Shown here one piece after another: positions 1 to 64,000 of a DNA stretch of 64,000 bases; position 1 is the first letter of the stretch, and every line of letters starts with the position of its first letter. The translations under genes were made by a program, and so were the position numbers. Source of the DNA: Lentisphaeria bacterium. Its GTDB lineage: Bacteria; Verrucomicrobiota; Lentisphaeria; Victivallales; Victivallaceae. The stretch is taken from the NCBI GenBank assembly GCA_017504435.1, contig JAFVRD010000053.1, positions 124,001 through 188,000 on the forward strand, in the 5' to 3' direction. The notes under the pieces were generated by a model. That model was not told the DNA's origin, ran no database searches, and saw only the letters and a program-made list of their open reading frames with translations.

Positions 1-754
1 GACTGGCAGCACATCCTGAGGTTGTCAGCAGCGGCAGTTGTTCTGCAAAAATAAAGATTTGCCAAAACCCATTTACCGAATGATTGATTTTCCATGCCCA
101 TGGCAGAATGACCAATGCTGTTACGATCAAAACCGGAATCGGCAGCAACAGAAATTCTTTCCATTTCCGCTGCCACAGTAAATAGGCGCACATGGTGAGA
201 GCCGGGATGATCAGTGCCGGAAAACCTTTAGTCAGGAATGCGGCACCGATAGATAACCCCGCCAGAAAGATCAGGAGCTGTTTACGGCGGTTGAATCCCG
301 GTTCCTGCGCCGCCAGAAAGAGCAATCCCTGAGAACTTATCACAAACATGGCAAATACGCTGTCCGGTGTGGCTGAGGTTCCGGCAAAAAATGGCAGTGC
401 CCCGGTCATACAGAGGATCGCCGCCAGAGCCCCCAGTTTTTCATCTCGCAAAGCTTGATGGATAAGCAGTGCCGTCAGCAGTGCGGTCAGTCCCGCTGCC
501 AGAGCTGCTGGCAAACGGTTGGCAAAGGTGTTGTGCCCGAACAGCCGGAAACTTCCTGCTGTCAGCCAGTAATTCATCGGAGGATTTTTGAAATCATTTA
601 TTCCCAGCATGCGGGGAGTGGTCAGATCGCTGCTGACCAGCATTTCCCGGGTGATCTCCGCATTGCGGTATTCCGGCAGACGCAAAGGGTGACTGCCCAG
701 CGGCACGATGTAGACCATGATGAAAAATAAAAAGATCCAGCCGAAATACTTCAT
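1..754 (-). CDS. GT-C membrane glycosyltransferase, ArnT/PMT-like (3' end outside window)
   Basis: The frame opens at ATG 754-752 and stays open to the window edge, giving 251 N-terminal residues and no stop. It begins with a hydrophobic segment, then an acidic loop (LPEYRNAEITREML) and the sequence NPPMNYWL, which together resemble the first periplasmic loop of ArnT/PMT-type transferases that move sugars from polyprenyl-phosphate donors. Several further hydrophobic segments follow. The start overlaps the upstream gene's stop as ATGA, so the pair is probably translationally coupled. A lipid or surface-glycan target is likely, but substrate and acceptor cannot be read from the sequence. The rest of the gene lies beyond position 1. 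Confidence 0.75.
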   Translation of the reverse strand, partial: MKYFGWIFLFFIMVYIVPLGSHPLRLPEYRNAEITREMLVSSDLTTPRMLGINDFKNPPMNYWLTAGSFRLFGHNTFANRLPAALAAGLTALLTALLIHQALRDEKLGALAAILCMTGALPFFAGTSATPDSVFAMFVISSQGLLFLAAQEPGFNRRKQLLIFLAGLSIGAAFLTKGFPALIIPALTMCAYLLWQRKWKEFLLLPIPVLIVTALVILPWAWKINHSVNGFWQIFIFAEQLPLLTTSGCAAS

Positions 755-1917
755 TTTTTTCCTCCTGAATAACGGATGATCCGGCGGTTGCTGCCGGAGG
801 TGTAAACGATACGGTTCTCCCGGGGCAGAAAAGTATCATAGTTGTTACTGCTCAAAGCGATTATCACATCACTTTTTTTCAATGCCCGGGTGATGACATC
901 TTTTAATTTTTCCGGATGCAGTTCGCCGTCGCGCCGTCCGAATACAGTTACCGGAACGCGCCATTCATAGGCGATCACCGCATCATAATTGCGGTCAGCA
1001 AAATATTCCGCATTGGAACGTCCGAGTTCTTTGGCAAGGTCTGCCGTTGCCCGGCCCGGCAGATCGTGCAGGAAGCGGTGCCACGGCAATGATGGCGGCA
1101 GGGCAAGCAAAACAAAAGCGACCCCTGCGGCGATACACAACAATTTTTCAGTTGATTTGGCAGCTTTACTGCTCATGAAAAACCACAACAGCGGTACGAT
1201 CAACGCCATTGCCGGAATAAACAAACGTTTCCCGGGCGGATAAAAGATCAAAAATTCCGGACAGGGGCAGTTGAAACAGCGGCACAGCGGCGCAGCGAGC
1301 AGCAGTGCCAGTGCAAATAACAGTAAAAATGCCAGAAAACCTCCGATCCGGTCAAGCACTTTTTCCGCCCGGTTGCGGTCATCAAGGCGTTCCAGTCTGG
1401 CTGCTGCATGCAAAGATAATATCGGCAGCAGTGCCATCGGTACCGCCGCCCAACTGAAAAAATCAGATTTGCCCAGCAATGCGGTTCCCAATGCCGCCGC
1501 AATTGCCAGGATGGAGTAACACGCCCGGCTTGCTTTGTGATTGCTTTTACGGGCAAAATACAGCAGCATGACCGTCAAGGAAATACTCAAGACCACGATT
1601 TGTACCGGCAATGCCGCTGTCCCGTAGAACCAGACCGGCGGCAGCAGTAAATAGATCACCGCCGCACTCCACGGCCGGAATATCTTCATCTTTGCCGCAG
1701 TTGTCCAAATCACACCTGCACACAGCATGGTAGCTGCCAGTGCCGGCAGTTTGGGAGATACGAGCCCGGATATTTCCGGAAAGAAATGCATCATTCTGAC
1801 GGCAAAATCGTATTCATCCGGAGCAAACAGCGGACGGAACGGCAACGATACTCCGTAAAGCATAGCGAACATCATTATCACCGCCGCCGGCTTCAATACG
1901 GCAGAAAATACTTTCAT
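751..1917 (-). CDS. Short GT-C-like polytopic membrane protein
   Basis: This 388-residue protein is rich in hydrophobic segments. After the first one it carries the acidic motif LFAPDEYDFAVRMM, placed as in PMT/ArnT-type glycosyltransferases. A soluble C-terminal part of roughly 110 residues, with a VIAYEWRVPVTVFGRR stretch, resembles the C-terminal region of such enzymes. It is shorter than the usual 500-600 residues, so it may be a divergent or accessory member. Its stop overlaps the next gene's start by ATGA, suggesting that the two GT-C proteins are made together. The GT-C assignment is reasonable; the precise role is unknown. Confidence 0.6.
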   Translation of the reverse strand: MKVFSAVLKPAAVIMMFAMLYGVSLPFRPLFAPDEYDFAVRMMHFFPEISGLVSPKLPALAATMLCAGVIWTTAAKMKIFRPWSAAVIYLLLPPVWFYGTAALPVQIVVLSISLTVMLLYFARKSNHKASRACYSILAIAAALGTALLGKSDFFSWAAVPMALLPILSLHAAARLERLDDRNRAEKVLDRIGGFLAFLLLFALALLLAAPLCRCFNCPCPEFLIFYPPGKRLFIPAMALIVPLLWFFMSSKAAKSTEKLLCIAAGVAFVLLALPPSLPWHRFLHDLPGRATADLAKELGRSNAEYFADRNYDAVIAYEWRVPVTVFGRRDGELHPEKLKDVITRALKKSDVIIALSSNNYDTFLPRENRIVYTSGSNRRIIRYSGGKK

Positions 1918-2006
1918 ATAGGGAGCAACCTCTTTTTTACCTGCAACACTTATTCTGTTATAATTTACAACTTCAGGGGCGATAAATCAAGCAGGTTCAG
2001 CACAAC

Positions 2007-2351
2007 TCAGAATATTTTTTGTACCAATATCATATACACGGCTGTGCCGCAGATGATCGAGAGCAGCGGATTACGTTTATACAAGTGCAATCCGACCGTG
2101 ACCAGCGAGGCGGCAAGTTCCGGTATCCCGGCTCCGGAACTTAAAAAGTCACTGTTGCGGTATGTTGAACACCAACAGTATATTACCAGCATGGCGATCG
2201 CCGCCGGAGAGAGGACTTTGCCGATATAATCTATTACCGGAGGACATTTTTTGCCGCTGCCGAAAAGTAAAAACGGGAATGCCCGCAAACCGACAGTAAC
2301 TGCACAAGTGGCGACCGCCATTATGATGATGTAGATGGTTTGTTCACTCAT
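2007..2351 (-). CDS. azlD: AzlD-type branched-chain amino acid export subunit
   Basis: This 114-residue protein has about four hydrophobic segments, with the family-typical GLRAFPFLLF near the N-terminus and conserved VLSPAAIAMLVIYC in the middle. AzlD is the small partner of AzlC; together they export branched-chain amino acids or their analogues across the inner membrane. The ATG lies 8 nt inside the 3' end of the upstream azlC, the classic azlCD arrangement. Length is normal for the family. No adjacent regulator gene such as azlB is visible. Confidence 0.85.
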   Translation of the reverse strand: MSEQTIYIIIMAVATCAVTVGLRAFPFLLFGSGKKCPPVIDYIGKVLSPAAIAMLVIYCWCSTYRNSDFLSSGAGIPELAASLVTVGLHLYKRNPLLSIICGTAVYMILVQKIF

Positions 2352-3054
2352 TGCAAATGCCTTTCTCCAGTCTGCGTCGCAGAATTATAAAAGTTACGGT
2401 CATCAATATCATCGCTGGAATAAGCATATTGTCCACACTGAAAAATATTCTGCCAATGACCGCTGCCGCCGCTCCGATGAGAGCCGGTGTGCGGTTCTTG
2501 CGTTCCCGGCACTGGTCGGTCAGTACGACCAGAAACAGAGCTGTCATGGCGAAATCTATCCCTTTATTGTCAAAAGGCAGCAGCCGTCCGGTCAATGCTC
2601 CCAGGGTGACACCGGTTATCCAGTACAGATGATCAAAAGCTGCCACTGCCAGACAGTAATTCAGCGGATTGCCTCCCGCCGGGACTTTACATTCGACTTC
2701 CAGTGCATAGGTTTCATCGGTCAAACTCCAGATCAGATAAGATTTTTTCAGAAATCCGATGCCCCGGAAACGTTCCAACAGAGATAAACCGTACATGGCA
2801 TAGCGGATATTCAAAAACAAGGTCAGCAAAATCACATCCAGGATCGGAGTCTGCTGGGCAATCCAGTCAACTATGGCAAACTGCAACGCTCCGGAGATGG
2901 TGGTCGCACTGGTTATAAATGCCCAGAATGAAATATCCGGGCGGTCGATTTTTCCCGCCAGTAATATTCCGGCAGCGATCCCCATGGCGAGATACCCCAT
3001 GAGTACCGGTAAAGATGCAATGAATGCTGCTTTCAGGGTTTTGCTTTTGATCAT
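2344..3054 (-). CDS. azlC: AzlC family branched-chain amino acid exporter
   Basis: The product is 236 residues from ATG 3054 (MIKSKTLKAAF), a normal AzlC length. A longer reading frame upstream exists but has no family similarity and would start inside the intergenic region. Family hallmarks are the N-terminal LPVLMGYLAMGIAAGILL, the SGALQFAIVDW segment and LTDETYALE in the middle. It forms the large subunit of the AzlCD exporter in the cytoplasmic membrane and overlaps azlD. A modest promoter-like pair (TTGCAA, 17 bp, TACATT) precedes it, but the Shine-Dalgarno sequence is weak. Confidence 0.85.
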   Translation of the reverse strand: MIKSKTLKAAFIASLPVLMGYLAMGIAAGILLAGKIDRPDISFWAFITSATTISGALQFAIVDWIAQQTPILDVILLTLFLNIRYAMYGLSLLERFRGIGFLKKSYLIWSLTDETYALEVECKVPAGGNPLNYCLAVAAFDHLYWITGVTLGALTGRLLPFDNKGIDFAMTALFLVVLTDQCRERKNRTPALIGAAAAVIGRIFFSVDNMLIPAMILMTVTFIILRRRLEKGICNE

Positions 3055-3167
3055 TATAATTGCCGTAAGTTTGGTTGACCGCCTGTCGTGAAAGCGTATA
3101 ATGTAATATCGCAATGCTGTTTTTGCAAATATTTTACAGCTCTTGCCATGAAAAATGTTTTTTATAC

Positions 3168-3195
3168 TTGAAAAAACTGTAATTGGGGATATATT
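3168..3195 (+). promoter_or_regulatory. Probable promoter of rpmF-plsX
   Basis: TTGAAA at 3168-3173 and TATATT at 3190-3195 are separated by 16 bp. They stand about 100 bp before rpmF in an otherwise AT-rich gap with no other gene. Confidence 0.5.
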
Positions 3196-3296
3196 ATACA
3201 AATTGAAAAATGATTTTGTGCCGGATGCCGGGACTCGATCAGAGGATTTTTGAGTAGAAAAACAGATTTTATTTAACAATATAGGAGTATTGAAAA

Positions 3297-3476
3297 ATGG
3301 CCGTTCCGAAAAGAAAAACTTCCCGTATGCAGCGTCGTCAGCGCAAGGCCGCCAACCGCTATGAAGGTGTTGCCGCAACTTACTGCGTCAGCTGCGGTGC
3401 CCCGGTAATGCCCCATCGTGTTTGCTCTGCTTGCGGACAGTATGATGGCAAACAGGTCATCACGGTCGAGGCATAA
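3297..3476 (+). CDS. rpmF: 50S ribosomal protein L32
   Basis: A 59-residue protein starts at ATG 3297 behind AGGAG. It opens with MAVPKRKTSRMQRRQRKA, the canonical basic L32 N-terminus, followed by a four-cysteine zinc site (CVSCGAP and CSACGQY). This is therefore the zinc-binding (C+) form of L32, a structural protein of the large subunit near the peptidyl-transferase region. It lies directly upstream of plsX, the rpmF-plsX arrangement found in many bacteria that links ribosome and phospholipid synthesis. The usual yceD gene is absent upstream. Confidence 0.95.
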   Translation: MAVPKRKTSRMQRRQRKAANRYEGVAATYCVSCGAPVMPHRVCSACGQYDGKQVITVEA

Positions 3477-3559
3477 GCCTCTGAATTTCCCCGGTTTCCC
3501 GATTGTTCTGTCGACAGGATGGGAACTGGGGAAAAACATGTAATACCCGGACGCGAATC

Positions 3560-4579
3560 ATGAGAATCGGTGTAGACGCAATGGGAGGCGATTTCGCCCC
3601 CGGTGTAGTCGTGGAGGGAGTCGCTCAGGCTCTGGTCGATTTTCCGGCACTTGATATAGTGCTGGCAGGACATCGCGACCGGGTCAATTTTTATCTGGAA
3701 AAATACGGTATTGCCGGACATCCGCATTTGGAGGTGGTTCATGCACCTTCTGTGTGTGAGATGTCGGAGCCGTCTGCGATTTCTCTGCGTGCCAAACGGG
3801 ATTCATCGATCACCGTTCTGGCAAAAATGCTCAAAACTAAAGAGATCGATGCTATGGCGACCCCCGGTCATACCGGTGCTACGGTCGCTGCCACCAAAGT
3901 GCTGGTTCGCACTCTGCCCGGAGTCGACCGTCCGGCGTTGGGCGCAAGTATGCCCGCCAGAGAGGGACGTTTTTTGCTGATGGATGCCGGAGCGAATACA
4001 GATTGTCAGGTGCATAATATGGTGCAGTTTGCGCTGATGGGTGAGGTTTATGCCCGTTATCTTTATCACCGGGAACGGCCGCGGGTGGGTTTGCTCAGCG
4101 TGGGTGGTGAAGATATCAAAGGCTGTGAATTGACCAAAGAAACTTTCAAACGTCTGGAGCAGCTGCCGATCAATTTTATCGGCAATGTGGAGGCGAATAC
4201 TGCATTTGAAGGTGTCGCCGATGTGATCGTCAGTGATGGATTTTCCGGAAATGTGATGCTTAAATGTGCTGAAGGTTTAGCGCGAGCCACTGGTTTCTGG
4301 CTTAAACAGGTATTGACCAAAAGTGCTGCCCGGGTCGCCGGTGCGGTATTGGCAAAAAATGCTTTTACTGAATTGAAAGCCTATGGTTCGTCAGATGTCA
4401 TCGGCGGTGCGCCGTTGCTGGGGATCAACGGAATATGTATTATCGGTCATGGCGGTTCCAATCCGGTTGCGGTTCGCAATGCGATCAGGGTTTCTGCTGA
4501 ATGTGTGGAATTTGAGCTTAATCAACGGATAGTTGAAGCTATTGAAGCTGCCGGTGATCTGGCAAAACCGGCAAATTAA
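3560..4579 (+). CDS. plsX: Phosphate acyltransferase PlsX
   Basis: This 339-residue protein (chosen start MRIGVDAMGGDFAPGVVVEG) matches PlsX, which converts acyl-ACP to acyl-phosphate for the first step of phospholipid synthesis. Diagnostic motifs are DAMGGDFAP at the N-terminus, ATPGHTGATVAA, LMDAGANTDC and IVSDGFSGNVMLK. An in-frame ATG 57 bp upstream would add residues absent from the family, so it was not used. The gene follows rpmF by 83 bp, presumably on the same transcript, and ends just before a strong terminator. The protein is expected to be peripheral to the cytoplasmic membrane. Confidence 0.95.
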   Translation: MRIGVDAMGGDFAPGVVVEGVAQALVDFPALDIVLAGHRDRVNFYLEKYGIAGHPHLEVVHAPSVCEMSEPSAISLRAKRDSSITVLAKMLKTKEIDAMATPGHTGATVAATKVLVRTLPGVDRPALGASMPAREGRFLLMDAGANTDCQVHNMVQFALMGEVYARYLYHRERPRVGLLSVGGEDIKGCELTKETFKRLEQLPINFIGNVEANTAFEGVADVIVSDGFSGNVMLKCAEGLARATGFWLKQVLTKSAARVAGAVLAKNAFTELKAYGSSDVIGGAPLLGINGICIIGHGGSNPVAVRNAIRVSAECVEFELNQRIVEAIEAAGDLAKPAN

Positions 4580-4598
4580 CTTTGTTATTGCATTGCAG

Positions 4599-4644
4599 AA
4601 AAGGCTGTTGCAAGACCTCTGAAAAGGTAAGCAACAGCCTTTTT
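4599..4644 (+). terminator. Rho-independent terminator after plsX
   Basis: AAAAGGCTGTTGC (4599-4611) pairs with GCAACAGCCTTTTT (4631-4644), and the T run follows directly. The A-rich left flank means it could also act for the convergent minus-strand VOC gene. Confidence 0.85.
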
Positions 4645-4714
4645 ATATTTGGCAGTGTATTAACGCCGACTGATTTTCTGCGGCGGTACGCTGCTGACTT
4701 GGGCACTTGCAGTA

Positions 4715-5098
4715 TCAGTTTTCTTTTTTTGCTGGCATGACTTCGATCCAGTAACCGTCAGGATCGTTGACAAAATAGATGCCCATTTCTTCATTTTCAT
4801 GACAGATGCACCCCATTTGGCGATGGCGGACTTTAGCGGCGGCGAAATCATTTACTTCAAACGCCAGATGAAATTCATTGTCGCCCAGATCGTAGGGACG
4901 TTCCATGCCTTTGATCCAGGTCAGTTCCAACAGATGATCACTGTTGCCGTCAGACAAATACACGATGATGTAGCTGTAATCATCTGCTGCAATTTTTTTG
5001 ACCATTTTCATATCAAAAGCATCTTCATAAAACTGCAGGCTTTTAGAGAGGTCATAGACGTTGAAATTGTTGTGAACCATGCGGAATTTTTTTTCCAT
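4715..5098 (-). CDS. VOC-fold protein, glyoxalase I (lactoylglutathione lyase)-like
   Basis: The product is 127 residues, the length of single-domain glyoxalase I. The two beta-alpha-beta-beta-beta modules offer a complete set of metal ligands: His9 (RMVHNNFNV), Glu58 (HLLELTW), His77 (EFHLAFEV) and Glu119 (GYWIEVMP). It could therefore isomerise the hemithioacetal of methylglyoxal and a thiol, detoxifying a glycolytic by-product in the cytoplasm. GloA is the best-supported assignment, but other VOC enzymes share these ligands. The start follows a purine-rich AGGATGG. It is the last gene of a minus-strand run from dgt. Confidence 0.75.
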   Translation of the reverse strand: MEKKFRMVHNNFNVYDLSKSLQFYEDAFDMKMVKKIAADDYSYIIVYLSDGNSDHLLELTWIKGMERPYDLGDNEFHLAFEVNDFAAAKVRHRQMGCICHENEEMGIYFVNDPDGYWIEVMPAKKEN

Positions 5099-5136
5099 TT
5101 TTCCATCCTTTCTTCTTTATTGTCAAGGTGATTATC

Positions 5137-6564
5137 CTAATTCCAAAACTCTTTATCCAATTCAGCGCGCCGTGCTTTCAATGCGGCAAAAGCCGCGGTG
5201 TCCGGGGCAAACGTGATTTTTTTCAATATCCTGCTGCTGTCTTTGCGCTGTTTGTATGGCAAAGTGATAAATTCATCATATTCACTGTCGCTGCCGCCAT
5301 TTTCCAATGCCTGAAACATCAGTTCGCTTTCCTGCATGCACAACGCATCATGCCGGGGATAATAATTGCGTTTCAGAAAGTGATAAAAATTGACCAATTC
5401 AAATTTTCCGGAGGTGCGGGGATGAGAGTTTTCATACCGGCTCAATGCTATGCAATTTCCTTCGAGGATTGCTTTTTGCAGTGCAGGCAGTGAATTATAT
5501 TCTGCAAATACGATGGAGGTATTTATACCCAAAGCATCACCGTTATGGGCATCGGAATTGCCGAGTGACGGAATTATGCTGCCCTCTGCAAGGCACTGTT
5601 CCTGATAGCGGGCAGCACAAATATCCAGACTTTCCGGATAATTGCTGTCTCCAAAGAGTTCAAGCGCATCATAGAGATGTTTTTCAAAAACATATTCCCG
5701 GATGCACTCCGGCAGGAATAATCTTTCGTTGGGTCGCCAGAATGGGTGACAAAATACCACCAGGCCGCCTGCCTGCCGGATCCGGTCGCAGATCAAATGC
5801 CAGTTCGCTGCCAGATGCCGGAGCCATCGGTCGCCGAATTGCGGAACGATTTGCAGATAATGCGCCAATTCCCGGTCATATCCCGGATCTCCCGGATCCA
5901 GGGTGCATGAGACTGCTTTCTGTCCGCCGAAATTGAGAATGTGGATATTGTGCAGATCGCTCAAATGTACCTCTTCGGAAGGATACGCCGTAAAACATCC
6001 GCCGCATTGCCGGGTGAAATCGGCAGCTTTTAATGAACTGAAGTGCTGTTTGTGGTCGGAAATAGAGCAGAAGTCCATGCCGCGGGCGCAGCATATTGCC
6101 GCCATGTATTCCGGAGAGAGCCGCAGCGGATCGGCATTGCACCCGGAAAACCCGCTGTGTATGTGCATGTCACCCCGGAATGGGCGCAGTTTCAACAGTT
6201 TTTCCGGTAATGAATATATAGAGAATATTCCCAGTATCCGGTCACCGTTTTTCAGGCGGAATGAGTGTTCGCCGGTACTCCGGAAAAAGTATTTGAACCG
6301 CAATACCCCTTTTTCATCCAGTGCGGCATTTTTTACAGGTTCAAACATCGGCCGTCCATCAATGTCAAAACCGTTTCCGCAGGTGTAGCCGGGCAGCTCT
6401 CCATTGGTGAAAAGTCCGTCCGCCCCAACGGAATCAATAGTCAATTTTCCCGGATAGCTTCCCAAACGGGTGTGGGCATAACGTCCGGAAACCGTAATTT
6501 CAATTTCACAATTTTCCGGAACGATCCGGGGGGAGATCCTGAACAGATCAGATTTTGAATCCAT
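5137..6564 (-). CDS. PHP-domain metal-dependent hydrolase with N-terminal beta domain
   Basis: Read from ATG 6564 (MDSKSDLF, preceded by AGGTG; a TTG 27 nt upstream is less convincing), the protein has 475 residues. Residues 1-125 look like a beta-sandwich with no recognised motif. A PHP (polymerase and histidinol phosphatase) fold follows: GDMHIHSG (His134, His136), ISDH (Asp170, His171), VVFCHPFW and SLGNSDAH. These are metal-binding signatures of phosphoesterases. No signal peptide is visible, so it is likely cytoplasmic. Substrate unknown; a phosphoesterase acting on a sugar or nucleotide is a guess. Confidence 0.7.
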   Translation of the reverse strand: MDSKSDLFRISPRIVPENCEIEITVSGRYAHTRLGSYPGKLTIDSVGADGLFTNGELPGYTCGNGFDIDGRPMFEPVKNAALDEKGVLRFKYFFRSTGEHSFRLKNGDRILGIFSIYSLPEKLLKLRPFRGDMHIHSGFSGCNADPLRLSPEYMAAICCARGMDFCSISDHKQHFSSLKAADFTRQCGGCFTAYPSEEVHLSDLHNIHILNFGGQKAVSCTLDPGDPGYDRELAHYLQIVPQFGDRWLRHLAANWHLICDRIRQAGGLVVFCHPFWRPNERLFLPECIREYVFEKHLYDALELFGDSNYPESLDICAARYQEQCLAEGSIIPSLGNSDAHNGDALGINTSIVFAEYNSLPALQKAILEGNCIALSRYENSHPRTSGKFELVNFYHFLKRNYYPRHDALCMQESELMFQALENGGSDSEYDEFITLPYKQRKDSSRILKKITFAPDTAAFAALKARRAELDKEFWN

Positions 6565-6598
6565 ATTTACACCTGATTTTATAATATTCAACGATATT

Positions 6599-7234
6599 TT
6601 ATCTCTCTTTTTGTCTGGGCAAAAATCTGCCGGCGGCAGGAAGCTGCACTTTGTAATGGATCGCCAGCATCCGGATGGATATCACCAGGAATGCCACACT
6701 CAAAAAACGGATGAATAACGGCACTTCCAGAAAACTTAACACATAATATACCACCCCGCCGATAAGTGATGCCGTGGCATAAAAATCACTTTTCAATACC
6801 ACCGGCACCTGTCCGGTCAAAACATCGCGGATCATGCCGCCGCCAATGGAGGTGAATACTCCGCACAGCACGATCCCGGTCATGCTTAATTCGGCAGCCG
6901 CACCTTTGGCTGCTCCCAACGCGGTGAATACTCCCAAGCCGATGGCATCGCATATTTTGATGATATTGCGCTGTTTGATCCAGTAACGGGCCGTGCCGAA
7001 AGCCAACAGCCCGATCGCAATGCAAATAAGGATGTAGTATTGATGCTGCAGTGCTGCCACCGGGACATCTCCGATGATGCAATCCCGGAGTATTCCGCCG
7101 CCGACTCCGACACAGCATGCCAGAACCGTTACTCCGAAAATATCCAAGCGGTGACGCACCCCCTGAACTGCTCCGGTAATGGCAAATATTGCGGTGCCGA
7201 AAAGGTCGAGTCCTAAAATGATCCAGTTTTCCAT
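6599..7234 (-). CDS. TRIC / UPF0126 family membrane protein (YadS/YicG-like)
   Basis: This 211-residue, seven-helix-type protein is built from two similar halves. Each carries the family signature: GVGGGILRDCIIGDVP in the first and SIGGGMIRDVLTGQVP in the second. This glycine-rich RD motif defines the TRIC family of trimeric cation channels, some members of which are reported glycine transporters. It sits in the cytoplasmic membrane. It is close to the PHP gene downstream and the fumarase genes upstream, but no functional link is evident. The Shine-Dalgarno sequence is weak. Confidence 0.85.
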   Translation of the reverse strand: MENWIILGLDLFGTAIFAITGAVQGVRHRLDIFGVTVLACCVGVGGGILRDCIIGDVPVAALQHQYYILICIAIGLLAFGTARYWIKQRNIIKICDAIGLGVFTALGAAKGAAAELSMTGIVLCGVFTSIGGGMIRDVLTGQVPVVLKSDFYATASLIGGVVYYVLSFLEVPLFIRFLSVAFLVISIRMLAIHYKVQLPAAGRFLPRQKER

Positions 7235-7255
7235 ACCAGATGTAATTTCCGTGAA

Positions 7256-7780
7256 TCAGTAGAGCGAATTACCTTCTGCATCAATGGCAACTACCAACGG
7301 CAGATCCCGCAGTTCCAGTTTGTAGATCGCTTCCGGACCGAGGTCTTCAAATGCAACAACTTCTGCGGCAACAATGGAGTTGGCTATCAATGCTCCGGCA
7401 CCACCGGTGGCGGCAAAATAGACACAACCGTACTCTTTCATCGCCGATTTGACATTTTCAGCCCGGTCGCCTTTGCCGATCATGGCACGCAATGCACATT
7501 CCGCGATCAGTCGGGGGGAGTAGGCATCCATTCTGCCGCTGGTCGTCGGACCTGCCGAGCCGATGGGGCGTCCCGGCGGCGGCGGACACGGACCGACAAA
7601 GTATATGGCTTGCCCGTCCAGATCGACAGGAAGTTTTTCTCCCGCATCCAGCAGTGCCACCAATCTTTTGTGGGCGGCATCCCGTCCGGTATAGACGGTG
7701 CCGGAAAGTTCAACTTTGTCCCCTGCATGCAGAGAACGGATGAGTTTTTCATCAAAAGGAGTGGTCAGTTTGTATTTCAC
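7256..7780 (-). CDS. Class I fumarate hydratase (or tartrate dehydratase), beta subunit
   Basis: The GTG start at 7780 follows GGAGGTGATCTT and overlaps the alpha-subunit stop as GTGA; an ATG further upstream lies inside the alpha gene. The 174-residue product matches the C-terminal half of class I fumarases, with KVELSGTVYTGRDAAHKRL, YFVGPCPPPPGRPIGSAGPT and TSGRMDAYSP. It pairs with the alpha subunit to hydrate fumarate to L-malate in the citric acid cycle or a fumarate-reducing route. L(+)-tartrate dehydratase is the main alternative because the folds are shared; neighbouring genes do not settle this. Confidence 0.85.
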   Translation of the reverse strand: MKYKLTTPFDEKLIRSLHAGDKVELSGTVYTGRDAAHKRLVALLDAGEKLPVDLDGQAIYFVGPCPPPPGRPIGSAGPTTSGRMDAYSPRLIAECALRAMIGKGDRAENVKSAMKEYGCVYFAATGGAGALIANSIVAAEVVAFEDLGPEAIYKLELRDLPLVVAIDAEGNSLY

Positions 7781-8622
7781 AAGATCACCTCCGCATGTCT
7801 TGCCGCATGGCAATTCAAGTTGACTGCTACCGGCAAACTTGCCAGATGGCAGGGATGATATTCAATGTGTACCGCCAGACTGGTGATATCTCCGCCCAGT
7901 CCTTGAGAGCCGACGCCGGAAGCGTTGATTTTCTGCAATATTTCAGCTTCCAGATCCGCATAGCGCGGATCCGCGGACGGTTCACCGATTTTCCGGAGCA
8001 GAGCTTTCTTTGCCATGAATGCGGCATATTCCATCGTTCCGCCGATACCGACACCGACCACCGTCGGCGGACATGGATTGCCGCCGGCTTTGACCACCGA
8101 ATCCACTACGAAGTCGACCACGCCCTGACGTCCGTCCGACGGTTTGAGCATTTTCAATGCGCTCATATTTTCCGAACCTCCGCCTTTGGGGGCGAGGGTC
8201 AATTTGAGCTGTTCGCCGGGAACTTGTTTGAGGTGGAGGATGCATGGGGTGTTGTCCCGGGTGTTTTTCCGGTCAAACAACGGGTCGGCTACAATGGATT
8301 TACGCAGGAAAAATTTCAAATATCCCTGACGCACTCCTTCGTTGACCGCTTCATAAAGGGTGCCTTTGTCCAGCTTGACATCAGCTCCCATTTCTGCAAA
8401 GAATACGGCAAATCCGGTATCCTGACACAACGGTAATTGTTCATTTTTTGCCAATTCGGCATTGCGTATGTATTGGTCAAAAAAGTCCAGTGCCAATTCA
8501 CCGGATTCTTTTTGCCGGGAGGTGTGCAATGCCGCAAGCACATCATCCGGCAGTATGCATGCTGCCTGACCGCACAGTCCGGCAACAGTCGTTACCACTG
8601 AATCAAAAGAAATCACCCGCAT
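7777..8622 (-). CDS. Class I fumarate hydratase (or tartrate dehydratase), alpha subunit
   Basis: This 281-residue protein corresponds to the N-terminal, [4Fe-4S]-binding half of class I fumarase. Candidate cluster cysteines are in [26 protein letters not shown] and [21 protein letters not shown]. These enzymes are oxygen sensitive, fitting an anaerobe, as does the Rnf complex elsewhere in the window. The separate alpha and beta genes are the two-subunit form seen in many anaerobes. An AGGA element precedes ATG 8622. Overlap with the beta gene (GTGA) indicates coupled translation of the two subunits. Confidence 0.88.
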
Positions 8623-8639
8623 AATAATAAATCCTGAAG

Positions 8640-9695
8640 CTAAAGTAGTTGAACAACGATTGCAGCTATCGCCAGAACGATAACTGCGATGAGTACCGCC
8701 GGTATCAACATTGGATGGCTGGCAAGGAAGTCTGTTTTTTTATTGAATTCCTGACTCCATGATGAATTTCCCATCCCGGATACCGGGGCTTCCTGGGAAG
8801 AGTTTCCGGTCACAGACAGTGCCGGTGTCACTGCCGGATAGAGCCGTTTGCGTATTGCTCCGAGAGCAGAACGGACTTCTTTCCAGTTTGCCGGTCGTTC
8901 ATCCGGAGATTTTTTCAGCATCCGGTCGATAAGTCCGGCAAATTCTTTGTCCATATCCGGATTTTTCCGCAGCATCGGTTCAGGTTGACTGTTGAGATGT
9001 CCCTCCAGTATCTCTTCCAGAGTGCCCTGAAACGGAGCAATACCGCAATTAAGCTCATAGAGCATCACCCCGAAACTGTAAATGTCACTGCGCGGATCTG
9101 CGGAACGGCATTCCTGACGGATGACTTCCGGAGCGGCATAAAGCGGGGTGATCATGACATCATCATCCGAGATATCATTATCCGCAGAAGAACTGCGGGA
9201 GAGACCGAGGTCACAGAGCTTCAGCATCCGGTCTGTTGTCCGGATGATCATATTGCCGGGTTTGATATCTCCGTGAGTCATGGAAAAGTTTTCCCAGGCA
9301 TAATCCAACGCGCCTGCCAATTGCAACGACATATCCAGCAAAAATTTAGTGGATATGGTCTCCGGATGCTCCAGCCGGATCGTTTCCAGAGAACTGCCAT
9401 CGGCGAATTCCATCAGAAAATAATTGATCCCGTCCGGAGTTTCTCCGGCATCCAATGCCTGTATGACATTGGGATGGGCAAGTTTTGCCGCATTGCGTGC
9501 TTCGATGAATAAATTGCGTACAAAGCTCTGATCTTCTTCGTTTTCTGCATGGAGCAGTTTGCATGCAACAAAACGGTCGAGCCGTTTTTGTTTGGCAAGA
9601 TACACTACTCCGGTACTGCCGCTGCCGAGTTCACGGATAAGCTCGCATCCGGCGATTTCCTGTCCGGACAGACCATTGATTTTTACCGTACTCAC
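8640..9695 (-). CDS. Membrane-anchored Hanks-type serine/threonine protein kinase
   Basis: The 351 residues contain a full kinase domain: glycine loop GSGSTG (24-29), catalytic lysine in VACKLL (Lys46), HGDIKPGN catalytic loop (141-148), DLG replacing DFG (162-164) and APE (188-190). A low-complexity linker leads to a single C-terminal hydrophobic helix of about 24 residues ending at the C-terminus. The kinase domain should face the cytoplasm with essentially no extracellular sensor. HGD rather than HRD occurs in some bacterial kinases. The ATG overlaps the dgt stop as ATGA, so the two proteins are likely co-translated. Confidence 0.9.
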   Translation of the reverse strand: MSTVKINGLSGQEIAGCELIRELGSGSTGVVYLAKQKRLDRFVACKLLHAENEEDQSFVRNLFIEARNAAKLAHPNVIQALDAGETPDGINYFLMEFADGSSLETIRLEHPETISTKFLLDMSLQLAGALDYAWENFSMTHGDIKPGNMIIRTTDRMLKLCDLGLSRSSSADNDISDDDVMITPLYAAPEVIRQECRSADPRSDIYSFGVMLYELNCGIAPFQGTLEEILEGHLNSQPEPMLRKNPDMDKEFAGLIDRMLKKSPDERPANWKEVRSALGAIRKRLYPAVTPALSVTGNSSQEAPVSGMGNSSWSQEFNKKTDFLASHPMLIPAVLIAVIVLAIAAIVVQLL

Positions 9696-11023
9696 AGTGA
9701 AATTCCTTTCAGTTTCTGATACAAAGATACTGCATAGCTGTCACTCATTCCGGAAATATAATCCAACAGCCGCAACAGCCTGGTATAGGCAGGAGAACCA
9801 TTTCCTTTATGCGGCAATTCCAGATGAGGAAGTATGGCAGCTAAACGTTTGCTGCGGTAACTGGCTTTTTTACCGCCGGCTTCTTCTTTGGCGATCTCAT
9901 TGAGACAGGGCGCAAATACATCAAGCATACCGGTTACCAATTCAAATCCTGCACCGACGATTTCGGCGACAGAGCGGTGATTATAAATGTTTTCCACACT
10001 GCGCTGACGGATTTTTGCGAGAATATCTTTTTGCGGGATGGCTTCGGTCAACGGGGTGCGCCATTTGCCCTGCAGCAATTCATCATGATGTTTGATAAAT
10101 TGTTCAGCTGCACTGCGGACCAGCACGCCGATGGCGTGGGCGCGCATGAATTCCGCCCGGCGCAGCGGAGAAGACAGTGAATGGACATACTGCCGGGATT
10201 TTTCGCTGTCGATTATGGCCAGAAAATACTCTTCCAATTCCTCATATTCGATCAGGTTCATCCGCAGGGCATCTTCGAAATCCACCGTCAGATAAGCGAT
10301 ATCATCGGCGGCTTCCAGAAGAAAACTCAATGGATGGCGACACCATGAACAGGGGTTGTCGGCAAGCATGCCGCAGGATTCTGCAACTTCCGAAAAGAGT
10401 TCCGCTTCCTGTTGGAAAAATCCGCATTTTTTCCAGGAACTTTGTGAAGAACCGGGATATTTAGTGAATGTTCCCAATGTGGCGCAGGTCAATTGCATGC
10501 CGCCGGCATGATCGGGCATTTCCAATCTGGACAAAATCCTGAAGCCCTGCGCATTGCCGTCATATTTGAGAAAATCCGCCTGTTCCGCCAGAGTCATTTC
10601 ATTTTGCATTTCTCTGCCGGTACGGGAATTTTCAAACCAGTAGCGTATGGCCTCTTCGCCGGCGTGTCCCAGCGGAGGATTACCTATGTCATGAGCCAGT
10701 GCGGCTGCGGCTACGGCAGCTCCGATATCACTGGGGTGAGCTCCGCCGGTATCGAATTCTTTGCAGATGAACACTCCGGCGGAAGTTCCGAGACTGCGGG
10801 CGATACTGCCGGTTTCCATACTGTGGGTGAGACGGGTGTGGATATAATCGTTGCCGCTTAACGGGAACACCTGAGTTTTATCCTGAAGCCGTCTGAAACT
10901 TCCGGAAAACACGATCCGGTCGAAATCCCTTTGAAACGGGGATCGTTCCGGGGACAGTTTTCCCGGTTCGCCGCTGCCCAGCCGATGGGGTGAAAGCAGT
11001 TTTTTCCACTGCATTGTTTCCAT
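9692..11023 (-). CDS. dgt: Deoxyguanosinetriphosphate triphosphohydrolase-like protein
   Basis: A 443-residue HD-domain protein with RLTHSMETG followed by ALAHDIGNPPLGHAGE, which supply the His and His-Asp metal ligands, then DDIAYLTVDFEDAL and YNHRSVAEIVG. These are the signature blocks of dGTPase, which cleaves dGTP to deoxyguanosine and triphosphate and controls dNTP pools. The N-terminal block DRDRIVFSGSFRRLQDKTQV-type sequence (about residues 29-50) is also typical. The start has AAGGAG upstream and a divergent promoter region shared with the plus-strand hydrolase. It heads the kinase-fumarase-TRIC-PHP run. Confidence 0.9.
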   Translation of the reverse strand: METMQWKKLLSPHRLGSGEPGKLSPERSPFQRDFDRIVFSGSFRRLQDKTQVFPLSGNDYIHTRLTHSMETGSIARSLGTSAGVFICKEFDTGGAHPSDIGAAVAAAALAHDIGNPPLGHAGEEAIRYWFENSRTGREMQNEMTLAEQADFLKYDGNAQGFRILSRLEMPDHAGGMQLTCATLGTFTKYPGSSQSSWKKCGFFQQEAELFSEVAESCGMLADNPCSWCRHPLSFLLEAADDIAYLTVDFEDALRMNLIEYEELEEYFLAIIDSEKSRQYVHSLSSPLRRAEFMRAHAIGVLVRSAAEQFIKHHDELLQGKWRTPLTEAIPQKDILAKIRQRSVENIYNHRSVAEIVGAGFELVTGMLDVFAPCLNEIAKEEAGGKKASYRSKRLAAILPHLELPHKGNGSPAYTRLLRLLDYISGMSDSYAVSLYQKLKGISL

Positions 11024-11053
11024 AAAAAATTCTCCTTGATCTTTCCATTAACA

Positions 11054-11082
11054 AATGTACTGTCTCAAACGCAATTTTACAA
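11054..11082 (-). promoter_or_regulatory. Probable promoter of the dgt operon
   Basis: Read on the minus strand, TTGTAA (11077-11082) and TACATT (11054-11059) are 17 bp apart, about 30 bp upstream of dgt. Confidence 0.45.
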
Positions 11083-11091
11083 GTATTTTAT

Positions 11092-11119
11092 TTGTAATTT
11101 TTCTCAGAAATGCTATATT
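11092..11119 (+). promoter_or_regulatory. Probable promoter of the hydrolase-MlaA operon
   Basis: TTGTAA (11092-11097), a 16-bp spacer and TATATT (11114-11119), 43 bp before the hydrolase start. It is back-to-back with the dgt promoter. Confidence 0.55.
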
Positions 11120-11162
11120 TTTAACGAGTCAACATAATGCCATGAAAAAAGGAGTTATATCC

Positions 11163-12101
11163 ATGGATATAAAAGAAATTTCTTATCTGTCCCGTATTGA
11201 CAATTCCATGCAGCCGGCACTGTTCCGGGCAGCCCGGGCATCCGGTCCCCGTCCGCTGGTAGTATGTCTGCATACCTGGAGTGCCGATTTGACCCAGAAT
11301 TCAGATAACTATTTTTTTCGGGCGGCGGCACGGGACTGGCATTGCATTTTTCCCTATTTCCGGGGACCGAACTGGACGCCGGAAGCATGCGGATCTGATT
11401 TTGTGGTCTCCGATCTGGAGTGTGCAGTGGAATATGTAAGATCTGTTGCGGATGTCGATGACAGCCGGATATATCTGGTCGGCGGTTCCGGCGGGGGGCA
11501 TGCGTCATTGCTGATGGCGGGCCGCAAGCCTGAATTGTGGACGGCAGTGTCGGCATGGTGTCCGATCTCAGATGTGGCAAAATGGCATGAATTCAGTGTC
11601 CGCGACGGTCAGATCTACGCTGAACATATCCGTCTGGCATGCGGCGGCGATCCGCAAAAAGATGCGGCGGCTTATGAACAGGCGATGCACCGTTCTCCGG
11701 TGACATATTTGCAGCGCGGCAAATGTCTGGTGGATATCGGCACCGGTATTCACGATGGTCACGGAGGTTACAGTGTGCCGGTATCCCACAGTGTGGAAGC
11801 ATTCAATCTGCTGGCGGCACCGGAAGACCGGATCGCTCCGGAAGATATTGAATTTATGGTAAAATATGAGCGCATCCCCGAACATCTCAAATATCAGGGA
11901 GATGCTGATCCGGCTTACGGGCCTAACAAGGTTTTGCTGCGCCGGGTTTCCGGTTTGGTTCGATTGACGCTGTTTGAAGGAGCGCACAATTTGCTTCCCG
12001 GACCGGCATTCGGTTTTCTGGAACGGCAGAGCCGCGGGGCGGAACCGGTGTGGTCAAGCGGAGATAAATTTGATTCTCTTGATACGGAATTGGGGAAATG
12101 A
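11163..12101 (+). CDS. Alpha/beta hydrolase, prolyl-oligopeptidase-like
   Basis: The chosen ATG 11163 follows AAGGAG; upstream in-frame codons have no ribosome-binding site. The 312-residue protein has an alpha/beta-hydrolase core: VVCLHTWSAD (oxyanion region), a nucleophile elbow YLVGGSGGGHASL with Ser109, and a late histidine in LFEGAHNLLPG. It lacks a signal peptide and is probably cytoplasmic. It resembles peptidase S9 or acetyl-esterase-like enzymes that often act on decorated sugars, but the substrate is unknown. It ends in an ATGA overlap with the MlaA-hydrolase fusion, so the two are likely functionally linked. Confidence 0.75.
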   Translation: MDIKEISYLSRIDNSMQPALFRAARASGPRPLVVCLHTWSADLTQNSDNYFFRAAARDWHCIFPYFRGPNWTPEACGSDFVVSDLECAVEYVRSVADVDDSRIYLVGGSGGGHASLLMAGRKPELWTAVSAWCPISDVAKWHEFSVRDGQIYAEHIRLACGGDPQKDAAAYEQAMHRSPVTYLQRGKCLVDIGTGIHDGHGGYSVPVSHSVEAFNLLAAPEDRIAPEDIEFMVKYERIPEHLKYQGDADPAYGPNKVLLRRVSGLVRLTLFEGAHNLLPGPAFGFLERQSRGAEPVWSSGDKFDSLDTELGK

Positions 12102-14161
12102 AAAAAAGATCCGGCGTTTTTTGCCTGATAATTTCGGCGTTGCTGCTGTTGCTCTGCGGTTGTCATCATCCGGCAGCGGAATATCCTGAAGAGCATAGCG
12201 GAGCGTGGACTCCGTCGGAGATCGAAAATGTGCTTGGCGGTCATGATCCTATGGAAAAATTCAACCGTCCGGTGTTTGCCTGTACCGATTTTCTGATGAA
12301 CTATGTGGCAGATCCTCTGGGCAGGGTGTATACTTCGATTTTTCCCCGGCCGTTTATCAAACATTTTGACAATGTCTGTGTAAATCTGGAGTACCCCGCC
12401 CGTTTGATCAGTTCACTGCTGCAGGCGGAATGGCAGGCGGCGGGGACGGAAACGCTCCGTTTTCTGGCCAACACGACTCTTGGAATTCTGGGTATTTTTG
12501 ATGTGGCACAGGCATGGTGGTATATTCCTCCTGCGGAAGCTGATTTCGGTCAGGCGTTTGCGACTTGGGGGATCGGTCCGGGACATACGCTGATGCTGCC
12601 GATCGTGCCGGCGGTCAATGGCAGAGATATGATCGGGAAACTTTTTGACACGGCATTTGATTTGAAAACTTATATTCCTTATGCCGGTTACGCCACGTTT
12701 TTAAACCGTATGGTCGTTGCGCAGCAGGGGTATGATCAGGTGGTCAGCGGAGCATTGGATCCCTATAAGAACTTCCGGCAGTTGATGCTGGTGCGCCGGG
12801 AATTGCAGCTGAAAATGTATTTTTACAAAGAAGCTCAGCGGCAGATTGCAGAATTCAAGGCCCGGGCAGGACAGCCGGAACTCCCTCCAGCGGAAATCCT
12901 GCCGCTGGCACAGCCGGAATGGCTGCAGGGGAAATATTTGAGATTGTCCCGTTATTTTTCGCAGGACAATGTGACCGATTCCATGCGTTCGGTGATGTTC
13001 CGGGCGCAGAAAGATGATGATTTCTGGTATATGCCGCTGTCGGTTTTCAACTCTGATTTTATCCGCCAGGCTTATGTTCGCACTGTTGAATTGATTCCGG
13101 AGCGTCCCGGGATGTATTATGCGTTCTGGAAAGCTCCGGAAGTTCCGGAAAATGCACCTGTCCCTCCGGAAAAACTGGCGATATTGCTGCCTGGGATCGG
13201 CGGGAATTGTACGACCGGTATGTTGACTGCACTGGCGGAAAAATTTCACGGGGCAGGTTACGCCGTTCTGGGAACGGACAGCACTTTCAACTGGCGTTTT
13301 CTGCAGGCGGACGGGCAGGGATTGCCCGGATATCTGCCTGATGATGCCAAACGGATCCGGAGTGCTTTGACGGCGATATTGGAGGATCTGAAACGCCGGG
13401 AGTGGATAAATGCTCCGGAAATCGTGGTCTGCGGTTACAGCATGGGCGGTTTGCAGAGTTTGAAACTTGCCGAAATGGAAGAGCGTGAACCGCAGCTCAA
13501 CGCGGTCAGATATATAGCGATAAATCCTCCGGTGTCAACAGAATATGCTTTGCGTCAAATAGATCAGCTCATCAATGTCAGTGCCAAATGGAGCAAAAGT
13601 GAAATGTTGACCCGATTGTATGATAATGCCGGCAGAATGTTTATCAATTTGAGCCGCCGTTATCAGCACTTTGATCCGGCAGCAGAAGCTGTCAAGCCGT
13701 GGTCGTATCAAGTGCCGCTGGATAAAGATACGGCACGCTATATCGTGGGATTGTCATTGAAATTGTCCATGCGCGAATTGCTGTTGGCACAGCACATGGA
13801 AACACCTTTGGAGAATTTTCCTGAATATGCATGGAACAAGCGTAATGAGTTGTATATGGAGATCGACCGGGTTACTTTTGCCGGATATGCTGAAAAACTG
13901 CTTCATCCCCGTTATCCCGGGAAAAGCATGGCTGAATTGCTGGCGGCATCAGATTTGCATTCTTTGGAAAAAACCTTGAAAAATTCTTCCAAAGTCCGGG
14001 TGTTGCATACTCTTGACGATTTTCTGGTCAGCGAAAAAGATCGTAAATTTCTGGATTCAGCACTCAAAGATCGTATCAGTTGGTTTTCCAACGGCGGTCA
14101 CCTGGGATCACTCTATTACCGCAGTGCCTCGGATGCGGTGGTCAACGCCGCAAGTTATTGA
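12098..14161 (+). CDS. MlaA (VacJ) lipoprotein fused to an alpha/beta hydrolase
   Basis: This 687-residue protein starts with a lipoprotein signal peptide (lipobox LCGC, Cys22). Residues about 50-240 are an MlaA domain: DPMEKFNRPVFACTD, RFLANTTLGILGIFDVA, ADFGQAFATWGIGPG and LPIVPAVNGRDMIG. MlaA normally sits in the outer membrane and removes misplaced phospholipids. A C-terminal region from about 320 on is an alpha/beta hydrolase with LLPGIGGNC, CGYSMGG (Ser448), a candidate Asp640/641 and NGGHLG (His668). A lipid-handling channel joined to a possible lipase is therefore inferred. Ordinary MlaA ends at about 250 residues, so the fusion is the notable point. Confidence 0.85.
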   Translation: MKKRSGVFCLIISALLLLLCGCHHPAAEYPEEHSGAWTPSEIENVLGGHDPMEKFNRPVFACTDFLMNYVADPLGRVYTSIFPRPFIKHFDNVCVNLEYPARLISSLLQAEWQAAGTETLRFLANTTLGILGIFDVAQAWWYIPPAEADFGQAFATWGIGPGHTLMLPIVPAVNGRDMIGKLFDTAFDLKTYIPYAGYATFLNRMVVAQQGYDQVVSGALDPYKNFRQLMLVRRELQLKMYFYKEAQRQIAEFKARAGQPELPPAEILPLAQPEWLQGKYLRLSRYFSQDNVTDSMRSVMFRAQKDDDFWYMPLSVFNSDFIRQAYVRTVELIPERPGMYYAFWKAPEVPENAPVPPEKLAILLPGIGGNCTTGMLTALAEKFHGAGYAVLGTDSTFNWRFLQADGQGLPGYLPDDAKRIRSALTAILEDLKRREWINAPEIVVCGYSMGGLQSLKLAEMEEREPQLNAVRYIAINPPVSTEYALRQIDQLINVSAKWSKSEMLTRLYDNAGRMFINLSRRYQHFDPAAEAVKPWSYQVPLDKDTARYIVGLSLKLSMRELLLAQHMETPLENFPEYAWNKRNELYMEIDRVTFAGYAEKLLHPRYPGKSMAELLAASDLHSLEKTLKNSSKVRVLHTLDDFLVSEKDRKFLDSALKDRISWFSNGGHLGSLYYRSASDAVVNAASY

Positions 14162-15824
14162 GTACATACTGGACGATGCTGGGGGCGGTTTCTCCGGGAG
14201 CTGTGTTGCGGGAAACCTCCTCGATAGCGGCAAATATAGCCAGACAGCTTTCTTCATACGGGATGCCGCCTAATTCGGAGACCAGCCGGATGCCCCGGTC
14301 AAGAAGTTTTTTGTTGCTTACATTGACGAAGCTCATCCAATTTCCGGAAACTCTGCCCAGTTTAGCCATGATCCCGGTGGAAACGGTATTCAATACCAGT
14401 TTCAACGCCATGTGTTCCATCAGGTCGACCGGCGAAGCTGGACATGAAAAGGGAATGTGAAAATCTCCGGGCGTATTTCCGCCCAGCGAGAGGTGTGCTG
14501 TTTTGGCAAATGCTCCGGAATGCTGCCGGAATGCCTGTATGAATTCAGGAGTTGTTCTATTGCATACCGTCAGCATAACTGCCGCATCTCTGCCGGTGAC
14601 GGTGCGGGCGGCGGTATTCTCATTGCCGATTTGAAATTTGAGCAATTCATCCCGATCGATCTCCGGCGGTGCGGTAATCAGTTTTTCCGGAGCGTGCATG
14701 GCTGCGTAATCTTCACGTTGCCACTCCAGACAGCGTAATTTCCGGAGCATGGCACGGTTCCAGGTTTCTGCAGTGGAATAAAGCGGATTTTTGACAAAAG
14801 TCCACGGCGGCGGTGAAATTTTATCATCACATTTGACAAATGGCGGCAGCATGAATGTCGGAGTACGTTCAGTCGTGTCGGTGAATATATCCAGCATAAA
14901 TTCATCTGCGAAATAGGTGAGCAGGGCATGATCGCGGTAAACGCCGCTTTCAAAATCCACAAAATCCGCCATTGCTTGAATTGCATCAGCGGCAGTGAGC
15001 TGTTCAAGGACACTGCGGAAATTCAGTACGAAATCTTCCGCTTTGCTGCCGGATAATGCACGGGCGGCAAGTTCCAAAGCCGCCCCTGCCACCAGCTGTT
15101 CCGATGTGGTTGCCTGCATCCGGGTCGAACCGGCAAGAGCCATCGGACCGCAGCAGAGATCCAGCACGGTTACTCCGGGCGCGCGGATCGCCTGCCGGGA
15201 ACGTTCAAGTTTTTCTGCCAGAAGCTCTGCCGGATTATTGAAAAGTAAAAACACCGTACATTTCCGGTCAAGAGCTTCAAAAAGCGTTCCCAGCACCGAT
15301 GAAGTTTCTCCGCCTTCGGTGATCGCCACGAGCATATCGCCCTGACCCAGTGCCAGTTCCTGAACCTGCCGTTTGCCGAATATCTGAAAATCCTCAAACG
15401 ATTCCACTGAACGTACCAGTGCAAAATCTCCGCCGGTCATAATGCTCAGGACTTGATCGGCATACGGGGCGCAGGCGGAGGAGTTGGCACAGCACTGTTT
15501 CCACATACTCTCCAGCAGAATACTCAATCTGCCGGTGGCACCGCATCCGGAAAAGACCACTTTTTTCCCGGACTTGAGAGTGGAGAGCATGGTATCGGCA
15601 AAAGTTTGAAACTGTATCGAAGCAAAAATTTTTTCCGCCATCTGCAGGACATTGAAATCCACCTCCAGAAGATTATGGACCCCCTCGGCACTGGAACGGG
15701 CAAATTTTTTATCCATTTCCCGGGTGAGGGGATTGGATTGTTCGGTCGGCAGAAATCCCAGATGAAACTGGGTCTCATTATGCAAAAAATTACCGGCGGC
15801 GGCGCGGGCGGATTCTGAAATCAT
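14142..15824 (-). CDS. Double-SIS protein related to glucokinase regulatory protein / MurQ
   Basis: From ATG 15824 (behind AAGGAG) the product has 560 residues, about twice the length of MurQ etherase. The N-terminal half carries EQSNPLTREMDKKF, VVFSGCGATGRLSILLE and AITEGGETSSVLGT, the phosphosugar-binding SIS signatures. A second SIS-like half follows (VMLTVCNRT and KLVLNTVSTGIMAKLGRV). This two-SIS layout matches the GKRP group and its bacterial relatives. It could bind or isomerise a sugar phosphate, or perform MurNAc-6-phosphate etherase-like chemistry. Its 3' end overlaps the convergent MlaA fusion gene by 20 bp. Confidence 0.7.
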   Translation of the reverse strand: MISESARAAAGNFLHNETQFHLGFLPTEQSNPLTREMDKKFARSSAEGVHNLLEVDFNVLQMAEKIFASIQFQTFADTMLSTLKSGKKVVFSGCGATGRLSILLESMWKQCCANSSACAPYADQVLSIMTGGDFALVRSVESFEDFQIFGKRQVQELALGQGDMLVAITEGGETSSVLGTLFEALDRKCTVFLLFNNPAELLAEKLERSRQAIRAPGVTVLDLCCGPMALAGSTRMQATTSEQLVAGAALELAARALSGSKAEDFVLNFRSVLEQLTAADAIQAMADFVDFESGVYRDHALLTYFADEFMLDIFTDTTERTPTFMLPPFVKCDDKISPPPWTFVKNPLYSTAETWNRAMLRKLRCLEWQREDYAAMHAPEKLITAPPEIDRDELLKFQIGNENTAARTVTGRDAAVMLTVCNRTTPEFIQAFRQHSGAFAKTAHLSLGGNTPGDFHIPFSCPASPVDLMEHMALKLVLNTVSTGIMAKLGRVSGNWMSFVNVSNKKLLDRGIRLVSELGGIPYEESCLAIFAAIEEVSRNTAPGETAPSIVQYVLNNLRR

Positions 15825-15887
15825 ATTTTCTCCTTGTTTTTCCGGGTAAATATACACCGTTACTGCCGGAAAAACAAGGGGAGCAGA

Positions 15888-16202
15888 TCATAAATTCAGT
15901 GCATCAAGGTCTTTTCTGCTGAGAAAACCGCTGGTACGGAAAATGAGTTTTCCGTCCCGGAAATGCATCAACGTGGGAATGGTCATGACTTCAAGTCTGG
16001 ATACGAGCGCAGTATTTTCGATATCCTCAATATTCATTTCGCAGGCAATTATTTCCGGGTGAGTTTCTGCAAATTTGGCAAAAACCGGGGCGAATTGTTT
16101 ACACGGCCCGCACCAGTCGGCATAGAATTTGACCAGTACGTTTTTGCCGGGAGTTGATGTCAGGACTTTGAATTCATCAGCGGTGATATGTTTAACACTC
16201 AT
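15888..16202 (-). CDS. trxA: Thioredoxin
   Basis: A 104-residue thioredoxin with the canonical active site FYADWCGPCK (Cys31, Cys34) and the cis-proline loop MTIPTLMHFRDG. No signal peptide is present, so it serves as a cytoplasmic dithiol reductant. The ferredoxin-like gene lies 17 bp upstream on the same strand, so the two may form a small redox unit. Which reductase feeds it cannot be told from this window. Confidence 0.92.
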   Translation of the reverse strand: MSVKHITADEFKVLTSTPGKNVLVKFYADWCGPCKQFAPVFAKFAETHPEIIACEMNIEDIENTALVSRLEVMTIPTLMHFRDGKLIFRTSGFLSRKDLDALNL

Positions 16203-16219
16203 TTTTCATACACTTTCAA

Positions 16220-16585
16220 TTATTTGATGTTTTTTTCCGGTATCGTTACGCTGCGGGCGCGCAAGTATGCGGCGGCAGCGTCCATAAGTTCATAGCATTC
16301 ATGTTTACGCAAATGGTCAAAATATGCGGTAATATGTTTTTCTCCTTTGGGAATGATATTGTCCATGATCGCAAAAACACTGCATGGCGGGCAATCTTTT
16401 TCCACGGCTTTGATCGCGTTTTGCGGACACTCTCCGATGCAGCTGCCGTTGCCGTCACAGGCAAATTCCCGGGCCAGAACCGCCTTTTCTCCGGAGATTT
16501 CCAACGCTCCTTCCTCGCAGCAGAGAATGCACACTCCGCAGCCGTCGCATTTGGCGGCATCGATTTCAATGATCGTACGTTTCAT
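16220..16585 (-). CDS. Two-motif 4Fe-4S ferredoxin-like protein
   Basis: ATG 16585 follows GGAG and gives 121 residues. The first motif, CDGCGVCILCCEEGA (Cys13, 16, 19, 22/23), can bind one [4Fe-4S] cluster. The second, CDGNGSCIGECPQNAI (Cys43, 49, 53), has Asn46 where a classical ferredoxin has cysteine. The CDGxGxC form occurs in a family of small anaerobe ferredoxin-like proteins, so the missing cysteine may be a family trait rather than damage. A C-terminal tail of about 60 residues includes CPPCSVFAIMDNI. It is probably a cytoplasmic electron carrier beside thioredoxin; partners unknown. Confidence 0.8.
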   Translation of the reverse strand: MKRTIIEIDAAKCDGCGVCILCCEEGALEISGEKAVLAREFACDGNGSCIGECPQNAIKAVEKDCPPCSVFAIMDNIIPKGEKHITAYFDHLRKHECYELMDAAAAYLRARSVTIPEKNIK

Positions 16586-16688
16586 GATATTCTCCTCCAT
16601 TGACTCTGAATTTCAATATAAGTCAATGCCGGAAAAAATCAATATTTGTTTCCGGTTCGTTTTCCGGTCAGGGAATTTTTCAGCCATC

Positions 16689-19247
16689 TCATTCCTTCTC
16701 AATAACGTAGACCATGGAGGTGATGCCGTCATCCTCTCCGGCACTGTCCCATGAAGCCTGCAATATATTCGTTCCGGAATTGGCATACGGGGAAATGTCG
16801 ATAACCATATTCCAGGCATCGTAGACCGTTTGCCGTTCCGGCGGCGGCAGCAGTTGACCATTCAGACAGAGCCGGCATTGTCCGGCAAAAGTTTCGCTCT
16901 CAAAAAGCAGGGCGTATTTTTTATTAGTACCGGGGAGGACAAAACTGCTCCGGGCGGTGACTGCCGCCGGATAGAATCTTTTACGCGACGGAGATCGGTC
17001 AAAAATCGCTTTGGGCAGCACTGTTTTTTGGTGCGGAAATTCTGATCCGAAAATATATTTCATGACATCGGCGCGGCGGGCGGTGACGGTTTCATCTCCG
17101 GCACCGTAATCCCAATCCCGCAGGAGTGCGATGAGATTATCCAGCGGCGGGAGGTAATCCCATTGCGGAGTGGTCATAAATGAGAAATCCGGCGTGGATG
17201 GTTCATTCATGGTATATGGAGCAGTTCCGGGAATTTCCCCGGTGCGGAATTCCAAGAGTGCCGAACCGTATGGCGGCAGGGCGATGACATCATCATTTTT
17301 GAATTTATAAATCCGGTTTTCTCCGGGAATGATGAAATATCCGTACAATCCGGGGGCGGATATCTGAACTGTGAATTTTGCTTTCCGGTCACTGTTGTGA
17401 AAAAAGTAGAGCAGTTTGCCGGCGTTTTCCGGCAGGTCGCGGAATTGCGTCATGACGGTATCGGCATATTCCCCGGTATTTGCGTTCCGGACGGCGAATT
17501 TTCTCAGTGCAAGCGCATCTTCCGGAGAGATGATGAACCCGGCGAAGCGGTCGAGGTATTCCCGATCGATCCCAAAGGGCAGTATCAGATGTTTATAAAA
17601 TTTTTTGCCGCAGAAAAATCCCTCCTCTGTGATCCGGGCATTGCGCAGAGTGGTTTCATCGGCGAATTCAAACTGGATTTGATTTTGCAGCAGAAACTGG
17701 TTGCAGCGGTAGAGAGCTTCAGATTTTTGCAAAGCGGTATCGTGTTCTGCGGGAATGAGCGACCGGAAAACACTTTCCGGATAAAGCACACAGATTTCCG
17801 CAGTGCTGCGGGATTCGCCCAGACGCCAGCCCAATTCAGCGGCAAAATTCCCGAATTTGTGAAATTCCGGATAATCCGGGGATTGGAAAAAGAATGATTT
17901 TCCGGCATCATCTTTCCGGAATCCGTCGTATGAATAGTGGAAAGCGTGCGGAACCGCCCAGTTTATTCCCAGCGAATAAAGCCAGGAAAGATTTTTTTTC
18001 ATGCCGTCATGCCCGAAATTGTAGGGGTTGCAGGCAAAACATTCAGTCATCACCCGGTGCTGTCCCATTTGTTCAGCGGCAGATGCAACCAGTTTACCGC
18101 CGAGGTTGAGGCTGGTGAAGTCGCTCCAGTTGGGGATATTGGGGGTGATATGATCAAATCCGGGGATCCCGGTATATTTCTGGATGTTAAAAATATTCAT
18201 GCCATTGGTCGTGGCCAGCGGTTGTTCTTCACCGATGCCGTGTCCGCAGAGAGCCATGTGGTGTTTTTTGCACCATTCGTTGACCGGTTCAAAGAAACTT
18301 TCGATGAATAATTCATGAACCGTTTTCCAATAAGCTTCGCGCAGTTCCCGGGCACTTCGGGAATTTCCGCGGAATATTTCATGATACCGTCCGGTGATAT
18401 CCATATCGCGGCGTTTTTTGAATTCATCTGCCAGACGCGGAGTCCAGGAAAAACTTCCGCCGGTGGCGGTTTCGTCGGTGAATATTCCGGGAATGACTGT
18501 TCCGAAAAGATCCCCCATATATTTTTCATAAAGTTCATGGGTCCAGCGCATGAATTCTTTTACACAATCCGGATTGAGATTATCCGGAATGACCCGGTAT
18601 TTGGAGTCAGTGTGAACGGTATCGGCTGTCACCGCAAAGATTTTCCAATCTTTTTCCAGTTCAATATCCAGCTGCAGATGCGGATAGAACGTTTCGGCAC
18701 GGTAATGGTCGTAGAACACCCGTCCGGCGAGGTGGTGATAATAGGAGTTGTGCCAGTCGGAACGGAAAAAATCACTGCGGATCATGCCGGCATCGTCAAA
18801 TACATCGTACTGTTCCAGTACATTTCCGGCATCATCACAGCGCACTGCGATCGCTTCAAGCAGTTTGCCTTCGCCGAGATCGGCGGAGAGATGTCCGTCT
18901 GCATCGGGGGACAATTCATGAAAATTCAAACTCCGGGCGGCAAATTCGGGGTGTTCCAGAAAGATTCTGCCTCCGGCAGGACCGGACGGGAAGGGGTCTT
19001 CATCGTAGAGCCATGCTTTCATGCCGAGTTTGTCCGCTTCAACAGCGGTGAACCGGATCAATTCAAAAAATTCTCTGGAACCGTAAGGGGTTTTCAATCC
19101 GGCGCGGGGATGGAGAAAGAATGCGCTTATTCCCTGATCTTTCATCAATTTGAGCTGCCGGAGCAATTCTGATTTTTCCAGTTTGTGATTGAGAAACCAG
19201 AATGGTGCCGGATAGTAGTCTTTGATTTCAAGTTGGCTGTTGTTCAT
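16689..19247 (-). CDS. Putative glycoside hydrolase, GH106-like TIM barrel (intracellular)
   Basis: ATG 19247, six bases after AAAGGTG, gives 852 residues; a GTG three codons earlier is poorly placed. The N-terminus has PAPFWFLNHKLEKSELLRQL and LYDEDPFPSGPAGG, patterns seen in large hydrolases such as the GH106 rhamnosidase group. GIFTDETATGG near residue 260 and GHGIGEEQP near 340 offer acidic catalytic candidates. The last 150 residues look like a beta-rich sugar-binding domain. No signal peptide is seen, so it probably acts on imported oligosaccharides. Family and substrate are inferred only; a GH2-like fold is an alternative. Confidence 0.6.
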   Translation of the reverse strand: MNNSQLEIKDYYPAPFWFLNHKLEKSELLRQLKLMKDQGISAFFLHPRAGLKTPYGSREFFELIRFTAVEADKLGMKAWLYDEDPFPSGPAGGRIFLEHPEFAARSLNFHELSPDADGHLSADLGEGKLLEAIAVRCDDAGNVLEQYDVFDDAGMIRSDFFRSDWHNSYYHHLAGRVFYDHYRAETFYPHLQLDIELEKDWKIFAVTADTVHTDSKYRVIPDNLNPDCVKEFMRWTHELYEKYMGDLFGTVIPGIFTDETATGGSFSWTPRLADEFKKRRDMDITGRYHEIFRGNSRSARELREAYWKTVHELFIESFFEPVNEWCKKHHMALCGHGIGEEQPLATTNGMNIFNIQKYTGIPGFDHITPNIPNWSDFTSLNLGGKLVASAAEQMGQHRVMTECFACNPYNFGHDGMKKNLSWLYSLGINWAVPHAFHYSYDGFRKDDAGKSFFFQSPDYPEFHKFGNFAAELGWRLGESRSTAEICVLYPESVFRSLIPAEHDTALQKSEALYRCNQFLLQNQIQFEFADETTLRNARITEEGFFCGKKFYKHLILPFGIDREYLDRFAGFIISPEDALALRKFAVRNANTGEYADTVMTQFRDLPENAGKLLYFFHNSDRKAKFTVQISAPGLYGYFIIPGENRIYKFKNDDVIALPPYGSALLEFRTGEIPGTAPYTMNEPSTPDFSFMTTPQWDYLPPLDNLIALLRDWDYGAGDETVTARRADVMKYIFGSEFPHQKTVLPKAIFDRSPSRKRFYPAAVTARSSFVLPGTNKKYALLFESETFAGQCRLCLNGQLLPPPERQTVYDAWNMVIDISPYANSGTNILQASWDSAGEDDGITSMVYVIEKE

Positions 19248-19640
19248 ATGGTTCACCTTTCAAGCAAAAGAAACAGTGGAGTTTTTTATGTGGACAATAT
19301 AGGTGCATTCCGGAACAGTTGCAAATTTTTTACCGGATATTTTGCTGAAATTCCGGAGATTTTTCTTAAATGCGTTCCCTCCTGCCGGAAGCAAAAGATG
19401 GGACAAAAATATAAAAAATCAGTATAAAGCGGCAAAAAGAGCTGTTTTTATCTTTTTCAGCTTGTATTTATTGAGATGCAGCAGTATGTTACGGCCTGCA
19501 GGCAATGCAGTTGTCCGGAATGTGAACTGTTTTTGCTGCCGGTTCCGCAAATATACGGGATGTCTGCCGTAAAATGCGGAGCAGAATTGTTGCACCGGCT
19601 GAATTGTTTGATTTTGAAAATTATAAAAAAGGGTGTTTTC
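19248..19640 (+). other. Divergent intergenic region between hydrolase and FNT genes
   Basis: This 393-bp gap holds the minus-strand promoter at 19296-19324. Weak open frames here have no recognisable similarity and poor start contexts, so I see no further gene. The part from 19470 to 19640 contains several cysteine codons in frame with the transporter gene but lacks a ribosome-binding site upstream. Confidence 0.6.
19296..19324 (-). promoter_or_regulatory. Probable promoter of the putative glycoside hydrolase
   Basis: On the minus strand TTGCAA (19319-19324) and TATATT (19296-19301) are 17 bp apart, about 49 bp upstream of the start codon. Confidence 0.6.
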
Positions 19641-20285
19641 ATGGGGATTGCAATTAAAAGCGGAAAAATTTTGTTGAATGCGTTTTTTGCCGGTTTGTTT
19701 ATCGGCGTTGCCGGAACGGTGTTTCTTTCAGTTCCTGATCCGGTAGTCGGAGCGGTACTGTTCGGATTCGGTTTGCTGGGGATACTGGTATTCAGTTTCA
19801 AACTTTATACCGGCGCGATCGGTTATCTGGCGGTTCAGGGACGCAATACCCCGGCGTATTTGTATGAATTGCTGTTGATCTGGCTGGGGAATCTGGCGGG
19901 CTGTTTTGCGGTGGGAACTCTGATCCGGCATACCCGGATGTTTCCGGAGATCGCTGCCCGGGTGGAAAGTATCGCAGCGGCAAAACTGGCTGACAGCAGC
20001 ATAAGTTTGCTGATATTGGCATTTTTCTGCGGAATGTTGATGTTTACGGCGGTGGATGTTTTCAAAAAGGAGCATTTGCTTTCACCGGCACGGGTGGTGA
20101 TGGTTTTTCTTTGTGTAGTGGTCTTTATCCTCAGCAGATTTGAACACTGTATCGCCAATATGTACTATTTTTCAGCGGCGGCGGTATGGGATATGGATAC
20201 GCTGGCTGCCGTATTGATCATGACATTGGGAAATTCATTGGGCGGGATGATGATCCCGGCATGCGGGAAAATCCGGAAATTATAA
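19641..20285 (+). CDS. Formate/nitrite transporter (FNT) family protein
   Basis: ATG 19641 follows AAAAAGGG and gives 214 residues with about six hydrophobic helices. The family resemblance lies in the helix arrangement, KLYTGAIGYLAVQG in the middle, LLILAFFCGMLMFTAVDVF, and the FEHCIANMYYF segment, which corresponds to the conserved E-H-x-x-x-N-M-x-x pattern of FNT channels. These pentamers carry formate, nitrite or other small anions. It is shorter than the 260-280 residues of FocA/NirC. Formate would fit a fermentative anaerobe, but the substrate is not determined by sequence. Confidence 0.75.
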   Translation: MGIAIKSGKILLNAFFAGLFIGVAGTVFLSVPDPVVGAVLFGFGLLGILVFSFKLYTGAIGYLAVQGRNTPAYLYELLLIWLGNLAGCFAVGTLIRHTRMFPEIAARVESIAAAKLADSSISLLILAFFCGMLMFTAVDVFKKEHLLSPARVVMVFLCVVVFILSRFEHCIANMYYFSAAAVWDMDTLAAVLIMTLGNSLGGMMIPACGKIRKL

Positions 20286-20294
20286 ATAATTTCC

Positions 20295-20322
20295 TTGCAA
20301 TCGGCGGCAGATGGACTATATT
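20295..20322 (+). promoter_or_regulatory. Probable promoter of ftsK
   Basis: TTGCAA (20295-20300), 16-bp spacer and TATATT (20317-20322), 41 bp before the TTG start of ftsK. Confidence 0.55.
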
Positions 20323-20363
20323 ACCCAAATGATGAGTTTTGATGAGAGAAAGGGTATATTGAT

Positions 20364-22892
20364 TTGATCAGGCACAGTGAAAAAAATATTCCGGCGGCAG
20401 ATGAAGGTCACGGCATCCGGATCAGGCACGTTTGTTTTTGTGTGGTGATGGTGTTGGCACTGTTGTCGCTGATATCGTATTCGCCCCGGGACTGGAATGT
20501 TTTTGCCGGTGGTGTTTCTGCGATACCGGATAACTGGATAGGAAGTTTGGGGGCGCGATTTTCTCATAATCTGCTGCTGTTTTGCGGGTTGGCCGGCTAT
20601 ATTGCCGTATTGCTTTTTCTGCTGCGTTCCGTCCGGTTGTTTTTTGCCGGTGCCGGCCGCAGTGGCATATTTTTCAGCGGCACGGCATTGACCGTATCCG
20701 GGGCGATGCTTTTATTTGCCATTTTTCCGGAAACCTTCGCGGGGATCGCCAGCAATCTGGGGCTGGGGCGGCGCGATGAACCGGCTTTGATCATTTCCGG
20801 CGGTATCATCGGACAATTCTTTGCCGCACCTCCCTATGGCGAATTGTCTCCCGGGTGTCTGCGGGATTTTATCGGTGTGGTAGGCACACAGGTCGTGGGA
20901 TGGATCATGGTCATTGCCGGAGGGGTGATGGTCTATGCTTCGGATTGGCATGCGTTGGTCAAACGGATGGTGTTTGCCGGAGGAGAAGCTGTGGACACGG
21001 TTCGCAAGCATCCTTTGTGGCAGTACCGCCGGGATGCGGATGATGATGAAGAGTATGAGGACGATGAAAACGGGGATGCTGAATTGCAAATGAGCGATCC
21101 GGAACCGGAAGATGATGCTGAAAATGATGCTGATGTTCCGGAAAAAACGCGTAAATCCGGTTTGGGCAAATGGCTGGATCGTTTGAATAATGCCGGGGAT
21201 GACGCAGATGTGACGGCTCCTGTTCCGGCAGTCGCCGCAAATGCCGGGAGACCTGATGAATTGCCGATTTCCGAACCATCACCGCAGCCGGCTGTCCCGG
21301 CGGCAGCAGCTCCGGCAGTGATGGAAACTCCGGAAGTTGCGAAAACCGTCGTGGAAAAAGGCGAAAAACTGCGCGGTGAATACGGTGAATTTGTCCTGCC
21401 GCTGGTGACCATGCTTGCGGAAGGCAAAAATGTTATCGGTGAAAGCCGGGAGGCGATTGAACTTGCCCAGAGCAAGATCCAGCAGACGCTGGAGGAATTC
21501 TCCATTTCCGGTAAAGTTACCGGTTATGTCACCGGTCCCCGGGTCACCAGATATGAAATCACTCTCGCGCCCGGGATCAACGTTAAAAAAGTCGAACAGA
21601 TCCAGGATAATATCCGGATGGCTCTGGCGACCACCAGTATCCGGGTACTGGCGCCTATTCCCGGACGTTCAGTGGTAGGTATCGAGGTTTCCAACAGCAA
21701 GCCGGAAGCGGTATTCATGCGTTCGATTTTGGAAAGTGAGGAGTGGCGCAACAGCAAAGCCGAAATTCCGTTGGCATTGGGAAAAAACGTTTCCGGCAAG
21801 CCGGTCGTTCTGGACCTTGCCAAAGCTCCGCACATGCTGGTTGCCGGAGCTACCGGTACCGGAAAAAGTGTTTGTTCAAACTCACTTATCACCAGTTTGC
21901 TGTTTAAATTCAAACCGGATGAGTTGCGTTTGATCATGGTTGATCCGAAAATCGTGGAATTTGATGCCTATAAGACGTTGCCGCATTTGCTGACTCCCAT
22001 TATCAATGATTCCGCCAAAGTTCCGATCGCTCTGCGTTGGGCGGCAAATGAAATGGATCGCCGTTATCATGTGCTTGCTCAGGTCGGGGTGAAAAAGCTG
22101 TCTGAATTCAACAGCCGTCCGGTTTCTTCCGAACCGGAATACGATCGGGACGGTAATCTTATTCCTGCTAAAATGCCGCTGCTGGTGATCATTTTGGATG
22201 AGCTTGCTGACTTGATGATGACCGAAGCCAAAAAAGATGTGGAAACCAATATCACCCGGATCGCCCAGAAAGGACGGGCCGCCGGTATCCACATAATCGT
22301 TGCCACTCAGCGTCCCAGCACCAACATCATTACCGGTGTTATCAAAGCGAATCTGCCGACCAGGTTGTGCTTTCAGGTACGCAGCCGGGTGGATAGTCAG
22401 GTGGTGCTGGATACTCCGGGGTCGGAAAAATTGCTCGGCATGGGGGATATGCTGGTCATGACCAGTTCCAGCATGGAAATCGAGCGTGTGCAGGGGGCAT
22501 GGGTCAAAGATGACGATATCAAAAGTGTGGTCAAATTTGTTTCCGATCAGGCTCCGCAGCATTTCAATGACACCGTGTTGGCAGAGAATGATGACAGTGA
22601 TGAGGAAATCGATCCGGATGATATGCCGGATGATGAAGATCTTGCTGATATTGCTCCGATTTTGGCGAAATATATGCGGCCGGGGGATGATGATACCATG
22701 CGGAGGGCATTGGAAGTCGTAGTGCTTGACCGCAAAGCAAGTACCAGTTATTTGCAGCGGAGATTGAAAATCGGTTATAACCGTGCCGCTGAATTGATCG
22801 ACCAGATGGAAGAACGCGGAATTGTCGGTCCGCCCTCCGGCAGCGGCAACAAACGCGAAATTCTGGTGTTTGATGGAATTGATATAGGTTGA
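20364..22892 (+). CDS. ftsK: FtsK/SpoIIIE-type DNA translocase
   Basis: An 842-residue protein from a TTG start; an in-frame stop lies only seven codons upstream, so no better start exists. The N-terminal region of about 200 residues carries the multi-helix membrane anchor. An acidic linker follows (about 222-260, with DADDDEEYEDDENGD), then a RecA-type motor with Walker A GATGTGKS near residue 495 and Walker B LLVIILDELADLMM near 607. A winged-helix gamma domain (about 775-842) ends the protein and should read the polar KOPS-like sequences. It moves chromosome termini at the division septum and supports XerCD resolution. Confidence 0.95.
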   Translation: MIRHSEKNIPAADEGHGIRIRHVCFCVVMVLALLSLISYSPRDWNVFAGGVSAIPDNWIGSLGARFSHNLLLFCGLAGYIAVLLFLLRSVRLFFAGAGRSGIFFSGTALTVSGAMLLFAIFPETFAGIASNLGLGRRDEPALIISGGIIGQFFAAPPYGELSPGCLRDFIGVVGTQVVGWIMVIAGGVMVYASDWHALVKRMVFAGGEAVDTVRKHPLWQYRRDADDDEEYEDDENGDAELQMSDPEPEDDAENDADVPEKTRKSGLGKWLDRLNNAGDDADVTAPVPAVAANAGRPDELPISEPSPQPAVPAAAAPAVMETPEVAKTVVEKGEKLRGEYGEFVLPLVTMLAEGKNVIGESREAIELAQSKIQQTLEEFSISGKVTGYVTGPRVTRYEITLAPGINVKKVEQIQDNIRMALATTSIRVLAPIPGRSVVGIEVSNSKPEAVFMRSILESEEWRNSKAEIPLALGKNVSGKPVVLDLAKAPHMLVAGATGTGKSVCSNSLITSLLFKFKPDELRLIMVDPKIVEFDAYKTLPHLLTPIINDSAKVPIALRWAANEMDRRYHVLAQVGVKKLSEFNSRPVSSEPEYDRDGNLIPAKMPLLVIILDELADLMMTEAKKDVETNITRIAQKGRAAGIHIIVATQRPSTNIITGVIKANLPTRLCFQVRSRVDSQVVLDTPGSEKLLGMGDMLVMTSSSMEIERVQGAWVKDDDIKSVVKFVSDQAPQHFNDTVLAENDDSDEEIDPDDMPDDEDLADIAPILAKYMRPGDDDTMRRALEVVVLDRKASTSYLQRRLKIGYNRAAELIDQMEERGIVGPPSGSGNKREILVFDGIDIG

Positions 22893-22921
22893 ATTCAGAT
22901 ATATAATCAGGAGAATCTGCA

Positions 22922-23707
22922 ATGTTGGATTTCGGCACCCGCATATCATCGGCTTCGGAACACGATGAAGATGATCTTTTTGCCGGTATTTCCGGCGAAA
23001 ATCCAGAACGCGAGACAGATAATATTCCGGAAAAAACTGCACCGGAAGCTGAAACGGCAAATCCGGTCCCGGCAGTCGCACCGGCAGCTGCAATTGAACC
23101 GGTAAAAGAGCCGGTTCCACAGCAAAAGAAAAAAGAAAAAACACCGCTGTTGAGCAAAATGCCGTTGCGTAAACGCTGTGAAAATGATGCAGACAACGCC
23201 GGAAAATTGGAAACGGCACGCATTTTGAAAGAAACCCGGCTGCAGGCCGGATTGACTCCGGAGGATGTGGAGAGTGAAACCCAGATAAGGGTGCATTTTC
23301 TGGTGGCGTTGGAAGAGGGCTATTTTGATGATTTGCCGCAGCAGGTCTATGTATTGGCTTATTTGCGAAAATTGTGCAATCTGTATAAAATTCCCAAAAC
23401 CGAGGAGGAACAGCTGGTTTTGCCGTGGCGGCAGATGCAGCGGGAGGTTCCGGATGCTTTGCCGCGTTCCGTGATCCCGGATGATGACAGCATGAACAGC
23501 AAAGTTTTGCACCGTCTGGAAGTCGGATTTATGGCGGCTGGCGCAATCATTATTATCGGGATTCTGACATTTTTGGTGATTTGGGGCGTTTCGTTTTTGA
23601 ACAAAGATAAAGTCGTTCCGCATTTTGATAATAAATCGCTGTTGGAATTGCAGGAAAAACCCCGGTTGGTCGCTCCGTCGATGGCACCGGTGCAGCGCAA
23701 CCGCTAA
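22922..23707 (+). CDS. RodZ-like membrane protein with N-terminal HTH_25 domain
   Basis: The 261 residues comprise a disordered acidic, proline/alanine-rich N-terminus (1-95), a RodZ-type helix-turn-helix (ILKETRLQAGLTPEDVESET and ALEEGYFDDLPQQVYVLAYL, about 98-165), and one membrane helix at about 205-228 followed by a short tail. In RodZ this HTH binds MreB and the helix spans the membrane. The disordered N-terminal extension is unusual because RodZ normally starts with the HTH. It follows ftsK by 29 bp, so cell-division or shape function is likely, though no MreB gene is seen here. Confidence 0.75.
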   Translation: MLDFGTRISSASEHDEDDLFAGISGENPERETDNIPEKTAPEAETANPVPAVAPAAAIEPVKEPVPQQKKKEKTPLLSKMPLRKRCENDADNAGKLETARILKETRLQAGLTPEDVESETQIRVHFLVALEEGYFDDLPQQVYVLAYLRKLCNLYKIPKTEEEQLVLPWRQMQREVPDALPRSVIPDDDSMNSKVLHRLEVGFMAAGAIIIIGILTFLVIWGVSFLNKDKVVPHFDNKSLLELQEKPRLVAPSMAPVQRNR

Positions 23708-23771
23708 AAATTTGAAAAGTTACTTGAAAAATTCATATAACGGTATCATATTATAGAATGGTACAATTTCT

Positions 23772-23830
<59 letters not shown>

Positions 23831-23847
<17 letters not shown>

Positions 23848-23915
23848 AAAAATAATTGCCGACCTTTTTTCGAGGGTCGGCTTCTTTTTTGTTACCCCGT
23901 CCGTTGCGTTGTCTA
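23831..23915 (+). repeat. Direct repeat copy 1 (tRNA-Arg 3' end plus terminator)
   Basis: These 85 bp, from within the T arm of tRNA-Arg through its terminator and the following GTTACCCCGTCCGTTGCGTT, recur identically at 23966-24050. The copies are offset by 135 bp, and weaker similarity extends a few bases further right. Confidence 0.95.
23858..23890 (+). terminator. Terminator of tRNA-Arg
   Basis: GCCGACC (23858-23864) pairs with GGTCGGC (23875-23881), followed by a T-rich run. Confidence 0.85.
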
Positions 23916-23965
23916 GGGTTGCCGTCGCTTTGCTCCGGCACTCGCGCATATGATGCGCTCGTCGA

Positions 23966-24050
23966 CCCCGCCCGGGCTACCAAAAAATAATTGCCGACCT
24001 TTTTTCGAGGGTCGGCTTCTTTTTTGTTACCCCGTCCGTTGCGTTGTCTA
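23966..24050 (+). repeat. Direct repeat copy 2 (truncated tRNA 3' end plus terminator)
   Basis: Identical to 23831-23915. It contains only the 3' side of the T arm, the acceptor 3' strand and CCA, so it is not a functional tRNA. The 50-bp spacer between copies (23916-23965) has no evident gene. Confidence 0.95.
23993..24025 (+). terminator. Second copy of the tRNA terminator
   Basis: The same GCCGACC/GGTCGGC hairpin and T run, carried on the duplicated unit. Confidence 0.8.
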
Positions 24051-24075
24051 TGGTTGCTGTTGCAAAAATGATTCT

Positions 24076-24116
24076 GCGGGAAAGACACCTTTTTGAAAAA
24101 AGGTTATCTTCCCCGC
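24076..24116. repeat. Imperfect inverted repeat, 41 bp
   Basis: GCGGG (24076-24080) pairs with CCCGC (24112-24116), and an inner ACCTTTTT-GA-AAAAAGGT hairpin spans 24087-24104. It looks like a terminator stem or a dispersed repeat. Confidence 0.7.
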
Positions 24117-24142
24117 ACCCCATCTTCCCAAAACTTTTGAGA

Positions 24143-24179
24143 GGAATTGCTTTTATCGTTGCCGATAAAAAACAATTCC
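24143..24179. repeat. Nested inverted repeat, 37 bp
   Basis: GGAATTG (24143-24149) pairs with CAATTCC (24173-24179), and TTTTATCG (24151-24158) pairs with CGATAAAA (24163-24170) around a TTGC loop. Confidence 0.85.
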
Positions 24180-24265
24180 GATTTTTTGAATTTCCTCAAA
24201 ATATATCCGATCCACCTCTTCTCAAACAAAACGTTTGAAGAAAGAAACAACCGACGTCGAGAACT

Positions 24266-24307
24266 TGTAAAATAAGCCATGATTTTCTCCTGTCATGACT
24301 TATTTTA
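24266..24307. repeat. Inverted repeat, 42 bp
   Basis: GTAAAATAAG (24266-24275) pairs with CTTATTTTAC (24298-24307), and ATGA pairs with TCAT inside a two-by-two internal loop. Confidence 0.85.
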
Positions 24308-24495
24308 CCACTGATTTTCAGCTCAAACAATAGAAGAAGACTGTAGCTTCCCTTTTTTGAGGTTTTTGCAACAGACCTTTTTGTTTTTTATGTTATTGCT
24401 TTTTAAGTGAAGAAAAATAAAAATCTGACTGTTTATAGTCGGAAAGATTTTGTTTCCGGGAGGTTTTCTTCTGGAAACTCTGTTATTTGATATAC

Positions 24496-24524
24496 TTGAC
24501 TTTTTTGCGACAGTGAAGTATATT
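24496..24524 (+). promoter_or_regulatory. Promoter of the regulator-rnf operon
   Basis: TTGACT (24496-24501), a 17-bp spacer and TATATT (24519-24524), about 41 bp before the GTG start. This is a near-consensus housekeeping promoter. Confidence 0.75.
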
Positions 24525-24565
24525 ACCGAAGATAAATTTGCATTTTTATTGGAAAGGAGCAATTT

Positions 24566-24838
24566 GTGGAAAGCCGGATCGCTTTGATCGGCGTGATCGT
24601 AGAGAATACGGAATCATCTGCCGGAATAAATCAACTGCTGCACGAATACGGCAGTTATATTATCGGCAGAATGGGTATCCCGTATCGGGAACGTCAGGTC
24701 GGTATCATCAGTGTGGTTCTGGATGCACCGCAATCTGTCATCAGCGCACTGTCCGGGAAATTGGGTAAATTACCCGGAGTAAGTGTGAAAACCGTTTATT
24801 CAAAACAGGCGTTTCCCGGAAACGCCGCTGAAAAATAA
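24566..24838 (+). CDS. TM1266-family (iron-only hydrogenase system regulator-like) protein
   Basis: GTG 24566 follows AAAGGAG. The 90-residue product (RIALIGVIVENTESSAGINQ, then YGSYIIGRMGIPY and GIISVVLDAP) is a single ACT-like ferredoxin-fold domain, as in the TM1266 group of putative regulators found near [FeFe]-hydrogenase genes. It probably forms a dimer and senses a small ligand. Here it is the first gene of the rnf operon, 11 bp before rnfA, so control of electron-transport genes is a natural guess. No hydrogenase gene lies in the window. Confidence 0.75.
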   Translation: MESRIALIGVIVENTESSAGINQLLHEYGSYIIGRMGIPYRERQVGIISVVLDAPQSVISALSGKLGKLPGVSVKTVYSKQAFPGNAAEK

Positions 24839-24849
24839 AGGATTGTTTT

Positions 24850-25440
24850 ATGAAATATCTGGAATTGACCATCGGAGCTGTGCTGGTCAATAACTTTGTT
24901 TTATCAAGGTTTCTCGGCATCTGCCCGTTTCTCGGAGTTTCCAAACGGTTGGATACTGCATTGGGCATGGGCAGCGCGGTGACGGTGGTAATGGCTCTGG
25001 CCTCATGTATAACCTCGCTGATCGCCAATTATCTGCTGCAGTTTTCGATTTGCGGTCATGAGATCAATTTAGGATTTCTGCGGGTGCTGATGTTCATTCT
25101 GGTGATCGCGGCACTGGTGCAGCTCTTGGAAATCATGCTGCAGAAGCTCAGTCCGGTACTTTACCGGGCACTGGGTATCTATCTGCCGCTGATAACGACA
25201 AATTGTGCGGTACTCGGAGCCGCCACGATCAACGCTGAAAGTGCCAGAAATGTTTTTGACTCGACTCTGTTCGGAGCTTTTTCCGGAGTGGGATTTGCGC
25301 TTGCGCTGGTGCTGTTTTCCAGTTTGCGTGAAAAGTTGGAACTTGCCGCCCCTCCGAAAGCTTTTGAAGGTACTCCGCTGGCATTGGTCACTGCCGGAAT
25401 TCTGGCAATGGCATTTTCCGGATTTGCCGGCTTGTGCTGA
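24850..25440 (+). CDS. rnfA: Rnf electron-transport complex subunit A
   Basis: This 196-residue, six-helix protein has typical RnfA motifs: AVLVNNFVLSRFLGICPFLGVSK at the N-terminus, LGIYLPLITTNCAVLGAA in the middle and FEGTPLALVTAGILAMAFSG at the end. RnfA and RnfE are inverted-topology relatives that form the membrane core through which electrons pass between ferredoxin and NAD while ions (Na+ or H+) are moved. The cysteines in ICPFLG and TTNCAVLG correspond to the residues that hold an intramembrane iron site in Rnf/Nqr. Gene order ABCDGE differs from the clostridial CDGEAB. Confidence 0.95.
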   Translation: MKYLELTIGAVLVNNFVLSRFLGICPFLGVSKRLDTALGMGSAVTVVMALASCITSLIANYLLQFSICGHEINLGFLRVLMFILVIAALVQLLEIMLQKLSPVLYRALGIYLPLITTNCAVLGAATINAESARNVFDSTLFGAFSGVGFALALVLFSSLREKLELAAPPKAFEGTPLALVTAGILAMAFSGFAGLC

Positions 25441-25454
25441 CAGGAGGTGCAGTT

Positions 25455-26306
25455 ATGGAAAACACTACAGTTTTGATTGCGGCGGTCGTACTGATGTGTC
25501 TGCTTGGAGCAGCACTGGGGGCGGTAATCGGTATATTTGTCCGGATTTTCAAAGTAAAAAGTGATTTACTGGCAGATTTTGCATTGGAATTGCTGCCCGG
25601 TGCCAATTGCGGCGGGTGCGGTTATGCCGGGTGTGCCGATTTTGCCAAAGCTCTTGCCGCCGGTAAAGCCAATCCTTCCGGATGTCCGGTCTCCAGTGCC
25701 GAACAGATTGCGGCGATCTCCAGTGCTTTGGGCGTAGATGCCGGACAGATGGAACGCAAATGTGCGGTAGTGCTGTGCCGCTGTGATATCGGAGAGGTGC
25801 GGCACATGAATTACAACGGCGTACAGGATTGTGCCGCAGCGCATCTGGTCGGCGGCGGGCCGCAAGAGTGTCATTATGGATGTCTCGGCTTGGGGACATG
25901 CGCCCGCAAGTGTCCTTTCGGAGCTATTGAGATCATCGGGATGGTGGCAGTCGTTCACCGGGAATTGTGCGTCGGCTGCGGTAAATGTGTGGCGGCGTGT
26001 CCCCGCGGAGTTATCAAACTGGTCCCGGCGGATGCGGAATATCATGTTTATTGCAATTCTCCGAAAAAAGGTGCGGTCAAACGTCAATTCTGCAAAGCAG
26101 GATGCATCGGCTGCCGCAAGTGTGAACGTTCTGCGCCGGGTAAATTCGTTATCAACGGATTTCTGTCGCAGGTGAATTATGATGCCGGAGAATATCCTGA
26201 TGAAAAAGTCGCAGCCGCATTTACCTGTCCGGTGGGCGGATTGCTGGATGTTGAATCGCGTATCGCCGCGGCACGTGCCAAAGCGGAGGAGGTCAAAAAT
26301 AAATGA
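25455..26306 (+). CDS. rnfB: Rnf electron-transport complex subunit B, polyferredoxin
   Basis: ATG 25455 follows AGGAGG and yields 283 residues. A single N-terminal membrane helix is followed by the RnfB cysteine block NCGGCGYAGC...GCPV. Two [4Fe-4S] motifs come next (CLGLGTCARKCPFGA and CVGCGKCVAACPRGV). A third module starts as CKAGCIGCRKCERSAPGKF but its partner half retains only FTCPVGG, so it seems reduced compared with the longer clostridial RnfB. RnfB accepts electrons from reduced ferredoxin and passes them to the complex. The 3' end overlaps rnfC by ATGA. Confidence 0.93.
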   Translation: MENTTVLIAAVVLMCLLGAALGAVIGIFVRIFKVKSDLLADFALELLPGANCGGCGYAGCADFAKALAAGKANPSGCPVSSAEQIAAISSALGVDAGQMERKCAVVLCRCDIGEVRHMNYNGVQDCAAAHLVGGGPQECHYGCLGLGTCARKCPFGAIEIIGMVAVVHRELCVGCGKCVAACPRGVIKLVPADAEYHVYCNSPKKGAVKRQFCKAGCIGCRKCERSAPGKFVINGFLSQVNYDAGEYPDEKVAAAFTCPVGGLLDVESRIAAARAKAEEVKNK

Positions 26307-27643
26307 ATAAGAGTTCCCGGACTGTTATGACTTTTTCCGGCGGTATCCATCCGTTGGGAGATGGCAAATCGTTGAGTAATAAAATGGCGGTCGTTCCGGC
26401 ACCGCTTCTGGATAAATATTTCGTACTGCTTTCTGAAAACGCCGGAAAACCGCCGCAGCCGGTGGTGCAGAAAGGGGATAAAGTTCGCAAATACCAGCTT
26501 TTGGCAGCGGCAGACGGTTTCGTTTCTGCGAATTTGCATTCTCCGACCAGCGGTGAGGTGATTGATATCCGTAAAGTTCCCGGCCCGATGGGGCTTCCGG
26601 CAGTGGCAATCGAAATCGCTGCTGATGGCGAAGATGCCGGAGAACCGCCGTTTGAACCGATCACAGATTGGCAGAATGCCGATCCGGAAATGTTGAAAAA
26701 ACGTGTTGCCGAAGCGGGGCTTGTCGGTATGGGAGGTGCATCGTTTCCCACCCATGTCAAACTTTCGCCGCCGCCGGAAAAAAAGGTGGATACTCTGATC
26801 CTCAACGGTGCCGAATGTGAACCGTATCTGACCGCAGATCACCGCTTGATGCTGGAACTCCCTGAAAAAGTGGTGCGCGGTGCGGCGATCCTTGCGAAAA
26901 TACTGCAGGTCAAACGTGCCGGTATCGGCGTGGAGATCAATAAATCTGATGCGATTGATGCACTCAATAAATTCGGCAGCCGTTACAATGTGGAGATCGT
27001 ACCGCTGAAAGTCCGTTATCCGCAAGGCTCTGAAAAACAGCTTATCAACGCCATTACCGGACGGAAAGTGCGTTCCGGAGGTTTGCCGATGGATGCCGGT
27101 TGTGTGGTGCAGAATGTTGCCACTGCAGCGGCATTGAGCGATGCGGTGACCGAGGGGATCCCGCTGATCGAGCGCATTGTCACCGTTACCGGTGAAGTGG
27201 TGGTAGAACCGGGCAACTTCCGGGCAAAGATCGGGACTCCGGCGATTGAATTGGTCAAACTTGCCGGAGGTGTTACTGAAGAACCGGGCAAATTGATATT
27301 TGGCGGGCCGATGATGGGATTTGCCCAGAAATCATTTGAGGTGCCGATCGCCAAAAATACTTCCGGGATTTTGTTGCTGCCGACTAAAGTATCATTGAAT
27401 TATGCCACGACCGGATGTATCCGGTGCGGCAGATGTGTGCAGGGATGTCCGATGAAACTGATGCCCTGTCTGCTTTCTACCGCGATCGAAGCAGACCGTT
27501 TTGATCTGGCGGCGCAGAATCATGTTATGGATTGTATGGAATGCGGCTCCTGCGCTTACGTCTGTCCGGATCACCGTCCGTTGGTGCAGAATATCCGGCG
27601 TGCCAAAGCCGAATTACGGAAACAAGCTGCGAAAGGAAATTGA
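26303..27643 (+). CDS. rnfC: Rnf electron-transport complex subunit C
   Basis: At 446 residues this is the short RnfC form without the long repeat-rich tail of proteobacterial RsxC. It has an N-terminal barrel-sandwich part, an NADH/FMN-binding region with GLVGMGGASFPTHVK and LILNGAECEPYLTADHR, and two C-terminal [4Fe-4S] motifs, CIRCGRCVQGCP (about 371) and CMECGSCAYVCP (about 411). RnfC is the peripheral NADH dehydrogenase module on the cytoplasmic face. It overlaps rnfB and is followed closely by rnfD. Confidence 0.95.
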   Translation: MNKSSRTVMTFSGGIHPLGDGKSLSNKMAVVPAPLLDKYFVLLSENAGKPPQPVVQKGDKVRKYQLLAAADGFVSANLHSPTSGEVIDIRKVPGPMGLPAVAIEIAADGEDAGEPPFEPITDWQNADPEMLKKRVAEAGLVGMGGASFPTHVKLSPPPEKKVDTLILNGAECEPYLTADHRLMLELPEKVVRGAAILAKILQVKRAGIGVEINKSDAIDALNKFGSRYNVEIVPLKVRYPQGSEKQLINAITGRKVRSGGLPMDAGCVVQNVATAAALSDAVTEGIPLIERIVTVTGEVVVEPGNFRAKIGTPAIELVKLAGGVTEEPGKLIFGGPMMGFAQKSFEVPIAKNTSGILLLPTKVSLNYATTGCIRCGRCVQGCPMKLMPCLLSTAIEADRFDLAAQNHVMDCMECGSCAYVCPDHRPLVQNIRRAKAELRKQAAKGN

Positions 27644-27649
27644 TATATT

Positions 27650-28774
27650 ATGGACAGTGAAAAAAATAAAAGCGGCATGCTGCTGCCTACCGGAGAAAAA
27701 TTGGTGTTGAGTTCATCGCCGCACCTCTCTACCGGTGCGAGTTTGCGTAAGATCATGGGAGGCGTGTTGCTGGCACTGCTTCCGGCGGTGGCAGCAGCGG
27801 TCTGCTTTTTCGGATTCCGGGCGTTGCTGGTTATCATTTATACGACCGCATCTTGTGTGATTGCAGAAGCGTTGTGGTGTTATTTCGCCGGAAAACCGGT
27901 TTTGAAAACGATCAGTGACTGTTCCGCGGCAGTTACCGGATTACTGCTGGCACTCTGTCTGCCGGTATCTGTTCCGTGGTATGTGCCGCCGATCGGGGCA
28001 ATATTGGCGATTTGGCTTGGCAAACAGGTTTACGGAGGATTAGGTAATAATCCGTTCAATCCGGCATTGGTGGCGCGGGTCGGACTGCTTATTGCGCTGC
28101 CGGCGGCGATGACTGCATGGACACCGTCCCGGGGAATGCTGCAGTATGATTATCCGTTGCAAAATACCTTTTTCAGTGGAGAAAATCTCCGGAAAATCGG
28201 GTCTGAACCGGCAGATGCCATTACCTGTGCCACTCCGTTGGGGGTGGCAAAAACTTCCGGAAAAGTTCTGGAACGCGGTGATGCCGGAAAAATGCACTTT
28301 GCGGAAGTGGAGTATCCTGATTTACTGCTGCGTTATTTCCTCGGTGACCGTGCCGGTTGTCTGGGCGAGACCAGCGTGCTGGCTTTGCTGCTGGGGTTTG
28401 TTATATTGGTGGCATTGAATCTGATCAACTGGCGCGTGCCGGTGATATTTGTGGGGACGGTGGCATTGATAACGGGGGCGATGCATGCGATTTTCCCCGG
28501 TGTCACTCCGAATCTGGCATTTCATATCCTCAATGGCGGTCTGCTGCTGGGGGCAGTATTCATGGCAACCGATATGGTCACCAGTCCGATCACCGGCTGG
28601 GGGTGTGTGGTATTTGCCGCCGGTTGCGGTATTATAACTTCGGTGATCCGGATCTGGGGCAATTATCCGGAAGGGGTCAGTTTTGCAATTTTGTTTATGA
28701 ATGCGCTGGTGCCTTTGATTGACCGCTGGTGCGGTAAACGTCCGTTCGGCTATGTTCCGGAACGACATAAATAA
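27650..28774 (+). CDS. rnfD: Rnf electron-transport complex subunit D
   Basis: A 374-residue membrane protein with SSPHLSTGASLRKIM near the start and NPFNPALVARVGLLIALP. The segment DAITCATPLG includes Thr195, which by homology should carry covalently attached FMN. The later RAGCLGETSVLALLLG block is highly typical. RnfD belongs to the NqrB family and couples electron transfer to ion movement. It lies 7 bp after rnfC and 12 bp before rnfG. Length and motifs are complete, so it should be functional. Confidence 0.95.
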   Translation: MDSEKNKSGMLLPTGEKLVLSSSPHLSTGASLRKIMGGVLLALLPAVAAAVCFFGFRALLVIIYTTASCVIAEALWCYFAGKPVLKTISDCSAAVTGLLLALCLPVSVPWYVPPIGAILAIWLGKQVYGGLGNNPFNPALVARVGLLIALPAAMTAWTPSRGMLQYDYPLQNTFFSGENLRKIGSEPADAITCATPLGVAKTSGKVLERGDAGKMHFAEVEYPDLLLRYFLGDRAGCLGETSVLALLLGFVILVALNLINWRVPVIFVGTVALITGAMHAIFPGVTPNLAFHILNGGLLLGAVFMATDMVTSPITGWGCVVFAAGCGIITSVIRIWGNYPEGVSFAILFMNALVPLIDRWCGKRPFGYVPERHK

Positions 28775-28785
28775 GAGGTGGGCAA

Positions 28786-29421
28786 ATGAGTTTGCGTGAC
28801 AGTGAAAACACCTGGGTATTGGGCGTATTTCTTGGAATTGTGGCATTGATCGCTGCATTGGCATTGGCATTGGTTTCCGATTGGACGGCCGGTTCGATCA
28901 AGGCGGCGCAGGAGAAAAACCGCACGGCAATGTTTGACCGTCTGCAATTGGATGAATTTGACCGTACCGGCAGTGATGTCATGATTGGAAAAATGATTTT
29001 CTGTGCGGTTTACAATGCCGGTAAATGTATCGGATTTGTCGGCGAGGGCAGTGCGCCGGGATATGGCGGCAGTATTGATGCCATGGTGGGATTTGATCTC
29101 AGCGGAAAAATCACCGGCGTGCAGATATTGCGGCACAAAGAGACTCCGGGATTGGGGGCAGAGGTTTGTGACCGGAAGTTCCGGCGTACGATTCTGAATT
29201 TGGGAGTCAAGGCTCCGGAGGTTCCGGAAAATATTTATCTGGATCAATTCAAAGGTCAGTTGGCATCCGGGGCCGGAAAATGGCAGATCGCCAAAGATGG
29301 CGGTAAATTCATCTACCGTACCGGTGCGACAGTCAGCGGCAGGGCGGTAACTTCACTGGTTAATGATATTGCGGTGTCATTTGCAGCGCACCGTATGGAA
29401 ATACAGGAGCAGAGTAAGTAA
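28786..29421 (+). CDS. rnfG: Rnf electron-transport complex subunit G
   Basis: The 211-residue protein has one N-terminal membrane helix and an FMN-binding extracytoplasmic domain. The FMN attachment motif reads TGATVSGRAVTSLV, with Thr182 as the flavin-carrying residue; most relatives have SGAT here. GYGGSIDAMVGFDLSGKITG and KETPGLGAEV are further RnfG/NqrC hallmarks. It ends in a TAATG overlap with rnfE, and AAGAGGTGGG precedes its start. Confidence 0.94.
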   Translation: MSLRDSENTWVLGVFLGIVALIAALALALVSDWTAGSIKAAQEKNRTAMFDRLQLDEFDRTGSDVMIGKMIFCAVYNAGKCIGFVGEGSAPGYGGSIDAMVGFDLSGKITGVQILRHKETPGLGAEVCDRKFRRTILNLGVKAPEVPENIYLDQFKGQLASGAGKWQIAKDGGKFIYRTGATVSGRAVTSLVNDIAVSFAAHRMEIQEQSK

Positions 29422-30101
29422 TGAAAAACTCATATTTTGGAGATTTTATCAAAGGTTTCTGGAAAGAAAATCCGGTGTTGGTTCTTCTGCTCGGCACCTG
29501 TCCGACATTGGCATTGACCAGCAATGCCGCCAATGGTGCCGGGATGGGGGCGGCAACGACATTTGTATTGATCGGCAGCAATCTGGTCATCAGTCTGATT
29601 GCCGGATTTACTCCGAAAAAGATCCGTATTCCAGTATATATCGTTGTGATCGCGGCGTTTGTGACCGTAGTGGATCTGCTGCTGAAAGCTTACGCACCTC
29701 CGGCGTTGTATGATGCGTTGGGTATATTCATTCCGCTGATCGTTGTGAATTGCATTGTGTTGGGACGTGCTGAAGCATTTGCCTCCAAAAACGGGATGTT
29801 CCGTTCGGTACTTGACGGTGCCGGAATGGGGATCGGCTTCACGATCGCGTTGACCTTGATCGGCATCGTCCGGGAATTTCTGTGCAGCGGTTCGGCATTC
29901 GGGATCAAGCTTATCCCGGCATGGGAAGTGGATTTCCTTCTGCCGGGGGCGGCACCCGGAGCATTTATCATTGTCGGAGTTATATTGGCATTGAAAAGTT
30001 TTTTCAACCGGAGAAGTGCAATCAAAAAAGGCAAATTATATGTGCCTCCACAGGGGATAGACTGCCGCAACTGCCGGATTTGCCGTATTGATGACAGGTA
30101 A
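29421..30101 (+). CDS. rnfE: Rnf electron-transport complex subunit E
   Basis: This 226-residue, six-helix subunit pairs with RnfA. It has FWKENPVLVLLLGTCPTLALT, IFIPLIVVNCIVLGRAEAFAS and the late LLPGAAPGAFIIVGVILA segment. Cysteines in GTCPTL and VNCIVLG mirror those of RnfA. An unusual 15-residue tail (GIDCRNCRICRIDDR) adds three closely spaced cysteines that could bind a metal. The start overlaps rnfG (TAATG). No clear terminator separates it from the convergent gene that ends 12 bp downstream. Confidence 0.93.
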   Translation: MKNSYFGDFIKGFWKENPVLVLLLGTCPTLALTSNAANGAGMGAATTFVLIGSNLVISLIAGFTPKKIRIPVYIVVIAAFVTVVDLLLKAYAPPALYDALGIFIPLIVVNCIVLGRAEAFASKNGMFRSVLDGAGMGIGFTIALTLIGIVREFLCSGSAFGIKLIPAWEVDFLLPGAAPGAFIIVGVILALKSFFNRRSAIKKGKLYVPPQGIDCRNCRICRIDDR

Positions 30102-30113
30102 ATATTGGTTGTT

Positions 30114-31235
30114 TTAGCGCAGTACCGCAAAATTTTTGCTGCCGTTGGTATTGATGGCGATACATTCCAGCTCCACCAGCCACGCCGGCCGGCAGACCGG
30201 AGCTTTTACAGCAGTCAGCGGAACCGTATTGCCAAGACGGGTTTTGACCATTGCGGTAACAGCCGGGGCATCTGCAATATCCCGCAGGTAAAGTGTAGCG
30301 ATCCTGACATCACTTAATTGGGCGTCGCCGCATTGAAGCAGAGCTTCCACATTATCCATCATGCGTGATGTTTGTCTGAGTACATCTCCGGGATGGACGA
30401 CCATACCCTCTTTGTCAATACTGGCTGTTCCGGAAATAAACAAATGTGACCGGTCTCCGAAAATCATTCTGGTGCCCCGTTCAAAACTTACTCCGTACAA
30501 GGTAGTGGGAGATAGCATTTCCGGGGCAGAGAGGTAATGCATCTGGCTCTGAAGTGCGCCGGGATAACTTAATGAATCCATTTTGACCAGCCGGTTGACC
30601 TCCGGCATGTGTCCTTCAATGCCGGTACTGGCGATAAAATGAGTTTTACCGGTCAAACCGATCCCGGCAAAGAATTCGTTGCGTGCTTTTACCAATCCGG
30701 CATAATTGTTATCCACGTCCCGGCAGTAGAGCCAGGTTCTAACGGTGTGGTCTGCCACACATCCATTCCGGGCGCGCAAAAAATTTTCCAATGCATCAAA
30801 TTCTTCTGCCGTCTGGTCAAAACTTCCGGATGAGTCCAATTGCGATTTTTTGAACCATACCGGAGAATAATTCTGCATGGCGATTTGCATGGAACTTTGC
30901 CGGAAATTTTTCGACAGCCCTGTCCCGCACCAGTGCCAGGATTCCAGCGCGATCCTGCCGGATGCGGGAGGTTGTCCGACAATGGAAATAAAACTTTGCC
31001 GGCATTTGAGCAGTTCATCCAGTACCGGAGTCTGATTGGTAATGTCACTCAGGTGAAAACGCAGCAGAACTTCACTGTTTTCAGAACAGCCGTGTTCCCG
31101 GATGTATTCATCGTATGCCTTCAGCAGGGAAACTGCATCGGTGCTGAAATTTTCACCGGCAGAAATGGATGCTGCAAAAAAGTATTCGGTTATGCCATTG
31201 CCGTCAGGTATGAAGCAGGAGTGATTGAAAAGCAT
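30114..31235 (-). CDS. RidA-like tandem protein with chorismatase-type middle region
   Basis: The 373 residues appear to hold an N-terminal RidA-like half (LLRFHLSDITNQTP and GQPPASGRIALESWHW), a middle segment resembling FkbO/Hyg5-type chorismatases (VRTWLYCRDVDNNYAGLVKA and FIASTGIEGHMPEV), and a C-terminal RidA domain (LFISGTASIDKEGMVVHPGD and CRPAWLVELECIAIN). RidA proteins deaminate reactive enamines, and chorismatases share the fold. It is the last gene of the DUF1549/1553 operon and overlaps the PPC gene by TAATG. It has no signal peptide, unlike its operon partners. Enzymatic activity is unproven; the family assignment rests on local motifs. Confidence 0.65.
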   Translation of the reverse strand: MLFNHSCFIPDGNGITEYFFAASISAGENFSTDAVSLLKAYDEYIREHGCSENSEVLLRFHLSDITNQTPVLDELLKCRQSFISIVGQPPASGRIALESWHWCGTGLSKNFRQSSMQIAMQNYSPVWFKKSQLDSSGSFDQTAEEFDALENFLRARNGCVADHTVRTWLYCRDVDNNYAGLVKARNEFFAGIGLTGKTHFIASTGIEGHMPEVNRLVKMDSLSYPGALQSQMHYLSAPEMLSPTTLYGVSFERGTRMIFGDRSHLFISGTASIDKEGMVVHPGDVLRQTSRMMDNVEALLQCGDAQLSDVRIATLYLRDIADAPAVTAMVKTRLGNTVPLTAVKAPVCRPAWLVELECIAINTNGSKNFAVLR

Positions 31236-33334
31236 TATTTGCCTCCTTCAATCAGGATCGCCGGGAGTATGATTTCCTGAATGATTTTTTTATCAGTACC
31301 GTTTTTTTGCCGGCGGTTGAATTTATATACGATTTTAAAAAGCTGATTGACCGCTTTACCTTTGCCGTCAGGAGTCGCAAACAATGTCATTTTCAACTGC
31401 CGCGGAGGCTCTTTGCGGCCTGATTTCAGAGTTCCTGCCGGAGCAAGCGTTTTACCGGAGCGGATCTTCAGCCATGCCGGGGGATCGATCATGATCAATT
31501 CCGCTTCTGCATCCGGCGGATTATTGCGGCAGGAAACCAGCGCGGTCACGGTTTTGTCTGTATCCAGAATGATCCGGATGATAGGCTTTTTCCAGCAGAA
31601 TTTATCCATACCAGGCTGGCTGCGTTGAATCGCAAACATCAGATATTTTGCCGGGGCGATATGGGTGTAGGCGAATGCCTGCATCATCTCATCTCCGGGG
31701 ATAACGCGGGTGGTGAATCCGCCTCCGGATGCTTCCATAACAGCGGCTGCCGGAAAATTTTTTGCGATATTCCGGGCATACAGGGTGACTGTGCTGCGTT
31801 CCACACCAGCCGGAATGGTATCAGAACCGGCTATTGATATATCCGGACAGCGTAATTTTAATTTGATTTCTCCGGTAAATCCGTCATGTCTTTGTACGGC
31901 TAAAGTTATCGGTGTCCAGCCGTTACGGTTGACACTTGATGCTGATTTGACCGTATAAATGTCAAAATGATCCACCGGTTTGGATATTCTCAGGAAGTAG
32001 AAATAATCCGATCCTGATTTCCCGGTGACATCTGCGACTTTGACAGTGTAAATCCCGTCTGCCGGGACTGTGAAACGGATAAGTGGATCTGCGGCACCGT
32101 GAAGGATCGATCCGGCTTTCAAGCGGGGGGAGTCATCATTATGGGCAATGATTTTGCCCCGGCTGTCAGTTATCTGCATAAACGCATCTGTCGGAGAACC
32201 ATGGCGGCGGGCATAGACTTCCAACATGACGGTTTCGCCTCTTTTGGCCCGGAATTTCCGGGTGTTCCCAGTGGCATTTTTCAAAGTTTCCCGTACCATG
32301 ATCCCCGGGGCAAGTACGGTGCTTTCAGAAAGATCATCGGCGTTGATCAGCTTGCATCCCGGAATGTGCGGAGTTGACCGTTTGGGCGGTTCAGGATCTC
32401 CGGAGTGTGCGGTTATACGATATACGAAATCTTCCCGGCCCCGGTAGAGCGCATCCCGGATGAGCAATGTGTAAGTGCCGTTTTCCGGAGCGGTGAATGT
32501 CAGGACCGGATCGGGATCAAAATAGTGATCATCAGCGTAAGCGACGGTTCCTCCGGCGGCATCCAATACTTCCAGGACCATTTGAAAATGTCCCGGCACA
32601 CCATCGCCGATAAAAGGCATCAGATAACGTCCCAAAGCGGAGAAGGTGATTTTTTCGCCTTTTTGGGCTGTAAAAATAAACCGGTCACATTCTCCCGGCA
32701 TGATTTGTCCGTTAAGCACCGCCGGGACAGAGAATTTCGGAATGTGGGGTTTGGCAAACGGAACTGTGAAATAAGGTTCCCTGCGTTCCGGAAGAGTTCC
32801 AACAAAAAATTTCAGCGGATTGCTGACCTGACCGCCTCTGGCAACCAGACGCAATTCCCTTTCTCCGGGAGCGGCATCCGGGGCGATATTCAATCTGACC
32901 AGCACCCGGCCGGAAATGGCAGGACTTATCTGCAGGGAATTCTGTCTGACAAAGAGAAAACGGTAAACGATATCCCTTTCGCCGTCACTGAGTTCATTCA
33001 TCCGGTCAAACCACGGGTGAAACCGCCACCCTTCCGTACTTTCCGGCAGCGGAGGTTTACGCGGATCGCCGCAGTGAATATTTTTCAGCCAGCGGTAAAG
33101 GTATTGCCGTTGTTTGCTGTCCGGATGGGGAATACCTTTGACGTATTCCACATATTCAACGTTGATTCCATTTCCGGAAATACATACATCGTTCACTCCA
33201 TGGAGCTTTTGTCCTCCGATAATGAGTTCCACCGAGCTGCCTTGCTGCGCGCCGGAAGGCATCATGAATCCGATGTGGACGGCATACAAAGGCATCACTG
33301 CCGCAATTAGTATCCAAAACAGAAATGTTTTCAT
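31235..33334 (-). CDS. Exported protein with pre-peptidase C-terminal-like (PPC) domains
   Basis: A 699-residue protein with a clear signal peptide (MKTFLFWILIAAVMPLYAVH). It is rich in beta structure. Two PPC-like repeats can be recognised by their GxYxLxV-type ends, ENGTYTLLIRDALYRG and ADGIYTVKVADVTGKSG, each preceded by a DAxxxI/V-D strand block. Such proteins accompany DUF1501 and DUF1553 proteins in Planctomycetes and relatives and are probably extracytoplasmic binding or scaffold proteins. It overlaps the DUF1501 gene by ATGA and the RidA-like gene by TAATG. No catalytic motif was found. Confidence 0.7.
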   Translation of the reverse strand: MKTFLFWILIAAVMPLYAVHIGFMMPSGAQQGSSVELIIGGQKLHGVNDVCISGNGINVEYVEYVKGIPHPDSKQRQYLYRWLKNIHCGDPRKPPLPESTEGWRFHPWFDRMNELSDGERDIVYRFLFVRQNSLQISPAISGRVLVRLNIAPDAAPGERELRLVARGGQVSNPLKFFVGTLPERREPYFTVPFAKPHIPKFSVPAVLNGQIMPGECDRFIFTAQKGEKITFSALGRYLMPFIGDGVPGHFQMVLEVLDAAGGTVAYADDHYFDPDPVLTFTAPENGTYTLLIRDALYRGREDFVYRITAHSGDPEPPKRSTPHIPGCKLINADDLSESTVLAPGIMVRETLKNATGNTRKFRAKRGETVMLEVYARRHGSPTDAFMQITDSRGKIIAHNDDSPRLKAGSILHGAADPLIRFTVPADGIYTVKVADVTGKSGSDYFYFLRISKPVDHFDIYTVKSASSVNRNGWTPITLAVQRHDGFTGEIKLKLRCPDISIAGSDTIPAGVERSTVTLYARNIAKNFPAAAVMEASGGGFTTRVIPGDEMMQAFAYTHIAPAKYLMFAIQRSQPGMDKFCWKKPIIRIILDTDKTVTALVSCRNNPPDAEAELIMIDPPAWLKIRSGKTLAPAGTLKSGRKEPPRQLKMTLFATPDGKGKAVNQLFKIVYKFNRRQKNGTDKKIIQEIILPAILIEGGK

Positions 33335-34644
33335 ACATCCTCCCGGTAAAGTGTCCGCAGTTTATTCGGAGTTTTCCGAACCGGCAGAATAGTCAGATCC
33401 AAATTGCGGGGATTGGGCAGTTTTGCTGCCGGATTGATCCCGGCAAGTTCATAGATGCTCCACAGCAGGTCTACCGGAGAAACCGGAGATGACGCCGGAC
33501 GTTCTCCGCAGGCATCGGAACTGCCCAGCACTCTGCCGCCGGCAAATCCTCCTCCGGCAACAACAGTACTGAAACAGTGACAGAAATGATTCCTTCCGCC
33601 GTTCCACGGTTCGCCGTAATCCACTTTCGGGGTGCGTCCGAATTCACCGGTACACCAGATGAGGGTTGAATCCAGCAGTTTTCTTTCGCTCAAATCCTCC
33701 AGCAGTGCGGCAAATCCCTGATCCAGTTCCGGACCGATTTTCTGCATGGATTCAAAATGTTTTTTATGGGTATCCCAGCCGGAAGCATTGATCGTGATAT
33801 ACGGCACTCCGGCTTCCACCAGTCTCCGGGCGGCAAGGCAGCATTGCCCGAATTTATTTCTGCCGTACCGGTCACGCATGGCTGGGGATTCCAGATTCAG
33901 ATCAAATGCTTTGGCATCGCTGCCTTCGATGATCGTTTGGGCGGCAGCTCCGGCGTGTTCAAACTCAAGCAGTTCCCGGCAGCTTCCGGGAACGGAGCTG
34001 AACGTATCGAGCATCCGGGCATATTCGGCGCGTTTGATCAGGTGGTCAGCCTCCATGTCGCCGGGTGCTGTGAAACCATCGACCAGAAATTTCGCAGCAT
34101 TGGGATTGGAACCGGTGGCAAGCGGTTTGAAGCGGTCACTTAAAAAACCGTTTTCGGAGAAGCGGCCTTTATTTGAGGTCAGGGCGATATACGGCGGCAG
34201 TTTGCCTTTGTATGAATGACTTTTCATCATTGCGATCACTGCTCCGATGGCAGGATAGGTTATACCGTCACCGGGCATTCTGCCGGTCTGCATCAGATAA
34301 GTGGCAGTTTCATGTCCGTTGGTATGATGATTCATGCTGCGGATAATGGAATATTTATCGGCATGTTGAGCCAGTTTGGGCATAAATTCACTGATTCTGA
34401 TCCCCGGGACATTGGTGGGGATATCTCCGTATCCGCCGTTATAGGCTTTTCCGGCATTGGGTTTGGGGTCAAAGGTTTCAAGGTGCGATGGTCCTCCCCA
34501 GACCCATATTTCAATAACTGATTTAGCCGGTTGCCGTTGCGGCTTTCCCGCGGCAGCGGCGGCAAACAATCCGCCGGACATACGGTCAAGTGCGCCGTAT
34601 GCGCCGCACAGAGCCATCATTTTCAAAAATTCACGCCGGTTCAT
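33331..34644 (-). CDS. DUF1501 domain protein, Tat-type exported
   Basis: The 437-residue protein begins MNRREFLKMMALCGAYGAL, a twin-arginine-type signal. The body shows DUF1501 hallmarks: VWGGPSHLETFDPKPNA, SMNHHTNGHETATYLMQTG, INASGWDTHKKHFE and WCTGEFGRTPKVDYG. DUF1501 proteins have an alkaline-phosphatase/sulfatase-like fold, but their reaction is unknown. Export in folded form by Tat suggests a cofactor or metal acquired in the cytoplasm. It lies between the DUF1549/1553 gene (12 bp upstream) and the PPC gene (ATGA overlap), so the operon acts outside the cytoplasm. Confidence 0.85.
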   Translation of the reverse strand: MNRREFLKMMALCGAYGALDRMSGGLFAAAAAGKPQRQPAKSVIEIWVWGGPSHLETFDPKPNAGKAYNGGYGDIPTNVPGIRISEFMPKLAQHADKYSIIRSMNHHTNGHETATYLMQTGRMPGDGITYPAIGAVIAMMKSHSYKGKLPPYIALTSNKGRFSENGFLSDRFKPLATGSNPNAAKFLVDGFTAPGDMEADHLIKRAEYARMLDTFSSVPGSCRELLEFEHAGAAAQTIIEGSDAKAFDLNLESPAMRDRYGRNKFGQCCLAARRLVEAGVPYITINASGWDTHKKHFESMQKIGPELDQGFAALLEDLSERKLLDSTLIWCTGEFGRTPKVDYGEPWNGGRNHFCHCFSTVVAGGGFAGGRVLGSSDACGERPASSPVSPVDLLWSIYELAGINPAAKLPNPRNLDLTILPVRKTPNKLRTLYREDV

Positions 34645-34656
34645 ATTTTCCCTCCA

Positions 34657-36192
34657 TCAGTGGTGAAAGAGAAACTCTTTGCTGTTGATCAAAACCCATA
34701 CCGTATCCTGCAGAGCAGCTCCCGGATTTGGTGATGTACGGATGTAATTCTCAAATATTTTGTATTCAGCGGCAGTTGGATAGCGGGAGAGAATATCCAG
34801 ATATATCTGTTCAAACGCTTTCTGCCGTTTGTGTTTTCTGAGTTTGCGGCAATACAGATTTGTCCGCTTGAAAAGGGTCGCGGAATTCATCAGATACAAA
34901 TTCTGTGAATCAGTGCTGGCGGTATTCCGTTCGGTAAATGTTCCGGCATCCCGCGGCGGTCTGCCGAATGTATCCAGCACACCATTTGAAATGCTGCCGT
35001 CAGCGATATCCACTGCCCGGAAATGATCCGGCAAAAAAGTGAACGGTTCCGAAATGACACTTGAATACCGGTCGTATGAGCCGGTGATCTGCGCCAGCGC
35101 ATCGACCAGCAGTTCGGCTTCCAGACGGCGGACGGGGTAGGCGGCAAAATATGCAGTTTGTTCCGGGAAATCCGCTGGAAATGCCGCCTGAAATGCTGCT
35201 GAATTCATAATTACCCGGTATAAATGGCGCAAAGAGCAGTTGTTTTTGATAAATTCATCATTGAGAAAATTTTGAACTTCTGCGGAAAACGGTTCATTAC
35301 CGGGCTCATTTTTCAGCGGCAGGTCATCGGCAACCGGATATATTCCTCTGCCGAAAATCCAGTGCCACACCCGGTTGGTCATGGCGCGGCAGAAATAAGC
35401 GGGGTTTTCTTTTATCAGCCAATCGGCGAATATAATGCGCGGATCGTCTGCCGGAGAGGTGAATTTCTTTACTGTTCCGTCCGGCAGTGCGGCATGCAAT
35501 TCAATGGGGAGATAATCGGTATAAACGATCTCTTCTTTCCATTCATAAGTGCTTTTATAGCGTATCCTGGAGAAAAAAAGTGCTGTATTTTGAATCATTT
35601 CCGGCGGTATTTTGCCCGGATTTATTCCCATGACGGTAAGCAGTACCATTTTAGCCAATCCCTGCGGAGAACGATCGGCACTTGCCCGGAAAAAGTTGGC
35701 ATGCGGAACCCGGAAATTGCTGCCGGAGACGGTCAGCATTTCATAAAATATCCGGTTGAGCGGCCGGTCTTGTGCCAATTCATCATGGATGGTACGGTGC
35801 CACAACTGGACGGCATTGGGCCAGAGATTGATTGGGAATTCCGATTTGATCCGGAGCATGTCAGCAAAGCGCATGGCCTGCATTCCGGCGTATCCCGGAT
35901 CGTGGAGAAATTTTTCAATGATCCGGCTGCGTTTGTCTGGGGACGGATCGTTGAGAAATGTTTTGACTTCATTGGCAGTCGGCAGTCTTCCGGCGGCAGT
36001 CAGAGCAACCCGGCGCAAAAAGACCGCATCAGATGCCGGAGCCGGAAAATTGATGCCTTTTTGTGTCCAGAAGTCAAATAAGATCCGGTTCAGTCCGCGG
36101 GTATTGTCAAAATAAGCAGATTGTCTGAATGGAGACGCATGCAGTTGGCACAACAGCATGATTGTACAGCAGGCGTATGAAAAAATCCGCAT
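34657..36192 (-). CDS. DUF1549/DUF1553 domain exported protein
   Basis: ATG 36192, nine bases after GAGG, gives 511 residues; a GTG two codons earlier is too near the ribosome-binding site. A signal peptide (MRIFSYACCTIMLLCQLHAS) precedes a DUF1549 region (FLRRVALTAAGRLPTANEVK) and a DUF1553 region (NPAYFCRAMTNRVWHWIFGRG, AYPVRRLEAELLVDALAQ and RPPRDAG). No haem-binding CXXCH of the PSCyt1 type is present, so this is the short form. Such proteins expand greatly in Planctomycetes, Verrucomicrobia and Lentisphaerae, usually beside DUF1501, but their activity is unknown. Confidence 0.85.
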   Translation of the reverse strand: MRIFSYACCTIMLLCQLHASPFRQSAYFDNTRGLNRILFDFWTQKGINFPAPASDAVFLRRVALTAAGRLPTANEVKTFLNDPSPDKRSRIIEKFLHDPGYAGMQAMRFADMLRIKSEFPINLWPNAVQLWHRTIHDELAQDRPLNRIFYEMLTVSGSNFRVPHANFFRASADRSPQGLAKMVLLTVMGINPGKIPPEMIQNTALFFSRIRYKSTYEWKEEIVYTDYLPIELHAALPDGTVKKFTSPADDPRIIFADWLIKENPAYFCRAMTNRVWHWIFGRGIYPVADDLPLKNEPGNEPFSAEVQNFLNDEFIKNNCSLRHLYRVIMNSAAFQAAFPADFPEQTAYFAAYPVRRLEAELLVDALAQITGSYDRYSSVISEPFTFLPDHFRAVDIADGSISNGVLDTFGRPPRDAGTFTERNTASTDSQNLYLMNSATLFKRTNLYCRKLRKHKRQKAFEQIYLDILSRYPTAAEYKIFENYIRTSPNPGAALQDTVWVLINSKEFLFHH

Positions 36193-36227
36193 AATCACCG
36201 TCCTCTTTTGAAGTCGCTTTACGGCAA

Positions 36228-36256
36228 ACTATATCACTGGTGCAAAATATTTGCAA
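36228..36256 (-). promoter_or_regulatory. Promoter of the DUF1549/1553-DUF1501 operon
   Basis: On the minus strand TTGCAA (36251-36256) and TATAGT (36228-36233) are 17 bp apart, 35 bp upstream of the first start codon. Confidence 0.65.
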
Positions 36257-36310
36257 GCGGTAAAAATACAAAATGCCAGAAAATTTCAAAAAAGTTCTGT
36301 TTGGACGTGA

Positions 36311-36850
36311 TCAACTGTTCTTTATAGCGGCGTTGAGGGCAATTTCCAGAATTTGCATGGTCCATTCCACGTCGGCATCAGCCCGGTGTGTCTGCATGGA
36401 ATCATCGGACTCAAGCTGAAATATCGCCCGGAGAGATTGCAGTTTGTAGCTGGGTAATCCGGGATGGGTTGTTTTGATCAGCCGCAGAGTATCCAGTGTC
36501 CGTCCTTTCCACAGCGGCAGCCCGGTGCGCGCCAGACTTTCCTGCAGAAATCCCAGATCAAATCTGGCATTGTGTGCCACCAGAGTGGAATCTTTGGCAA
36601 ATTCCAGAAATTCCCGTCCGATGCGGGAAAACGTGGGGGATTTGGCAACCATTTCATCGGTGATGTGATGCACACATACCACTCCGGTTGGAATATGTCT
36701 GCCGGGATTTATCAAACTTTGAAAACGGGAGACGAATCCATCTTTATCGATTCTGACTGCACCGATCTGCACGATCCGGTCATTGGCCGGACTCATGCCG
36801 GTTGTTTCCACATCAAAAACAGTAAACGGACCGAGTTCAAACCATTTCAT
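36311..36850 (-). CDS. DEDDh 3'-5' exonuclease, DNA polymerase III epsilon-like
   Basis: A 179-residue protein consisting of the exonuclease domain only. All DEDDh residues are visible: TVFDVETTG (Asp, Glu), VAHNARFDLGFL (Asp) and THRADADVEWT (His, Asp). It could be the proofreading partner of DnaE, whose gene lies at the end of the window, or a repair/RNA exonuclease. It lacks the C-terminal extension that tethers DnaQ to the polymerase. It starts 3 bp after galE and presumably shares its transcript. Confidence 0.85.
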   Translation of the reverse strand: MKWFELGPFTVFDVETTGMSPANDRIVQIGAVRIDKDGFVSRFQSLINPGRHIPTGVVCVHHITDEMVAKSPTFSRIGREFLEFAKDSTLVAHNARFDLGFLQESLARTGLPLWKGRTLDTLRLIKTTHPGLPSYKLQSLRAIFQLESDDSMQTHRADADVEWTMQILEIALNAAIKNS

Positions 36851-36853
36851 AAA

Positions 36854-37828
36854 TTATTTCTCATATCCTTCCGGGAATTTGAGCTGCCACTTCCATGCGG
36901 ATTCAATGATTTCATGCGCAGACTCGTGAACAGGATTCCATTTGAGCAGTTTGCGGGCGCGGTCACTGCAGGCGATCAGACGCGGCGGGTCACCGGCGCG
37001 GCGGGGGGCAACTTCGAAAGCTACTTTTTTGCCGGTGACGTTTTCTGCGGCATCAATGATTTCTTTGACCGAAAGACCGTTCCCGGTCCCCAGATTGTAA
37101 TGGCCGCTTTCCGGAGCGTGGAGAGCCAGTTCATGCGCCTGAGCCAGATCCAGAATATGAATATAATCTCTGATGCAGCTGCCGTCCGGGGTGTCATAAT
37201 CATCACCGTAAAGCATAAGTTTTTCCCGTTTTCCCCGGATAGTTTGCAGCACCAGCGGGATCAGGTGACTTTCCGGGCGGTGGTCTTCTCCGTGGATCTC
37301 AGTGGCACCGGCGGCGTTGAAATAACGCAAAGCGGCATATTTCAAACCGTATATTTTGCTGTACCAATTGAGGACTTTCTCAAAGCAGAGTTTGGACTCT
37401 CCGTAAGGATTTATCGGCAGTTGACGGGCGTTTTCATCAATGGGAACTGCATCCGGGATACCGAAAGTTGCCGCAGTACTGGAAAATACAAATGCCTGAA
37501 CCCCGGCAGCGACAGCCGCATCGGCGAGATTTATGGCATTGCAAAGATTGTTGCGGAAATATTTGGACGGTTCTTTCATGGATTCACCGACCAGAGAAAA
37601 AGCGGCAAAGTGCATGATGGCATCAAACTTTTCCGTTTTGCATAAATTCATAACTGTTTCCCGGTCAGCCAGATCGGCATGCACGAATTTCGCGCGGGGG
37701 TCGACCGCATCCCGGTGTCCGGTAAAAAGGGCATCCAATACAGTTACTTCGTAGTCCATATCGAGCAGATATTCAGTACAGGCACTGCCTATATAACCGG
37801 CTCCGCCGGCAACGAGAATTTTTTTCAT
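36854..37828 (-). CDS. galE: UDP-glucose 4-epimerase
   Basis: ATG 37828 (MKKILVAGGAGYIGS) gives a 324-residue short-chain dehydrogenase of normal GalE length. NAD-binding GGAGYIGS is at residues 7-14, the active-site block is NPYGESKLCFEKVL with catalytic Tyr and Lys, and the GalE-typical ALRYFNAAGA follows. The enzyme interconverts UDP-glucose and UDP-galactose for sugar catabolism and surface glycans. It has its own promoter (37871-37899) and is followed by the exonuclease gene. A related 4-epimerase specificity (UDP-GlcNAc) cannot be excluded. Confidence 0.9.
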   Translation of the reverse strand: MKKILVAGGAGYIGSACTEYLLDMDYEVTVLDALFTGHRDAVDPRAKFVHADLADRETVMNLCKTEKFDAIMHFAAFSLVGESMKEPSKYFRNNLCNAINLADAAVAAGVQAFVFSSTAATFGIPDAVPIDENARQLPINPYGESKLCFEKVLNWYSKIYGLKYAALRYFNAAGATEIHGEDHRPESHLIPLVLQTIRGKREKLMLYGDDYDTPDGSCIRDYIHILDLAQAHELALHAPESGHYNLGTGNGLSVKEIIDAAENVTGKKVAFEVAPRRAGDPPRLIACSDRARKLLKWNPVHESAHEIIESAWKWQLKFPEGYEK

Positions 37829-37870
37829 AATAAAAGGTGATCCTGGCAAATAACTTCATTGATTTGTGAT

Positions 37871-37899
37871 AATATAACCCGTCTGAAGTGTAAAATCAA
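37871..37899 (-). promoter_or_regulatory. Promoter of galE
   Basis: On the minus strand TTGATT (37894-37899) and TATATT (37871-37876) are 17 bp apart, 43 bp upstream of galE. Confidence 0.6.
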
Positions 37900-37921
37900 A
37901 CATAAAACTTGGCAAAAGGGG

Positions 37922-37950
37922 TTGATTTAAGTGCCGGGAGGTAGTAAATT
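37922..37950 (+). promoter_or_regulatory. Probable promoter of yebC-pgi-rsmE
   Basis: TTGATT (37922-37927), a 17-bp spacer and TAAATT (37945-37950), about 53 bp before yebC. The galE promoter faces away on the opposite strand. Confidence 0.45.
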
Positions 37951-38003
37951 ATATAAACATCAGTGTTTTATTATCAAAATCAACAAATACAGGAGTGAAA
38001 ATT

Positions 38004-38756
38004 ATGTCCGGACACAGTAAATGGGCTAACATCAAGCATAAAAAAGAGGCCGCTGACAAGGCAAAAGGAAAAATGTTTTCCCGCGTTGGTAAAGAGATCA
38101 TGGTTGCCGCCAAAAACGGCGGCGGTGATCCCAACAGCAATCCGGCTCTGCGCTCTGCACTTGCCGCTGCCAAAGCGGTCAACATGCCCAACGCCAATAT
38201 TGAACGTGCCATCAAAAAAGGTATCGGTGAACTCGGTGATGTGGTCTTTGAAGAGATCGTTTATGAAGGCTATGCTGCCGGCGGTGTTGCCGTTATCGTG
38301 GATTGCCTGACCGACAACCGTAACCGTTCGATCAGTGAAGTCCGCATGGCTTTTGAACGCAACAACGGCAATATGGCAGGTTCCGGTGCGGTCGCCCGTC
38401 TTTTTAAACGTCAGGCTCACTTTGTCATTACCGGCGAATGGGCGGATGAAGAAAAGCTCATGGATGTGGTGCTGGATGCCGGAGCTGATGATATCATCGT
38501 TGAGGATGGAGAAGCAGAGATCTGGGCGGATCCTGAATTCTTTGAACCGCTTACCAATGCTCTGAATGACAAAGGCATTGCCACCGATGTCGCGGAAGTC
38601 ACCCGTAAACCGGAGATGGAAGTCAATCTTACCGATCCGAAAGTTGCCGCTCAGGTTTTGCGTCTGGTCGACCGTATGGAAGAACTTGATGACGTGCAGA
38701 ATGTAACAGCAAACTACGTTATTGATGATTCTATTGCTGATCAAATTGAGGATTGA
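38004..38756 (+). CDS. yebC: YebC/TACO1-family protein
   Basis: ATG 38004 (MSGHSKWANIKHKKEAADKA) follows CAGGAG and gives 250 residues. Hallmarks include GKMFSRVGKEI, the ALRSALAAAKAVNMPNANIE block and YEGYAAGGVAVIVDCLTDNR. YebC/TACO1 proteins were described first as transcription regulators and more recently as translation factors acting on proline-rich or difficult sequences at the ribosome; either role fits. The downstream pgi starts 7 bp later, so they are probably co-transcribed. Confidence 0.95.
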   Translation: MSGHSKWANIKHKKEAADKAKGKMFSRVGKEIMVAAKNGGGDPNSNPALRSALAAAKAVNMPNANIERAIKKGIGELGDVVFEEIVYEGYAAGGVAVIVDCLTDNRNRSISEVRMAFERNNGNMAGSGAVARLFKRQAHFVITGEWADEEKLMDVVLDAGADDIIVEDGEAEIWADPEFFEPLTNALNDKGIATDVAEVTRKPEMEVNLTDPKVAAQVLRLVDRMEELDDVQNVTANYVIDDSIADQIED

Positions 38757-38763
38757 TTGACAA

Positions 38764-40290
38764 ATGTTCTCTGCAGAGCGTATTTTGACGGATGGCAAGA
38801 GTGGATTCAGTATCTCTTTTGACGGGATGCCGTTTGGCAGAAGTGATCTTGATGGGTTGCAGGATAAATTTGCCCGCGCTCTTGCAGGGGTTGCAGACAT
38901 TGAAGCCGGAAAAATCAAAAATCCTGATGAAAACCGGCAGGTGACTCACTTTACTGACCGGATGAATTATCCGGGCAGTGCGGCATTTGCCGCGGTGGAG
39001 CAATTTGCTGCCAAAGTCCGTTCTGAAGGAAAATTTGATGCGGTGGTCGTCAATGGTATCGGCGGTTCTGCATTGGGACCGCAGCTTATGCAGTATGCGG
39101 TCAATGGTCCGTATTGGAACGAATTGTCTGCGGCGCAGCGCAAAAATAACCTGAAAATCTATTTTTTGGATAATACCGACAGTTCCGGGTTTGATGATCT
39201 GCTGGCGGTAATGGTTCCGGAACGTACCTTGCATCTGGTTATTTCCAAATCCGGCGGCACACAGGAAACCAAAAACAACATGATCGCCATGGAGCGTTAT
39301 TACGCTTCAAAAGGGTTGCGTTTTTCTGACTGTGCCGTAGCAGTGACCATGAAAGACAGTTCGCTTTACCAGCATGCCGAAGCTGAGAACTGGCTGGAAA
39401 TTTTTGAAATGGCAGAATCCATCGGTGGACGTACCAGTGAAACTGCGATTGTCGGACATTTGCCGGCAGCATTGACCGGAGTTGATTTCAAAAAGTTTCT
39501 TGCCGGAGCGTGTGACATGGATAAATGGACACGTTCTGCGGATATCGCCGGTAATCCGGCATTGCAGTTGGCGGCAATGTGGTATCTCGCCGGTAACGGC
39601 CGCGGTGACCGCAACATGGTCATTGTACCTTACAGTGACCGTCTGGTGCTGTTGTCACGTTATTTGCAGCAATTGGTCATGGAAAGTCTGGGCAAAGAGC
39701 TGGATCTTGACGGCAAAATAGTTCATCAGGGCTTGAACGTATTTGGCAACAAAGGCGGAACTGATGCACATGCTTTCATTCAGCAGCTCAACGATGGCAG
39801 AGATGATTTTTTTGCCACGTTCATCGAAGTGCTGCATGATGCACGCAAGCTGGAAATTTCCGGCGGAGTGAGCATGGGTGATTATCTGCATGGATTTTTT
39901 GAAGGCTTGAGCGCGGCGTTGCGCGGCAAGAACCGTCAGGTGATTACCATCCGTATCCCTGAATTGACCGAATATGAGCTGGGGCAGATCATTGCACTTT
40001 ATGAGCGCACGGTGGCGGTTTATGCTGAATTTATCAATATCAATGCGTTTCATCAGCCGGGGGTTCAGGCGTATAAACTGGCGGCGAAAGATGCGCTGGC
40101 ATTGCGGGAAAAACTTTTCGCAGCTTTGCAGGGCAAAAGTATATGCGGCAGTGCGTCTGAGATCGCATCTGCGGTGGGAATGCCCGGTGAAGTTGACGGT
40201 ATTGCCGCATGGTTGGACAAAGCATCCTGCAATGATACCGGTGTCAAAAGGGAATTTAACGGACAAAATTGGGTGTATACGTTAAAGTGA
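38764..40290 (+). CDS. pgi: Glucose-6-phosphate isomerase
   Basis: This 508-residue enzyme interconverts glucose-6-phosphate and fructose-6-phosphate in glycolysis. Visible motifs are NGIGGSALGPQLMQ, VISKSGGTQETKNN, GGRTSETAIVGHLPAAL and FGNKGGTDAHAFIQQLNDG, the last containing the substrate-binding block. Both SIS halves are complete. The 3' end overlaps rsmE by GTGA. The window also holds a GKRP-like protein, a family that in animals responds to fructose phosphate, but the two genes are far apart. Confidence 0.93.
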   Translation: MFSAERILTDGKSGFSISFDGMPFGRSDLDGLQDKFARALAGVADIEAGKIKNPDENRQVTHFTDRMNYPGSAAFAAVEQFAAKVRSEGKFDAVVVNGIGGSALGPQLMQYAVNGPYWNELSAAQRKNNLKIYFLDNTDSSGFDDLLAVMVPERTLHLVISKSGGTQETKNNMIAMERYYASKGLRFSDCAVAVTMKDSSLYQHAEAENWLEIFEMAESIGGRTSETAIVGHLPAALTGVDFKKFLAGACDMDKWTRSADIAGNPALQLAAMWYLAGNGRGDRNMVIVPYSDRLVLLSRYLQQLVMESLGKELDLDGKIVHQGLNVFGNKGGTDAHAFIQQLNDGRDDFFATFIEVLHDARKLEISGGVSMGDYLHGFFEGLSAALRGKNRQVITIRIPELTEYELGQIIALYERTVAVYAEFININAFHQPGVQAYKLAAKDALALREKLFAALQGKSICGSASEIASAVGMPGEVDGIAAWLDKASCNDTGVKREFNGQNWVYTLK

Positions 40291-40997
40291 ATCTTTTGCT
40301 TTTGGATGAAAACGATTTTATTGCGCCGGGGCGGGTGAAACTTGCCGACCGGCGTTTTCTGCAACTGCGGGATATTATCGGACTGGAAACGGGAAAAGTT
40401 TTCCGTGCCGGTCTGACCGGCGGCAAAGTCGGCACCGCCCAAGTGGTGGATTTTGATGGATCTGCTGCTGTGCTGGATGTGGATTTGGATCAGGAGCCAC
40501 CGGCAGGTAATGGTATTACTCTGGTATGTGCCTTGCCCCGGCCGCAGACATTTCACAAAGTTCTGCATTGTGCGATCACGATGGGGGTGAAAAAAATCTA
40601 TTTCATTCATACCCGCAAAGTTGAAAAAAGCTATTGGGATGCTTCGGTATTGGCTCCGGAAGCTGTGGATAAAGAGATCCGGCTGGCATTGGAGCAGTGC
40701 GGGGACACCATTTATCCGCAGATAGAATACCGCAAACGTTTCAAGCCTTTCGCTGAAGATGAATTGCCTTTGCTGGTGGAAACTGCTGATTTCGGTTGTT
40801 TCGGTCATCCCCGGGCAGTTGCAAAAGTTCCTAATCTGGCGGGACAGAAAATGGTGCTGGCAGTCGGCCCGGAAGGCGGATTCAACGAATTTGAAAATAT
40901 GTTGTTGGAACGTGCCGGTTTGACCCCGGTAACTTTGGGCAGCCGGGTTTTGCGAACGGAGTTTGCGTTGGCGGCGTTGCTGGCAAAATTGTACTGA
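40287..40997 (+). CDS. rsmE: 16S rRNA m3U1498 methyltransferase RsmE
   Basis: I chose GTG 40287, which overlaps the pgi stop as GTGA; a TTG 18 bp upstream is the alternative. The roughly 236 residues show a PUA-like N-terminus (RRFLQLRDIIGLETGKVFRAG) and a SPOUT/trefoil-knot C-terminus with LAVGPEGGFNEFE and TLGSRVLRTEFA, the SAM-binding knot of RsmE. It methylates U1498 in helix 44 of the small-subunit RNA. The 17-bp gap to the MFS gene suggests a shared transcript. Confidence 0.88.
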   Translation: MNLLLLDENDFIAPGRVKLADRRFLQLRDIIGLETGKVFRAGLTGGKVGTAQVVDFDGSAAVLDVDLDQEPPAGNGITLVCALPRPQTFHKVLHCAITMGVKKIYFIHTRKVEKSYWDASVLAPEAVDKEIRLALEQCGDTIYPQIEYRKRFKPFAEDELPLLVETADFGCFGHPRAVAKVPNLAGQKMVLAVGPEGGFNEFENMLLERAGLTPVTLGSRVLRTEFALAALLAKLY

Positions 40998-41014
40998 AGA
41001 GGCGAATCGTAATC

Positions 41015-42235
41015 ATGGAGAACGGTACCGCATACTGGAAACGCAATTTACTGGTAATTTGGATTTCGCAGTTTTTGGGGCTGGGTGGATTTGCCTGTGC
41101 GATGCCGTTTATTCCCATGCTGCTGCGGGATAATCTCGGCATCACTGATGATGCAGTGCGCGGAGTTTTTGTATCGGCGTATTACTTCTGCGGGATGAGC
41201 AGTTTTACTGTCGCTACAGTTGTTTGGGGAATGCTTGCCGACCGGCTGGGATATAAAATCATGCTGCTGCGGGCATCTTATTCGGCGGCATTGTTTTTTC
41301 CGCTGCTTGCGTTTGCTCCGAATGTATGGGTGCTGCTCGGTATCCGCCTGGTAACTTCGTTTTTTTCCGGCACCTATAATGCGGCTCAAACGCTGATTGC
41401 CACGACCACACCTCCGGAAAAGCAGGGTTTTGCATTGGGCTTGTTGAGCAGTGCATTGTGGAGCGGCCATATGGTCGGTTTTTTTTGCGGCGGATTGATA
41501 GTGCATTATTTCAGTTATACGGCCGCATTTATAACCTGCGGAATGCTTTATTTTACCGGAGCTTTGCTGGTTCATGTTTTTGTTAAGGATGGATTTTCAG
41601 CTTCGAAAACCACGGTTGCGGCGTCTGGAAAAACGCAAAAGAGACCTGCAGTCAGAATATTTACCCCGGTGGTACTTTGGATATTGGGATTGTTTCTGGT
41701 CATGGGAGTCGCCCGCCGGATAGATGAACCGTTTCTGGCGATGATGGTGGAGGCGGTCAACGGCAAGATAAATGAAGCGTTTTTCACCGGTTTGGTCAGT
41801 GCGGTCGCGGCATTAGGCGGGCTGCTTTCCGGGGTGGTTATCGGACATTTTAGTGACCGGGTATCGCCGTTCAAGCTTTTGCCGCCGTTGTTGGTCGTCT
41901 GCATGATCACCATGCTGCTGCAGGCGGTATCCACAAATATTTACTTTTTCATGATGATGCGGTTTATATCATTTTTTGCATCCGGCGGTCTTTATCCGGT
42001 ATTACTGCTGGTCATGTCGCGCAACAGCGATGCAAATTTGAAAGGGACGTTTTTCGGTTTGTCCAGCAGTATAAACTCCGCTGGCGGAGTTTTGTGTACT
42101 CTGCTCAGCGGAGTGATCGTTTATTTTCTTAATGTACGCGGCATTGAAGTTGCTGCGGGAATATTATTTATGTTGATGATCCCGATGTCGCTGGTGACAT
42201 TTTCGGTGATTCGCCGTTCAAATCTCAAAGGTTGA
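41015..42235 (+). CDS. MFS transporter, MdtG-like
   Basis: The 406 residues form a 12-helix major-facilitator protein. The loop between helices 2 and 3 reads GMLADRLGYKIMLLR, the family motif A (GxLaDrxGrk). SGTYNAAQTLIATTTPPEKQG is close to the motif of the MdtG/YceE drug-efflux group. A second-half motif, VIGHFSDRVSPFKLL, is also present. A drug or sugar efflux role is inferred; substrate is unknown. It lies 17 bp after rsmE, and its 3' end overlaps the convergent metallo-hydrolase gene by 18 bp. Confidence 0.8.
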   Translation: MENGTAYWKRNLLVIWISQFLGLGGFACAMPFIPMLLRDNLGITDDAVRGVFVSAYYFCGMSSFTVATVVWGMLADRLGYKIMLLRASYSAALFFPLLAFAPNVWVLLGIRLVTSFFSGTYNAAQTLIATTTPPEKQGFALGLLSSALWSGHMVGFFCGGLIVHYFSYTAAFITCGMLYFTGALLVHVFVKDGFSASKTTVAASGKTQKRPAVRIFTPVVLWILGLFLVMGVARRIDEPFLAMMVEAVNGKINEAFFTGLVSAVAALGGLLSGVVIGHFSDRVSPFKLLPPLLVVCMITMLLQAVSTNIYFFMMMRFISFFASGGLYPVLLLVMSRNSDANLKGTFFGLSSSINSAGGVLCTLLSGVIVYFLNVRGIEVAAGILFMLMIPMSLVTFSVIRRSNLKG

Positions 42236-42994
42236 GCAATCATCGGCAAAATTGACTTTTCTGCCCCAGAGTCGGCGGCATTTCCGCAATGTTTCCTGCG
42301 GGAAGTTGAGATATTCTCTGCCGTGGTGAAAGAAGATTATTTTTTTCAGCGGACAATCCAATTCTTTCCAGCGGGCGCAAATTTCCGGTGGAGAATGGTG
42401 TCCGGATTCCATCAGCACCACATCACATCCGGCAGAACACCAATCCATGATCTCTTCCACACCGTGGACATCTCCGGAAGCCGTGATAAATTTGTTTTCG
42501 GCGGAGATCCTGAATGAAAACGACTCCGGCGGGAGATTTTCGGCAACTTTTATATGGTTATTGCCTTTGAATTCCACCGTGATCCCGCATTCTGCAAAGT
42601 TACCTCCGTCGGTAAGCATTTGCGGGATGATCTCCGTGTTTTTTGGATAGGTATGACAGGCATCAAGCAGTCGGAGCAAGGGTTCACCGATATCCGGGCG
42701 GGGCAGAAAAAGAGCAATTTTCTGCGGTGTTTCATCCCCGGAGAGGTCACGCATTTTGCGGATCACCCCGAATAAATGAAGCAATCCTCCGGTGTGGTCG
42801 ATGTGGCTGTGGGAGATAAAAACCGCTTTAAGCTTAAAAAGATCCAATCCCATGAGATACGCACTGCGTCCGCAGTTTTCACCTGCGTCAAACATGTAAA
42901 GATCTCCGTTATCCAGCTCCAGTACCCATGAAGTGTGGTGACGATCCGGTTTTGGTTCGGTACCGGAAAGCGAACCGAGGATATGTATTTTCAT
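42218..42994 (-). CDS. Metallo-beta-lactamase-fold hydrolase, cytoplasmic paralogue
   Basis: The 258 residues hold the MBL metal-binding motif ISHSHIDHTGG and later metal ligands in ASGDVHG and FFHHGREY. The N-terminus has ILGSLSGTEPKPDRHHTSW, a signature shared with the paralogue at 43760-44614, showing that the two derive from one duplication. The layout resembles the RNase Z/arylsulfatase-like MBL group. No signal peptide is present. Start overlaps the stop of the small exported protein by ATGA. Substrate unknown. Confidence 0.75.
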   Translation of the reverse strand: MKIHILGSLSGTEPKPDRHHTSWVLELDNGDLYMFDAGENCGRSAYLMGLDLFKLKAVFISHSHIDHTGGLLHLFGVIRKMRDLSGDETPQKIALFLPRPDIGEPLLRLLDACHTYPKNTEIIPQMLTDGGNFAECGITVEFKGNNHIKVAENLPPESFSFRISAENKFITASGDVHGVEEIMDWCSAGCDVVLMESGHHSPPEICARWKELDCPLKKIIFFHHGREYLNFPQETLRKCRRLWGRKVNFADDCSTFEI

Positions 42995-43668
42995 GGTAAT
43001 GGGGTGATTTTGAGATTTTTGATTGTAATAACAGTATCGGGTTTTGCCAGCAGGAATTCTCCTGACATTGCGATGACCCGGACATTTTCACATTTGCCGC
43101 GCTGCAGGATATCGGTTTTGCCGTTGAAAGAGAATTTCGGAGCTGCACCGCAGATCGCATCAATGGTGACATCGAGCCATTCACCGTTTTTTGTAACTGC
43201 GCCGCGGACATATTTTTTTGCAGTTCCGTCAAAATAGCGCAAATCTCTGGTATCGCCGCGCAGCATCAGATTGACCCCGCCGGCATAGATGCTCATGCGA
43301 TTGTATTGTTTGCGGTCACTTTTGTTGCGGGCAAAGAAGCTGTCGGCTTTGATGCTGAAAGAGAGTTGGAATTTCTCCATTTTGGGGATATTGAGCCGGA
43401 TGGCGAATTTGGCTTCTTTATCGCCGTTTTCAGGTTTGATGACCAATTCATGTTTCGGGTTTATTTCGATAAAGGTTTTGACGATCGCATTTTTTTTGCC
43501 GGGGACGAATAGTTTTTTGACCGGTTTGGCATCCGTGAAAAGAGCTTCTCTGAGTTCATCCGGTTTCTGTGTGGAAAATTGCACTCCGGGCTGGGCGTTG
43601 TTAAGGTCAAACGCCGCGGCAGTTCCGAGCATCAGGACGGTGCCGGCAAATACAAATAAACGTTTCAT
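42991..43668 (-). CDS. Small exported protein of unknown function
   Basis: A signal peptide (MKRLFVFAGTVLMLGTAAAF) precedes about 205 residues that look beta-rich, suggesting a sandwich fold like a carbohydrate-binding or jelly-roll module. No catalytic motif was recognised. Repeated lysine and charged strands occur, and the sequence QLSFSIKADSFFARNKSD has no known match that I can name. It is probably periplasmic. It overlaps the cytoplasmic MBL gene (ATGA) and sits downstream of the exported MBL gene and large exported protein, so it likely serves the same pathway. Confidence 0.6.
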   Translation of the reverse strand: MKRLFVFAGTVLMLGTAAAFDLNNAQPGVQFSTQKPDELREALFTDAKPVKKLFVPGKKNAIVKTFIEINPKHELVIKPENGDKEAKFAIRLNIPKMEKFQLSFSIKADSFFARNKSDRKQYNRMSIYAGGVNLMLRGDTRDLRYFDGTAKKYVRGAVTKNGEWLDVTIDAICGAAPKFSFNGKTDILQRGKCENVRVIAMSGEFLLAKPDTVITIKNLKITPLP

Positions 43669-43709
43669 GAAATCACCTCAAATTTCAATATTTTCAAGTG
43701 TCTTTGGCT

Positions 43710-43737
43710 AATATACAGCCGGTTGGTATTTTTGCAA
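43710..43737 (-). promoter_or_regulatory. Probable promoter before the small exported protein gene
   Basis: On the minus strand TTGCAA (43732-43737) and TATATT (43710-43715) are 16 bp apart, 42 bp upstream of the start. Confidence 0.55.
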
Positions 43738-43759
43738 GGTTGAAAGAGTTGAAAGCTCC

Positions 43760-44614
43760 TCAAAATTCAATAAACATCGCATCTTCGGCAAATACCGGTT
43801 TACTGCCCCATGCTTTGGCGGTGCGCTGCATGGATTCCTCCGGATGGTTGAGAATATCTCTGCCGTGATGGACAAAGACCAGTTTCCGTACGGTCCATTT
43901 GGAATTGCCGCGGATGCGTCCGGCGATTTCCCAGGGGTGGTGGTGACCGGTTTCGACCAGCAGGATATCGCAATCGCTCAGAAAGGGATCAAGTTCATCA
44001 ATATGCTTCATATCTCCGGAAAAGACGATTTTTTTATTTCCGGCAAAAATCCGGTAACTGTAAGAGAGCCATGCCCCATCCGGAGCCGGTTTGCAGTGTT
44101 TATTGCGGAGGGCTTCCACTTTGATCGTACCGTCATCAAAAATGATTCCCGGCTGTACCGGTATAGCTGATACGCATCTGCGGTAACCTTTTTTCCCTTT
44201 GCCGCCGAAATCCAGTGCATTGACCATAGCATCCAGCTGTTGCGGCTGCGGGGTATAAACCGGCAGGGGGGAGACGTCGGGTTTGCGTTTGAAGCGGACA
44301 GCGACTTTGTTGCGGGTCCAGAGCAAATGGGACAAGCCGTTGACATGGTCAAAATGCGGATGTGAAATGAATATCGCCCGCAGTTTCAGCAGATCGATAT
44401 TATTGACACTGGCAGTATGGGCGCAATTCTCTCCGGCATCAAATTGATAAAGTCTGCCGCCGGTTTCCAGTGTCCATGCGGTATGGTGACGTCCGGGCAT
44501 CGGTTCAGTGCCGGAACAGCTGCCCAGAATGCAGATACGGTTGAGTTCTGCTGCATGGAGGTTGACCCAAAACAATGCCGCAGCCGCGAATAAAAAGGAA
44601 GTCGTCTTTTTCAT
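43760..44614 (-). CDS. Metallo-beta-lactamase-fold hydrolase, exported paralogue
   Basis: From ATG 44614 (MKKTTSFLFAAAALFWVNLH) the protein has 284 residues with a signal peptide. It carries ILGSCSGTEPMPGRHHTAW, the MBL motif ISHPHFDHVNG, FSGDMKHIDE and VFVHHGRDIL. It is thus the exported twin of the 42218-42994 protein, with the same motif order. One acts outside the cytoplasmic membrane and the other inside, so a substrate could be cut in both compartments. The upstream ribosome-binding site is weak, and a stem-loop (44642-44686) separates it from the large exported protein gene. Confidence 0.75.
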   Translation of the reverse strand: MKKTTSFLFAAAALFWVNLHAAELNRICILGSCSGTEPMPGRHHTAWTLETGGRLYQFDAGENCAHTASVNNIDLLKLRAIFISHPHFDHVNGLSHLLWTRNKVAVRFKRKPDVSPLPVYTPQPQQLDAMVNALDFGGKGKKGYRRCVSAIPVQPGIIFDDGTIKVEALRNKHCKPAPDGAWLSYSYRIFAGNKKIVFSGDMKHIDELDPFLSDCDILLVETGHHHPWEIAGRIRGNSKWTVRKLVFVHHGRDILNHPEESMQRTAKAWGSKPVFAEDAMFIEF

Positions 44615-44641
44615 ACAGATGAGCTCGTTGAAAGATTGATC

Positions 44642-44686
44642 ACGATACAGAAACCGGTTGTATTGAACCGCCAATTCCTGTATCGT
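44642..44686. other. Intergenic stem-loop
   Basis: ACGATACAG (44642-44650) pairs with CTGTATCGT (44678-44686), with an inner CGGTT/AACCG hairpin (44655-44659/44666-44670). No T run follows on the transcribed (minus) strand, so it is more likely an mRNA processing or stability element than a terminator. Confidence 0.7.
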
Positions 44687-44694
44687 AATATGGG

Positions 44695-47397
44695 TTATCT
44701 GATTTTGTTGCGCTTCATCATTTCCAGCAAAGTCGGGCGCAGCGGGCGTTTGGCTTTGGCGGGCATGAGGGTTTGGTTGTTCAGACCGATTTTTGCGAAT
44801 TCTTTAGTATCCGGCAACCGGCCGTAATACGGATAAGCGGCATCCAAAGCGTTGAGTACGGCGAGGGTGATGTTTTTGCCGTCACCGGCGGTTTTTGCAA
44901 TCACCCGGATGGTGTTATCCTCTGCGAATGCCCGACCGGACTGGTAAGACTTCAATTCATCCGGAGCGACTTCCATTTTGATGACCACCGCATCGGCACC
45001 GGGGGTGCCGTTGATGACCGGTTCGGCGTATGAACCGGATTTCTCCTGCGTATAGAATCTGACCCATTCGGCAATACGTTCAGCTTCATTGCGCAACTCC
45101 TGCGGAGTTTGGATAAAGAGTTTCCGGGCGCCGGCTTTGGCGGGCAGATCAAATGCGGTGAGAGTTTCTTTGTCCAATTCTGCGGCGGAGAAGCGTGGGT
45201 ATTCCACCAACGAGAGGGTGGCGGTCAGCAAATTCGCCGCCTGCACGTCGCTTTCCCATTTCGTGGAATCGAGTGTATATTTGACCGGTTCACCGTTTTT
45301 GAAACGCAGAGTATCTTCAAGGCAGCTGATCCGCACCTGTGCGCCGGGTTCGCTGCGGAAAAATCCGGCATCAGCCTGAAAACGTTTGGTGGTTTTGAAT
45401 TGGAAACGGTGGAATGGGGCTTTCCCGGCTTCTGCAACCAATTCACCGGCAGCGGTCAGCTGCTCTTTGGCATCGACCAGCGCGCAGACTTTAAGGATCT
45501 TGTATGAACGGGGTTCCAGCGAAATTTCAGCGATAGTGCCCCGGGAATCGAGAACTGATGTCACCGGCGAGTTGGCACTTCCGGAGATCAGTGCCGCACG
45601 GTTGTCCCAGTAAGCGGCGGGAAATTCCACTTTGAATGAGTGTGCTTTGTAATCTGGATTGATCAGTACGATACTGGCACCGGAGCCTTTGCCGTAGCGT
45701 GCGGCAAGTATATTTTCCGGAACGGTGACAGCGGGGGAGGGCTGCCAGCCCTGCCGGACAAGATCGACCAGTACCGGTACGGCATCCATAATATTTTTCA
45801 CGCCGACCGAGGGCATCCACGGAGCCGGAATACCACCCCAGTAAAAACTGAGGAAAAGGATATTGTCCATGACCTGCCGGTAAGCATCTTGAGCTTCAGC
45901 TTTGCTCATATCATCCCAGTCGATCCATTTGAGCCGTCCGGGTGAGGCATGTTTGTGCCAGGCCACGGCTTTGGGAGAGCCGAGGCGTGCACGCATGGCT
46001 TCGATACGGAGCAGGCGTTTGGGATCTCCCATGGGGTGTCCTTCATAGAGAGCACTGTCGGCGCGGACGCCGATCATGTACGGGGAAACGAGTTTGAAAT
46101 TGACGGCATTCGCCATTCTTTCGTTTCCGGAGAATTGTTTACGGGCATGGTCGAGCAGAGCGGAAATACCGGCGGCTTCGATGACCATGGGTTTGCCTTT
46201 TTCAAAACTTTTCGGGTAGGTGTTTTTGAATCCGGCATTTTCTTCACCGATCTGGCGGTGGGCGAAGCAGGAATCCCAGCCGATACCTTTGGCGGCGGGG
46301 AAATCTTTGGGAATGGTGGTCAAGCTCTGTTTGAATAATTCACCGTAACCGGTTCCCCACGGATAAATGCCATAGATGACATCCATGCTCCAGCAGCGGC
46401 GTTTGGTATTTTCTTTAGCATATTCGATACCGGGGAAGTGATCTTTCCAGATGCTCCATTCGGTCCATGCCACGTTGAGATACCACATCGGAGCGACACT
46501 CTGGAATCCGGATGGTGCGAGGCGGCGGGTGATATTGTCGCGGTGGGCCTGCACGCGTTCTTTGGAATAGTTTCTCCAACCGACAGACCATTTGTCGGAA
46601 ATTCCCCAGTCACCGGCGCGGACAAACGGTTTGTAGCACCACTCCCAGCAGCCGCGGCCGCCGTAGTAACGGCGGAGGAGATCGCTGGGAAACTTCACAT
46701 CAAATTTGTTCGGGGTCCAGTACATATATGAGGCTTCGCCGGAAATAACATCTTTGGAAATTCTGTCTGCCGGCATATAGGCGTTGGGAAAAAGGTCATA
46801 CCAGTGCTGGATGACATCGTGATAATCGTATTTCGCCCGGGTGGCGGCAGCGGTGAAACCGGCTTTGAATTCGATACCCGGTTCCAGATAGACCGGCAAT
46901 GCCACGGTCAGGAACTGCTTATCGCCTCGCCGGGTAACAAATGAATCGACTCTGCTGGCAAGGAGCATCGGGTCAAGACCGAGGATAAGTGCGGTATTTT
47001 TGGCAATGGCGGCATTGGCTGGGAACCAGGTGGAGAGTATTTTGTCCGCCGGGTCAAACTTCAGAGAATTGTCATTGACATAGCCGTTCCACCACCGGTA
47101 ATTGTCAAACGGGATCTCCGCGGTGGCGGTCACCCGGAGAAATTGCGGTTTGGCAGCATTGTTTTTCAGGGTGATTTTCAAATCAGTTCTGGCATCTCCG
47201 GTTTTAGCGGAGTGCGTGACGGCGACTTTGGCGGGGGTCACGGTTTGATAAGTTTCCTCTTCTCCGGGTTTGGAGGTCAATTGTTCGATGTACCAATTGA
47301 TTTTTACCGGCTTCGGCAGGAGTGCGGATCGCAATTCCGCTCCGGCTGCTGTTATCGTTCCGAGCAGGAGGAGCGACAGAAAAAATACTTTTTTCAT
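44695..47397 (-). CDS. Large exported protein, possible glycosidase-like
   Basis: This 900-residue protein has a signal peptide (MKKVFFLSLLLLGTITAAGA). An N-terminal beta region is followed by a long aromatic-rich middle part (SIWKDHFPGIEY, WSMDVIYGIYPWGTGYGEL, KGIGWDSCFAHRQIGEENAG) that looks like a (beta/alpha)8 barrel. Later segments (SIVLINPDYKAHSF) resemble a beta-sandwich. The overall look suggests a polysaccharide-acting enzyme, but no glycoside-hydrolase signature is recognised with confidence. It has its own consensus promoter and lies between pseudopilin genes and MBL hydrolases. Confidence 0.55.
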   Translation of the reverse strand: MKKVFFLSLLLLGTITAAGAELRSALLPKPVKINWYIEQLTSKPGEEETYQTVTPAKVAVTHSAKTGDARTDLKITLKNNAAKPQFLRVTATAEIPFDNYRWWNGYVNDNSLKFDPADKILSTWFPANAAIAKNTALILGLDPMLLASRVDSFVTRRGDKQFLTVALPVYLEPGIEFKAGFTAAATRAKYDYHDVIQHWYDLFPNAYMPADRISKDVISGEASYMYWTPNKFDVKFPSDLLRRYYGGRGCWEWCYKPFVRAGDWGISDKWSVGWRNYSKERVQAHRDNITRRLAPSGFQSVAPMWYLNVAWTEWSIWKDHFPGIEYAKENTKRRCWSMDVIYGIYPWGTGYGELFKQSLTTIPKDFPAAKGIGWDSCFAHRQIGEENAGFKNTYPKSFEKGKPMVIEAAGISALLDHARKQFSGNERMANAVNFKLVSPYMIGVRADSALYEGHPMGDPKRLLRIEAMRARLGSPKAVAWHKHASPGRLKWIDWDDMSKAEAQDAYRQVMDNILFLSFYWGGIPAPWMPSVGVKNIMDAVPVLVDLVRQGWQPSPAVTVPENILAARYGKGSGASIVLINPDYKAHSFKVEFPAAYWDNRAALISGSANSPVTSVLDSRGTIAEISLEPRSYKILKVCALVDAKEQLTAAGELVAEAGKAPFHRFQFKTTKRFQADAGFFRSEPGAQVRISCLEDTLRFKNGEPVKYTLDSTKWESDVQAANLLTATLSLVEYPRFSAAELDKETLTAFDLPAKAGARKLFIQTPQELRNEAERIAEWVRFYTQEKSGSYAEPVINGTPGADAVVIKMEVAPDELKSYQSGRAFAEDNTIRVIAKTAGDGKNITLAVLNALDAAYPYYGRLPDTKEFAKIGLNNQTLMPAKAKRPLRPTLLEMMKRNKIR

Positions 47398-47457
47398 AAC
47401 ATTTATCCTTTTCTTTAGTTAGAATGAAATATGTCTATTATGTATGGTATCTGATGA

Positions 47458-47486
47458 ATTATACATCATCAACATAAATTTGTCAA
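47458..47486 (-). promoter_or_regulatory. Consensus promoter of the large exported protein gene, with possible operator
   Basis: On the minus strand TTGACA (47481-47486) and TATAAT (47458-47463) are 17 bp apart, a perfect match to the sigma-70 consensus. A palindrome TGATGA-N8-TCATCA overlaps the -10, so a repressor may act here. Confidence 0.75.
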
Positions 47487-47521
47487 CCGCAGAAAAGGAT
47501 TTTTTGGAAAATTTTTTTCTT

Positions 47522-48511
47522 TTACCAACTTGTTGCCGGGGAACCGGTGTTTTTGATGTTGAACCCGGTCCATTGAACTGCCGCAGTACCGATACGCAAA
47601 TCGTAATAAGGCAGATCCGGTCTGGTGATCGTCCGGCTTTCCACGTGACCATCTACAAACAGGATATTCAGCTGTTTGCTCATATGGCGTGCATGCGGTT
47701 CGCCGATGTCATCTTTATTATCCCTGCGGGCATAAGTTGTGCTGTGATAGAGACGGCAGGCACCATGAAATCTGCCATCAGTATATCTTTTATAAGTATC
47801 CATCATGCAAAACATTTTTTGCGGGTGCAGAATATCGCCGGGTTTTAATGCTGTTTGGCTGGTCAGTCCTGTGACACCAGCAGCTTCATCCTCATGATCA
47901 AATCCTTTGGCGAATCGACCGGAGCCGCAGGTGGAATAAACATATCCGTAGCCGGTGTATGCAATATTTCCTTCGGCATTGGTATATTTTGCCTGATCCC
48001 GGTTGGAACCGTCACTGTCGGGAAAATCCACCTGCAGAGACGGACACTCAAATGTTTGCAAACTGACTCCGAGATATTGATTGAAATATCCGGTCCAACT
48101 TACTGACTTGTTAAGTTTTTTCTTGGACCAGCCGGTATACATATAAATAGGCAAATAACCATTTTCAGTGACGTAAATGTGAAATGCTCCTCCGAGCTGT
48201 TTCATGTTATTGGTACAGTTGGACATTTTCCCCCGGTCACGGGCCTGTTGCAATGCCGGCAGCAGTATTGCGGCAAGAATCGCGATAATCGCGATCACAA
48301 CCAGAAGTTCAATCAGCGTGAACGCTGATTGAGTGAAGATGTGAAGGTGTGAAGAGCATTTTTGACCGCTGTCAAAAATGCGTGAAGTGCGCCCTTGCGG
48401 GCGTAAGGATGTGTCGTTTTTATAAATTATTTTGAGGTAATAAAACGGCAAAACCCTAACTTTACAAGCCGCACTCACCAACAGTTCAATAAGGGTAAAA
48501 TGCTTTTTCAT
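47522..48511 (-). CDS. Pseudopilin-like exported protein with two prepilin motifs
   Basis: The 329 residues start [12 protein letters not shown], then a 51-residue insert, and then a second [18 protein letters not shown] (from residue 64) with [13 protein letters not shown]. The second copy is the complete prepilin methylation and helix motif; the first is truncated after ELLV. The remainder ([21 protein letters not shown] and [16 protein letters not shown]) matches the twin gene 48527-49387 and resembles DUF1559-type pseudopilins. Whichever signal is used, a type-II-secretion-like pathway would process it. The insert DNA contains hairpins and has no Shine-Dalgarno before its ATG. Confidence 0.7.
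48309..48404. repeat. Three consecutive hairpins inside the pseudopilin insert
   Basis: TCAATCAGCGT-GA-ACGCTGATTGA (48309-48332), GCATTTTTGAC-CGCT-GTCAAAAATGC (48356-48381) and CGCCC-TTGC-GGGCG (48390-48403), with GTGAAG at 48333, 48341, 48349 and 48382 between them. Confidence 0.9.
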
Positions 48512-48526
48512 AAAAACTTCGCTAAA

Positions 48527-49387
48527 TCAGTATGAAGCTCCCATACTCGGGAGCGAACCGGTGTTGTTCAGATCCCAGCCGGTCCACTGCACAGCGTGCG
48601 CACCTCTTCTGAGAGTGTAATACGGATTGGCAGGATATTCAATATCCCGGAACTCCACATGACCGTCACCGAATACAATATTCAATCCTTTGTTTTTCAG
48701 ATGCCGGGCATGCGGCATGCCGACTGCACCGTCGTATTTCGACTCTCCGGACGGATAAGAGGATTGTTCATAGTATTGGACCCGGTAAGAGCCGCGGACA
48801 GGTCCGTTTACACCCAAATGTTTGACATAAGTATCCATAGCAAAAAACATTTTGTCTGCATATCTGATGTCGGAGACTTTACGTACCGTCCGGTCAGTGG
48901 CGTGGTCTGTGCCGTTATACATGTATTCAACAGTTGTACCTCGGACATGTCTGCCGCTGCCGGCACATTCGTACGTATAGCCGTATCCGGTCCACAGCCG
49001 GCTTCTGTTGTATGTGGCGTGTTCTGCATTTTGATCAAAAAGCTTGTTATCACGCGAATAAGTTGCCTGCAGCGATGGGCAGACAAATGAATTCGGGGCT
49101 GCCAGTTTGGTGTCAACAAAGTACCCGGTCCAATCATAAGCTTTGTCGGCTCTGGCGCGGGTCGGTGCGACGATACCATAAGGGATGCAATGTTCAGTTT
49201 GCTGCATGTAGGTGTTGTATGCGGTTCCGAGCTGTTTCATGTGGCCGGTGCACTGCGATTGTTTACCGCGTTCGCGAGCCTGCTGCAATGCGGGCAGCAG
49301 CATGGCAGCAAGAATGGCGATGATCGCGATCACCACCAGCAGTTCGATAAGGGTGAACGAATGATGATATGATTTTGAAATGGTCAT
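48527..49387 (-). CDS. Pseudopilin-like exported protein (DUF1559-type)
   Basis: ATG 49387 follows GGGAGG; an ATG eight codons earlier is less well placed. The 286 residues carry a short positive leader, the prepilin motif [20 protein letters not shown] and [13 protein letters not shown], then a globular part with [13 protein letters not shown] and [20 protein letters not shown]. Such pseudopilins are processed by a prepilin peptidase and are abundant in Lentisphaerota, often near exported enzymes. The downstream pseudopilin, 15 bp away, is similar in sequence and length. The role is probably secretion, attachment or substrate display. Confidence 0.8.
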
Positions 49388-49429
49388 TTTGCAGTACCTC
49401 CCATGGAACACTGTTGATTATGTATATTA

Positions 49430-49458
49430 AGTATACACAATGAATGTGCTTTTGTCAA
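49430..49458 (-). promoter_or_regulatory. Consensus promoter of the pseudopilin pair, with palindrome at the -10
   Basis: On the minus strand TTGACA (49453-49458) and TATACT (49430-49435) are 17 bp apart. TGTATA-N5-TATACA overlaps the -10, a possible operator. Confidence 0.75.
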
Positions 49459-49506
49459 GTGCTTTATCGGGAAAAAATGAGATTGTTTGCGTAAAATACC
49501 GGAATT

Positions 49507-49535
49507 TTGCAAAATTTGCCAATGTGGTGTATATT
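49507..49535 (+). promoter_or_regulatory. Promoter of the WecA-type fusion gene
   Basis: TTGCAA (49507-49512), a 17-bp spacer and TATATT (49530-49535), 42 bp before the start. Confidence 0.65.
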
Positions 49536-49577
49536 ATTTAAATGTGTGTGGTGTGCAATCTTCATTAAGGAGTTGTT

Positions 49578-52175
49578 ATGAGCGAATTTTGGTATCATGC
49601 GCTGAATTATGCGGTTTATCCCCTGATCGCATTCGCGCTTTCGCTGTTTTTTACCGCCGTATGTATCCGTATATTGCCGAAACTGGGGTTTATAGATGCG
49701 CCCGGTGGCAGACATATCCACGCCCGGATCGTACCGCGCGGCGGCGGGATCGCCATCGTATTGTCGGTACTGGTCACGATGGTCGCTTATGCGGCGGCAG
49801 GCAGAAATGAGCTGGCGGTAACTTTGCTGAAGTCTGGAACTCTGCCGGGGGCATTGATCGTGATGACCGGAATAATTGATGACCGTATCGGCTTGAAATC
49901 GTATGTGAAGTTGATCGCTCAAATCATTGCAGCAGTGCTGATATGGTACGGACTCGACCGGGAATTGACGGTTTTCGGCTGGGTTCTGCCCTGGTATATT
50001 TCGCTGGCTGTGACGGTGCTGTGGGTGGTCGGTGTGATCAATGCATTCAACATGATCGACGGTCTTGACGGTCTGGCAGCCGGATTGGCAACTATTTCCG
50101 GGATCTGTCTGTCGGTGTGGTTCATCAGCCGTCAGAGTCAGATGGCGTTATTTATGCTTATATTTGTGGGGGCTTGTGCCGGATTTTTGCGGTATAATTT
50201 CTCTCCGGCAAAAATTTTTCTTGGCGATACCGGCAGTATGTTTCTCGGATTGTTTCTGGCGGTATCCGGAGCCGGAACGCTGGATTATACCGTAACTGCC
50301 ACGACGCTGCTGCTGCCGCCGCTGATGATCGGAGTGCCGATTTTTGACATGATGCTGGCGGTTTGGCGGCGCAGTATCCGTAAAAAAATCAACCCGGAAG
50401 CTGCCGGATTGATGGATGCTGACAGTGATCATTTGCACCATCGGCTCTTGCGCCGTACCCAAAGCCACTCGCGGGCGGCAATGATAATGTATGTGTTAAG
50501 TGCGGTATTTGCGTTGCTGGCGATAATTCTGCTGTTTGCACGTGACCGGTGTTCCGCAGTTGCTTTTGTGGTGTTGACTTTGACACTGTTGGTGATGCTG
50601 CGCAATTTTGCGGTGGTGGAATTGTATGATTCGGTGACATTTTTGCGTAAAAGTTTGCTATATTTCCGGAAAAGTCTGCTGTGCAGTGCGGTGCATCCGC
50701 TGGTGGATCTTGTGATGATCACTTTTTCAGCAACGATATTCTGTTTCAGCTTGTTGCACCGGTTTTCGCTGAATTTTATCCTTTTGGCAGTTTTGCCGGT
50801 GCTGCTGGTGCTGGCGGTAGGTTCATCCTATCGCATCTATTGGCTCCGGGCGGCGGTAAGAGACCGGCTGAGACTTTTTTTTATTACTCTGCTGGGAACC
50901 GGAGTTTCTGTAGCACTGATCTGCTGGATTTATTTGAAACGCAACGCTGAACCGGATATTACAAAATTTGTAATGGGGGCATTGCTGTTCATGCTGATGA
51001 CCGCTTTGCTGCTTTCATTTGAGCGATTTTTATTGCATTATATGGAAGGCTTCTGGCTCAGTCACTTTATGCTGGATAATTCCGGGGATAAAAAAGAACG
51101 GGTTTTACTGGCAGGCAGAGGTGTTATGCTGCGGCTCGGCGGGCTTTATTTCAATAACAGCCAGCGAACCAGCCGCAATTCGCAGGTCGTCGGTATCGTC
51201 GGAGAGGTTTCCGGTATGCCGCGTGAATTTGATACTCCTGTGCTCGGAAAAATTGAGGATTTGCCGGAAATTTACCGGTCAGTTCCTTTTGACCGGGTGC
51301 TGATAATTGATGCCGGATTGACTGCCGAAGAAAGAGAAAAGATCAGCTGTTTCTGCCGCGAAAGATGTTTGAGTTGTGCGGATTTTGTTGTTTCCGGGCC
51401 GGGATTTGACCGGAAAAATGAACAATCTATCCGCAGTTTTGAGTGCCCGCGTTTTGCATTGGAAATTACGGATATGGTGTTTTTTGCAGTAGTTTCTGCA
51501 ATATGCTCATTTTTTATGTTCAGTGAATTTGATCCGTGGTGCATCGCGGCGATGTTTGCCATGCCGGTGATATTTTTGGCAGCTTCCAAATTGTATCGGG
51601 TCAACTGGGGGCTTGTCGGTCTTTATGATCGTTGGCGTTTACTGCAATTCAGTTTGCTGGGGACGATTTTTGCGCAAATCCTGTGTGTTGTGATCATGGT
51701 GATAAGTAAAGAACGTGAATTCGATATGGATTTCGCTGTTGGTGCTCTTATATATATATTGGTATGCTGCGGGGGACTTCAGTTGTTCCGGCTGCTGCTG
51801 CATCCCGGCATTTTTGCGTGGTATAATTCATTCCGGAGTCGCGGCGAAAAAATTCTTATTCTGGGCGGAGGTTTGCATTGCCGTTTGTATTTGTTCCGGC
51901 TTATGATCGAACCGGGAAAAAATAAACCGGTTCCGATCGGCATAATTGATGATGATCCGGTGTTGCATGGTATGCTGTGTCACGGACTGCGGGTCCTGGG
52001 GGGCGTCGGGGATCTGGTTGATATCCGGAAGCGGTTCGCTTTTGACCGGATCGTGGTGACTCCGGCAGTCGTTTCCGGAAAAGTCCTCAATGAATTGTAC
52101 CGCTTTTGTGCGGATAATGATGTAAAATGCAGTACATTTTGCGTTTGTGAACGCAATGTGGATGAAAATCATTGA
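49578..52175 (+). CDS. WecA/MraY-type transferase fused to two membrane-Rossmann units
   Basis: The 865 residues have three parts. Residues 1-345 are a polyprenyl-phosphate sugar-1-phosphate transferase with IIDDRIGLKSYVK (about 100), NAFNMIDGLDGLAAG (about 155), FLGDTGSMFLG (about 215) and the WecA-type HLHHRLL (about 286). Then come two copies of a four-helix segment plus a Rossmann-like domain, the first with ERVLLAGRG (about 506) and the second with YRVNWGLVGLYDRWRLL and KILILGGG (about 757). These resemble the N-terminal CoA_binding_3 region of CapD/WbpM proteins but lack the epimerase domain. It probably starts a surface glycan on an undecaprenyl carrier. Confidence 0.85.
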   Translation: MSEFWYHALNYAVYPLIAFALSLFFTAVCIRILPKLGFIDAPGGRHIHARIVPRGGGIAIVLSVLVTMVAYAAAGRNELAVTLLKSGTLPGALIVMTGIIDDRIGLKSYVKLIAQIIAAVLIWYGLDRELTVFGWVLPWYISLAVTVLWVVGVINAFNMIDGLDGLAAGLATISGICLSVWFISRQSQMALFMLIFVGACAGFLRYNFSPAKIFLGDTGSMFLGLFLAVSGAGTLDYTVTATTLLLPPLMIGVPIFDMMLAVWRRSIRKKINPEAAGLMDADSDHLHHRLLRRTQSHSRAAMIMYVLSAVFALLAIILLFARDRCSAVAFVVLTLTLLVMLRNFAVVELYDSVTFLRKSLLYFRKSLLCSAVHPLVDLVMITFSATIFCFSLLHRFSLNFILLAVLPVLLVLAVGSSYRIYWLRAAVRDRLRLFFITLLGTGVSVALICWIYLKRNAEPDITKFVMGALLFMLMTALLLSFERFLLHYMEGFWLSHFMLDNSGDKKERVLLAGRGVMLRLGGLYFNNSQRTSRNSQVVGIVGEVSGMPREFDTPVLGKIEDLPEIYRSVPFDRVLIIDAGLTAEEREKISCFCRERCLSCADFVVSGPGFDRKNEQSIRSFECPRFALEITDMVFFAVVSAICSFFMFSEFDPWCIAAMFAMPVIFLAASKLYRVNWGLVGLYDRWRLLQFSLLGTIFAQILCVVIMVISKEREFDMDFAVGALIYILVCCGGLQLFRLLLHPGIFAWYNSFRSRGEKILILGGGLHCRLYLFRLMIEPGKNKPVPIGIIDDDPVLHGMLCHGLRVLGGVGDLVDIRKRFAFDRIVVTPAVVSGKVLNELYRFCADNDVKCSTFCVCERNVDENH

Positions 52176-52208
52176 TCCGGACTGCGGATTAAAACCGGAA
52201 AAAGGCTC

Positions 52209-52235
52209 GTAAAAACGGAAAAAGGCCGTTTTTAC
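52209..52235 (+). terminator. Terminator after the WecA-type fusion gene
   Basis: GTAAAAACGG (52209-52218) pairs with CCGTTTTTAC (52226-52235) around an A-rich loop. The 3' arm itself carries the T run. Confidence 0.7.
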
Positions 52236-52250
52236 CAAAAAAAAGCCAAA

Positions 52251-52293
52251 AAAACGCGATTTTTCAAGAAAAAAACTTGATAAATCGCGTTTT
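52251..52293. other. Strong hairpin overlapping the ribosomal promoter -35
   Basis: AAAACGCGATTT (52251-52262) pairs with AAATCGCGTTTT (52282-52293), with inner TCAAG/CTTGA. The 17-bp stem may end transcription coming from upstream and so insulate the ribosomal operon. Confidence 0.8.
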
Positions 52294-52305
52294 ACGTTGT
52301 ATGTT
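52277..52305 (+). promoter_or_regulatory. Probable promoter of the rplV-secY-cmk operon
   Basis: TTGATA (52277-52282), a 17-bp spacer and TATGTT (52300-52305). Transcription from here would give a leader of about 340 nt. Confidence 0.5.
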
Positions 52306-52316
52306 ATGTAATCTTC

Positions 52317-52653
52317 AATACGGGGAAGGGTTTTTTGTACCCGTTTGAGGGTTGCAAAGCACTGGAAACGTGTTCCAGTGGTGCGTTGCAGCCCGTATTC
52401 ATCGAAGATGCTGGAAATGAATACGGGTAACAGCGTATCGCGGGTGTCCGTGCTTCGCAGTAAGCAGCCGGAGTTTTCTGGCAGAGAGCCGTGTTCCGTC
52501 AGGAACGTGCGAAAACGGTTCCCTGCTGCAGAAAATGCCTCGGGAAGGGTGTTTTCAGTGAAACCGTCCGGTATGAAGTCGGGCCGTCCATACGGCGGAA
52601 ACGCTCCCGCCGGAACGATGCGGCTTGGAGAAAAAAACGAAAGAAAGCAGATT
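52317..52653 (+). ncRNA. Structured leader RNA before rplV
   Basis: No gene is recognised in this 337-nt stretch, although one frame happens to stay open into rplV. Segment A (AATACGGG, 52317-52324) and segment C (ATGAATACGGG, 52417-52427) can each pair with segment B (CCCGTATTCAT, 52392-52402), so the helices A-B and B-C exclude each other. Between A and B a hairpin CACTGGAA/TTCCAGTG (52360-52367/52373-52380) is extended by TGCAA/TTGCA. More short stems occur downstream (TGCTT/AAGCA, GTTCC/GGAAC, GGCGG/CCGCC). I infer a cis-acting regulator of the operon, perhaps bound by one of its ribosomal proteins. Confidence 0.5.
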
Positions 52654-52986
52654 ATGGAAGTAAGAGCTTTAACCAAAAACGTCCGGATCTCCCCGGAAAA
52701 GGCGCGTCATGTTTCGCGTCTTATTCAGGGTAAGAGCGTGGCTGAAGCACTGGCGATCGTCGATCTGAGTCCGCGCAAAGCGGCTGCTCTTATCGGCAAG
52801 ACCCTGCGCTCCGCTATTGCCAATGCCGAGAATAACTGTGACGTTAATCGCAAGGCGCTCACCGTAAAAGCGGCCTTGGTCAGTCCGGGACCGATCATTC
52901 GGCGGTTCCGCCCGAAAGCACGTGGCTCGGCGGGTCGTATCCGTAAACGTACCAGCCACATGGAAGTCATTTTGACTGACAACTGA
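52654..52986 (+). CDS. rplV: 50S ribosomal protein L22
   Basis: ATG 52654 gives a 110-residue L22 with [20 protein letters not shown] at the start and [20 protein letters not shown] near the C-terminus, the loop region lining the exit tunnel. The frame continues open upstream but that part has no L22 similarity. Unusually, rplV is the first gene of the operon: rpsS and rplB, normally directly upstream, are absent and must lie elsewhere. Translation starts without a strong Shine-Dalgarno, which fits control by the structured leader. Confidence 0.95.
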
Positions 52987-53000
52987 GGAAGGAACAGATC

Positions 53001-53708
53001 GTGGGACAGAAAGTTAATCCGATCGGTTTGAGAACCGCCTTGACCAAAGATTGGGATTCCCGTTGGTTCGCCGACAGAAAAATTGCCGGCAAAACCCAGT
53101 TCGGGGACTGGTTGCATGAAGACCAGGAAATCCGTAAATTCATCAAGGAAAAATTTGCAGCGGCGGCGATTGCCCGGGTTCGTATCGAGCGTTTCGCCAA
53201 TCGTGTGCGTGTCACCATCGTGTCTGCCCGTCCGGGCGTCCTGATCGGCAAAAAAGGTGCCGAGCTGGACAACCTGCGTGCAGCGGTGGCGAAGTTGGCT
53301 GCGGACAAAGAAGTTTTCGTGGAAGTCGCAGAAATGCGCCGTGCGGAAACCTGTGCGCAGTTGGTTGCTGAGAGCGTTGCTCAGCAGTTGGAACGTCGTA
53401 TCGGTTTCCGCCGTGCGATGAAGCGTGCCATCCAGTCCGCCATGGATATGGGTGCCGACGGCATCAAAATTAACTGCGCCGGACGTTTGGGCGGAGCTGA
53501 GCTCGCCCGCGAGGAGCAGTACAAAGAGGGCCGGGTTCCGCTTCACACATTGAAAGCGAAAATCGACTACGGTTTTGTTGAGGCAAACACGACTGCCGGT
53601 AAGATCGGCGTCAAAGTTTGGATTTGTCATAAGGACTCTGCGGAGGAAGAAGATTATGCCGTTAATGCCAAAAAGGGTAAAGTACAGAAAGGTTCAGCGC
53701 GGAAGTAA
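53001..53708 (+). CDS. rpsC: 30S ribosomal protein S3
   Basis: GTG 53001, behind GAGGAAGGAA, gives 235 residues. [20 protein letters not shown], the KH-type [17 protein letters not shown] and the C-terminal [15 protein letters not shown] are all classic S3 blocks; S3 lines the mRNA entry site and helps unwind mRNA. A lysine-rich tail ([17 protein letters not shown]) overlaps the start of rplP by about 53 bp, so the tail and L16 start share DNA in different frames. Confidence 0.96.
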
Positions 53709-54069
53709 CGCCGGACTCGCCACTACCAACAATAAGTTGGATTTCGGCGATTTTGCGTTGCAGACCCTGACCCGCGGGTACATCACCAATAATCAAATCG
53801 AGGCTGCTCGTGTGGCTATCAACCGTCACCTGAAACGTCGCGGCCGTGTGTGGATTCGTATGTTCCCCTTCCGCTCCTTCACCAAGAAGCCGTTGGAAGT
53901 CCGTATGGGAAAAGGAAAAGGTGCCGTTGAAGGCTGGGTCGCTCCGGTCCTGCCTGGACGCGTACTGTTTGAAATCTCCGGTTGCAGCGAGGCTGTGGCT
54001 AAAGAAGCTATGAGTCGCGCCGCCAACAAGCTGTGCGTGCGTTGCAAATTCCTGGCACGTGAAGTTTGA
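53656..54069 (+). CDS. rplP: 50S ribosomal protein L16
   Basis: ATG 53656 ([16 protein letters not shown]) follows GGAGG within the end of rpsC; ATG 53665 (MPKRVKY) is the alternative. The 137-residue length matches L16. Motifs such as [38 protein letters not shown] and the C-terminal [11 protein letters not shown] confirm it. L16 organises the A-site side of the peptidyl-transferase centre. The long overlap with rpsC should couple the translation of the two genes. Confidence 0.95.
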
Positions 54070-54082
54070 GTGAGGCCATAAG

Positions 54083-54286
54083 ATGAAGAATAAAGAAATT
54101 CGTGAAATGACCGATGCCGAATTGACTGCAAAAGTAGTCGATTTCAAGCGGGAAAAATTGAATCTGAAAATCCAGTCCCGTACCGGGCAGCTGGAAAAAA
54201 CCGCCCGTGTCCGTGAGGTTCGCCGCGACATTGCTCGCTGCCTGACCGAACTGGCTGCGCGTGCGGCTAACGCCGAGGTGAAGTAA
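54083..54286 (+). CDS. rpmC: 50S ribosomal protein L29
   Basis: This 67-residue protein forms the two-helix hairpin of L29: [20 protein letters not shown], then [20 protein letters not shown] and [13 protein letters not shown]. It sits near the tunnel exit beside L23. The gene is 13 bp after rplP and overlaps rpsQ by one base (TAATG). Order rplP-rpmC-rpsQ is the general bacterial one. Confidence 0.95.
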
Positions 54287-54561
54287 TGAGTGAGAATACT
54301 GTCTCCCGCGGCAACCGCAAAGAGCGTGTCGGCGTCGTCGTCAGTGACGTGCAGAACAAGACCATCATTGTGAAGGTCGAACGCCGTACGACTCATCCGT
54401 TGTACCGCAAAGTCGTCAAAGTCAGCAAAAATTTTGCTGTTCATGATGAGAATAACGTGGCGAAGAAAGGCGATACCGTCCGCATTGGCGAGACCCGTCC
54501 TCTGAGCCGTAACAAATGCTGGCGGCTGATCGAAATCATCAGCAACGCAGTGCAGGAGTAA
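54286..54561 (+). CDS. rpsQ: 30S ribosomal protein S17
   Basis: The 91-residue OB-fold protein shows [40 protein letters not shown] and [20 protein letters not shown], all standard S17 blocks. It binds 16S rRNA helices early in small-subunit assembly. Start overlaps the rpmC stop (TAATG) and the gene is followed 6 bp later by rplN. Confidence 0.95.
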
Positions 54562-54567
54562 CGAATA

Positions 54568-54933
54568 ATGATTCAGACGCAAACAATTCTTGAAGTCGCC
54601 GACAACAGCGGTGCCAAGTCCTTGCTGACGATTCAGGTTCTCGGACAGGCCAAAAAAATCGCCCATGTCGGTGATGTGGTCAGCGCTGCGGTTGAAACCG
54701 CGCTGCCCGACGGCACGGTCAAACGTCGTCAGCGGGTCCGGGCGGTTATCGTCCGTACCAAAGCTAAAATCCGTCGTCCCGATGGCTCTTATCTGAGTTT
54801 TGATGAGAATGCCGCCGTGGTTATCGACAAGGAAAACAATCCCATCGGGACCCGTATTTTCGGACCCGTTGCGCGCGAACTCCGCGAGAAGAACTTCATG
54901 AAGATCATCTCGCTTGCGCCGGAGGTGCTGTAA
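54568..54933 (+). CDS. rplN: 50S ribosomal protein L14
   Basis: The 121-residue protein begins [20 protein letters not shown], the L14 signature, and retains [39 protein letters not shown] and [21 protein letters not shown]14 lies at the subunit interface and forms bridge B8; it is also the binding site for the silencing factor RsfS. It ends in TAATG, overlapping rplX. Confidence 0.96.
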
Positions 54934-55247
54934 TGAATACGTTCCATGTCAAAAAAGGCGATAAAGTAGTGGTCAATGCCGGTAACTTCAAAGGTGCCGA
55001 AGCCACTGTCACTGCTATTCTGCCCGCCAAAGAGCGTGTCGTGCTTGAACTTGCCAGCGGCGAGAACAAACTCGGCAAACGCACTGTAAAAAAGAGCAAA
55101 GCCAACCCCAATGGCGGTTTGGTCGAGCGTGCTGTCTCAGTTGCCGTTTCCAACGTCGCATTGACCGAGGAATGCAAAAAGGCGAAACTTGAGGCCAAAA
55201 ACGCCCGCCGTGCCGCAAAAGCGGCGGCTAAAGCCAAGACGGAGTAA
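54933..55247 (+). CDS. rplX: 50S ribosomal protein L24
   Basis: The KOW motif sits at the N-terminus ([20 protein letters not shown]) and is followed by the conserved [15 protein letters not shown]. The 104 residues end with an alanine/lysine-rich helix ([17 protein letters not shown]) that is longer than in most L24 proteins and may be a lineage-specific rRNA-binding tail. L24 starts large-subunit assembly. It overlaps rplN and is followed 6 bp later by rplE. Confidence 0.93.
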
Positions 55248-55253
55248 TCGATT

Positions 55254-55790
55254 ATGCCCGATATGAAGAAAAAGTATAGCGAGGAAGTCCGTTCCGCGCT
55301 TGCCGAAAAACTCGGCATCAAAAATGTGATGCAGATTCCGAAAATCGAGAAGATCGTGATCTCCACCGGTATCGGATCTGATAAAGAGCGTGATGCATTT
55401 GCTGAAGCTCAGAAACACATTGCTGCGATGACCGGTCAGAAACCGATCGTCTGCAAAGCCCGTAAAAACGTGTCCAACTTCAAGCTGCGTGTTGGAATGC
55501 CGGTCGGTGTTATGGTCACCCTCCGCGGCAACCGGATGTATGAATTTCTGGATCGTTTTGTCCACAATGCCCTCCCGCGTGTGCGTGACTTCCGTGGTAT
55601 TCCGAAAAGCGGTTTCGACGGTGTCGGCAACTACAACATGGGTATTCAGGACGTGTCGGTTTTCACCGAGGTCGATGCTGACAAGCTGAAATATCCTCTC
55701 GGTGTGAATATCGCGATCGTCACCACCGCCAAAAATGACGAAGGTGCGCGTGAATTGCTTAAAATGATGGAAGTTCCCTTCGCGGAATAA
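55254..55790 (+). CDS. rplE: 50S ribosomal protein L5
   Basis: This 178-residue L5 shows IEKIVISTGIGSDKERDAF, AMTGQKPIVCKARKNVSNFK, LRVGMPVGVMVTLRGNRMYE and FRGIPKSGFDGVGNYNMGI. L5 binds 5S rRNA and contacts the P-site tRNA. Sequence and length are ordinary and the start context is acceptable. The gene precedes rpsN by 18 bp. Confidence 0.96.
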   Translation: MPDMKKKYSEEVRSALAEKLGIKNVMQIPKIEKIVISTGIGSDKERDAFAEAQKHIAAMTGQKPIVCKARKNVSNFKLRVGMPVGVMVTLRGNRMYEFLDRFVHNALPRVRDFRGIPKSGFDGVGNYNMGIQDVSVFTEVDADKLKYPLGVNIAIVTTAKNDEGARELLKMMEVPFAE

Positions 55791-55808
55791 TAAAAGGGGT
55801 AGAACAAA

Positions 55809-55994
55809 ATGGCTAAACTCAGTTTGATTGTCAAGGCGAACCGCCCCAACAAATTCGCGGTCCGGAACTACACCCGCTGCAAAGCGTGCGGTCGTCCCCG
55901 TGCCTATATCGGTAAATTTCAGCTCTGCCGTATCTGCTTCCGTGAAATGGCCTCCAAAGGTCTGATCCCGGGCGTGACCAAAGCGAGCTGGTAA
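55809..55994 (+). CDS. rpsN: 30S ribosomal protein S14, zinc-binding type
   Basis: A 61-residue protein with two CxxC pairs, [10 protein letters not shown] and [20 protein letters not shown]. It is the short, zinc-ribbon (C+) S14 rather than the roughly 100-residue zinc-free form. AAGGGG precedes the ATG. S14 is a late-assembling head protein. Together with the zinc form of L32 in this window, it suggests that the organism relies on zinc-dependent ribosomal proteins. Confidence 0.95.
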
Positions 55995-56019
55995 GTAAAT
56001 TGGTGAAAGGAAATATATT

Positions 56020-56415
56020 ATGAGTATGCAAGATCCGATCGCCGATATGCTGACCCGGATTCGCAATGCGGCTTCTGCAGGATTGGAAAAAGTTTCCATG
56101 CCGCTTTCCAAAGAGAAAAAGGCGATTGCAGAAGTGCTGAAAGAGGAAGGTTACCTCACTAAAGTCGGCATTGTCGGTGAAGGCGTAAAAAGCCAAATCG
56201 TCGTTGAGCTCAAATATGTGGGCGAAAAGGCGGTCATCGAAGGCATTGAACGCGTCAGTAAATCCTCCTGCCGTATCCATTGCGGCAGCCGTGAGATTCC
56301 GCGCGTCCGCAACGGTCTGGGAATCGTCGTTCTCTCCACCCCCAAGGGTATCATGAGCGGTCGTAAAGCTGCTCAGGAGAATGTCGGTGGCGAAATTCTC
56401 TGCCGTGTCTGGTAA
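56020..56415 (+). CDS. rpsH: 30S ribosomal protein S8
   Basis: The 131 residues start MSMQDPIADMLTRIRNAASA and end with GLGIVVLSTPKGIMSGRKAA followed by NVGGEILCRVW, the standard S8 N- and C-terminal signatures. In many bacteria S8 binds its own spc mRNA to limit operon expression; whether the rplE/rpsN junction here has such a site was not clear by eye. GAAAGGA precedes the ATG. Confidence 0.96.
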   Translation: MSMQDPIADMLTRIRNAASAGLEKVSMPLSKEKKAIAEVLKEEGYLTKVGIVGEGVKSQIVVELKYVGEKAVIEGIERVSKSSCRIHCGSREIPRVRNGLGIVVLSTPKGIMSGRKAAQENVGGEILCRVW

Positions 56416-56441
56416 TTAACACAAAGTGGGAAAAATAAATC

Positions 56442-56975
56442 ATGTCCCGTATCGGTAAAAAACCTGTAGATATTCCTGCCGGCGTCAAAGTGACGGTCGC
56501 TGACGGTGGAATCGTGGTCGAGGGCAAAAGCAAACTCTCGATGACTCTGCCTCCGCACGTTATTGCCGAAGTCAAGGAGAATCAGGTTCTGGTTTCCGCC
56601 GCTGACGAGAGCCGTGCCGCAAATGCGATGCACGGACTTGCCCGCAGCTTGATCCAGAACATGGTCATTGGTGTTTCTCAGGGCTTCAAAAAGGAGCTCC
56701 AGATCGTTGGTATCGGTTATAAAGCGGCAGTTGCCGGAAACAAATTGAATTTGTCTCTCGGTTACTCCCATCCGATCGAATTTATGATTCCGGAAGGTAT
56801 CAAAGTTACGGTCACTCCTGAGAACAAGATCCTCATTGAAGGATGCGACAAGCAGTTGGTCGGTGAGACCGCCGCTCAGATCCGCCGTTTCCGTAAACCT
56901 GAGCCGTACAAAGGCAAAGGTATCCGTTACGTCGATGAGCGCATTGTCCTTAAAGAAGGTAAATCCGTTGGTTGA
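56442..56975 (+). CDS. rplF: 50S ribosomal protein L6
   Basis: The 177-residue protein carries MSRIGKKPVDIPAGVKVTV, GVSQGFKKELQIVGIGYKAA and the C-terminal IRRFRKPEPYKGKGIRYVDE. These are the two repeated L6 domains, placed near the sarcin-ricin loop. Length and motifs are normal. It is followed by rplR after 28 bp. Confidence 0.96.
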   Translation: MSRIGKKPVDIPAGVKVTVADGGIVVEGKSKLSMTLPPHVIAEVKENQVLVSAADESRAANAMHGLARSLIQNMVIGVSQGFKKELQIVGIGYKAAVAGNKLNLSLGYSHPIEFMIPEGIKVTVTPENKILIEGCDKQLVGETAAQIRRFRKPEPYKGKGIRYVDERIVLKEGKSVG

Positions 56976-57003
56976 TAACCGGCGGTGTTAGGAGAATATA
57001 GAA

Positions 57004-57366
57004 ATGTCTGTATTGGATAAAAAATCGCAGCGCGCACGTCGTCATGCCCGGATCCGTAAAAAGATCTCCGGTACTGCAGACCGTCCCCGTTTCTGCGTCA
57101 GCATCACCGACAGCAATATCTATTGCCAGTTCATTGATGATGTCAACGGCAAAACGCTGGCGTCAGTGTCCACGCTTTCCGCTGCTTTCAAAGCTGAAAA
57201 CGGCAAAGCGAATATGGCTGGTGCCGCACTGCTCGGCAAAATGGCTGCGGAAGCGGCGAAATCCGTGAGTATTTCCGAAGTGGTCTTTGACCGTTCCGGC
57301 TATCAGTTCCACGGTCGTGTCAAAGCGATCGCCGAAGCTGCCCGCGAACAGGGTCTCAAGTTCTAA
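57004..57366 (+). CDS. rplR: 50S ribosomal protein L18
   Basis: The 120 residues contain RRHARIRKKISGTADRPRFC, SITDSNIYCQFIDDVNGKTL and VVFDRSGYQFHGRVKAIAEA with AREQGLKF at the end, all typical L18. It binds 5S rRNA with L5. AGGAGAATATAGAA precedes the ATG. The neighbour rpsE begins 10 bp later. Confidence 0.95.
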   Translation: MSVLDKKSQRARRHARIRKKISGTADRPRFCVSITDSNIYCQFIDDVNGKTLASVSTLSAAFKAENGKANMAGAALLGKMAAEAAKSVSISEVVFDRSGYQFHGRVKAIAEAAREQGLKF

Positions 57367-57376
57367 GGAGCGAACA

Positions 57377-57895
57377 ATGGGTAAACGTGAAAATTTCGGC
57401 GAACCCGCAGTCGTCAGCGAATTTGACGAAAGCGTGATCGCTATCAACCGCAGCGCGAAAGTCGTCAAAGGCGGCAAAAACTTCAGTTTCGGCGCGCTGG
57501 TCGTGGTCGGTGACCGCAATGGCCGGGTCGGTTACGGTTACGGAAAAGCGAACGAAGTCAGCGATGCCATCCGCAAAGGCAGCGAAGCTGCCCGTCGCAA
57601 TCTGGTGCGTATTCCGATGAATGGTCAGACTCTTCCGCACGAAATCGAAGTCAAATTCGGTGGTGCGCGGGTACTGCTCCGTCCGGCATCAGCCGGTACC
57701 GGTTTGATCGCCGGTGGTGCGGTCCGTTCCATTCTGGAACTTGGCGGTGTCAAAGACGTGTTGGCTAAATCTCTGGGCGCAGCGAATGCTTCCAACGTGA
57801 CCAAAGCCACGTTCAAAGCTATCGCCGGTCTTTCCACCCGCAGCGAGGTCATGGCCCGTCGCGGATTGGCGAAAGAAGCCGCAGAAAGCAACTAA
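57377..57895 (+). CDS. rpsE: 30S ribosomal protein S5
   Basis: ATG 57377 follows AAGGAG and gives 172 residues; an open frame upstream belongs to rplR DNA. The double-stranded RNA-binding region RSAKVVKGGKNFSFGALVVV and the C-terminal RSILELGGVKDVLAKSLGAA are diagnostic. S5 takes part in decoding accuracy and mRNA unwinding. Immediately downstream one expects rpmD (L30), but only 15 bp separate it from rplO, so L30 is missing here. Confidence 0.95.
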   Translation: MGKRENFGEPAVVSEFDESVIAINRSAKVVKGGKNFSFGALVVVGDRNGRVGYGYGKANEVSDAIRKGSEAARRNLVRIPMNGQTLPHEIEVKFGGARVLLRPASAGTGLIAGGAVRSILELGGVKDVLAKSLGAANASNVTKATFKAIAGLSTRSEVMARRGLAKEAAESN

Positions 57896-57910
57896 TCGAG
57901 GGATTGAAAG

Positions 57911-58357
57911 ATGAAACTTCATGATATGAGTCCGACTCCGGGTTCCCGCAAGCCGCGCAAACGCGTGGGCCGCGGTGACAGTTCTGGTCTCGGCAAAACT
58001 GCCGGTCGTGGTGAAAAAGGACAGAAGTCCCGTTCCGGCGCGAAGATCCGTCCCTTCTTCGAGGGTGGTCAGATTCCGCTGTTCCGTCGTTTGCCGAAAC
58101 GCGGTTTCAAAAACGCCGACCGTATTGTCTATGCTCTGGTCAACCTGAGTGTTCTGGAAAGCAATTTCCAGGCTGGTGATGTGGTTGATCTGGCGAGCTT
58201 GCACGAGAAAAAACTTCTCGGCAAAGGCGATACGATCATCAAAGTTCTTGCCAATGGCGAGATCAGCAAAGCACTGACTGTCAAAGCTCAGAAATTCTCC
58301 GCGGCTGCCGCGGCGAAGATCCAGGCTGTCGGCGGTACAGTGGAAATCGTTGACTGA
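57911..58357 (+). CDS. rplO: 50S ribosomal protein L15
   Basis: A 148-residue protein with MKLHDMSPTPGSRKPRKRVG, the glycine-rich GRGDSSGLGKTAGRGEKGQK and RPFFEGGQIPLFRRLPKRGF, characteristic of L15. L15 is a late-assembling large-subunit protein. It sits 15 bp after rpsE and 14 bp before secY, as in the general spc operon. Confidence 0.95.
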   Translation: MKLHDMSPTPGSRKPRKRVGRGDSSGLGKTAGRGEKGQKSRSGAKIRPFFEGGQIPLFRRLPKRGFKNADRIVYALVNLSVLESNFQAGDVVDLASLHEKKLLGKGDTIIKVLANGEISKALTVKAQKFSAAAAAKIQAVGGTVEIVD

Positions 58358-58371
58358 AAAGGACATCAAAT

Positions 58372-59742
58372 ATGTGGCGTGCGTTATTGAATGCTTGGAA
58401 AGTCAAGGAGCTGCGCAGCAGACTTCTGTTCACAGCCTTGATTATTGTGCTGGTGCGTTTTGCCAGCAGTATTCCGTGCCCCGGAGTTGATCCGACCGCA
58501 CTCAAAGGGTTCATCGACAGCGTCACACAAAACAGCAGCAGCGGCGGCGGTGTAATGGCGATGATCGACCTGTTTTCCGGTGGAGCCATGACGCATTTTG
58601 CGTTAGGTGCGCTGGGCATCATGCCTTACATCACCGCTTCGATCATCATGCAGCTGCTGGTACCGGTGATCCCTGCGTTGGAAAAAATGCAGCGTGAGGG
58701 AGAATCCGGTCGCGGCAAAATCACCCAGTATACCCGTTATCTGACTTTGGTCGTTTGCGCGGTGCAGGGTGTGATGGTGGCGATGGCAATGATCAATCCG
58801 TCCCGGATCGGTCTGCCTGAGCCGATGATGCCGCTTTTCATCGGTAATCCGGTGCTTTTCATAATAGTCAACGTTTTTGTGCTGACCTGCACAACGATGG
58901 TTTTTATGTGGCTCGGTGAACAGATCACGGAGCGTGGTATCGGTAACGGTGTATCGTTGATCATTACCATTGGTATTGTTTCGCGTATGCCGGAAGCGGT
59001 GTTGCAATTGATCAAAATGACTTCTGACGGCGGATCACTGCGTTTGGTGCATCTGCTGTTGTTGGTTGCGGTGTTTTTTGTCGTTACTGCGGCGACGATC
59101 CTGCTTTCGCAGGGTTATCGCCGGATTCCGATTCAGATGGTTCGCAAAAGCAGTGTCGGCAGAATGACCGATGGTTCGACCTATATGCCGCTGAAGGTTA
59201 ATTTTGCCAACGTTATGCCGATTATTTTTGCCGGTGCATTGATGATGTTCCCGTCAATGATATTTTCTTCATTGGCCCAACGTCCTGATGCGGCGAAGAT
59301 CTGGACGACACTGGCGATAGCGTTTCAGCATGATAAACTTACCTATGCGGTGGTTTATGGTCTGCTGATCATATTGTTCAGTTTCTTCTGGGTCGCCAAT
59401 CAATTCAATCCGTTGCAGATCGCAGATAATCTGAAAAAGGAAGGCGCGTATATTCCAGGAATCAGTCCTGGACAGCCGACTGCAGATTTTCTGGATTCCG
59501 CGATGACCCGGGTGACTACCGGCGGAGCAGTATTTCTGCTTGTGCTGGCGTTGTTCCCGATGTTCCTTTACAATACTTTCGGAATACCGTTTATGGTGGC
59601 GCAGTTTTTCGGAGGTACCAGTTTGCTCATTATGGTTGGTGTGGTACTGGACACGATGAGTCAATTGGAATCTCATTTAACGATGCGTCATTATGATGGA
59701 TTCCTGAAAAGCGGACGGCTGCGCAGCCGTTCCAATAACTGA
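58372..59742 (+). CDS. secY: Protein translocase subunit SecY
   Basis: The 456-residue, ten-helix channel subunit has the plug and helix-2 block SSGGGVMAMIDLFSGGAMTH followed by GIMPYITASIIMQLL, ITERGIGNGVSLIIT, and ENLKKEGAYIPGISPG-like IADNLKKEGAYIPGISPG with GQPTADFLD. These are highly conserved SecY segments. It forms the SecYEG channel in the cytoplasmic membrane and follows rplO closely. Genes usually placed after it (adk, map, infA, rpmJ) are replaced by cmk. Confidence 0.96.
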   Translation: MWRALLNAWKVKELRSRLLFTALIIVLVRFASSIPCPGVDPTALKGFIDSVTQNSSSGGGVMAMIDLFSGGAMTHFALGALGIMPYITASIIMQLLVPVIPALEKMQREGESGRGKITQYTRYLTLVVCAVQGVMVAMAMINPSRIGLPEPMMPLFIGNPVLFIIVNVFVLTCTTMVFMWLGEQITERGIGNGVSLIITIGIVSRMPEAVLQLIKMTSDGGSLRLVHLLLLVAVFFVVTAATILLSQGYRRIPIQMVRKSSVGRMTDGSTYMPLKVNFANVMPIIFAGALMMFPSMIFSSLAQRPDAAKIWTTLAIAFQHDKLTYAVVYGLLIILFSFFWVANQFNPLQIADNLKKEGAYIPGISPGQPTADFLDSAMTRVTTGGAVFLLVLALFPMFLYNTFGIPFMVAQFFGGTSLLIMVGVVLDTMSQLESHLTMRHYDGFLKSGRLRSRSNN

Positions 59743-59758
59743 GCGTAACGGTATTTGC

Positions 59759-60397
59759 ATGAGTACTGTAGTTGCTATCGACGGGCCGGCCGGAGCCGGA
59801 AAAAGCACGGTCGCCCGCCGTTTGGCAGAACGCTTGGGTTATGCGTATATAAATACCGGAAGTCTTTACCGTGCATTAGCGTTTGCGGCAAAGAGTTCCG
59901 GTATTGCGTTTTCTGAAATCGATGCCGGATTTCTCAACCGTTGTGAACTGGAATTCCGGGGGGCAGATCTTTATCTCAACGGGTGTAAACTGGGAGATGA
60001 ATTGCGGGCTCCGGAATGTGCACAGGGGGCGAGTGTGATCTCCGGCAATCCGCTGGTACGGGATTATCTGATGCCGGTGCAGCGGAACTCTGCAAACGGT
60101 CAATGGATCGTGATGGAGGGGCGTGATATCGGGACGGTGGTATTTCCGGATGCCGAAAAAAAATTTTTTGTGACAGCCTCTCCTGAAGAACGTGCCCGCC
60201 GTCGTATGGCGCAAAGTTCTGAAGTCGCAGCAGATGCGACATTTGAATCTATTTTGGCAGACATTATTGCCCGTGATGAGCGTGATTCCAAACGGGCGAT
60301 CGCTCCCTTGAAACAGGCTGCCGATGCGGTGTTGGTGGATACGACCGGCATGAGCATTGACGAAGTGGTCGAATATATTGCGGAAATGTGCCGTTAA
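59759..60397 (+). CDS. cmk: Cytidylate kinase
   Basis: ATG 59759 opens a 212-residue P-loop kinase: VAIDGPAGAGKSTVARRLAE (Walker A), YINTGSLYRALAFAAK for the CMP-binding region and WIVMEGRDIGTVVFPDAEKK. These fit bacterial Cmk, which phosphorylates CMP and dCMP. No strong ribosome-binding site was found. It is unusual to see cmk next to secY, and its presence suggests a lineage-specific end to the operon. Confidence 0.93.
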   Translation: MSTVVAIDGPAGAGKSTVARRLAERLGYAYINTGSLYRALAFAAKSSGIAFSEIDAGFLNRCELEFRGADLYLNGCKLGDELRAPECAQGASVISGNPLVRDYLMPVQRNSANGQWIVMEGRDIGTVVFPDAEKKFFVTASPEERARRRMAQSSEVAADATFESILADIIARDERDSKRAIAPLKQAADAVLVDTTGMSIDEVVEYIAEMCR

Positions 60398-60481
60398 ATG
60401 GCATGTAATGATATTCTGCACGCATTTCCTTCCGATTGATTTTCAGCACGTAAAAATATTGTACTGATGCTGAATATCCGC

Positions 60482-60510
60482 TTGTAAAAATCCTTTCCGG
60501 GTGCTATATT
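60482..60510 (+). promoter_or_regulatory. Promoter of the ACT/UPF0210 pair
   Basis: TTGTAA (60482-60487), a 17-bp spacer and TATATT (60505-60510), about 76 bp before the start. The promoter at 11092 has the same -35 and -10 boxes and a GC before the -10. Confidence 0.6.
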
Positions 60511-60586
60511 TTAGGCTGAAAATCATGGTCTGAAAAATATAGTATCTGCAGATATTTTCTGATTGAATTTACGGGAGAAAAGGTTT

Positions 60587-60856
60587 ATGAAAGCGGTTAT
60601 AAGCGTAGTTGGCAAAGACACATTCGGAATTATTGCCAAAGTCAGTGCAGTATGTGCCGGAGATCAGGTGAATATTCAGGATATATCCCAAACGGTTTTG
60701 CAGGATTATTTTTCCATGATCATGCTGGTGGATATCTCCCGGATATCGGTGCCGTTTGCAGATTTTGTTGATCAGATGAGTCGTCTCGGAGAGGAAAATA
60801 ATCTGGAGATCCACGCCATGCATGAAGATATATTCAATGCCATGCACCGGATTTGA
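60587..60856 (+). CDS. ACT-domain protein, UPF0237 family
   Basis: ATG 60587 follows GGGAGAAAAGG and gives 89 residues with a single ACT fold: [39 protein letters not shown] and [23 protein letters not shown]0237 members are proposed small-molecule-sensing regulators of the partner UPF0210 protein; neither is well characterised. The gene is 20 bp before that partner, so they form a two-gene unit. The cellular role is unknown. Confidence 0.85.
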
Positions 60857-60876
60857 ATTGCAGGGGAATATTGATT

Positions 60877-62229
60877 ATGCCGAACCGGAATGATATTTTT
60901 GAAACCATCAATATGATCCGAGAGGAGTGTCTTGATATCCGCACGATCACGATGGGTATTTCGCTGTTTGATTGTCAGAGTGATGATGAAAAGCGTCTCT
61001 GCAATAAAATTTATGACAAGATCATGTTTCACGCCCGCAATCTGGTACAGACCGGCGCAGATATCGAAAAAGAATATGGTATTCCCATTATCAATAAACG
61101 GGTATCGGTGACTCCGGTATCGCTGATGTGCGGCGGAGTATCCCGGGACGGGGCATTGGCAATTGCCCGCACATTGGATAAAGCAGCACACGAATTGGGG
61201 ATCAATTTTATCGGCGGCTACGGTGCATTGGTTCAGAAAGGCTTTACCAATGGCAGCCGGACTTTGATCGATGCGATCCCGGAAGCATTGGCGACAACGG
61301 AGCGTCTCTGTTCGTCCGTAAATGTCGGTTCTACCAAAGCCGGTATAAATATGGATGCGGTGGCGTTGATGGGAAAAGTCATCCGGAAATGTGCGGATTT
61401 GACTGCAAATAACAATGCTATCGGCTGTGCCAAACTGGTGGTATTTGCCAATGTTCCTGAAGATAATCCTTTCATGGCCGGGGCATTTCACGGCATGGGT
61501 GAACCTGAGACCGTCATCAATGTGGGCGTGTCCGGCCCCGGAGTGGTGGCATCAGCCATTCGCCGGGCAGGGGATTGCAATTTAACTGAAATCGCTGAAA
61601 CGATCAAAAGGACGGCATTCAAGATCACCCGGGTCGGACAGTTGGTGGCAAAGCTGGCAAGTGAAAGACTCAATGTTCCGTTCGGGATCGTGGATCTTTC
61701 GCTGGCACCAACTCCGGCAGTCGGGGATTCGGTGGCGTATATTCTGGAATCAATTGGATTGGAAAAATGCGGTTGTCCCGGTACGACGGCGGCATTGGCA
61801 ATGCTCAATGATGCGGTAAAAAAAGGCGGGGTAATGGCATCCAGTCATGTAGGAGGTTTATCCGGGGCATTTATTCCGGTGTCGGAGGATGCCGGTATGA
61901 TCGAGGCGGCGCGCTGTGGTGCGTTGTCGTTGGAAAAATTGGAAGCGATGACGGCGGTGTGTTCAGTGGGATTGGATATGATCGCGATTCCAGGAGATAC
62001 TTCAGAAGCGGTGATTTCCGGTATTATTGCAGATGAAATCGCCATTGGTGTGGTCAACAACAAGACCACTGCAGTACGTTTGATACCTGCCGGAAACGCT
62101 GGAGATATGATTTGTTTCGGTGGCTTGCTTGGAGAAGCACCGGTGATCCCGGTATCAAAATATTCTCCGGAAAAAATGATCTCCCGTTGCGGACGTATTC
62201 CTGCACCGCTGCAGAGTTTGAGAAACTGA
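60877..62229 (+). CDS. UPF0210 family protein
   Basis: ATG 60877 follows GGGG and gives 450 residues. The motifs [37 protein letters not shown] and [16 protein letters not shown] match UPF0210, a family with a pyruvate-formate-lyase-like (glycyl-radical) fold assignment but no demonstrated enzyme activity. The protein lacks a glycyl-radical C-terminal motif, so a radical mechanism is doubtful. It is always paired with the ACT-domain UPF0237 protein in such neighbourhoods; here the start lies 20 bp downstream of that gene. Confidence 0.85.
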
Positions 62230-62249
62230 TAACACTTGAGGTGGCAAAT

Positions 62250-64000
62250 ATGGCTTCTGATTTTGTGCATTTGCATTTGCATACCCATTACAGTATGTTG
62301 GATGGCGCGTGTACGGCATCCGGACTGATCAAAATGGCCAAAGAGTTTGAAATGCCGGGTATTGCGATCACCGATCATGGTTATATGGGTGGTACCGAGG
62401 AATTTCATAAAAAACTTACTGCTGAAAATCTTACTCCTGTTATCGGGGTGGAAGCGTATGTTTCTCCGACGACCCGTCAGGATCGCAATCCGGCGGTGGA
62501 TTTTATCAAAGGTTTCCATTTGGTATTGCTGGCGGAAAATCAAAAGGGATATCACAATCTCTGCAAAATAATGAGTGAATCCTGGCGGACGGGGTTGTAT
62601 TATAAGGCACGTTGCGATAAACAGCTTCTGGCGCAGTATCATGAAGGGATCATTGCGCTGTCGGCATGTATTGCCGGAGAGATCCCCCGGCGGCTTTCTC
62701 AGGGCGATATGGCCGGTGCGGAAAAATCTCTGGACGATTATCTGGAAATTTTCGGACCGGAAAATTTCTTTATCGAACTGATGGATCACAATATGCCTGA
62801 GGAAAAGGAGGTCAATCCCAAATTGATCGAATTGGCACGCCGCCGCAATATTCAACTGGTGGCGACCAATGACGTCCATTATATGCGCCGGGAAGATGCA
62901 GAAGCACATGAGATCATGCTCTGTATTCAAACCGGCGGCAGGCTGAAAGATGAAAATCACTTCCGTTTTCCGGGGCCGGAATTCTACTTCAAATCTCCGG
63001 ATGAGATGCGTGATATTTTCCGGGATGTTCCGGAAGCAATTGCCAACACCAAACTTATCTGTGAGCGTTGTGCCGCAGATCCGGTGAAATTTGATTATAA
63101 AACCAACCATTATCCGGTGTTTTACATGCCGGACGGCAAAGAAGCAGACCGCAAAGTGTTGTTCGATGTCTGCTGTGCCAATTTGCCCATGCGGTATGAT
63201 TTCAGCTATACCGAAGGCGCGGAATTGACCGAAAAGCAGCAGAAGATCATGGATCGGCTCAATTATGAGTTGAATGTTATTGAGAAAACCGGATTCTGCA
63301 GTTATTTTATGGTGGTTTCCGACTTTATCCGCTGGGGAAAGGAACATGGTATTCCGGTCGGTCCGGGACGCGGTTCCGGCGCAGGAAGCGTGGTGGCGTA
63401 TCTGATGCTGATCACAGATATCGATCCGCTGCGTTATGAATTGCTTTTTGAGCGTTTTCTCAATCCGGAACGGGTAAGTCCGCCGGACTTTGATATTGAT
63501 TTCTGTGAAAAGCGGCGCGGAGAGGTTATTGAATATGTCCGTCAGAAATACGGTTTTGATAACGTGGCGCAGATCTGTACTTATGGTCAGTTAAAAGCCA
63601 AAGCCGTGGTCAAAGATGTGGCACGGGTATTGGATTTCCCCTTTGAAGCGGGCAACCGGCTGACCAAAATGATTCCTGAAGATTTGAAAATGACTATCCC
63701 TAAAGCCATTGAACAATCTAAAGAGATCGCTGAATTGATCGCATCAGATGAGAGTGTTGCTAAAGTTTTTGAATATGCCAAAGTCCTTGAAGGTTTGAAC
63801 CGGCAGGCAGGGGTTCATGCTGCCGGGGTTATTATCGGTGACCAGCAGTTGGATAATCTGGTGCCGCTTTCACGCAGTGCGACCGGTGATATGGTCGTGC
63901 AATATCCCAAAGAACCGTGTGAAAATCTCGGTTTGCTGAAAATGGACTTTCTCGGTCTGCGTACCCTGACGATCATCCGCAATGCGCTGGATATGGTCAA
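62250..64000 (+). CDS. dnaE: DNA polymerase III alpha subunit DnaE (3' end outside window)
   Basis: ATG 62250 opens a frame that stays open to the window edge, giving 583 residues. The PHP domain is complete, with HLHLHTHYSMLDGACTAS and AITDHGYMGGTEEF, so it may still bind metals. The polymerase signatures follow: GIPVGPGRGSGAGSVVAYL and PDFDIDF near residue 411, which contributes two catalytic aspartates. This is the replicative polymerase catalytic subunit. The stop lies beyond 64000, so domain content after the palm is unknown. It follows the UPF0210 gene by 20 bp. Confidence 0.96.
   Translation, partial: MASDFVHLHLHTHYSMLDGACTASGLIKMAKEFEMPGIAITDHGYMGGTEEFHKKLTAENLTPVIGVEAYVSPTTRQDRNPAVDFIKGFHLVLLAENQKGYHNLCKIMSESWRTGLYYKARCDKQLLAQYHEGIIALSACIAGEIPRRLSQGDMAGAEKSLDDYLEIFGPENFFIELMDHNMPEEKEVNPKLIELARRRNIQLVATNDVHYMRREDAEAHEIMLCIQTGGRLKDENHFRFPGPEFYFKSPDEMRDIFRDVPEAIANTKLICERCAADPVKFDYKTNHYPVFYMPDGKEADRKVLFDVCCANLPMRYDFSYTEGAELTEKQQKIMDRLNYELNVIEKTGFCSYFMVVSDFIRWGKEHGIPVGPGRGSGAGSVVAYLMLITDIDPLRYELLFERFLNPERVSPPDFDIDFCEKRRGEVIEYVRQKYGFDNVAQICTYGQLKAKAVVKDVARVLDFPFEAGNRLTKMIPEDLKMTIPKAIEQSKEIAELIASDESVAKVFEYAKVLEGLNRQAGVHAAGVIIGDQQLDNLVPLSRSATGDMVVQYPKEPCENLGLLKMDFLGLRTLTIIRNALDMV

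Follow-up and report, generated by a model that had tools for sequence, protein, structure and literature searches.

In a group of gut bacteria, a conserved structured RNA before rplV probably acts as a feedback switch on the making of ribosome parts

The DNA analysed here (64,000 nucleotides in all, hereafter the window) is contained in a 2.26 Mb assembly whose close relatives are Lentisphaeria of the Victivallaceae, many of them obtained from rumen, caecum, colon or faeces. It carries a long ribosomal-protein operon headed by rplV (uL22), confirming an earlier observation that the operon starts without its usual rpsS and rplB (Table 1). The genes from rpsC to the cmk-like gene were named by reading the translations of their ORFs, without a scan of family libraries; rpmD (uL30) is missing between rpsE and rplO (window 57287-58357). 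A cluster of the order fusA-rpsJ-rplC-rplD-rplW-rplB-rpsS was found on another contig of the same genome, and rpsS is separated from rplV in relatives across the order (37 kb apart in one single-contig genome). An S10 operon that is split throughout the order, with rpsJ to rpsS located elsewhere behind fusA, thus accounts for the absence of rpsS and rplB before rplV, and the distal half therefore needs a promoter and a control of its own.

The promoter proposed upstream of the leader was recovered and is kept in close relatives (one occurrence of the pattern vs 0.3 expected); transcription is expected to start near 52312. An 18-nt inverted repeat (window 52251-52293, 94% complementary) overlaps the -35 element, has similar counterparts in the nearest relatives, and may serve as an operator or as the end of the upstream transcript.

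Table 1. Coordinates of the promoter, the leader RNA elements and the genes of the rplV operon in the window.
Feature	Position	Strand	Details	Basis
Sigma-70-like promoter	52277-52305	+	TTGATA-17-TATGTT	9/12 matches; hexamers same before leaders of 11 same-genus genomes
5' hairpin P0	52312-52351	+	holds segment A (CUUCAA.ACGGG / CCCGUUUGAGG)	local folding; alignment inspection
Outer helix and B-C hairpin	52382-52437	+	outer helix 52382-52388 with 52431-52437, around B-C hairpin 52392-52402 with 52417-52427	covariation
Core element	52486-52521	+	P1 52486-52492 with 52515-52521; P2 hairpin 52493-52506; bulge GUGCGAAA(A) 52507-52515	covariation
Hairpin P3	52528-52559	+	hexaloop CGGGAA 52541-52546, U.G-closed	hexaloop register test
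3' double hairpin P4	52581-52626	+	52581-52587 with 52620-52626; inner 52594-52598 with 52607-52611	covariation
rplV (uL22)	52654-52986	+	first gene of the operon	
Remaining operon	53001-60397	+	rpsC, rplP, rpmC, rpsQ, rplN, rplX, rplE, rpsN, rpsH, rplF, rplR, rpsE, rplO, secY, cmk-like	ORF recognition
rplX (uL24)	54933-55247	+	within the rplV operon	

The 349-nt leader folds far better than its shuffles (z -4.9; z -5.5 for the first 129 nt), while leaving the rplV start region unsequestered in the predicted fold. A search of Rfam 15 returned no family at gathering score for the leader, and a permissive scan gave only chance-level matches to unrelated families. The initial description of a structured leader heading a ribosomal-protein operon and matching no named family was upheld, and related genomes were found to conserve this leader. 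The same description had placed two competing helices within it, and segments A (52317-52324, AATACGGG), B (52392-52402, CCCGTATTCAT) and C (52417-52427, ATGAATACGGG) were indeed found at the places and with the complementarity claimed. The co-variation of A, B and C in related genomes, which the first-pass annotation had named as a check, was scored on 12 same-genus leaders aligned over their full length and compared with shuffles. The set comprising the B-C hairpin, the outer helix and the 3' helices was paired in 95% of cells, with 40 double-sided changes against a shuffle mean of 13.6, and slid versions of the set reached at most 46% of cells. Among its members, the B-C helix alone was paired in 93% of cells (with seven of its 11 pairs changed on both sides), the outer helix in 98.8%, and the two P4 helices in 100% and 87%; the P4 sequence is largely replaced in L004-L007. 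In contrast, the A-B helix was paired in 62.5% of cells, showed no double-sided change and stood little above its own shuffles.

An attenuator or riboswitch-like device in which A-B and B-C pairing exclude each other is therefore scarcely credible, in spite of the complementarity of the three segments in this genome: of the two helices only B-C is kept in the 11 relatives, B-C is present in the predicted minimum of both folds (349 nt and first 129 nt), and no sense-strand intrinsic terminator was found in 52170-52700. The switch was accordingly rejected as a conserved mechanism by covariation, and with it the claim of mutually exclusive helices. Since B-C covaries, A-B is unconserved and A lies in a local 5' hairpin, B-C is best regarded as a constitutive arm instead of one of two alternatives. 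The arms of that 5' hairpin, P0, appear to change together in relatives (CUUC/GAAG, CUCC/GGAG) on inspection of the alignment. The hairpin nested between A and B (about 52360-52380) rests to some extent on an insertion peculiar to this genome. The B-C loop (52403-52416) holds a GAUGCUG that is invariant in the 12 closest leaders, and P4 ends 27 nt before the rplV start.

The conserved core of the leader is found downstream of A, B and C, at window 52486-52559. In this core, helix P1 closes on hairpin P2 and a 3' bulge, GUGCGAAAA, and a hairpin with a YGGGAA hexaloop comes next. Each of the 26 genus leaders examined, even where divergence prevented alignment, carries GUGCGAA (30 copies vs 2.1 expected) followed by GGGAAG; GUGCGAAAA forms a bulge or loop closed by P1, usually with P2 on its 5' side. 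The sequence of P1 changes completely among leaders and its pairing persists: in leaders with entirely different sequences, the closing of GUGCGAAAA by P1 scored 17.8, the null standing at 11.65 (sd 0.64). When the core stems were scored on ten leaders, 99% of cells were paired, with 17 double-sided changes compared with 5.4 in shuffles, and slid controls reached at most 56%. GGGAA in turn sits in an NGGGAA hexaloop, often U.G-closed, with a mean stem of 4.35 in this register; when the flanks were shuffled the mean was 1.88, and none of 300 shuffles exceeded 2.44. GGGAAG repeats up to three times per leader. On these comparative grounds, the leader is judged to be a real, evolutionarily conserved folded RNA. 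In two genus leaders (L014:1110-1509 and L016:1122-1509) the GUGCGAAAAA bulge element occurs twice, nested.

For searches of further genomes, a structure model (R1) was built on only ten leaders, the window sequence among them, and is consequently narrow and misses divergent leaders. R1 gave a single match in the window (E 1.5e-8, for a sequence that is one of the ten used in model building) and recovered a leader outside its training set (L079, E 1.5e-4). In 157 kb of sequence, nine of the 11 matches listed fell at the correct site, among them weak matches to further leaders and to three coding copies in sister genera. Over 137 genomes of the order, ten significant matches were obtained, one per genome and each an rplV leader. 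A look for other sites within one genome showed a single occurrence of the 14-letter core, and the paired pattern gave one rplV site plus chance matches per genome; the element is thus present at about one site per genome, before rplV. It was not found in the rpsJ-rpsS half-operon on L044.

Family genomes outside the genus are mostly without the leader; there, rplV directly adjoins a gene that encodes a coiled-coil protein. This gene is conserved and encodes 270-410 aa (L077, L078, L082, L085, L086, L088, L089, L092, L093, L109 and L025); a Pfam search of the protein gave a coiled-coil match below threshold and nothing else. Its codons at about -490 to -580 from rplV are GTG CGA AAA ... CGG GAA GAA, and P1 and P2 re-form around these codons, so that the coding element has the order P1-P2-GUGCGAAAA-P1'-GGGAAG about 500 nt before rplV (in L078, for example, GCUGGCCGG-c-GUCCC..GGGAC-a-GUGCGAGAAA-CCGGUCAGC-GGGAAG). 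Nine such sister-genus coding sequences scored 30.1, compared with a mean of 15.0 and a maximum of 22.7 under synonymous-codon resampling, which keeps the protein sequence (0 of 1000 resamplings reached the observed score); these genomes are related, and hence do not amount to nine independent trials. Taken genome by genome, the observed score was found in less than 1% of its own resamplings for four of the nine and in about 2% for one more. Individual R1 matches to the coding copies upstream of rplV in L077, L088 and L092 were weak (E about 0.5-0.8), and the GTG CGA part is missing in the more distant relatives L026-L029. GGGAAG alone was discarded as an RNA signal in the upstream gene, where its many copies are explained largely by Gly-Lys codons.

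The shared letters occupy homologous codons (GTG CGA ... CGG GAA GAA), as would be expected if the leader were a decaying remnant of this coiled-coil gene and the letters functionless leftovers of VR...REEQLL. Such an origin is most improbable, given that the stems are compensatory both in the leaders and in the coding sequence. Furthermore, L023/L080, of the present genus, has both the gene, devoid of the VR codons, and a leader carrying the element, which argues that the leader is not simply a gene remnant.

A conserved fold whose stems show compensatory change, placed ahead of a ribosomal operon, is what a ribosomal-protein autoregulatory leader presents, and of the two roles first suggested, autoregulatory leader or attenuator, the former remains the best reading and the latter falls. 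With moderate confidence, the leader is interpreted from its sequence and covariation as a cis-acting RNA of the rplV-rpsC-...-secY operon, the core of which would be bound by a protein that lowers expression. The ligand would be a free ribosomal protein that binds the P1/P2/GUGCGAAAA core together with the YGGGAA hairpin and, when rRNA is scarce, represses the operon. As the leader is devoid of a terminator, control is probably exerted at translation or mRNA decay, and in the sister genera it may involve coupling to translation of the upstream gene. The open rplV start region in the predicted fold and the lack of the element in the rpsJ-rpsS half-operon on L044 speak against the feedback reading.

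The core could alternatively be an mRNA processing or decay site, such as an RNase III or RNase E entry point or a stabilising structure, without being a regulatory site for a ribosomal protein. Long covarying helices near the 5' end and the occurrence of the element within a coding sequence would suit a processing site equally well, although the invariant unpaired GUGCGAAAA and YGGGAA suggest recognition of loop letters and not of duplex alone, making this alternative unlikely. The element is roughly single-copy, stands before a ribosomal operon and holds invariant unpaired letters in variable stems, and a protein site is therefore likelier than a function of the duplex only. Recognition by a small molecule or a non-ribosomal regulator, for instance a CsrA-like protein that reads GGA in hairpin loops, would account for the GGA of the YGGGAA hexaloops and for the presence of up to three GGGAAG per leader. 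It is nevertheless considered very unlikely, since genomes carry about one such site each, ahead of a ribosomal operon, no Rfam family matches, and the invariant GUGCGAAAA bulge is not known to be part of CsrA-like sites.

With respect to which ribosomal protein would bind the core, the rRNA of relatives was compared; the assemblies of the genus itself lack the 5' part of 23S rRNA. In the 16S+23S+5S rRNA of one relative (4665 nt), the single NGGRAA hexaloop hairpin is 23S H19, UGAGU[UGGAAA]GCUCA, and GCGAAAA stands directly 3' of hairpin H20, 36 nt beyond the H19 hexaloop hairpin; this region belongs to 23S domain I. Both motifs fell within 60 nt in 30 of 1500 dinucleotide rRNA shuffles (p about 0.02, with the hexaloop definition loosened by one letter after the rRNA had been seen). 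The H19/H20 motif pair was present in two of the relatives tested (G036 and G051); under the strict definition it was absent from E. coli and four others, although most of the relatives have a GAAAA-rich stretch on the 3' side of H20. The order and spacing of the rRNA motifs differ from those of the leader, and the resemblance is moderate; R1 did not find H20 when run on rRNA, and whole-leader local sequence alignments to rRNA were not significant. Mimicry of the 23S rRNA element GUGCGAAUGCUGACAU was rejected on account of its absence from relatives. Mimicry of 23S helix 7 or the E-site region was also rejected, as the whole-leader alignments were not significant and this phylum has other letters at the E site.

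The likeness of both motifs to helices 18-20 in domain I of 23S rRNA, where the 23S fragment competing for uL4 is presumably located and uL24 presumably binds nearby, makes uL4 or uL24 the leading guess for the ligand. With no H20 match by R1 and the 5' part of the genus 23S missing, this is held as a guess and not as a finding. Either uL4, acting in trans since its gene belongs to the half of the S10 operon that was split off, or uL24 (rplX) from the rplV operon itself would fill the role. A more specific proposal, possible though rather unlikely, is that a mimic of helices 18-20 of 23S rRNA survived the operon split in the distal half and would let uL4, the product of the other half, control this half in trans and balance the two. 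Sister genera would carry the mimic within codons of an unrelated upstream gene, and this genus within a non-coding leader.

Known systems offer partial parallels. The uL4 protein of E. coli recognises the S10 leader as well as a fragment of 23S rRNA that competes with it, and conservation of the E. coli site is limited even across the gamma-proteobacteria (PMC10931766). That leader is likewise a long structured 5' UTR before genes of the S10 cluster; it precedes rpsJ-rplC-rplD with rplD in the operon, whereas the present leader precedes rplV after the split, lies in an operon that excludes rplD (rpsJ to rpsS being on another contig) and lacks a terminator, with no sequence or architecture shown to be shared. 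In the present operon, rplN to secY correspond to the spc operon, in which feedback is exerted by a protein of the same operon, uS8; the site for uS8 is found where rplE begins (PMC10931766) and is set apart by this location from an element before rplV. The Rfam families of ribosomal-protein leaders are of the same kind, namely conserved cis RNAs before ribosomal genes, and none of them matches. The leader would add an unnamed family, with a clear core that lends itself to binding tests, from a phylum that has received little study. If this reading is true, it shows how the balance of ribosomal proteins survives breakage of a conserved operon, and that a regulatory RNA element can be embedded in a coding gene in one genus and form a non-coding leader in another.

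Two minor observations concern gene content. A second, divergent rplV adjoins rpsS in one assembly with 6% contamination (G046:C6:5420-6016) and probably lies on a foreign contig. In the window itself, two neighbouring genes for prepilin-like proteins occupy 47522-49411 on the minus strand.
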